Virus record (IMG/VR): IMGVR_UViG_3300042308_000140
Location: 1 to 26,145 of that record
Length of the DNA: 26,145 nucleotides
Direction: 5' to 3' (one strand)
Origin: a virus
Each line of letters begins with the position of its first letter. The stretch's first letter is position 1. The notes beneath the pieces are model-generated. The model made no database searches. It was not told the DNA's origin and saw only the letters and a program-made list of their open reading frames with translations. Positions 1 through 26,145 of this stretch are shown piece by piece. A program made the position numbers and the translations under genes.

Positions 1-684
1 AGTTTTGATGGCAAGATGGCCATGGTTAGAATCAGTAACACGGCCAAGTATGCCGCGGCATTTACTTCCACAGTGACTTATGGTGTTGAATCAGATACTC
101 GATTGTTCTTGGACTTGGGTTACCCGTTGTCTGATACATCCTATTATGAGTTGAATAATGTATCAGTAGTCACTAACAATCTGACCACTATCTTTATTTC
201 CAAGTCAGCGTATCCTAATTTAGATAAACAAGTTCGAGTAGGAAATACCGTAACAAATACTAGCGATTCCACAACTTGTATAGTCACCGCACCAGTGTTC
301 ACAGCAGATCCCGATAATTGGGGAGTAAATGTTTCACCCGGATGGGGCGGCGTGACCACAGTAAACTTCACTGGTGCTAGACATACTATCGTCAACAACG
401 GTACAACTGTGAGTGAAGAGTTCCCGAACACATTCACTGGATTAGTACATCCTTATAGTGGCGGCACCTTTGGCACTACATACTGTCTTGTAGATGATCC
501 TAGACTTGCAGAGGCCACAGCCATACCAATCGGGGCTAGAATAACCAGCAACATAGCAGGCTTTGGCACTAGAACTGTGGCAGGAAATCAGTTGGACCTA
601 AACGGTGGTCGAACCATAACATACAATCCTACAGGATTGACCGGCAATACCAGCACTTCACATGTGTTTAACTTCTATTGGTAA
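1..684 (+). CDS. Virion/tail structural protein, 5'-truncated by window edge
   Basis: The reading frame is open to the left edge of the window, so the methionine at 16 is probably internal and the true start lies upstream. The visible 228 codons are rich in Thr, Asn, Gly and Val with short alternating hydrophobic stretches. This is the composition of beta-structured phage tail, fibre or neck proteins. No enzymatic motif, membrane segment or signal peptide is visible. It is followed at once by the oxygenase gene and then by three clearly fibre-like genes, so a virion structural role is inferred from context and composition only. I do not recognise the exact family. Confidence 0.6.
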   Translation, partial: SFDGKMAMVRISNTAKYAAAFTSTVTYGVESDTRLFLDLGYPLSDTSYYELNNVSVVTNNLTTIFISKSAYPNLDKQVRVGNTVTNTSDSTTCIVTAPVFTADPDNWGVNVSPGWGGVTTVNFTGARHTIVNNGTTVSEEFPNTFTGLVHPYSGGTFGTTYCLVDDPRLAEATAIPIGARITSNIAGFGTRTVAGNQLDLNGGRTITYNPTGLTGNTSTSHVFNFYW

Positions 685-687
685 TTG

Positions 688-1125
688 ATGTTTGAACAAC
701 GCAGGCTGGCAGTTGACGCAGGGTTGGCAGAACTGATACAACATCAGCGTGGTTTGGACTATAGACGCAGGTACGGAGCAGGCTGGCAGAGTATAGGGTA
801 TACTGGTCAGCCTTTTCCATGGTTTGAATCAACATATAGGGCAGTTGAAGCAGAAGCGGGTAGTATAGACACATGGTGGTTTAATGCAAACCTACAGGGT
901 GAAGGCACAGGTTGGCACAGTCACAGTCAGTGGGCACGAGTAGGTGTGCTGTATGTTAGTGTGCCTGCGGGTCTTATAGAGTTCAAGAAGGGTGGCGCAT
1001 ATTGGACAGAAAGTCCTAAAGCAGGTGATCTGCTAGTTTTTCCTGGTAGTTTAGAGCATAGAGTAAGGCCCAACACTAGCGAGCAGGTTAGAATCAGCGT
1101 GGCGTTCAACTTCAAAAAACGGTAA
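688..1125 (+). CDS. 2OG-Fe(II) oxygenase-like protein
   Basis: The 145-aa product matches the phage 2OG-Fe(II) oxygenase pattern (PF13759-like). Numbering from ATG 688, it has WWFNANL at 63-69, the metal-ligand region HSH at 77-79, a glycine/valine strand GVLYVSV at 86-92, then AGDLLVFPGSLEH at 112-124 with the distal ligand His124, and a C-terminal RISVAFNF with the co-substrate-binding Arg135. Such enzymes couple oxidation of 2-oxoglutarate to hydroxylation of a target; the target here is unknown. The first ligand pair reads HxH instead of the common HxD, which some relatives in this family also show. A TTG at 685 directly after the upstream stop could extend it by one residue, but ATG 688 is preferred. 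The gene sits between virion genes, as is common in marine T4-like phages. Confidence 0.82.
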   Translation: MFEQRRLAVDAGLAELIQHQRGLDYRRRYGAGWQSIGYTGQPFPWFESTYRAVEAEAGSIDTWWFNANLQGEGTGWHSHSQWARVGVLYVSVPAGLIEFKKGGAYWTESPKAGDLLVFPGSLEHRVRPNTSEQVRISVAFNFKKR

Positions 1126-1130
1126 ATATA
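1121..1130 (+). promoter_or_regulatory. Candidate T4-type late promoter (GGTAAATATA)
   Basis: The decamer GGTAAATATA overlaps the oxygenase stop codon and lies 16 bp before the fibre gene at 1147. Its core TAAATA matches the T4 late promoter box TATAAATA at 6 of 8 positions. The identical decamer precedes the endolysin gene at 25246. It is followed by a purine-rich ribosome binding site (AAAGAGAG). A late sigma factor is inferred, not seen in this window. Confidence 0.4.
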
Positions 1131-1146
1131 TAAAAGAGAGCGGATT

Positions 1147-2244
1147 ATGGCGATTCAAACAGTTAATTTAGGAACCTATGCTAATTCCAACACTGGAGAT
1201 GATCTACGCACGGCCTTTGAAAAAGTCAATGCAAATTTTGAATTTTTAGATCTTACCAGTGCAGTCACTGCCAACAATCTTGGTACGGGCGCACGAGTTT
1301 TTAAAGAAAAAATTGGTGATAATTTACAGTTGAGATCTGTAGTGGCTGGTACCGGTATCACTGTGGTAGAAAATACTGATAATATCACAGTGACTAGTAT
1401 TATCGACATCACTAGAGATACAGCACCCCAACTAGGCGGAAATCTAGTACTGGGAGGATTTGATGTTACAGGAACAGGTAATGTCAACATAACTGGTTCT
1501 ATGACCAGCACTGGTGATGTTGCTGTTAACGGCGGTGATCTAACAACCACTGCTACCACTTTTAATTTAGTCAATACTACTGCTACCACAGTGAATCTTG
1601 CCGCGGCAGCGAACTTTTTAAACATTGGTAAAACAACAGGGCTTACTACTGTGGCTGGGGAATTGCAAGTCAATGACGATATTGTAATCACCAACAACGG
1701 CAGATTAAAAACTACCAATAGCAGTGCTTATGTTTTTAACGAAACTGCAAATTATGTGTTTATTGGTCAAAGTGCTGTTAGAGTAGATCTGGGCAGTGTA
1801 AGTGGCATAGTAGGGCTAGGGCACAACGGAGAAGTTGCCAACGACTTCACAGTGTCAGGCACTATATACGGAAACTTTGATGCAACACAGGGCACTGTTG
1901 ATTTGTTAACAGTGGTCAATACCTTGTATGCCAATGATATAAGTCTTTCTGGAAATTTAAGTGGAAACTTAGTTGGTAATGTAACTGGTAATGTAACTGG
2001 TAATGTTACGGGCAATGTTACGGGTAATGCCGGTACTGTTACTAATGGTGTTTATACAACGTCAAGTATTAATGCACTGGTGGATGTTGATACTGCAACT
2101 AGTCTTCCTACAAGTGGACAAGCATTAGTATGGAACGGAACTAATTGGGTTCCAGGATCAGTAGCAGCAGGTGGCGGTGGCAATTTAGATTTTGGTACAT
2201 TTGCTAGCCCGGTGGGGTTTACATTAGATCTAGGATCTTTTTAA
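1147..2244 (+). CDS. Tail-fibre-like virion protein with GNVT repeats
   Basis: A 365-aa beta-rich protein without enzymatic motifs. The N-terminus (NTGDDLRTAFEKVNANFEFL, about 15-34) is a helix seen at the start of many marine T4-like phage fibre/structural proteins and resembles the start of the protein encoded at 5836. At about 95-103 lies DTAPQLGGNL, which recurs as DTTPQLGGNL in the next gene. Residues about 277-293 are tandem GNVT repeats, encoded by a 12-bp DNA repeat, of the sort that forms a beta-helical shaft. The C-terminus is Gly-rich. The ATG is preceded by AAAGAGAG. The role as a fibre or fibre-associated virion protein is inferred from composition, repeats and neighbours; the receptor and exact position in the tail are unknown. 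Confidence 0.72.
   Translation: MAIQTVNLGTYANSNTGDDLRTAFEKVNANFEFLDLTSAVTANNLGTGARVFKEKIGDNLQLRSVVAGTGITVVENTDNITVTSIIDITRDTAPQLGGNLVLGGFDVTGTGNVNITGSMTSTGDVAVNGGDLTTTATTFNLVNTTATTVNLAAAANFLNIGKTTGLTTVAGELQVNDDIVITNNGRLKTTNSSAYVFNETANYVFIGQSAVRVDLGSVSGIVGLGHNGEVANDFTVSGTIYGNFDATQGTVDLLTVVNTLYANDISLSGNLSGNLVGNVTGNVTGNVTGNVTGNAGTVTNGVYTTSSINALVDVDTATSLPTSGQALVWNGTNWVPGSVAAGGGGNLDFGTFASPVGFTLDLGSF
1975..2028 (+). repeat. 12-bp tandem repeat encoding GNVT
   Basis: About four and a half head-to-tail copies of a 12-bp unit. The first two copies (GGTAATGTAACT) are identical and the next two differ at a few positions (GGTAATGTTACG, GGCAATGTTACG). The reading frame is kept, so copy-number change by slippage would add or remove four residues of the fibre shaft without a frameshift. 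Confidence 0.9.
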
Positions 2245-2260
2245 TATTTAGGATACAAAA

Positions 2261-3226
2261 ATGGCTTTACAATTACGACGAGGAACTTCAGGAACACGAA
2301 CTAGTATAGTGCCAGTTGCTGGAGAATTAATCTATACTACAGATAATAAGTTAGTCTATGTCGGAGACGGGACCACCGCAGGAGGAACGTTAGTTTCTGG
2401 TAGCGGATTAAACGATATTGTCAACGATACCACACCTCAATTGGGAGGAAATTTAGATGTCAACGGATTTGCCATTACCAGTGCTGGCAATGCCAACGTT
2501 GCTATCAATCCTGGTGGCACTGGTGATATATTGTTACAAGGATTGTTAACAATTAACGATGCTGGCAATATACAAAAAACCGGTGAATTAAATATTACCT
2601 CGAATACCCGAGTAGCCATAGGACGAAATAGCGATTTAATTGACGGTAATCTATATATTACTAGAAACAGTTATAGTAACACGTTTGCACAAGGTTTTAC
2701 ATTTGCACAACATCATAACACTTCTGATGCAGTCAATTTTAATTTTGTAAGATCGAGAGGCACTGGTACAGCATCAACTGCTGTGCAAAATGGAGACGGA
2801 TTGGCCGATATTGGATTCTTGGCACACAATGGCACCACGTATGTAGGGGGTGCGGCCTTTTCGATTCTTGTTGATGGGGCCCCGGCTGGTGGACAGGTAC
2901 CTACAAAGATTTCATTAGCAACAAACAACGGAACCTCGCTGGCCGTTCGTGCAGAATTAGCATCAGGAGGTACTTGGAGAGTAAACACGATCACAGCATT
3001 AACAACTAATCAAAATTTAGCAATTCCTGCTAATGGCACTGGTAGTGTTGGTATAGATGGCACACTGTTCAAAGCCAGCACCATGACTATGCCGCCACTA
3101 GATACTCAGCCCACTGGAGTAGCAGGCAAGATAGCAGTGTGTGACGGTACCTCATGGAACGGTGGCGGAGATGGTCTTCAACATCTTATGATTTATATCA
3201 ACAATGTATGGACCGTGGTAGTTTAA
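2261..3226 (+). CDS. Fibre-like virion protein with Mtd-type N-terminal domain
   Basis: The 321-aa product begins MALQLRRGTSGTR and continues with AGELIYTTDNKLVYVGDGTT at about 20-40. This is the pattern of the N-terminal domain of phage fibre proteins named after the Bordetella phage major tropism determinant (Mtd_N-like), which anchors such proteins to the virion. DTTPQLGGNLDVNG at 57-70 matches a segment of the preceding gene. The centre is low-complexity beta-rich sequence, and the C-terminus ends in a short strand-rich cap (GKIAVCDGTSW... to the terminal VVV). AGGAT precedes the ATG at a good spacing. No C-type-lectin variable region or diversity-generating template repeat was seen. A tail-fibre or adhesin role is inferred. 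Confidence 0.75.
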   Translation: MALQLRRGTSGTRTSIVPVAGELIYTTDNKLVYVGDGTTAGGTLVSGSGLNDIVNDTTPQLGGNLDVNGFAITSAGNANVAINPGGTGDILLQGLLTINDAGNIQKTGELNITSNTRVAIGRNSDLIDGNLYITRNSYSNTFAQGFTFAQHHNTSDAVNFNFVRSRGTGTASTAVQNGDGLADIGFLAHNGTTYVGGAAFSILVDGAPAGGQVPTKISLATNNGTSLAVRAELASGGTWRVNTITALTTNQNLAIPANGTGSVGIDGTLFKASTMTMPPLDTQPTGVAGKIAVCDGTSWNGGGDGLQHLMIYINNVWTVVV

Positions 3227-3235
3227 GGAATTTCG

Positions 3236-5839
3236 ATGCCTTTAGAAATATGGACCGAACAAAGTAATTACAGTTTTGGCACTATTGCCGAGCGCACTGC
3301 GTTGGATTTTCAATTGCCAGTGTCTTATCAAAATAATTTTGAAGACAGTACAGGTCTAACGTTTTCTGTAATTTCAGGTCAGTTGCCGCCGGGACTGCGT
3401 ATTGATGCAGATCGTATCAAAGGCACACCGTTCGAAGTTCCCAGAGAAACAGAATTTAAATTTTGTATTCGAGCAACCCTAGGCACCGCCTTTGCCGACC
3501 GCACTTATAAAATGATCATTACAGGCGCAGATGAACCAGAATGGCAAACCAATGAGGGGCTGTTACCAGTTGGATCCAACAATGCTTTTTTCATCATAGA
3601 CAACAGTTTTGTAGATTTTCAGTTGCAGGCCACTGACTTTGATACTGCGGCAAATCAGACACTAACTTATTTTATTTCCAGCGGCGACGGTTCATTACCT
3701 CCAGGATTGATACTGACTAGATCAGGACGCATCACTGGGTTTATACAACCGCTGTTGGTAGTTGAAGTTGATGACGGTGACGGATCCTATAGCAATAGTT
3801 TGTATGATGCCGTGGCTTATGATTTTGGTCAACGATCAACCAATGGGTACGATAGTTTTGTTTATGACAGTATATTTTATGATTACAGCAGCGGCGCGGC
3901 CTTGCCGAAAAAACTCAACAGAAACTATGAATTTATTGTCAGTGTAACAGACGGAGACACTGTGGCACAACGTAAATTTAGAATATTTGTTGTAGGTGAT
4001 GACTTTTTAAGAGCAGACAACGCTATAATGCAATCAGGCACAGGAGTGTTTACTGCAGATGTAACATTTGCCAGAACACCAATCTGGACCACTGCTAGTT
4101 ACCTCGGCCTGAGACGTGCTAATAATTATCAAACTTATATTTTAGAAACATACGATGATATTCCAGGATTGCCTCAAGCAATATATGCACTGGAAGCAGT
4201 AAATCCAGAAATTGTCAGTAGATCTATCAAAGTTGCTGTAGATGAAAATATCGGAGGTGCTGCATATATTCGTGTGCAAAACACATCTGCAATTCCCGAG
4301 ACCGGCATGAAATTTAGACTCAGTGACACATTGCTCAATGCAACCAGTCAAGTTTACAGCATCATTGGTGTTGTGGCTGTGAATTCTACAACCTATAGAC
4401 TGCAAATTAGTCCTGCGTTGGCGGTATCAGTGCCCAATAATACACAAGTATTGATCGGGTCTGAAAGTATTTTGCCTCCTGGCATGACCTTCGATGCTAC
4501 CACTGCAGAAATTTTTGGAAACGTTCCTTATCAGCCGGCTATCACTGTTGGTTATAAATTCAGTGTGAGGGCCACTAGGTTTTTTACCAACAACGAAAGT
4601 GCATTTGCTTCAAGAATATTCACTGTAAATATTCTAGGAGAAGTAGACAGCACAATTAAATTCCTCACTGCTGCCGATCTTGGCAACATAAATGCCAACA
4701 TCATATCTACCTTGGCAGTGGAGGCCAGCACTACTGTGCCCAATGCCATTGTGATTTATCAGTTAATCAGCGGACAATTACCTCCTGGATTGACTTTAAG
4801 TCTTAATGGTCAGATCACTGGCAAGGTAAATCAATTTGGCACTGCTGGTGCTGCTGGCATTATTACATTTGACGGCGGCGATTTTATCATTGATGCCAAC
4901 ACTACCACACTGGATCGCAATTACCAGTTTACTGTACGTGCTAGAGATCAATTCTTGTACAGTCAAATAGATCAAACATTCTCATTAGCAATTCGCACTC
5001 CTAATGACAAACTGTACAGCAACATCAGTGTAAGACCATTTTTAAAACCTACTGAACGAACTGTATTTGCAGACTTTATTAATGACACTAATATTTTCAA
5101 TCCAAATTTAATTTATAGATTAGGCGACAGTAATTTTGGTATACAAAGAGATCTCAAAATGATTATCTATGGCGGAATCGAAACAGTCGATGCTGCACGT
5201 TATGTAGAAGCCATGGGTAGAAATCACAAGAAAAAACGTTTTAGATTCGGCGCTGTACAAACAGCACAGGCCAAGATAGTAGGAACCAATACGGTAGTCT
5301 ATGAAGTCGTATATGTAGAGATGATAGATCCGTTGGAAAACAGCAACGGCAGTGCTGCGTTAACGGTGAATATGGCCGACGATCCTTTGCCAATCTATAT
5401 AGATTCTAGACCAGTTACTTGGAGCAGGGATGTAAATGTATTGAACGAAGATGCCCCATGGGCATTTAGACCCAATCAAATTGTTACCACTGATAGTGAG
5501 CACTACTTTGCTGGTGGGCAGCAAACTAGGTTCCCAGCCAGTGTGACAAACTGGCAATTTAGAATAAAACAACTAGGTGAAACTGAACGCGAGTATTTGC
5601 CACTGTATATGCGCAGTATACAGAGTAATCAGAAAAGAGAGTTGGGATTTGTCAAATCCGTACCAATTTGCTACTGTAAGCCAGGACAATCCGCTGCCAT
5701 TTTGTTGAATATAAAAAACAGTGGTTTTGATTTCAAACAGATAAATTATGAAATTGATCGATACATAATAGATTCTGTCACTGGTTTCGGTAGCGATAAA
5801 TATCTTGCGTTTAACAATAACAGGACCGTTATAACATGA
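3236..5839 (+). CDS. Large virion protein with putative Ig-like (He_PIG) repeats
   Basis: An 867-aa protein with at least four copies of the SGxLPPGLxxxxxGxIxG signature of putative Ig-like (He_PIG/cadherin-like) domains: near residues 41-65, 140-170, 408-430 and 508-530. They are separated by beta-rich linkers with Tyr/Asp patches (about 175-215). The last 270 residues (from about 600) lack the repeat and look like a separate C-terminal domain. Such arrays are typical of phage tail and fibre proteins that present adhesive domains. The start is chosen for the upstream TAAGGAATTTCG (AAGGA 8 nt before ATG). It overlaps the next gene by 4 bp (ATGA), indicating translational coupling. A structural/adhesive role is inferred and the precise tail component is not identified. 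Confidence 0.72.
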   Translation: MPLEIWTEQSNYSFGTIAERTALDFQLPVSYQNNFEDSTGLTFSVISGQLPPGLRIDADRIKGTPFEVPRETEFKFCIRATLGTAFADRTYKMIITGADEPEWQTNEGLLPVGSNNAFFIIDNSFVDFQLQATDFDTAANQTLTYFISSGDGSLPPGLILTRSGRITGFIQPLLVVEVDDGDGSYSNSLYDAVAYDFGQRSTNGYDSFVYDSIFYDYSSGAALPKKLNRNYEFIVSVTDGDTVAQRKFRIFVVGDDFLRADNAIMQSGTGVFTADVTFARTPIWTTASYLGLRRANNYQTYILETYDDIPGLPQAIYALEAVNPEIVSRSIKVAVDENIGGAAYIRVQNTSAIPETGMKFRLSDTLLNATSQVYSIIGVVAVNSTTYRLQISPALAVSVPNNTQVLIGSESILPPGMTFDATTAEIFGNVPYQPAITVGYKFSVRATRFFTNNESAFASRIFTVNILGEVDSTIKFLTAADLGNINANIISTLAVEASTTVPNAIVIYQLISGQLPPGLTLSLNGQITGKVNQFGTAGAAGIITFDGGDFIIDANTTTLDRNYQFTVRARDQFLYSQIDQTFSLAIRTPNDKLYSNISVRPFLKPTERTVFADFINDTNIFNPNLIYRLGDSNFGIQRDLKMIIYGGIETVDAARYVEAMGRNHKKKRFRFGAVQTAQAKIVGTNTVVYEVVYVEMIDPLENSNGSAALTVNMADDPLPIYIDSRPVTWSRDVNVLNEDAPWAFRPNQIVTTDSEHYFAGGQQTRFPASVTNWQFRIKQLGETEREYLPLYMRSIQSNQKRELGFVKSVPICYCKPGQSAAILLNIKNSGFDFKQINYEIDRYIIDSVTGFGSDKYLAFNNNRTVIT

Positions 5840-6453
5840 GCTCAATAAATTTCGAATCAATCGACCAGACTTATCCAGTGGCTGGTCAAGACAATAATAG
5901 TCAAGGATTTAGGGATAATTTTACCTATATCAAGTCAGCCTTTACCACTACCAAAGCTGAAATTACTGCGTTAGAGACTAACACAGCAAAATTGAACGAC
6001 GCCAATGATTTTGGCGGCGGTATATTATCTAATGCACAACTGCAAGAAGTTTACACACAATTTTCTAATAAAGGCACATTTACATTTAATGCCAGCACTG
6101 GTGCTACTCCCGAAGTTGCTATCAATGTCGGTGATGCAGAATTTTTTAATGTAATTTTTGCAGTGTCAAATGCTACACCTTCCGTGTCGTATAATCCAGA
6201 ATTCACAGTGAGACTGAGCGGATGGCCTGTCAGTAATCTTCATGCTAACATCAAAATTTCTTTTAGCGGCGGCGCGGCTGACTTTACTCCGAGATTTACT
6301 TTTCTAACTACCGCAGGAATTTTTAGATTAAGCACAAATTTAGACACTACTGGTAGAACATTAAGCACTGGTGGGGAAACCAAAGTTGTTGAACTATATT
6401 CTAATGACGGTGGTATAACGGTGTTTGCTAATCTTATCGGAACATATCTATAA
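5836..6453 (+). CDS. Virion structural protein, unknown family
   Basis: The 205-aa product starts with a hydrophilic helical segment (NSQGFRDNFTYIKSAFTTTK, about 21-40) like the N-terminus of the fibre protein at 1147 (NTGDDLRTAFEKVNANFEFL). It then becomes a beta-rich domain with GGxL, TFTFNAS and several alternating hydrophobic strands. The shared N-terminal helix suggests both proteins attach to the same virion partner. The gene overlaps its upstream neighbour by 4 bp and its downstream neighbour by 1 bp (TAATG), so it is part of the same translationally coupled structural run. No catalytic motif is visible. Confidence 0.62.
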   Translation: MSSINFESIDQTYPVAGQDNNSQGFRDNFTYIKSAFTTTKAEITALETNTAKLNDANDFGGGILSNAQLQEVYTQFSNKGTFTFNASTGATPEVAINVGDAEFFNVIFAVSNATPSVSYNPEFTVRLSGWPVSNLHANIKISFSGGAADFTPRFTFLTTAGIFRLSTNLDTTGRTLSTGGETKVVELYSNDGGITVFANLIGTYL

Positions 6454-6686
6454 TGTCACATCCATTAAGTGAAGATTTTAGTCAACTAAAGGATGCTGAG
6501 ATCGAACAGCGTATTCTAGATTTGTCAAAAAAATATTGGCAAACTCAAAATGCCAACGTGCAACGACAAATAACCATGTTTTTAGACATGTATAAAACTG
6601 AGATGCAACATCGTAGGCAACAACAACTCAATCAATTGTATCAAAAACGCAGTAAAGATCTTGACAATCTCATCAATGTCAGTTAA
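6453..6686 (+). CDS. Small helical protein, unknown
   Basis: A 77-aa, almost entirely helical, Gln-rich and charged protein (LKDAEIEQRILDLSKKYWQT at about 12-31, QHRRQQQLNQLYQKRSKDL at about 52-70). It probably forms a coiled coil. No membrane segment, cysteine or known motif is visible. It begins in the stop codon of the structural gene upstream (TAATG) and ends just before a strong promoter, so it is the last member of the structural transcription block. It is likely a real gene because of coupling, length and gap-free packing. It could be a scaffold or small assembly factor, but nothing in the sequence proves that. Confidence 0.6.
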   Translation: MSHPLSEDFSQLKDAEIEQRILDLSKKYWQTQNANVQRQITMFLDMYKTEMQHRRQQQLNQLYQKRSKDLDNLINVS

Positions 6687-6689
6687 AAT
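6661..6689 (+). promoter_or_regulatory. Sigma70-type promoter, TTGACA-17-TAAAAT, leaderless
   Basis: A perfect -35 box TTGACA (6661-6666) is separated by 17 bp from the -10 box TAAAAT (6684-6689, 5 of 6 to consensus). It lies inside the end of the 77-aa gene. The -10 box ends six bases before the ATG at 6696, so transcription should start at or next to the A of the start codon. No ribosome binding site lies in front of that ATG. Confidence 0.72.
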
Positions 6690-6695
6690 GTATGC

Positions 6696-7199
6696 ATGAG
6701 AATAAACAATCTTGGTCAGTCTGTATTTGACAGCAACGATATAATTGATATAATTTATCAAGGGCATATAGACAAAGTGTCCAAATTAATTGTAGATCAA
6801 GATACTGAAATTTTGCAGTTACAAACAGCATTGAATATCGAATTCCAACAACCCACAACTGACACTGATCAAGAACAGTTCGATTATCGCAATCAAAATA
6901 ATTGGATTATGCCTCAGCAGTACAAAGATCTAGACATAGAACAATGGATTTACGATCAGGCGGCACCCTGGGATCCAGATCATGCTAGAGTACAGTTAGA
7001 ACTAGCAGAATTTCGCAACAGAAATATGATCGATCTGTTGCGTTGGTTAAAATACTTTGTAGATACCTGCAGAGCAAACAACATAGTATGGGGCGTAGGG
7101 CGTGGATCGAGTGTGGCCAGTTATGTGCTGTATTTGATCGGTGTTCATCGAATAAACAGTATTAAATATAATTTAGAGTTCTCTGAATTTATGAGATAA
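6696..7199 (+). CDS. Stand-alone fragment like DNA polymerase III alpha palm
   Basis: A 167-aa protein. Its last 70 residues follow the DnaE (Pol III alpha) segment leading into the palm: ELAEFRNRNMIDLLRWLKYF, then NNIVWGVGRGSS at 128-139, YVLYLIGV, and YNLEFSEFMR at the very C-terminus. In DnaE the equivalent is (E)L..I....f..YFLI...i..A...I..GPGRGSAAGS...Y.L.IT..DP..y.LLFERFLNPER. The product stops exactly where DnaE would go on to its catalytic PDxDxD aspartates, so polymerase activity is not expected. The first about 90 residues are acidic, Gln/Asp-rich and unrecognised. It has its own near-consensus promoter and no ribosome binding site. The next gene has its own strong RBS and encodes something unrelated, so this looks like a complete small gene, not a broken polymerase. 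Function unknown. Confidence 0.75.
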   Translation: MRINNLGQSVFDSNDIIDIIYQGHIDKVSKLIVDQDTEILQLQTALNIEFQQPTTDTDQEQFDYRNQNNWIMPQQYKDLDIEQWIYDQAAPWDPDHARVQLELAEFRNRNMIDLLRWLKYFVDTCRANNIVWGVGRGSSVASYVLYLIGVHRINSIKYNLEFSEFMR

Positions 7200-7223
7200 G
7201 TATGTGTATTAAAGGAGAGTATT

Positions 7224-7448
7224 ATGGCAGCTAGACAAGCACAAAGACAAGTATACAAATCAATGCTGGGAAAAGAAATTGACCTAGAAAAACTACGTAT
7301 GCGTAACGAAATGACTCCGGCAGTGGGCAATGCTCGGGTAAATGCTCGCGGAGACGAATTAGGCCCAGGCGGTAAAATAATTCGTAAACGTGAAGATGTT
7401 ATGACAGAGTATTATCAAAATAATCCCAACGCCGTTAAAGACATTTGA
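7224..7448 (+). CDS. Small conserved-type phage protein, unknown
   Basis: A 74-aa basic protein with a very good ribosome binding site (AAAGGAGAG, 6-7 nt before ATG). The N-terminal part is helical (QRQVYKSMLGKEIDLEKLRM, about 8-27). It is followed by the compact, conserved-looking segment NEMTPAVGNARVNARGDELG (28-47) with two NAR motifs, and a basic GGKIIRKRED stretch. The pattern resembles small proteins I associate with marine T4-like phages, but I cannot name a function. It precedes the GroES-like gene by 9 bp and is probably co-transcribed with it. Confidence 0.65.
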   Translation: MAARQAQRQVYKSMLGKEIDLEKLRMRNEMTPAVGNARVNARGDELGPGGKIIRKREDVMTEYYQNNPNAVKDI

Positions 7449-7457
7449 AAGACACAC

Positions 7458-7841
7458 ATGAATGTAGTCAAAGGAAAATTAAAACCATTGCGTAACAACG
7501 TGTTGGTTATTGACATGGGGTTTGAAGAACAGAAAACTGCGTCGGGCATTGTTCTACAAAGTGACGACGGCAAAGCGCACGGTGTTAAACCTCGGTGGGC
7601 AAAAGTTTGGGCAGTGGGTCCTGAACAAAAAGATGTTCATGTAGGTGAATGGATCTATGTAGAACACGGCCGATGGACTAGAGGTATTAAGGTAGAAGAA
7701 GATGGCAAGGAAGTAATTATTCGCAGGATAGATACCGAAGCCATTCTTTTACAAGCAGACGAGAAACCCAACGATATCTATATTGCTAGAGGTATCGAAG
7801 TTCAGGAAGCAGTTGAAGCATACAGATTGGAAAACAAGTAA
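7458..7841 (+). CDS. GroES/gp31-like co-chaperonin
   Basis: The 127-aa product has the GroES (Cpn10) outline: N-terminal LKPLRNNVLVIDMG (8-21), then a mobile-loop region with EQKTASGIVLQSDD at 24-37 (GroES: ..K..GGIVL), the core strand RWAKVWAVGPE (about 46-56), DVHVGEWIYVEHGRW with VGEWIYV aligning to the vGD.v.f segment, and a C-terminal IIRRIDTEAILL like GroES LIM.E.DILAI. It would cap the host GroEL and adapt it to phage proteins, as T4 gp31 does for the capsid protein gp23. At 127 aa it is longer than GroES (about 97) and nearer to gp31 (111), with an extra helical C-terminal tail of about 25 residues. It overlaps the MazG-like gene by 1 bp. Confidence 0.85.
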   Translation: MNVVKGKLKPLRNNVLVIDMGFEEQKTASGIVLQSDDGKAHGVKPRWAKVWAVGPEQKDVHVGEWIYVEHGRWTRGIKVEEDGKEVIIRRIDTEAILLQADEKPNDIYIARGIEVQEAVEAYRLENK

Positions 7842-8206
7842 TGAACCCGTTTCGTGATCAAGAAAAATTCATGCAGGCATGCGATCAAACTGTTGGAAAA
7901 TTTGATCAAAATCAATTTAATATGTATATTAAATTAATTGAAGAAGAAGTCAGAGAACTTACCGTTGCATTAGATAACAATGACAAAGTCGAAACCTTAG
8001 ACGCACTTATTGATATTTTAGTTGTAACCATAGGTTCAATCCATTCATTAGGTGCTGACGCCGAAGGTGCATGGAAAGAAGTCATGAGTACAAACTTTGC
8101 TAAGATCGATAAAGACACAGGCAAAGTTCGTAAACGTGAGGACGGTAAGGTATTGAAACCCATAGGGTGGGTGCCGCCGGGGTTGGCTCCTTTTGTGAGC
8201 AAATAA
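7841..8206 (+). CDS. MazG-like nucleotide pyrophosphohydrolase
   Basis: The 121-aa, all-alpha protein carries the metal-binding ExxE...ExxD signature of the MazG/PRA-PH superfamily: EEEVRE at 34-39 and ETLDALID at 51-58. These are followed by VVTIGSIHSLG and the characteristic MSTNFAKID (82-90) and GKVRKREDGKVLKP (94-107) tail seen in short phage MazG-like proteins. The predicted activity is hydrolysis of nucleoside triphosphates or related nucleotides to monophosphate and pyrophosphate. Suggested roles for phage MazG are removal of dNTPs or modulation of (p)ppGpp; the substrate cannot be read from the sequence. It starts in the stop codon of the co-chaperonin gene (TAATG) and is the last gene before the terminator. 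Confidence 0.85.
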   Translation: MNPFRDQEKFMQACDQTVGKFDQNQFNMYIKLIEEEVRELTVALDNNDKVETLDALIDILVVTIGSIHSLGADAEGAWKEVMSTNFAKIDKDTGKVRKREDGKVLKPIGWVPPGLAPFVSK

Positions 8207-8209
8207 CTC

Positions 8210-8236
8210 AAAGGGTCTAGACAGACCCTTTCTTTT
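8210..8236 (+). terminator. Rho-independent terminator after the mazG-like gene
   Basis: A perfect 9-bp stem AAAGGGTCT / AGACCCTTT (8210-8218 and 8223-8231) with loop AGAC, followed by CTTTTT. It begins 3 bp after the MazG-like stop codon. The right arm and loop also contain the -35 element of the next promoter. Confidence 0.85.
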
Positions 8237-8246
8237 TCTATATAAT
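8218..8246 (+). promoter_or_regulatory. Sigma70-type promoter, TAGACA-17-TATAAT, leaderless
   Basis: The -10 box is a perfect TATAAT (8241-8246). The -35 box TAGACA (8218-8223, 5 of 6) is exactly 17 bp upstream and lies within the terminator hairpin. The -10 box ends six bases before the ATG at 8253, and no Shine-Dalgarno sequence separates them, so the transcript should be leaderless. Confidence 0.75.
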
Positions 8247-8252
8247 AGCAAG

Positions 8253-8675
8253 ATGAAGATAGGATTTACTTGCTCAACCTTTGACTTGTTCCACGCAGGT
8301 CATATCATGATGCTCAAAGAAGCACAAACACAATGCGACTATTTGATAGTTGGCCTACAAACTGATCCAACTATTGATCGTCCCGAAAAGAACAAACCAG
8401 TTCAAGGTATATTTGAACGCTACGTACAACTACAAGCCTGTAAGTATGTAGATGAAGTTGTAGTTTATGCTACCGAAAAAGAACTCCTAGATGTATTGCA
8501 ATCTTATCCTATTGATGTTAGAATACTAGGAGACGAGTATGCAAGTAAATCATTTACAGGCGACAACTTAGATATGGAACTGTATTTTAATCGCAGAGAA
8601 CACAGTTTTTCAACAACAGAATTACGTCAACGTGTAGTTGATGCAGAAAGGATTAAAAATGGAAGTACAACCTAA
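8253..8675 (+). CDS. Cytidylyltransferase-like nucleotidyltransferase (TagD type)
   Basis: The 140-aa protein has the HxGH nucleotidyltransferase fold. It starts with strand IGFTCSTFDLFHAGHI, with the HAGH motif at 14-17, then LIVGLQTDPT (31-40), the family segment ERYVQLQACKYVDEVV (55-70), a central ILGDEY (91-96), and the second signature STTELRQR at 120-127. This is the layout of glycerol-3-phosphate cytidylyltransferase (TagD) and related CTP transferases, close to their usual about 130-aa size. It would activate a phosphorylated sugar or polyol with CTP; the actual substrate is unknown. It is first in an operon with the 55-aa membrane protein and the clamp loader, and is expressed from the promoter immediately upstream. 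Confidence 0.82.
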   Translation: MKIGFTCSTFDLFHAGHIMMLKEAQTQCDYLIVGLQTDPTIDRPEKNKPVQGIFERYVQLQACKYVDEVVVYATEKELLDVLQSYPIDVRILGDEYASKSFTGDNLDMELYFNRREHSFSTTELRQRVVDAERIKNGSTT

Positions 8676-8826
8676 AGATACAAGCAAGGGACATTTTTAT
8701 GTCAGCCTTGTAAAAAGTATTACTCGCATTGGTGCTGGCGGATGTTTAATCCAAGGTAACTTAATTGCTGCCGGCGGTCTATTAATTTTAGCAGAAATGT
8801 TAGGTATTGTTGAGGAACTTGTATGA
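8659..8826 (+). CDS. Small membrane protein, 55 aa
   Basis: The start at ATG 8659 is chosen because AAAGGA lies 6 nt upstream. A longer frame back to 8638 is possible but has no ribosome binding site. The N-terminal 20 residues are polar (MEVQPKDTSKGHFYVSLVK). Residues about 24-50 are Gly/Leu/Ile/Ala rich (GAGGCLIQGNLIAAGGLLIL) and should form one transmembrane helix, with an acidic C-terminal end. It overlaps the cytidylyltransferase end by 17 bp and the clamp-loader start by 4 bp, so it is translationally coupled in the operon. No function can be assigned. The tight coupling supports its being a real gene. Confidence 0.65.
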   Translation: MEVQPKDTSKGHFYVSLVKSITRIGAGGCLIQGNLIAAGGLLILAEMLGIVEELV

Positions 8827-9737
8827 ATAATCTATGGGTAGAAAAATATCGCCCCAACACATTAGATGGATATGTGTTTAGAGACACTAACCAACGGCAA
8901 CAAATTGAAAATTGGATTAGAGAAAAAACCATTCCACATCTGTTGTTCAGCGGACATGCCGGCATTGGAAAAACCACCTTGGCAAAGATTCTTTTGAATT
9001 TATTGGATACCAACGATCTTGATGTGTTAGAAATCAATGCCAGTCGTGTTAACTCAGTTGATGATGTTAGAAATAAGATCACTAACTTTGTACAGATGAT
9101 TCCGTTTGGAGACTTCAAGGTTGTGTTGTTAGATGAGGCTGATTATTTGAGTCACAATGCTCAAGCAGCACTGCGTGGACTGTTAGAAGAATATCATACT
9201 ACTGCACGTTTTATTCTCACTTGCAATTATCCCAACAAAATTATTCCAGCACTACACAGTCGGTGCCAAGGATTTCATATTGAGAAAGTTGATCCTACAG
9301 AATTTACTGCTAGGGTTGCTACAATTCTTGTTGAAGAAAACATAGAATTTGATCTCGACACCCTAGACACTTATGTCAAGGCAAAATATCCCGACTTACG
9401 TAAATGTATTAATACTGTGCAAATGAACAGCAGTACCGGAAAACTGATTTCACCAAATGAAGTAGATGCCAATTTGTCCGACTGGCGTATCCAGATGGTG
9501 GAATTATTCAAACAAGGAAAAGTGAGTCAGGCTAGAAAACTTGTTTGCAGTCAGATTAGACCAGAAGAAGTAGAAGAAATTTTTAGATGGCTCTACGACA
9601 ACATCGAATTGTTTGGTCAGGATGTTCAACAAGAAAAAGCCATCCTAATTATTAAACAAGGTCTGGCAGATCACACACTGGTAAGTGATCCAGAAATTAA
9701 TCTAGCCGCAACTATGGTTAGACTAGGTCATTTATAA
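8823..9737 (+). CDS. 44: Sliding-clamp loader ATPase subunit (T4 gp44-like)
   Basis: The 304-aa AAA+ protein starts WVEKYRPNTLDGYV, the conserved opening of RFC/gp44 clamp-loader subunits. It has Walker A GHAGIGKT at 44-51, Walker B VVLLDEADYL (100-109), sensor-1 ILTCNYPNKI (131-140) and the arginine-finger motif SRC at 146-148, then a lid and C-terminal collar domain. T4 gp44 is 319 aa, so length fits. It would load the sliding clamp (gp45) at primer ends for replication and, in T4, late transcription. GAGGAA precedes the ATG. The expected small partner gp62 and the clamp are not in this window; the gene is instead followed directly by a terminator. Confidence 0.93.
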   Translation: MNNLWVEKYRPNTLDGYVFRDTNQRQQIENWIREKTIPHLLFSGHAGIGKTTLAKILLNLLDTNDLDVLEINASRVNSVDDVRNKITNFVQMIPFGDFKVVLLDEADYLSHNAQAALRGLLEEYHTTARFILTCNYPNKIIPALHSRCQGFHIEKVDPTEFTARVATILVEENIEFDLDTLDTYVKAKYPDLRKCINTVQMNSSTGKLISPNEVDANLSDWRIQMVELFKQGKVSQARKLVCSQIRPEEVEEIFRWLYDNIELFGQDVQQEKAILIIKQGLADHTLVSDPEINLAATMVRLGHL

Positions 9738-9758
9738 CAGTTAATTGTAGCAGTACAC

Positions 9759-9785
9759 AAAAAGGCTCCCGAAGGAGCCTTTTTT
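9759..9785. terminator. Bidirectional terminator between clamp loader and phoH
   Basis: Inverted repeat AAAAAGGCTCC / GGAGCCTTTTT (9759-9769 and 9774-9784) with loop CGAA, flanked by A-runs on the left and six T on the right. It therefore works in both directions for the convergent clamp-loader and phoH genes, and it overlaps the phoH stop codon by two bases. Confidence 0.9.
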
Positions 9786-10500
9786 ATTCACCGTAAACTG
9801 ATAACACTTCTTTTACAGCAGTATGTCTTTCGATATCCTTTTTATCAAAATGTTGCAAGTCTATACACTTTAATGATTTGTGTTCATTAATATGGCGTAT
9901 AAAATCAATGAGTCCGTTGTCATCTAGTCTGTCTGCTTGATTCAGATCTCCAGTGACAATCATTTTAGAACCTTCTCCCAATCTTGTAAGCAACATCTTC
10001 ATTTGATTAGGGGTAGCATTTTGCATTTCATCTGCAATAATATATGCATTTTTAAAGGTTCGGCCTCTCATGTAGGCTAATGGGCTGATTTCGATCACAC
10101 CTTCGTTGATCATGTCTTCTATATCTTTTTTTAGATAATATTCTCCTAGAACATCAAAGATAGGTCTTGTCCACGGAGCCATCTTTTCCTGCATAGTTCC
10201 TGGTAAGAATCCCAAATCTTCATCCACTGACACGGCGGGACGAGTAACTATAATTTTGTCAAATTTACCTTCTTGAAACAATTTAACGCCTACCTGCACT
10301 GCCAGCATGGTTTTACCCGTGCCGGCTGGCCCCACAGCAAAAACTATGTTTTTATTGTCGTCTTGTAATTTTTCAAGATATTGTACTTGGTGGCCGTTTC
10401 GAGCGTGTAACGACACTCGAAGCTTCTTTGCTGGAAGATAGGTTTGAAAATCAATCACGTTTACTTCAGAATTAAAGCGTTTTTTCACTCTTTTACTCAT
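9784..10500 (-). CDS. phoH: PhoH-like P-loop ATPase
   Basis: The 238-aa protein is a PhoH core domain: Walker A GPAGTGKT at 57-64, IIVTRPAVSVDEDLGFLPG (83-101), the Walker B strand AYIIADEMQNAT (152-163), sensor-like MIVTGDLNQAD (180-190) and a short C-terminal HTAVKEVLSVYG. Phage PhoH proteins are nucleotide-hydrolysing proteins of debated role (RNA metabolism or phosphate stress), common in marine phages. It is the only gene on the minus strand here. GGAG lies about 8 nt before the ATG on that strand, and an inverted-repeat leader lies just upstream (10523-10560). Confidence 0.93.
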   Translation of the reverse strand: MSKRVKKRFNSEVNVIDFQTYLPAKKLRVSLHARNGHQVQYLEKLQDDNKNIVFAVGPAGTGKTMLAVQVGVKLFQEGKFDKIIVTRPAVSVDEDLGFLPGTMQEKMAPWTRPIFDVLGEYYLKKDIEDMINEGVIEISPLAYMRGRTFKNAYIIADEMQNATPNQMKMLLTRLGEGSKMIVTGDLNQADRLDDNGLIDFIRHINEHKSLKCIDLQHFDKKDIERHTAVKEVLSVYGE

Positions 10501-10522
10501 CTAGTTCTCCTACTTTAAGTAA

Positions 10523-10560
10523 GTAGGACCGTAGGGACCGCCTATCCTCACAGGTCCTAC
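10523..10560 (-). repeat. Inverted repeat in the phoH leader
   Basis: GTAGGACC (10523-10530) and GGTCCTAC (10553-10560) form a perfect 8-bp stem around 22 nt. On the minus strand the left arm could instead pair with the inner copy GGTCCCTAC, because two near-identical copies (GGTCCCTAC then GGTCCTAC) stand in tandem. The element lies 23 bp before the phoH start and would sit near the 5' end of its mRNA. Confidence 0.6.
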
Positions 10561-10584
10561 ATAACTATTTACTGATATTGTCAA
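10558..10584 (-). promoter_or_regulatory. phoH: Possible phoH promoter, perfect -35 but weak -10
   Basis: On the minus strand a perfect TTGACA (10584-10579) is followed after 15 bp by TATGTA (10563-10558, 3 of 6 to consensus). The -35 is convincing, but the short spacer and weak -10 make this tentative; an activator-dependent promoter is possible. Confidence 0.35.
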
Positions 10585-10616
10585 AAAGTAAACTGATATG
10601 ATTTGTTTTTAGGTCA

Positions 10617-10636
10617 ACTAAATACTGTGGTATATT
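10617..10636 (+). promoter_or_regulatory. Possible promoter region before the 10648 gene
   Basis: Two overlapping candidates are present. ACTAAATA (10617-10624) has the TAAATA core of T4-type late promoters. An extended -10 element TGGTATATT (10628-10636) ends 11 nt before the ATG at 10648, without a recognisable -35. Either could drive the block starting at 10648. Confidence 0.35.
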
Positions 10637-10647
10637 AACGAGACACT

Positions 10648-11205
10648 ATGGCTGACATTTTAGAAGTTATTAAAAATATAGAAAACTTATACAGTAATAA
10701 TACTGCACTGAGCGTCTTAAAAGACTATGAACGTGTGTTAGAAATTCTGGATATTTACGTCTACGAAAATTGGTTAGAAGGCGAATTATTAGAGGGACCC
10801 CGTGTTGATCGACATTGGGTAACTTGTAAATTCATGTGGCCGAAAGAAAACATGCCCAATCCCCGGGCTGCTAAACGACTGCTTGAACACGACTGTAGAG
10901 TAAAATTTGAAGAAAGTTTTATTCTACAACCTCGCAAAATTGAAAGTCCTGACGATTTTCGTCCTGGCACTAAGAAAGGCAAGTTAGATCGTCATGCTAT
11001 TTGGGTAGTGACTATCTCCATGCCTAAAAAATTAGTGTTTGACATGTTTGAAGGTTACATGGATAAATTACGCAACGAACGTTTTGGTCGCAACAGCAGA
11101 GTAGATTCTAGTCAAGGACAAGATGTTGCTGCTCCAGCAGTTGCACCGGCTGCTGGAGCACCGGCAGTCACTGGAACTCCACCAGTACCAGGAGCAGCAG
11201 TATGA
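10648..11205 (+). CDS. Conserved-type T4-like phage protein, unknown
   Basis: The 185-aa product has a helical N-terminus (ILEVIKNIENLYSNNTAL), then a compact domain with HWVTCKFMWPKENMP (about 56-70), RKIESPDDFRPGTKKGKLDRH (about 96-116) and the strand IWVVTISMPKKLVFDMF. It ends in an Ala/Pro/Gly-rich low-complexity tail (about 150-185). The folded part resembles a protein I associate with marine T4-like phage genomes, where it is annotated as hypothetical or structural. No catalytic motif is evident. It overlaps the next gene by 4 bp, and the two probably act together. Confidence 0.65.
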   Translation: MADILEVIKNIENLYSNNTALSVLKDYERVLEILDIYVYENWLEGELLEGPRVDRHWVTCKFMWPKENMPNPRAAKRLLEHDCRVKFEESFILQPRKIESPDDFRPGTKKGKLDRHAIWVVTISMPKKLVFDMFEGYMDKLRNERFGRNSRVDSSQGQDVAAPAVAPAAGAPAVTGTPPVPGAAV

Positions 11206-11936
11206 ACCTTAATGAAGAGTTAAGACCTGCCGATTTGAGATACCTTGTTGACAATGTATTTGAAATTGATTCATACAGCAGTAAAATGGGCAATGATCAA
11301 GATGTTTCTGTAATTTCTTTCAATGTAAAAAGTAAAGATGCTGCCGAGGATCTAGAAAGTTTTATTGAAAAAGGTTATAAATTTGTGTTAGACGCAGATG
11401 TTAGCCCGGGCGAAGTCAAAGAAGGCAAGTACAAAGTATTTGTTGAAATGGAACGTGATAAAAATCTAAGTTCGCGCATTGTGGAAATATTAGATGGTGT
11501 AAAGAAATTAGTGGACACTGAAGATTTTAGATTTAGATACTATAGAAGTTTTAGATCAAATCTCGCTGACCTCGAGTCGTTGACTGATGCTGTGCCAACT
11601 ACACCCAATCAGTATGAAAACAAAATCAATGAAGTTCAGATGGAAAATGTGGATAACTTTTTTAACAAAAGTTATTTAGAAAGCATTGATCTCGATCATG
11701 ACCAATTGACGCTAGAAAAACCATTCAACGGATCGTTGAATTTGATAGTATCTGATTTTGGTCGCAAACAAAGAATTTACGAATCTGTTCAAGGAGCATT
11801 CCAAATGAACTCTAGTGATATTTCTGAAATATTATATCTTACAAAATTCATCGGCCCGTATAACATTAACAAAATTGACAATAAATTTATTATAGAAAAT
11901 AATGGATATGCATTGGTAGCGGAGTTGAGAAGATGA
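11202..11936 (+). CDS. Phage protein of unknown function, coupled to 10648 gene
   Basis: A 244-aa acidic protein starting MNLNEELRPADLRYLVDNVFEIDSY. The first half looks like an alpha/beta domain (VSVISFNVKSKDAAEDLESF, YKVFVEMERDKNL), followed by an acidic linker and a C-terminal half ending GPYNINKIDNKFIIENNGYA, suggestive of small beta strands. No signal peptide, membrane segment or known active-site motif was seen. GGAG lies 9 nt before the ATG. It overlaps both neighbours by 4 bp, so it is coupled to the unknown protein upstream and to the spanin-like gene downstream. Confidence 0.62.
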   Translation: MNLNEELRPADLRYLVDNVFEIDSYSSKMGNDQDVSVISFNVKSKDAAEDLESFIEKGYKFVLDADVSPGEVKEGKYKVFVEMERDKNLSSRIVEILDGVKKLVDTEDFRFRYYRSFRSNLADLESLTDAVPTTPNQYENKINEVQMENVDNFFNKSYLESIDLDHDQLTLEKPFNGSLNLIVSDFGRKQRIYESVQGAFQMNSSDISEILYLTKFIGPYNINKIDNKFIIENNGYALVAELRR

Positions 11937-12424
11937 ATCAAATTTACTGGATGCTGGATCTAATACCGGACGCTGTGTTAAGTGGGCTCTATTGGGCCAT
12001 AATCATTGCTGGTATTACAGGAGTACTTGCCGGTTGGTTAGGCAAGTGGATTCCATTTTACGGAAATTATGTTAAAGTACTGCAACCACTTGGCATTGTG
12101 TTACTAGTTTTAGGTGTATGGCTGCGTGGCGGCTATGACACAGAAATGGCCTGGCGTGAGCGAGTGTCTAAACTTGAAGCAGCAGTTAAGATAGCAGAAG
12201 AAAAATCACAGCAAACAAATACAGTGATCCAAGAAAAAATAGTTGAGAAAACTAAAATTATCAAGGAAAAAGGCAAGACACAGATTGAATACATTGATCG
12301 TGTGATTAAAGAAAAAGAAGAAGTAAAAATATTCATTGAGAAATGTCCAATCCCGCAAGATATCATTATTGAACATAACAAAGCGGTAGATATGAATAAC
12401 GCCGCAGAAAGGCCAAAGAAATGA
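11933..12424 (+). CDS. Inner-membrane spanin-like protein (Rz type)
   Basis: The 163-aa protein has two hydrophobic segments (about 16-35 and 49-65) with a Gly/Trp turn between, then a long charged coiled coil (about 72-133). It ends in CPIPQDIIIEHNKAVDMNNAA at 138-158. A Cys-Pro-x-Pro stretch followed by a His-Asn/Asp-x-Ala helix near the C-terminus is typical of phage inner-membrane spanins. The following gene encodes a small lipoprotein, overlapping by 4 bp, as expected for an i-spanin/o-spanin pair that fuses inner and outer membranes at lysis. Unusually, there are two membrane segments where classical Rz has one; an added holin-like hairpin is possible. Confidence 0.68.
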   Translation: MNQIYWMLDLIPDAVLSGLYWAIIIAGITGVLAGWLGKWIPFYGNYVKVLQPLGIVLLVLGVWLRGGYDTEMAWRERVSKLEAAVKIAEEKSQQTNTVIQEKIVEKTKIIKEKGKTQIEYIDRVIKEKEEVKIFIEKCPIPQDIIIEHNKAVDMNNAAERPKK

Positions 12425-12687
12425 GAATTTTAATTCTTAGTTTAACACTGTTGTTAACAAGTTGTGCCACTTCTATTCCTGTTAAGCCTAAGTTTCCCGA
12501 AGTACCGCAAATATTAAAAGAACGTTGCGAAAATCTTAAAAAGATTGAAGGCAATCAAGTGGCTATAACAGAGATGTTAAAAGTAGTAATTCATAACTAT
12601 ACTCTGTATCACGAGTGTTCTACAAAAGTAGACGGTTGGCAAGAGTGGTATGAATCACAAAAGAAAATATACGAAAGCATCAAATGA
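12421..12687 (+). CDS. Outer-membrane lipoprotein, o-spanin (Rz1-like)
   Basis: The 88-aa product has a lipoprotein signal peptide (MRILILSLTLLLTSC), with lipobox LTSC and lipidated Cys15. The mature part is proline-containing at first (SIPVKPKFPEVPQIL), then helical, with ENLKKIEGNQVAITEMLKVV and the family-like NYTLYHEC...KVDGWQEWYESQK. Two extra cysteines (31 and 61) frame the helix. Such short lipoproteins encoded immediately after an Rz-like gene serve as outer-membrane spanins. It overlaps its neighbours by 4 bp on both sides. The assignment as an o-spanin rests on lipobox, size and position. Confidence 0.72.
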   Translation: MRILILSLTLLLTSCATSIPVKPKFPEVPQILKERCENLKKIEGNQVAITEMLKVVIHNYTLYHECSTKVDGWQEWYESQKKIYESIK

Positions 12688-12905
12688 AAATTGTATTAAT
12701 TATTGCAGCAATGTTGTTAGCAGGCTGCGCCACTAATCCAGATGTTCAAAAATCAATATCTAAAGATCAAACTATGGATAGGATGGCAAAGGCTGCATTG
12801 ATAAATGAAATGCTAGTCAGCCCCGATGCTCATGTAAGAGCCAAAGGTGCAGCCATAGCAGAAAAATTTTTAATAGAACCAAAGAAAAATATATTCGGAT
12901 TTTAA
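12684..12905 (+). CDS. Second small lipoprotein, unknown role
   Basis: The 73-aa product has a clear lipoprotein signal (MKIVLIIAAMLLAGC, lipobox LAGC, Cys15), followed by ATNPDVQKSISKDQTMDRMAKAALINEM, a short amphipathic helical region, and a basic/hydrophobic C-terminus (EPKKNIFGF). Like the o-spanin gene before it, the lipid Cys is residue 15 and is followed by Ala-Thr. It could be a third spanin component, an alternative o-spanin or an outer-membrane effector such as superinfection exclusion. Coupled by a 4-bp overlap to the o-spanin gene. Confidence 0.68.
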   Translation: MKIVLIIAAMLLAGCATNPDVQKSISKDQTMDRMAKAALINEMLVSPDAHVRAKGAAIAEKFLIEPKKNIFGF

Positions 12906-12917
12906 AAGGAGCAAATA

Positions 12918-13481
12918 ATGTCATTGGTTGATTCAGTATTAAAGTTAGTAACAAAAACACCAAAAGATCCGGACGCACCTAAGCCTCCAGTAGGATCACG
13001 ATCAGAGCGTGAAGCAAAACTAAAAGACAAAGCAGGTATGGTTATTAGCATCTTTGCATTGTTGTTGGCAGTGAATGCATGGTACGGCGGCAAGTTATCT
13101 AGTACAGTATTAAACAATACACTGGGTGCTAACAATACATGGGCACAATATCAAGCCAAAGCAGGACGTGGCGTTACATACGAAATTGCCGCCAAGACAA
13201 CTACTGATCCAAAACTAAAAGAAGAATTCCAGGCAGAGAAAGAGCGCATGGATGCTGACAAGAAAGAGATTGCTGTTAAAGCAAGAGAAATGGAGGCAGT
13301 GCGTGAAGAGGCTAAAAAATCCAGTCCTTGGATTGGTTATGCAAGCACAGCCTATCAGTTGGCTATTGTTGTGTTATCAGCAAGTATTTTAGCAGTTAGC
13401 GTGGCCATGTTCTGGGGCAGTTTTGTTGTTGCAGGCTTTGGTATCCTACTAAGTCTAAACGGCCTATACCTTTGGTTCTAA
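12918..13481 (+). CDS. DUF4337-like membrane protein
   Basis: The 187-aa protein has transmembrane segments at about 39-57, 143-163 and 165-184. Between them is a long charged helix (about 95-135) containing NNTWAQYQAKAGR (72-84). A first TM helix followed by a (N)xW..YQAK segment, a helical hairpin and two C-terminal TM helices is the pattern of DUF4337 proteins, whose function is unknown. A strong ribosome binding site (AAAGGAGC) precedes ATG 12918. In this position an envelope or lysis-timing role is plausible but not shown. The stop lies 2 bp before the lipase start. Confidence 0.68.
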   Translation: MSLVDSVLKLVTKTPKDPDAPKPPVGSRSEREAKLKDKAGMVISIFALLLAVNAWYGGKLSSTVLNNTLGANNTWAQYQAKAGRGVTYEIAAKTTTDPKLKEEFQAEKERMDADKKEIAVKAREMEAVREEAKKSSPWIGYASTAYQLAIVVLSASILAVSVAMFWGSFVVAGFGILLSLNGLYLWF

Positions 13482-13483
13482 AA

Positions 13484-14206
13484 ATGAAAACACAATTATT
13501 ATTAGAGTTTGCCAACATAGCGCAAACTACCTACGACAATCCTAAAACATCCACTGCCAAGTTCAAAGCCTTGGGATATAAGATTATTCAATTCTTTGAC
13601 ATTGATGGGGCTCAGGCATATCTATTGACCAACGGTACTATCACTGTGCTTTCATTTAGAGGTACTGAAGTAACTGAAAAGTCAGATGTGTTGGCAGACT
13701 TAAAAGCTGGCAAGAATATCGAAGCCTGTGGCGGCAAGGTGCATGTTGGCTTTAAAGGTGAAATCAATAAACTATGGCCCACTATCTCAGCAGCACTAGA
13801 AGCCAATCCAGGCAACCTATACGTAACTGGACACAGTCTTGGTGCAGCCATGGCCACAATCGCTGCCAGTCGTATGCAGGATCGTGTAACAGCATTGGTA
13901 ACATTTGGATCACCTAGAGTTGGCAATGCAGAGTTTGTTAAGAGTTTGACTGTTGAACATTACAGAGTGCAGAACAACTGTGACGATGTGACCAAAGTTC
14001 CTTTTAGACTCATGGGATTTGATCATCACGGCACACACAAGTATATGAACTTCCATGGAGAGTTTAGAGACCTAACTCCTTGGCAACGTGTGAAAGATAT
14101 GATTCGCAGTAGACTAAAGGCCAGGGCAAAAGGGCAAAAGTACATTGGTGTGTTTGATCACATGATGGCCAACTATATTGCCAAATTAGAGAAGTTAGGA
14201 ATGTAA
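13484..14206 (+). CDS. Class 3 lipase-like serine hydrolase
   Basis: The 240-aa product has the Lipase_3 (PF01764-like) alpha/beta-hydrolase signatures: oxyanion region VLSFRGTE at 55-62, VHVGFKGE (86-93), nucleophile elbow VTGHSLGAAMA with Ser118, VTFGSPRVGN (139-148) and DDVTKVPF with acid Asp167 or Asp168. The catalytic His is probably His226 in FDHMMANY, with HHGTHKY at 181-187 as a structural motif. Predicted to hydrolyse acylglycerols or phospholipids. The frame can be read from TTG 13472, overlapping the upstream gene, but ATG 13484 is preferred. No signal peptide is present, so export would need the holin or cell lysis. Its place among spanin, lipoprotein and holin genes suggests envelope breakdown. 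Confidence 0.88.
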   Translation: MKTQLLLEFANIAQTTYDNPKTSTAKFKALGYKIIQFFDIDGAQAYLLTNGTITVLSFRGTEVTEKSDVLADLKAGKNIEACGGKVHVGFKGEINKLWPTISAALEANPGNLYVTGHSLGAAMATIAASRMQDRVTALVTFGSPRVGNAEFVKSLTVEHYRVQNNCDDVTKVPFRLMGFDHHGTHKYMNFHGEFRDLTPWQRVKDMIRSRLKARAKGQKYIGVFDHMMANYIAKLEKLGM

Positions 14207-14226
14207 AAATTAAATAGGAGCGGAAA

Positions 14227-14781
14227 ATGAGTGAAGAAGTTAAAAGCGCAAGCGAAGTAAAAAAAGAAGATTGGATGAACAGCAAATGGCGTCCAATGAT
14301 GGGATGGATGTATATGCTGGTCTGCACCATGGACATGGTTATATTTCCCATCTTATGGAGTCTGTTACAGACCTTTACTCATTCTCCAATCACACAATGG
14401 AATCCACTAACACTGCAAGGTGCTGGTCTATTCCATATTGCAATGGGTGCAGTTTTAGGTATTGCGGCATTTGGTCGCACACAAGAAAAACTTGGAGGAG
14501 CCAATAATGGCGGAATACAAGCACCAACAACAGGATTTGCGGGCGGGTCTTCAACATTTGGCCAACCGACAACAGGAGGCTTCGGCACATCCAGTCCAGG
14601 TTTTGGGGCAGTCCCTCTGGCATCAACAGGCTTTGGCGGAGGCGGGTTTGGAAGCGCACCTTCAACACCAAGTTGGGGCACAACACCGATAACACCAACA
14701 CCAGGCATGCCAAGTGCTAACAGACGTCCATCTGGACCTGCACAGCCGTTCGACAGCGATTTTATGCCGCCAAGAGATTGA
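14227..14781 (+). CDS. Holin (GTA/3TM-type) with Gly/Phe/Pro-rich tail
   Basis: The 184-aa product opens with a charged segment and NSKWRPMMGWMYM (18-30), then a TM helix at about 27-48, a second at about 62-84, and FGRTQEKLGG (82-91). The WRPxxGW...lT.....L......GRTxEK outline is that of the gene-transfer-agent/3TM holin family (PF11351-like). Beyond residue 90 come about 95 residues of low-complexity sequence with repeated TGGFG, PGFG, GGGFG and PTTG elements, ending in a polar acidic tail. Ordinary relatives end soon after the EK motif, so this extension is unusual. It would form the inner-membrane lesion that releases endolysin. AGGAG lies 6 nt before the ATG. Confidence 0.75.
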   Translation: MSEEVKSASEVKKEDWMNSKWRPMMGWMYMLVCTMDMVIFPILWSLLQTFTHSPITQWNPLTLQGAGLFHIAMGAVLGIAAFGRTQEKLGGANNGGIQAPTTGFAGGSSTFGQPTTGGFGTSSPGFGAVPLASTGFGGGGFGSAPSTPSWGTTPITPTPGMPSANRRPSGPAQPFDSDFMPPRD

Positions 14782-14806
14782 CCTTTACTATCTAAGACTG
14801 TATAAT
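14778..14806 (+). promoter_or_regulatory. Sigma70-type promoter, TTGACC-17-TATAAT, leaderless
   Basis: The -35 box TTGACC (14778-14783, 5 of 6) overlaps the holin stop codon and is 17 bp from a perfect TATAAT (14801-14806). The -10 box ends 7 nt before the dnaJ-like ATG at 14814, with no ribosome binding site between them. Confidence 0.75.
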
Positions 14807-14813
14807 TAGTAGT

Positions 14814-15671
14814 ATGAACTACTATGAAACATTAGGTGTAAAAGAAAACGCAGATCAGGATGATATAAAAAAGGCCTACAAAAAATTGGCCATGAAACAT
14901 CATCCTGATCGTGGCGGCGACGAAAAAACTTTTCAATCAATAAGCCAAGCATACGACACCCTTGGCGACGCTGCCAAACGACAACAATACGACAATGAAC
15001 AATTGCATCGGCCACATATTCATGTACGCACAGGTGGGTTTGGTGGATTTGAAGATATATTTGGCCAAGCATTTAGTTTTGGACAACAGGGTGGTCCATG
15101 GGATCCATTTTCTCAAGGTATGAGAAAAAATAGAGATTTAAACATTAATTGCAAGGTATCATTCAAGGACAGTTTTTTAGGAAAACAACTCGAAGCAACC
15201 TACACATTGCCGTCGGGTAAAAAACAAACAGTGGCAATTAACGTGCCTCCGGGCATCAGTCATGGACAAACTATCAAGTATCAAGGATTAGGTGACGATG
15301 CACATCCAAATCTGCAACGTGGAGATTTAAACGTCACCGTGATAGTTGAATCAGACCCGTTGTATCAACGAGTAGGCGACAACATAATTTTTATGTTGCA
15401 AATCTCTGTGTTTGAAGCAATGATTGGATGTAATAAAAAAATTCAATCATTAGATGGAACCAAGTTAGATTTAAAGATACGAGCAGGTACACAACATGGC
15501 GCCGAGTTTGTATGCAAGGGTCGTGGGTTTAATAATTCAACCAACGGAAGAACTGGAGACCTTTTAGTCAAGGTAACTGTCAGTATACCCGAAATAACCG
15601 ACATTATTTTAGTTGATCGAATACTGAAATTACAAAATGAATTTAATAATCACAATAAATCAACTGGTTGA
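14814..15671 (+). CDS. DnaJ/CbpA-like J-domain co-chaperone
   Basis: The 285-aa protein has a full N-terminal J domain (YYETLGVKENADQDDIKKAY, then KLAMKHHPDRGG with the HPD motif at 30-32, and AYDTLGDAAKRQQYD). A short G/F-rich linker (GGFGGFEDIFGQAFSFGQQGG, about 74-94) follows, then the two beta-barrel substrate-binding domains (NRDLNINCKVSFKDSFLGK; VAINVPPGISHGQTIKYQGLG; GDLNVTVIVESDPLYQRVGDNI). There is no CxxCxGxG zinc finger, so it is of the CbpA (type II) class and of near-normal length. It should stimulate host DnaK. Driven by its own leaderless-type promoter and followed by the ClpA-like gene. Confidence 0.93.
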   Translation: MNYYETLGVKENADQDDIKKAYKKLAMKHHPDRGGDEKTFQSISQAYDTLGDAAKRQQYDNEQLHRPHIHVRTGGFGGFEDIFGQAFSFGQQGGPWDPFSQGMRKNRDLNINCKVSFKDSFLGKQLEATYTLPSGKKQTVAINVPPGISHGQTIKYQGLGDDAHPNLQRGDLNVTVIVESDPLYQRVGDNIIFMLQISVFEAMIGCNKKIQSLDGTKLDLKIRAGTQHGAEFVCKGRGFNNSTNGRTGDLLVKVTVSIPEITDIILVDRILKLQNEFNNHNKSTG

Positions 15672-15697
15672 TTGTTGATAAAAAGTCTGTTATAATA
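15669..15697 (+). promoter_or_regulatory. Sigma70-type promoter, TTGATT-17-TATAAT, for clpA-like gene
   Basis: TTGATT (15669-15674, 4 of 6, overlapping the dnaJ stop) is 17 bp from a perfect TATAAT (15692-15697). The predicted start near 15704 gives a leader of about 25 nt that carries the AAAAGGA ribosome binding site of the ATG at 15729. Confidence 0.65.
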
Positions 15698-15728
15698 AAA
15701 TAAATCTTGTATTAAAAGGAAAAATGAA

Positions 15729-17981
15729 ATGGTAGAACCAAGTAGCGAACTGCAAATGGTGTTTGATAAAGCTATAGATGTTGCTAAAAAATTAAATCAT
15801 GAGTATATCACATTAGAACATTTATGTTTTGCCATGTTATGCGAAGAATCATTTAGTAAATGCGTTTCTGGATTTGGTGCAGATACTGACTATATACGTA
15901 AAAATCTCGAACATTATCTCAAAAACAAATTAAGTGAAATTGTCATTGCAGATGGTGTAACTAAACCTAAAAAAACTCAGGCCGTTGAACGTGCTCTCAA
16001 TCGTGCATTTACACAGGTCCTGTTTAATGGCCGTCAAAAAATTGAATGTACTGATGTATTTCTTGCCATTATGAGTGAGAAAAAATCTTTTGCATTCTAT
16101 TACATACAACAGGCTAACATTGACAAAGATAAATTTGCTGACTATCTACACAACGAATTAGACAGCACCGATGACGAAACAGAGAATCAGTCATCTAAAG
16201 CACTTAAGGCGTTTACAACTAATCTTAATGAATCAGTAACCAAAGGCAAAGTTGACCCTGTTATTGGACGAGTAGAAGAACTTGAAAATATTGCCCTAGC
16301 GTTGGGGCGTCGTAGTAAAAATAATGTTATCTTAGTGGGCGATCCAGGTGTTGGTAAAACTGCGATTGCAGAAGGACTAGCGTTTAATATTGTCAACGGT
16401 GCTGTTCCAGAATTTCTTAAAAATTACACTGTGTACAACCTAGACATATCTGCCATGCTAGCCGGTAGCAAATACCGTGGTGACTTTGAAGAACGATTTA
16501 AACTGGTGTTGGCAGCACTACAGAAAAAAGGCAAGACTGTTTTATTCATTGATGAAGCACACATGATCAGTGGTGCTGGATCTGCCAGCAACAGTGCTAA
16601 CGATCTTGCCAACATGATGAAGCCTGCACTGAGCAAAGGCAATATCAAAGTAGTAGCATCAACTACCTGGGAAGAATATCGCAAGCACTTTGAAAAGGAT
16701 CGCGCACTGATGCGTCGATTCCAGCGCATCACTGTTGATGAGCCAACACAAGAAATGTCTGTACAGATTCTCAAAGGTATTAAGAAGTACTACGAAGATT
16801 TCCACAAAGTTAAAATCAAAGACGATGCTATTCAGGCAGCAATCAAACTCAGTGTGAAATATCAAACAGATAAAAAATTACCAGACAAGGCAATTGATTT
16901 GATTGATTGTGCATGTTCACGATTTAATATTAAATTGGCTGGCGATCGAGTCATCGGAGAAGAAGAAATTCAATTTGAACTTAGTAAAATGATTCAACTG
17001 CCTGCTGAAGTAATTATGGAATCAGAATCCAGTAATCTTAGTAATTTAATGAGCAACTTGCAGAGTGAGGTGTATGGGCAAGATTCTGCTATCGAGACTG
17101 TGGTTGATAAAATTCTTGTGGCCCGTGCAGGTCTTAAATCAGAAAACAAACCTGTTGGATCTTTTGTATTCATGGGCCCAACAGGTTGTGGCAAGACTGA
17201 AACTGCTAAATCGTTGAGTAAACATCTTGGTGTTAAGTTATTGCGATTTGACATGAGTGAATATCAAGAAAAACACAGTGTAAGTAAACTGATTGGATCA
17301 CCTCCCGGTTATGTGGGATTCGAAGAAAACGCAGGATTGCTAATCACGCAGATTCAAGAAAATCCCAATGCTGTGTTGTTGTTTGACGAAGTTGAAAAAT
17401 CACATCCTGATGTGTCAACTATCTTGTTGCAGATGATGGACAATGGATTTATCACTGGATCAAATGGTAAAAAAGCAGACTGTCGTAATATTGTGTTGAT
17501 CTTAACTACCAATGCCGGCGCACAGGCCAGCGAGAAAAATCACATAGGATTTGGTCAACAAGAAAAAGATTACAGCGATGCTGATATCAAGAAGTTTTTT
17601 GCACCAGAATTTCGCAATCGACTAGACGGTATCATTACGTTTGCCAAACTCAGCAAAGAAACAATGATTAAAATTGTTGGTAAGTTTATGGTTGAACTTA
17701 GAGATCAAGTACATGAAAAAGGTATTAAAATTAAACTGCGTGATGACGCTGTGGATTGGTTGGTCAAACAAGGATTCGATAGTAAAATGGGGGCAAGGCC
17801 ATTACAACGAGTCATTGACAAGGAAATTAAACGTCCGTTGGCCAAAATGATGTTGTTTGGAGATCTTAAGAACGGTGGCATCATCACTATTGGTATTGTT
17901 GACAATCAATTGGTCATAATTCCAAAAGTTAAAATTGCTAAATTAGAGTATCATGAGCAATCTTCAACAGATCAAAGTTAA
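15729..17981 (+). CDS. ClpA-type AAA+ unfoldase with IGF ClpP-docking loop
   Basis: The 750-aa product has the full ClpA order and length (E. coli ClpA is 758): Clp_N repeat domain (about 1-140, with YITLEHLCFAML), D1 AAA+ with Walker A GDPGVGKT at 204-211 and DEAH at 275-278, pore segment GSKYRGDFEERF, then directly D2 with Walker A GPTGCGKT at 483-490, FDEVEKSHPDV (552-562), and APEFRNRLD. There is no M-domain coiled coil between D1 and D2, so it is not a ClpB disaggregase. HIGFGQQ at 605-611 places IGF in the position of the ClpP-docking loop, suggesting it can hand substrates to a ClpP, which the phage does not encode here. The upstream ATG at 15724 reads MKW-stop, so ATG 15729 is used. 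Confidence 0.94.
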   Translation: MVEPSSELQMVFDKAIDVAKKLNHEYITLEHLCFAMLCEESFSKCVSGFGADTDYIRKNLEHYLKNKLSEIVIADGVTKPKKTQAVERALNRAFTQVLFNGRQKIECTDVFLAIMSEKKSFAFYYIQQANIDKDKFADYLHNELDSTDDETENQSSKALKAFTTNLNESVTKGKVDPVIGRVEELENIALALGRRSKNNVILVGDPGVGKTAIAEGLAFNIVNGAVPEFLKNYTVYNLDISAMLAGSKYRGDFEERFKLVLAALQKKGKTVLFIDEAHMISGAGSASNSANDLANMMKPALSKGNIKVVASTTWEEYRKHFEKDRALMRRFQRITVDEPTQEMSVQILKGIKKYYEDFHKVKIKDDAIQAAIKLSVKYQTDKKLPDKAIDLIDCACSRFNIKLAGDRVIGEEEIQFELSKMIQLPAEVIMESESSNLSNLMSNLQSEVYGQDSAIETVVDKILVARAGLKSENKPVGSFVFMGPTGCGKTETAKSLSKHLGVKLLRFDMSEYQEKHSVSKLIGSPPGYVGFEENAGLLITQIQENPNAVLLFDEVEKSHPDVSTILLQMMDNGFITGSNGKKADCRNIVLILTTNAGAQASEKNHIGFGQQEKDYSDADIKKFFAPEFRNRLDGIITFAKLSKETMIKIVGKFMVELRDQVHEKGIKIKLRDDAVDWLVKQGFDSKMGARPLQRVIDKEIKRPLAKMMLFGDLKNGGIITIGIVDNQLVIIPKVKIAKLEYHEQSSTDQS

Positions 17982-18600
17982 ACATAGTCAAAAACTATTT
18001 AATGGCGTATATAGATATAAAACTGTGATAATTTGTCCGGCGGCGGCATGGTTTAGAGGAAACAACATTGACCATGCTGACCAAATGTTAGGAAAATATG
18101 CTTCGGACAATCTTCTCAAATATCAATGTCTTAATATCAAAAATCCAACAGACTATTTTTATTCTGTTGAGGTATTGAATTTATTAAAAAGTTTTAGCGA
18201 TTATGAATTGAGAATCGAACAACCTCTACTGAGTTTTTATACCAATCACTTAGATTCCGCAGTGGCTATGGCTAATTTAGATGTGGGCCGAACAAAATAC
18301 ATGTGCGGGCCTCCCGACAATGTCGTAATCAATACAGGTGAAATAATATTAAAACGAGTTCCCTATGCTTACAGAGTTACTCTAGGCAAAACTAAACAAA
18401 ACTACAGTAGTTTTGTAGATTGGAGTGCAAAGATAAACAAGATTAGAATGACTAAAACTTGTAAAAAAAATCTGTGTAAGGATCGTAGTTGGGGTGGATT
18501 TTACTTTTATGTCAAAGACGATGCTACTATGTCCATGGTTAAGATGTTCGTTAATAGCGATATACTGAGAATTGATAAAATTATAAACCTAACTAAATAA
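17953..18600 (+). CDS. Unknown protein overlapping the clpA-like gene
   Basis: A 215-aa basic protein overlapping the ClpA-like gene by 29 bp. It begins MSNLQQIKVKHSQKLFNGVYRYKTVIICPA, with a basic N-terminal segment leading into a hydrophobic strand. Noteworthy segments are AAAWFRGNNIDHADQML (about 31-47), LDVGRTKYMCGPPDN (about 105-119) and CKKNLCKDRSWGGFYFYVKD near 176-195. No catalytic signature, membrane helix or known fold is recognised. A late-promoter-like TAAATA lies at its stop codon, serving the next gene. The start is uncertain because the ribosome binding site is weak (TTAGAG); coupling to the end of the ClpA-like gene may substitute. Confidence 0.58.
   Translation: MSNLQQIKVKHSQKLFNGVYRYKTVIICPAAAWFRGNNIDHADQMLGKYASDNLLKYQCLNIKNPTDYFYSVEVLNLLKSFSDYELRIEQPLLSFYTNHLDSAVAMANLDVGRTKYMCGPPDNVVINTGEIILKRVPYAYRVTLGKTKQNYSSFVDWSAKINKIRMTKTCKKNLCKDRSWGGFYFYVKDDATMSMVKMFVNSDILRIDKIINLTK
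18592..18599 (+). promoter_or_regulatory. Candidate late promoter ACTAAATA
   Basis: ACTAAATA overlaps the stop codon of the 215-aa gene and lies 7 nt before the ATG at 18606. It matches the T4 late box TATAAATA at 6 of 8 positions and equals the element at 10617. The gap to the ATG is too short for a leader with an RBS, so confidence is low. Confidence 0.35.
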
Positions 18601-18605
18601 TTACT

Positions 18606-18956
18606 ATGCCAGTATTAAGCAGCACATTAGTTTCAAGCAACAGTCACCCATCTGATAGTTCAGTGGTAACAATTACCAGTGAAAAATTTAAAGGTGACGG
18701 TTATTACGGTCGCAGTGACGGTCTACACACAGTTCAACTAAAATTTACTGGATTTATAGGAACGTTTAAGATGCAGGGTGCATTGGCAATTGATCCTGTA
18801 ACTACTGACTGGTTCGACATAGACAACACTGATCTAGAGTATTTGACCAATACCAATGTATCTGTGCTACAGAACTTCACAGGCAATTTTGTATGGCTAC
18901 GCTGTGTTATTACATACACTGACGGTACTGTGAATTTTGTTTTACTAAACCACTAA
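18606..18956 (+). CDS. Small beta-rich virion-type protein
   Basis: A 116-aa protein with a beta-sandwich pattern: VVTITSEKFKGDGYYGRSDG, then VQLKFTGFIGTFKMQGALAI, DPVTTDWFDIDN, and NFVWLRCVITYTDGTVNFVLLNH at the C-terminus. The combination of a GFxGxxxxQGxL strand, a (D)WFDI segment and a terminal valine-rich strand is one I associate with small structural proteins of marine T4-like phages, often near tail or head decoration genes. No enzymatic motif is seen. The role as virion protein is inferred from fold pattern and from similarity in composition to the proteins of the first block. Confidence 0.6.
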   Translation: MPVLSSTLVSSNSHPSDSSVVTITSEKFKGDGYYGRSDGLHTVQLKFTGFIGTFKMQGALAIDPVTTDWFDIDNTDLEYLTNTNVSVLQNFTGNFVWLRCVITYTDGTVNFVLLNH

Positions 18957-18973
18957 CCTAATCTCAGATACTC

Positions 18974-18981
18974 GATAAATA
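18974..18981 (+). promoter_or_regulatory. Late promoter GATAAATA
   Basis: GATAAATA matches the T4 late promoter box TATAAATA at 7 of 8 positions and lies in a true intergenic gap of 57 bp. Transcription starting about 6 nt downstream would leave a leader of about 25 nt before the ATG at 19014. It would drive the accessory block that begins there. Confidence 0.55.
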
Positions 18982-19013
18982 ATGCATAGTCGTCTTTTCG
19001 ATGGTGTAAATTT

Positions 19014-19364
19014 ATGAAAATATTTGAAATTTTTAGTCCCAGTTCTGAAGAAGCATTTTCTCCTAGTTATGATCTAGCAGACGATCTGCAATACTTTATG
19101 AACAATGATCCTGAATTCTACAGGAAAAATTATTATCCTTTTGTCATGAAGGTAAAAGAAGCCAAAGCCAATAAGACTAAATTTACGGCCAAGGCGTTTG
19201 AAGCAATGGTAAATCATGCTTACAAAGTATATAAAGAAACGTTTACCGAAGAAAAAAACTTACCGGGTGAATTAGACGAAGAATTAGTAAAAGAAATCTG
19301 TGAAAATCTTCACAGACAAGAATTAAAAAATATCGAAGAAGGCCATTACGATGATGTTAACTGA
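19014..19364 (+). CDS. Accessory protein, unknown, first of the CTS-like block
   Basis: A 116-aa acidic, mostly helical protein starting MKIFEIFSPSSEEAF. The N-terminal M-K-I-x-E-I-F resembles the leader peptide shared by the following genes, though a hydrophobic-x-E cleavage motif is not obvious within the first ten residues. Later segments are YDLADDLQYFMNND (about 19-32), NYYPFVMKVKEAK and LDEELVKEICENLHRQELKN. No known domain is recognised. It follows a late promoter and overlaps the nucleotidyltransferase gene by 14 bp, so its product may act with that enzyme. Confidence 0.6.
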   Translation: MKIFEIFSPSSEEAFSPSYDLADDLQYFMNNDPEFYRKNYYPFVMKVKEAKANKTKFTAKAFEAMVNHAYKVYKETFTEEKNLPGELDEELVKEICENLHRQELKNIEEGHYDDVN

Positions 19365-20097
19365 AGGCGGAAACATATGGCCAGAAAGCACAGCGTTTGA
19401 TCAGGCTATCGCTGAAGATTTAGAAAAACAATTAGAAAAGTATCTACAAGGTACTGGTCTTAATATCTACAGGATAGGCAGCGGCGCAACCCCAACACCT
19501 GGAAAAATGAGCGGCGATTTGGATGTCATGGTTGATTTAGATATTGCCGCTGAATTTTTTAAAGTAGAAGATTCAAAACAGATTCGTATTGAATTAGAAA
19601 AATATCTACAGGAAAAAGGTTTAGAAACTAGACGTATTGCTGTAACTGTGCATGTAAAGCTACCGTTTGGTGATGAGTATCATCAAGTAGACATAAAGGT
19701 AGTTAAAAACGCGGCTAGAGTTTATAAATTTCATATACATAATATACCCAAAGGCAGTCCATACAAGGGTGTTAATAAACAAATGATGATGAACACGCTG
19801 GCCAGCAGTCAAGGACTGTTGTGGAGTCCGGACGAAGGACTTTACAAACGTGATGCTGCTGGAAAGAAGAGTGACTTTTTAAGTGATGAGTTAGATGACA
19901 TTGCACGTTATTTGTTAGGTAATAATGCAACTGCTGCTGATTTAGGAAGTGTAGAAAGTATCATGGCTGCAATTCCCGATGATGCTAAACGCAATGAAAT
20001 ATTTGCCAAGGCCAGAGCCAGTTCCAGTTGGCAGGCTGCTACTCCTGATGTTGGCACCAACGAATGGTTTGTGCGTATGAGGAATAAATTGGTATGA
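19351..20097 (+). CDS. Pol-beta-type nucleotidyltransferase-like protein
   Basis: The 248-aa protein shows the active-site layout of the DNA-polymerase-beta nucleotidyltransferase superfamily. IGSGAT has the Gly-Ser of the hG[GS] motif at 43-44, eleven residues later GDLDVMVD supplies Asp56 and Asp58, and HQVDIKVV supplies the third acid, Asp114. A C-terminal helical part (SVESIMAAIPDDAKRNEIF) would be the accessory domain. Members transfer nucleotides to RNA, proteins or antibiotics, or make oligonucleotides such as 2-5A and cGAMP; the substrate cannot be read here. It begins MM, and the second ATG (19354) is equally plausible. AAGG lies 8 nt upstream. It overlaps the next gene by 4 bp. Confidence 0.72.
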   Translation: MMLTEGGNIWPESTAFDQAIAEDLEKQLEKYLQGTGLNIYRIGSGATPTPGKMSGDLDVMVDLDIAAEFFKVEDSKQIRIELEKYLQEKGLETRRIAVTVHVKLPFGDEYHQVDIKVVKNAARVYKFHIHNIPKGSPYKGVNKQMMMNTLASSQGLLWSPDEGLYKRDAAGKKSDFLSDELDDIARYLLGNNATAADLGSVESIMAAIPDDAKRNEIFAKARASSSWQAATPDVGTNEWFVRMRNKLV

Positions 20098-21296
20098 GAT
20101 TTCGTGAATTTGTTCTCAAAGAATCTGCTGCGCCAACTGTTGGGCGTAAGTATCAACACGTCGAAGATTTAATTTTTACAGGTATACCATCTAAAGGAAT
20201 ATCTGCAGGTTCCGAAGGTGGTCGTGCTGCTGTGAGAATTATACAAGGCATGGCTAGCACTGGCGGTGCCAACGAAATTAAATGGGATGGCAGTCCTGTA
20301 GTATATTGGGGACGCGACGAAGATGGCACATTTAGACTTATACCTAAAAATGCTTGGGAATATTTAAAGCGCGGTAAAACACAGGCCGGAGAAGGTGTAA
20401 CTACACTGATGTCTAGCCCCAACGATATTAAAAACTTTATTTTAGGAACAGGTAAAACTGAACCAGGTAAAGAGAAACAAAGACAGGCCTATGCCAATCA
20501 ACTTGCCAATCTATGGCCTTACTTTGAAAAAGTCAGTCCCGAAACAGGATTCTTAGAAGGCGGCCTATTATTTTATCCTGGCAGAAAACCCAACGGTGAA
20601 CCTGCGCAAGCAATACTAAATCCTAAAACCGGAGAGTATGAATTTTCTCCTAATATCTCCGGGTTTCATATCGGCAAAAACAGTGATCTAGGTAAACGTA
20701 TCAAAGGTGCCAAGTTAATGGTTGCTGCCACAGGATATTATCAATCTATTAGTGGCGACGAAGGAAGGTATCCTGATGCGGAAGGGTTGTCAACTCCGGA
20801 CGTTATAGTTCAAGGTACCACCTATGTAGAGCAAGCACCGGGCATTGATAACGACTTGTTAAACGATGCCAACGCTTTCATTGATGAAAACGAGCAGGCT
20901 ATTAACAGTTTCCTACAACGTAAGCGACCAGGCCCTAGCGGCGAAGAAGAAGTTGTTAACTTGTTTGGTGATATATTGTATAAATTCTATAACGAAAATC
21001 TGCGAGTAGCCGGAGTTAAAGAAAAGTTTAAAGCATGGGCTGAGAATGCCATGGATGCTAAAAAGATTCCTAGATCAAGAACAACAGAAATTTTAAATAA
21101 TCCAGGCTTGGATGCTGTGTTAACTGCTGTGGAAAAACTAAGTGCAGCCAAGATGGACATGCACAGACGAGCCAGTGCTGGCACACACAGCGGCATCAGA
21201 CAAACCAAACCTGAAGGGTATGTATATATAGATCCCGTAACTGGTCAACACGTTAAAGCTATTGATCAAGCCACATGGGCACCAAGGAAAGATTAA
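20094..21296 (+). CDS. Ligase-like KxDG-motif protein (putative covalent nucleotidyltransferase)
   Basis: A 400-aa protein with leader MRFREFVLKE. YQHVEDLIFTG (20-30) precedes EIKWDGSPVVYWGRDEDGTF (61-80). KWDG at 63-66 matches motif I (K-x-D-G) of DNA/RNA ligases and capping enzymes, where the lysine is adenylated. GFLEGGLLFYPG (152-163) could be motif III/IIIa, followed by FSPNISGFHI (184-193) and a lysine-rich KRIKGAKLMV (201-210) that might hold motif V. The HxEDLxF...KWDGxP...GxLxF order is one I associate with a phage family of unknown function (DUF6267-like). The C-terminal 180 residues are helical and unrecognised. Ligase activity is a hypothesis. Its gene overlaps the pol-beta-type gene by 4 bp. 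Confidence 0.6.
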   Translation: MRFREFVLKESAAPTVGRKYQHVEDLIFTGIPSKGISAGSEGGRAAVRIIQGMASTGGANEIKWDGSPVVYWGRDEDGTFRLIPKNAWEYLKRGKTQAGEGVTTLMSSPNDIKNFILGTGKTEPGKEKQRQAYANQLANLWPYFEKVSPETGFLEGGLLFYPGRKPNGEPAQAILNPKTGEYEFSPNISGFHIGKNSDLGKRIKGAKLMVAATGYYQSISGDEGRYPDAEGLSTPDVIVQGTTYVEQAPGIDNDLLNDANAFIDENEQAINSFLQRKRPGPSGEEEVVNLFGDILYKFYNENLRVAGVKEKFKAWAENAMDAKKIPRSRTTEILNNPGLDAVLTAVEKLSAAKMDMHRRASAGTHSGIRQTKPEGYVYIDPVTGQHVKAIDQATWAPRKD

Positions 21297-21297
21297 T

Positions 21298-22650
21298 ATG
21301 TTATTACGTCAACTGTTTGAAGCAATAGATAGAACCGGCGAGGGCAACACCGCAGTAGTAGGATGGGGCCGTGGTATGGGACACAAAGGACATATGATGC
21401 TGGCCAGCAGTGTAATCACACACGCAGAACAGTTAGGCGGAGATCCTTACTTTGTTGTCAGCAAAACTTATGGTCCAGATGATCCTCTACAACCTGAAGA
21501 AAAATTAGCAATCTATCGTAAAGTGTTTCCAGAGAAAGGTCACATCTTTCAAACAGCCACAGATGAATTACCAGACTTGACTCGCGTATTAACTAACTTA
21601 AACGGCCAGGGCTACAAAAATGCTGTAGTAGTTGTTGGTGCAGATCAAAAGGCGGCATTTCAATACTTAAATGCCTACAATGGTAAACCTAATAAGAAAG
21701 GCGAAATTCCCTTTAACTTTGATAGTTTAAATGTTATTAGTCGTCAAGAAACTGACGATCCTAGCAGAGGCGAAGAAGGACCACGTGCTACTCCTATGCG
21801 AGCAGTGTTAACTGATCCCGGCAAGAGTGATGAAGAACAATTTGCAGTGTGGCGTGATGCAATGAGTCCAGAACTCAGCGACGAAGAAGTCATGGACCTA
21901 ATGCAAAAGGCCAAACAACGTATGGGTCAAATGGCTGCAGAAAAACCTGTTAAAAAAGCCAAAAAGGCTGTGGCTGAGATTTCATTAGGTGAAGGTCCAT
22001 CGTTACCTAGCACATTAAAAAGTATTGCTACCAATGGCGAACCTATAACACAATTATACGGCAAACTAAAAGCCATGGCCAAGCGTTGGGTAGAAAACAA
22101 CGGTTCGTTAAAAGGCTTCCATCGTAATGCTGCTGGACAAAGTGCTCAATGGTTTCAAAACTTCTACTTTGATAAACTACAAGCCGACTTGTATGCACTG
22201 TCTAAACAAGCACCAAGATATGCTGCGCCATTGATCAACTATTTAAAAGATGCTAGCGAAGATCGTGAAAGTCGTATTGCATTTACAGAAATCAGCAGAT
22301 CATTGCCTCCTATATTATTCAAGATGGGCAAACAGATGGGTGATCAAAGCCTAACACAGTTTGCCTACAGTTGGAACTCTCGTAGAGAAGAATACGAATC
22401 TTATCTTGCCAATTTAGAAGCAGAAGACGATACGGACGACGAGTATGATGAACCTGAAATTAAACCTGAGAAAAGCAAAGTTCCCGGGCAACAAAATGCA
22501 CAAGTTGAACAGATCGTCAATGACATACTTGCTAAACTTCCTAAAAATGTAGCAGGCGATATTCGCAATGCCATTGCCCGTGCTCCTAACAAACTACAGG
22601 CACTACAGCAAGAATTATCTAAACGTAAGATTCAAGGTGTGGCGGAATAA
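21298..22650 (+). CDS. HxGH nucleotidyltransferase-like protein with helical extension
   Basis: The start is ATG 21298, with AAGGAAA 7 nt upstream; a longer frame back to 21262 lacks this. The 450-aa product begins with the leader MLLRQLFE, then a cytidylyl/adenylyltransferase fold: TAVVGWGRGMGHKGHMML with HKGH at 29-32, DPYFVVSKTYGPDD (49-62), NAVVVVGADQ (108-117), SLNVISRQ and ATPMRAVL at 164-171, where relatives have the SGTxxR motif. Residues about 175-450 are helical and acidic with a DDEYDEPE linker; no known domain. Gly replaces Pro in the usual GxFxPxHxGH loop. The substrate is unknown. Activity plausible but not certain. Confidence 0.68.
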   Translation: MLLRQLFEAIDRTGEGNTAVVGWGRGMGHKGHMMLASSVITHAEQLGGDPYFVVSKTYGPDDPLQPEEKLAIYRKVFPEKGHIFQTATDELPDLTRVLTNLNGQGYKNAVVVVGADQKAAFQYLNAYNGKPNKKGEIPFNFDSLNVISRQETDDPSRGEEGPRATPMRAVLTDPGKSDEEQFAVWRDAMSPELSDEEVMDLMQKAKQRMGQMAAEKPVKKAKKAVAEISLGEGPSLPSTLKSIATNGEPITQLYGKLKAMAKRWVENNGSLKGFHRNAAGQSAQWFQNFYFDKLQADLYALSKQAPRYAAPLINYLKDASEDRESRIAFTEISRSLPPILFKMGKQMGDQSLTQFAYSWNSRREEYESYLANLEAEDDTDDEYDEPEIKPEKSKVPGQQNAQVEQIVNDILAKLPKNVAGDIRNAIARAPNKLQALQQELSKRKIQGVAE

Positions 22651-22651
22651 C

Positions 22652-22873
22652 ATGGATGAATTAGATTACATTAAGAAGTTGGCTGGCATTAATGAATTTA
22701 AAGGATTTCAACCGGTAAATATAGAGAACATGAGTCATACGGCTGCTGCAATTAAACAGAAAGAAAAGGATCTAGGGCTAAAGCCCGGAGACAAAGATTG
22801 GTTTAAGTTGTGGTTTACATTACCATATATGACTGGCAGTGTTAACAGCCATTTTAGAGGACGCAAGAAGTGA
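22652..22873 (+). CDS. Small accessory protein, 73 aa, unknown
   Basis: ATG 22652 is chosen because it starts just after the upstream stop and follows GGCGGA; the same frame is open farther upstream, but that part overlaps the nucleotidyltransferase gene. The product begins MDELDYIKKLAGINEF, a short helix ending in Ile-Asn-Glu (13-15), another possible prohead-protease site. The remainder is basic (IKQKEKDLGLKPGDKDWFKLWF) and ends HFRGRKK. The LAG(I/L) helix at the N-terminus is frequent in small proteins of marine T4-like phages. No function is recognised. It overlaps the next gene by 4 bp. Confidence 0.6.
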   Translation: MDELDYIKKLAGINEFKGFQPVNIENMSHTAAAIKQKEKDLGLKPGDKDWFKLWFTLPYMTGSVNSHFRGRKK

Positions 22874-23244
22874 AACTACGAGAATTGTTTGAAGTTAAAG
22901 CAGGTGTGATTGGTAAACGATATCAACAGGCTACTCGTGGTCTTAACACATTCGGTGACGGTGAAAGAAGTAGCGGTGACTATACACAATACAGACTAAG
23001 TCTAGCATTGGCCTGTTCCGATGGTGTTAATCCTCCAGACATTGATCCCAAGACATGGCATGGCAAAAGAAAAACAGCACATCCTTACACAGAAGAAGAA
23101 CAGGCCATGTTAAATCAAAGTTACAAGGTGATTGGTGCCAGTCACAAAGATCTTAACAAAGGCGACATGCGTAGTCAAGAACTGGACACTACTAACGTTG
23201 TTAGCCCCGTGGCTAAACCTAAGAGGAATAAATACGGCATATGA
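22870..23244 (+). CDS. Accessory protein with CTS-like leader, unknown
   Basis: The 124-aa product starts at GTG 22870, overlapping the previous stop (GTGA). It opens MKLRELFE, the clearest copy of the shared leader, with a possible cleavage after Leu-Phe-Glu. It continues with KRYQQATRGLNTFGDGERSS (16-35), YTQYRLSLALACSDG (38-52) and a basic C-terminus (KPKRNKYGI). The Y-x-x-YRL-x-x-A-x-x-x-x-DG stretch is compact and conserved-looking, but I cannot assign a family. It is coupled by a 4-bp overlap to the cysteine-module protein. Confidence 0.6.
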   Translation: MKLRELFEVKAGVIGKRYQQATRGLNTFGDGERSSGDYTQYRLSLALACSDGVNPPDIDPKTWHGKRKTAHPYTEEEQAMLNQSYKVIGASHKDLNKGDMRSQELDTTNVVSPVAKPKRNKYGI

Positions 23245-24446
23245 AAATACGCGAAGTGATTAACGAAGGATGGACTCAGAAATACAAAAAAAGTATTAAC
23301 TGTAGTCATCCTAAAGGCTTTAGTCAAAAGGCTCATTGTGCAGGTAAAAAGAAACACAATGAATCCGTTGAGATGGAAATGGTCTGCGAAGATTGCGGCA
23401 TGTGCGAAACACATGGAGACCATTCGCATGATAATTTAGATGAAGCCTGCTGGAAGGGTTATCACAAAGACGGTATGAAGACCATGTTTGGCAAACGCTA
23501 TCCCAACTGTGTCAAGAATAAAAAAGAAAGCCTAGAAACTTATATACGCAACGGTGAATGTCCAGGTTGCGGCGGAGCAATGGTCGCAGAGGCACAGTTA
23601 AACGAAAAACAGGATGCCTGTTATCACAAAGTAAAATCAAGATACAAAGTGTGGCCCAGTGCTTATGCATCAGGCGCACTGGTACAATGTCGCAAAAAAG
23701 GTGCTGCCAACTGGGGCAATTCCAATGAAAGTATTACACAAGAAGAATATGATGCACTGGACGAAAATTTAAAAAAGTGGTTCAGCGATAAATGGGTTCG
23801 TTTTGGTCCGGATGGTAAAATCAAAGGCGACTGTGCTAGAGGTGACAGCAGCGAAGGAAAACCCAAGTGTTTGCCACAGAGCAAAGCACATAGTTTAGGT
23901 AAAAAAGGTCGCGCTAGTGCGGCCAGTCGTAAGCGTAGAGAAGACCCCAATCCAGAGCGCAGAGGTCCTGCTATCAATGTCAAGACTAAGAAAGAAAATA
24001 TGGAGGAAGGTATGGACGATCTGGTTAGAATATTAGAGTTGAGTGGATTAAATCTTTCTGCTGATGAGCAATTTGACATCATTGAAGACATGGTGGAAAG
24101 TTTAGCATTACAGCACGGAGTCGATACAGAGATTATCTGGGAAGATTTTGAATCAGTAGATGATCAAGAATTGTTAAATGAAGCAGCCGCTTGGAGAACT
24201 AGCAAAGGCAAAAGCAAAACCGGCGGATTAAATGCCAAAGGTGTAGCCAGTTATCGTAGAGAAAATCCAGGCAGTAAATTACAAATGGCAGTGACAACTA
24301 AACCTAGTAAGTTAAAACCAGGTTCAAAAGCAGCCAAACGCCGCAAGAGTTTTTGCGCTCGTATGGGTGGCATGAAGGGCCCGATGAAAAAACCCAACGG
24401 CAAACCTACTCGCAAGGCATTAGCACTGCGTAAATGGAACTGCTAA
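23241..24446 (+). CDS. Mosaic basic protein of cysteine-paired modules
   Basis: The 401-aa protein has leader MKIREVINE and a series of short Lys/Arg-rich modules, each with a cysteine pair: C21/C33 (NCSHPKGFSQKAHC), C70/C90 (CWKGYHKDGMKTMFGKRYPNC), C127/C150 (CYHKVKSRYKVWPS...C), C198/C210 (IKGDCARGDSSEGKPKC) and C372/C401. Possible zinc ligands are CEDCGMC with HGDHSH (49-63) and CPGC (107-110). The last about 85 residues (GGLNAKGVASYRRENPGSK; RRKSFCARM; LALRKWNC) match a C-terminal phage domain I associate with DUF6321. An acidic helical insert lies at about 253-315. Such composition suits a DNA-binding internal head protein. Function is inferred, not demonstrated. Confidence 0.68.
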   Translation: MKIREVINEGWTQKYKKSINCSHPKGFSQKAHCAGKKKHNESVEMEMVCEDCGMCETHGDHSHDNLDEACWKGYHKDGMKTMFGKRYPNCVKNKKESLETYIRNGECPGCGGAMVAEAQLNEKQDACYHKVKSRYKVWPSAYASGALVQCRKKGAANWGNSNESITQEEYDALDENLKKWFSDKWVRFGPDGKIKGDCARGDSSEGKPKCLPQSKAHSLGKKGRASAASRKRREDPNPERRGPAINVKTKKENMEEGMDDLVRILELSGLNLSADEQFDIIEDMVESLALQHGVDTEIIWEDFESVDDQELLNEAAAWRTSKGKSKTGGLNAKGVASYRRENPGSKLQMAVTTKPSKLKPGSKAAKRRKSFCARMGGMKGPMKKPNGKPTRKALALRKWNC

Positions 24447-25235
24447 ATGCGTGCCAGTGAATTCGTAACCGAACGTAAAAACTACAAGCGAAAGTCTAGG
24501 TATGCAGCCTATGGTCCTGGACCTTACGGCGGCTATGGATACTATGCTGGCTATAGTGGAGACTCGGGAGAAGGTGGTGGTGATGGCGGTGGTGGCGAAA
24601 GCATTGAGAATGAAGCATTTGATCAGCCTTATAAACTTAAATGGGAACCCAGCGACTACGGCGATGTTGATGCAATAGCCCGAATGGATGATGGCAACTA
24701 CCTAAGCATTATGTTCAACAAGGGATTTAGTCAAGATACCAAAGAAGAAGCATGGAGTGTTGAATTCTTTAGAAACAACAGCCAAGAAGTCACAGGTGAA
24801 GGTGATGCACAGCGTGTGTTTGCCACTGTGTTAAGTGCTATACAAACATTTATTAAAAAGTACAAGCCCAATAAGGTATACTTTTCAGCCAGTAAAGAAG
24901 TCGAGCAAGGACAAAACGCACAAAGTAGAGCTAGCCTATATGATACATTAGTTCAGCGTTATGCCAGAGCATTGGGATTTAAAGCATTCCGTGCTGATAC
25001 AGGTAACAAAGTGATGTACGAATTAACTAGAATTAAACCTATTGTTGCCAAACCTGTGGCGGAAAACTTTGCTGATGGAAAGAACCCGCAGGACAAAGGT
25101 GACAGCAAGCGTCATGGTGTTCCTACCAAAGCATCAGTCAGCACACTGCGTAAAGTGGCTAAACAAGGTGGTCGCAAAGGCCAATTAGCGCATTGGATGG
25201 CCAATATGAAAAGCGGCCGATCTAAGAAGAAATAA
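24447..25235 (+). CDS. Accessory protein with Gly/Tyr-rich linker and basic tail
   Basis: The 262-aa protein begins MRASEFVTE (leader-like, Val-Thr-Glu). Residues about 18-52 are an extreme Gly/Tyr/Ser-rich linker (YGGYGYYAGYSGDSGEGGGD). A folded alpha/beta domain (about 60-200) follows, with YLSIMFNKGF, EEAWSVEFFRN, GDAQRVFATVLSAIQTFIKKY (about 118-138), KVYFSASKEV and SRASLYDTLVQRYARALGF. The C-terminus (GDSKRHGVPTKAS...LAHWMANMKSGRSKKK) is a basic module I have seen on several phage proteins. The domain looks like a conserved phage family without known activity; an acetyltransferase-like fold is conceivable but unsupported by motif. No gap separates it from the previous gene. Confidence 0.6.
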   Translation: MRASEFVTERKNYKRKSRYAAYGPGPYGGYGYYAGYSGDSGEGGGDGGGGESIENEAFDQPYKLKWEPSDYGDVDAIARMDDGNYLSIMFNKGFSQDTKEEAWSVEFFRNNSQEVTGEGDAQRVFATVLSAIQTFIKKYKPNKVYFSASKEVEQGQNAQSRASLYDTLVQRYARALGFKAFRADTGNKVMYELTRIKPIVAKPVAENFADGKNPQDKGDSKRHGVPTKASVSTLRKVAKQGGRKGQLAHWMANMKSGRSKKK

Positions 25236-25245
25236 CTCAAACAAT

Positions 25246-25255
25246 GGTAAATATA
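25246..25255 (+). promoter_or_regulatory. Candidate late promoter GGTAAATATA before endolysin
   Basis: The same decamer as before the fibre gene at 1147, in a 38-bp intergenic gap. It is followed by AAGGA 9 nt before the ATG at 25274, leaving a leader of about 13-18 nt. Late expression would fit an endolysin. Confidence 0.45.
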
Positions 25256-25273
25256 GCATAAGGAATAAATGCT

Positions 25274-25906
25274 ATGTTTCAGTTTGACTTTACATTAGAT
25301 AAATTAGCAAGATGTATCAGCAAAAACAAAAATCCACAATTGTGGTATGATGCGTTTTGTGAATATTTTCCAGCATTTGATATTGTTACACCATCACGTG
25401 TAGCAGGGTTTGTGGCTCAATGCCAGCACGAAAGCCTGGACTTTACTATCTTACAAGAAAATTTAAACTACGGTGCCAAAGGGCTTCGTGGGTTGTTTGG
25501 CAAGTATTTCCCCAATGACGAGTTAGCACGTCAATATGAACGCAAGCCTGAAATGATTGCTAACAAAATCTACGGCGGACGTATGGGCAATGGCCCAGAA
25601 GCGTCGGGCGAAGGATGGAAGTATCGCGGTCGTGGCATTATACAGATCACTGGCAAAAGCAATTACGCACAATGTTCCAAGGACTTGTTCCAAGACGATA
25701 CACTGGTACGTGATCCAGATCTATTAAGAGAACCAGAGTGGGCAGTATTAAGTGGCTGCTGGTTCTGGCACAAAAATCAATTAAACCAATGGTGTGATCA
25801 AGGTGATATGAATACACTAACTAAAAAGATCAATGGTGGGTTTATTGGTCTCGAAGATCGTATTCATCATTGGAATATTGCTCTTGATCTTATGGAAGCA
25901 GAATAA
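25274..25906 (+). CDS. Endolysin, glycoside hydrolase family 19 type
   Basis: The 210-aa product matches GH19 (chitinase-like) phage lysozymes: FVAQCQHESLDFTILQENLNYGAKGLR at 46-72, with the general acid Glu53 in HES and the second glutamate Glu62. Then come YGGRMGNGPEASGEGWKYRGRGIIQITGKSNY (100-131), the substrate-groove signature of the family, and LSGCWFWHKNQLNQWCD with KINGGFIGLEDR near the C-terminus. The length is typical for a single-domain endolysin. It would cut the peptidoglycan glycan backbone. There is no signal peptide, so it depends on the holin (14227). It is placed far from the spanin/holin block, among accessory genes. Confidence 0.9.
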   Translation: MFQFDFTLDKLARCISKNKNPQLWYDAFCEYFPAFDIVTPSRVAGFVAQCQHESLDFTILQENLNYGAKGLRGLFGKYFPNDELARQYERKPEMIANKIYGGRMGNGPEASGEGWKYRGRGIIQITGKSNYAQCSKDLFQDDTLVRDPDLLREPEWAVLSGCWFWHKNQLNQWCDQGDMNTLTKKINGGFIGLEDRIHHWNIALDLMEAE

Positions 25907-26145
25907 TGTTAATTAGACAAATATTAGAAAACAAAAAAGGCATCAAGGCTGTCAAGTATAACAAAAAGCCTAAAGCACATACACCTGCAGAAGAACGCAA
26001 AGTTATAGGGCCCGATGCTCCTAAGAAAAAAGAAGAAGTAGCAGAAGGCCGTGATGGCAACGATGTTGAAGAATTTTTACACAAAGTTGCACGATCCGGC
26101 GACAACGGCTTTGACATGCTATACAATGCACAACAAGGCAAATAC
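25906..26145 (+). CDS. Accessory protein with CTS-like leader, 3'-truncated by window edge
   Basis: An open frame of 80 codons runs to the right edge without a stop. It starts in the endolysin stop codon (TAATG). The product begins MLIRQILE (Ile-Leu-Glu), again the shared leader, followed by a basic Lys/Pro-rich stretch (NKKGIKAVKYNKKPKAHTPA) and an acidic/helical part (GNDVEEFLHKVARSGDNGFD). The visible part has no known motif. It extends the accessory block beyond the window. Confidence 0.65.
   Translation, partial: MLIRQILENKKGIKAVKYNKKPKAHTPAEERKVIGPDAPKKKEEVAEGRDGNDVEEFLHKVARSGDNGFDMLYNAQQGKY

What the first reader, a model, noticed from the sequence alone, without database searches (positions are those of the whole stretch)
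6696..7199. Phage protein made of the pre-catalytic part of DNA polymerase III alpha
The last 70 residues track DnaE from the helix before the palm through GVGRGSS to YNLEFSEFMR, then stop just where DnaE continues with its catalytic aspartates. The downstream DNA is a new gene with its own RBS, and this gene has a near-perfect promoter, so it is not an obvious broken polymerase. A catalytically empty palm fragment could mimic part of the host replicase, for instance to bind its clamp, exonuclease or template, or to block it. I am not aware of a described role for such a piece.
Basis: partly seen in the sequence, partly recalled or inferred. Interest (0 to 1): 0.72.

Follow-up and report, generated by a model that had tools for sequence, protein, structure and literature searches.

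The report
Half of a split viral DNA polymerase
This small phage protein is one half of a stripped-down copy of the bacterial DNA-copying enzyme that large phages make as two separate proteins; the two-part enzyme was predicted in 2021 but I found no report that anyone has tested it, so what it does is still open.

Summary
ORF 6696-7199 (167 aa) matches DNA polymerase III alpha (PF07733, E 2.6e-11) through GVGRGSS and stops just before the catalytic aspartates. It is not a relic, and probably not a decoy. All 160 IMG/VR homologous loci examined stop exactly 35 residues after the same glycine, and dN/dS is 0.05-0.12. The missing half exists as a second, distant gene of about 190 aa (phrog_11778). 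In 84 of 84 IMG/VR loci it starts within six residues of the aspartates (usually MPDIDIDF). It keeps DxD, KxD, xRP and FKKxHA but lacks the thumb and part of the fingers. Eleven of 11 relatives of at least 220 kb carry one N-gene, one C-gene and a family B polymerase. No fused form turned up in 50,697 phage records. Best reading: the NTP-binding half of a two-chain minimal C-family polymerase. Iyer et al. 2021 (PMC7824862) already described this split enzyme, so the gene is a new member of a known, apparently untested kind. New here: the exact, uniform split point, and a conserved sigma70-type promoter placed for leaderless transcription of the N-gene. The window (26 kb) is too short to contain its own C-gene.

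The parts
6696..7199 (+). N-unit of the split minimal Pol III alpha (167 aa, phrog_11127)
   Evidence: PF07733 E 2.6e-11; phrog_11127 E 2e-43 over residues 3-167; AlphaFold2 pLDDT 87.6, top nine PDB matches all Pol III alpha
6981..7193 (+). Stretch homologous to the DnaE palm N-terminal part (residues 96-166)
   Evidence: Pfam PF07733 positions 24-94
7092..7112 (+). GVGRGSS motif (residues 133-139), the proposed nucleotide triphosphate-binding loop
   Evidence: G133 and G135-R136-G137-S138-S139 identical in 77 of 77 representatives
7194..7199 (+). Fixed end point: last residue Arg167 and stop codon, immediately before where DnaE continues to the catalytic DxD
   Evidence: 160 of 160 loci end 35 residues from the same G; R167 in 77 of 77
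6661..6689 (+). Sigma70-type promoter TTGACA-17-TAAAAT ending 6 nt before the ATG (would give a leaderless mRNA); its -10 hexamer overlaps the stop codon of the upstream gene
   Evidence: 11 of 12 match; present at 5-8 nt from the ATG in 77 of 77 representatives, against 6 of 452 control gene starts
7224..7448 (+). Small downstream ORF (74 aa, phrog_14844) that follows the N-unit
   Evidence: a small ORF also follows the N-unit in MIJ3, GAP32, RaK2, XacN1 and Phosso
7458..7841 (+). GroES/gp31-like co-chaperonin, conserved neighbour
   Evidence: PF00166 E 1.5e-7; chaperonin or GroES annotated nearby in MIJ3 and Phosso, 'head morphogenesis' in GAP32 and RaK2
8823..9737 (+). Clamp loader large subunit (gp44), conserved neighbour
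   Evidence: phrog_168 E 5e-78; a clamp loader or AAA-ATPase lies downstream

Best explanation
The 167-aa protein is the N-terminal, nucleotide-binding subunit of a two-chain, minimal family C (Pol III alpha type) polymerase of large T4-related phages. It supplies the GRGS loop and flanking helices of the palm. A second protein of about 190 aa, encoded 15 to 224 kb away in the relatives examined, supplies the metal-binding aspartates (DxD and KxD) and a reduced fingers region. The two associate non-covalently to rebuild one active site. The rebuilt enzyme (about 360 aa against 1160 aa for E. coli DnaE) lacks the thumb and has no room for the PHP, helix-hairpin-helix, OB and clamp-binding parts, so it is probably a short-patch or accessory DNA polymerase/nucleotidyltransferase serving the phage beside its family B replicase. 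Shown here: homology of both halves, the fixed complementary split point, co-occurrence, conservation of catalytic residues, purifying selection. Inferred: physical association, catalysis, and a role in DNA synthesis.
For: N-unit homology. C-unit found as a separate gene in XacN1, RaK2, GAP32, Phosso and in a 356-kb relative whose N-unit is 55% identical to the window's. The C-unit profile matches M. tuberculosis DnaE1 in four collinear blocks, E 6.2e-5; its AlphaFold model (pLDDT 91) has bacterial family C polymerases or entries titled 'DNA polymerase' as all of its first 16 PDB matches. D3, D5, K66, D68, R135-P136, K165-K166 and H168 are identical in 55 of 55 C-units. Split point: 160 of 160 N-units end 35 residues after the same G; all 76 distinct IMG/VR C-units start 1-6 residues before the first D, 67 of them with exactly two. 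Co-occurrence: 11 of 11 records of at least 220 kb hold one of each; of 95 isolate-phage records hit by a joined query, most of those listed have two separate places and none has a single place covering 80%. PolB in 11 of 11. dN/dS 0.05-0.12 for N, median 0.13 for C. Published prediction of the same split enzyme.
Against: No experiment, and no complex could be modelled here. The thumb is missing (31 residues from DxD to HNTG against about 110 in E. coli) and so is the fingers segment carrying RRAMGKK (709-715 in E. coli), so templated processive synthesis is uncertain. The C-unit is so diverged that most single sequences stay under the Pfam cut-off. Structural superposition scores are modest (TM about 0.4-0.5 of the query). 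The window itself does not contain the C-unit (the record is a 26-kb fragment with one PF07733 match).
Confidence: 0.75

Rival explanations
1. The two halves do form one polbeta-superfamily active site, but it no longer copies DNA from a template; it transfers nucleotides to another substrate (a protein, an RNA end or a DNA end).
For: Loss of the thumb and of the RRAMGKK fingers segment with full retention of the metal-binding aspartates; a family B polymerase is present in every genome tested; a DnaQ-like exonuclease is found in only 4 of 11 and no HHH_6 domain in any.
Against: Parts of the fingers (ALxRP and FKKxHA blocks) are kept, which would be less needed without a template; the C-gene lies in the replication cluster beside primase and helicase in RaK2, GAP32 and Phosso.
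Confidence: 0.18
2. The N-unit acts alone as a decoy or inhibitor of the host Pol III.
For: Taken alone it has no catalytic aspartate, and it has its own strong promoter.
Against: A complementary catalytic gene with a matching start point occurs in every long relative; the nucleotide-binding motif is the most conserved part, rather than a host-facing surface.
Confidence: 0.05
3. It is a degraded remnant of a full phage or host dnaE.
For: Phage CBB's authors called its homologue truncated (172 aa, PMC5259590).
Against: Purifying selection (dN/dS 0.05-0.12); 160 of 160 loci with the same end; a conserved promoter; hundreds of homologous stretches.
Confidence: 0.01
4. The halves are joined by protein trans-splicing through a split intein, as proposed for the family B polymerase of MIJ3 (PMC6892783).
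For: A split intein has been described in MIJ3 PolB.
Against: The N-unit ends with no extra residues after the conserved core and the C-unit begins at the catalytic motif, so there is no room for intein halves.
Confidence: 0.01

Closest known systems
Split minimal DNA polymerase III alpha of group 2.2 jumbo phages (Iyer et al. 2021, Viruses 13:63, PMC7824862); PHROGs phrog_11127 (N) and phrog_11778 (C)
   Same: Same N-terminal unit, same far-apart C-terminal unit in relatives, same PolB background.
   Different: The window belongs to an uncultured metagenomic clade (N-unit 32-39% identical to those of five cultured phages) with a conserved leaderless-type promoter absent in those phages; its own C-unit is not in the 26-kb record.
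Bacterial DnaE (Pol III alpha; E. coli DnaE, PDB 2hnh; Taq 2hpi; M. tuberculosis 5lew)
   Same: Homologous palm with GRGS, DxD and KxD, and part of the fingers.
   Different: One chain of about 1160 aa with PHP, thumb, HHH, OB and clamp-binding parts; here two chains of about 167 and 192 aa.
Split family B polymerases (archaeal PolB; gp43A/gp43B of T4-like Aeromonas phages; from my own knowledge, not looked up)
   Same: A polymerase split in two genes that work as one enzyme.
   Different: Different polymerase family; there the enzyme is otherwise full size.
Split-intein PolB of Pseudomonas phage MIJ3 (PMC6892783)
   Same: A polymerase gene in pieces in the same kind of phage.
   Different: Has intein sequences for proposed trans-splicing; the Pol III halves have none.

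Membership tests
Split minimal Pol III alpha (Iyer 2021; phrog_11127 + phrog_11778) | Stand-alone N-unit homologous to the DnaE palm, ending before the catalytic DxD | tested here: met
Split minimal Pol III alpha (Iyer 2021; phrog_11127 + phrog_11778) | Separate C-unit gene with the metal-binding aspartates, in the same genome | tested here: inconclusive
   Not in the 26-kb window, which is a fragment; met in 11 of 11 relatives of at least 220 kb
Split minimal Pol III alpha (Iyer 2021; phrog_11127 + phrog_11778) | Family B polymerase in the same genome | tested here: inconclusive
   The window fragment was not searched for it; PF00136 in 11 of 11 relatives
Split minimal Pol III alpha (Iyer 2021; phrog_11127 + phrog_11778) | No other Pol III alpha domains in the genome | tested here: inconclusive
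   HHH_6 (PF14579) absent in 11 of 11 relatives; PHP and OB domains were not searched
Split minimal Pol III alpha (Iyer 2021; phrog_11127 + phrog_11778) | Polymerase activity of the pair | not testable with these tools
   Needs purified proteins; I found no published test
Bacterial DnaE | Catalytic Asp triad and PHP domain in one chain | tested here: not met
   The ORF ends before DxD; only PF07733 positions 24-94 match
Split-intein protein | Intein N- or C-part fused at the break | tested here: not met
   The N-unit ends and the C-unit begins flush with the conserved core
Pseudogene / degraded dnaE | Relaxed selection and variable break points | tested here: not met
   dN/dS 0.05-0.12; one break point in 160 of 160

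The most novel reading that the evidence does not exclude
The pair is an active family C enzyme of only about 360 residues in two non-covalent chains, without thumb, PHP or clamp-binding parts. It would be the smallest form of the bacterial replicase fold that I know of, doing a job (gap filling, primer handling, or untemplated nucleotidyl transfer) that the phage's family B replicase does not do.
Probability: 0.45. Interest if true: 0.72.

Novelty: new member of a known kind. Interest (0 to 1): 0.45.

Why it matters
It would show how little of the bacterial replicase is needed for catalysis, and it raises the question why large T4-like phages keep a second, two-part polymerase from another family beside their own. 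The split falls inside the active site and is the same in every relative examined, so the assembly may be obligate or regulated. Two small proteins make this directly testable. Iyer et al. also used the split enzyme in an argument about replicons before the last universal ancestor, which such a test would inform.

Tried and rejected
Weak C-unit hits in two contigs (G012, G042) lay in a different protein of about 405-420 aa with no Pol III motifs: rejected. A search for a fused N+C form with a joined query in IMG/VR gave a few matches that reached past the break point (L347, L324, L349, L321); on inspection all are stand-alone C-units with no N-unit attached. A DnaQ-type exonuclease as obligate partner: only 4 of 11 genomes. 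The 12-of-12 promoter inside the ORF (6727-6754): not conserved. Co-expression of the halves from the same kind of promoter: the C-unit has none; its ATG mostly overlaps or abuts the upstream stop codon. A PDB profile search with a shallow four-sequence C-unit alignment gave nothing useful; the 55-sequence alignment did. hhalign of the C-unit alignment against the single E. coli DnaE sequence gave only low probability (8%), though over the right region.

Full report
Observation. The ORF at 6696-7199 (+) encodes 167 aa. Residues 96-166 match the DNA polymerase III alpha family PF07733 (positions 24-94 of 260; E 2.6e-11), and the whole protein matches phrog_11127, 171 positions, labelled DNA polymerase (E 2e-43). 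Against E. coli DnaE the match runs through GRGS (361-364) to LLFERFL (386-392) and stops; DnaE goes on with SMPDFDVDF (398-406), which holds the catalytic D401 and D403.

It is not a chance fragment. IMG/VR holds hundreds of homologous stretches. In 160 of 160 loci (105 distinct proteins) the protein ends exactly 35 residues after the first G of the GxGRGS motif. The last residue, Arg167, is identical in 77 of 77 representatives. Between the window and eight relatives dN/dS is 0.05-0.12. Stand-alone homologues of 169-182 aa occur in the cultured jumbo phages Phosso, MIJ3, GAP32, XacN1 and RaK2, in a similar neighbourhood: N-unit, small ORF, in most a GroES/gp31-like gene, then a clamp loader. 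MIJ3 also shares the continuation to PhoH, two structural genes, DnaJ and ClpA with the window.

The missing half. In four of these five phages a search with the Pol III fingers domain found a second gene far away: XacN1 ORF228, RaK2 ORF124, Phosso 437 and GAP32_282. They form one family, phrog_11778, which MIJ3 also has. Each starts 1 to about 20 residues before a DIDID motif, contains HNxG, KxDxL, IRP and KxHA blocks, and ends. A profile of 55 such proteins from IMG/VR matches M. tuberculosis DnaE1 (5lew) at E 6.2e-5 in collinear blocks: MPDIDIDF at 413, KMDFL to ALYRP within 566-663, FNKSHA at about 776. In the 76 distinct IMG/VR C-units the first aspartate of DxDxD is preceded by only one to six residues, and by exactly two in 67. 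So the N-unit stops and the C-unit starts on the two sides of the same loop, with only about five residues of DnaE absent between them.

Catalytic equipment. Across 55 diverse C-units D3, D5, K66, D68, R135, P136, K165, K166 and H168 never vary; across 77 N-units W132, G133 and G135-S139 never vary. By position D3 and D5 correspond to E. coli D401 and D403, and K66/D68 to K553/D555. The spacing shows what is gone: 31 residues from DxD to HNTG against about 110 in E. coli (the thumb), and about 30 from RP to FKKxHA against about 115, which removes RRAMGKK (709-715). AlphaFold2 gave confident models for both halves (N: mean pLDDT 87.6; C: 91.0). The leading PDB matches of both are Pol III alpha structures (C: the first 16 matches are family C or unspecified bacterial DNA polymerases; N: the first nine are Pol III alpha), though with modest TM-scores of 0.4-0.5 of the query and Foldseek E-values of 0.001 (C) and 0.05 (N) at best.

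Co-occurrence. Every record of at least 220 kb that was examined (six IMG/VR contigs and five cultured phages) has exactly one N-unit and exactly one C-unit, 15 to 224 kb apart as laid out in the record; a 180-kb contig also has both. Eight of the eleven were chosen for the N-unit and three for the C-unit, so the agreement is not built in. Shorter contigs (111-172 kb) held only one of the two, as expected of fragments. All eleven also have a family B polymerase; none has an HHH_6 domain and four have a DnaQ-like exonuclease. A joined N+C query against 50,697 phage records hit 95 records at 184 places; most listed records have two places, and none has one place covering 80% of the query. The window's relative with the longest contig in the first search (356 kb; N-unit 55% identical) has the C-unit. 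The window itself is a 26-kb fragment and does not reach the C-unit.

What it most likely is. The protein is the nucleotide-binding subunit of a two-chain minimal family C polymerase. Homology, a complementary split point, co-occurrence and selection are shown; association, catalysis and the biological role are inferred. Because the thumb and clamp-binding parts are missing while PolB is always present, an accessory short-patch polymerase or nucleotidyltransferase is more likely than a main replicase. The decoy reading of the first stage is unlikely, because the catalytic partner it supposed to be missing exists throughout the family. A relic is excluded by selection and by the fixed end. Trans-splicing is excluded by the flush ORF ends, unlike the split-intein PolB of MIJ3.

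What is known. Iyer et al. 2021 (PMC7824862; [quoted passage not shown] Earlier genome papers noted only a truncated alpha subunit (CBB, 172 aa, PMC5259590) or an alpha subunit (Atu_ph07, PMC6102473). A 2026 jumbo-phage review does not mention it (PMC13282480). I found no experimental test in the papers held. The finding is therefore a new member, in an uncultured clade, of a known but apparently untested kind.

What is added. First, the break point is the same to the residue in all IMG/VR N-units examined and lies within six residues in all IMG/VR C-units. Second, in this clade the N-unit gene has a sigma70-type promoter (TTGACA in 74 of 77, 17-nt spacer in 76 of 77) whose -10 hexamer ends 5-8 nt (mostly 6-7) before the ATG in 77 of 77 representatives, against 6 of 452 control gene starts. 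If transcription starts about 7 nt after the -10, the mRNA begins at or next to the ATG, that is, it is leaderless; this is inference from position. The C-unit has no such promoter and mostly abuts or overlaps the upstream stop codon, so the two halves are expressed by different means.

Noticed in passing
window 6661-6696, 8220-8253 and about 14780-14814: Three genes (N-unit, cytidylyltransferase-like at 8253, DnaJ at 14814) have near-consensus sigma70 promoters ending 6-7 nt before the ATG, suggesting a class of leaderless transcripts in this phage lineage.
   Followed up: partly
window 6453-6689: The -10 hexamer TAAAAT of the N-unit promoter contains the stop codon of the preceding 77-aa gene, and the -35 TTGACA lies in its coding sequence; the arrangement is conserved across the clade.
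   Followed up: partly
L106 2061-2756 (-), L347 1370-2071, L324 1170-1907, L349 1369-2058: In the IMG/VR clade a gene just before, or one small gene before, the C-unit encodes a zinc-finger-like protein of about 230-245 aa beginning with a CxYC...H.CEQKRR motif.
   Followed up: no
W02 (MIJ3, LR588166.1) 124889-128666: The family B polymerase lies in two frames in MIJ3; the genome paper attributes this to a split intein (PMC6892783).
   Followed up: yes
Salicola phage SCTP-2, MF360958.1 158412-158915: The C-unit match lies across two annotated ORFs (151 and 152), so the C-unit may be further split or its annotation may overlap there.
   Followed up: no
window 9784-17981: PhoH on the minus strand, two virion structural proteins, DnaJ and ClpA-like genes follow the clamp loader in the same order as in Pseudomonas phage MIJ3, placing the window near that group of large T4-related phages.
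   Followed up: partly
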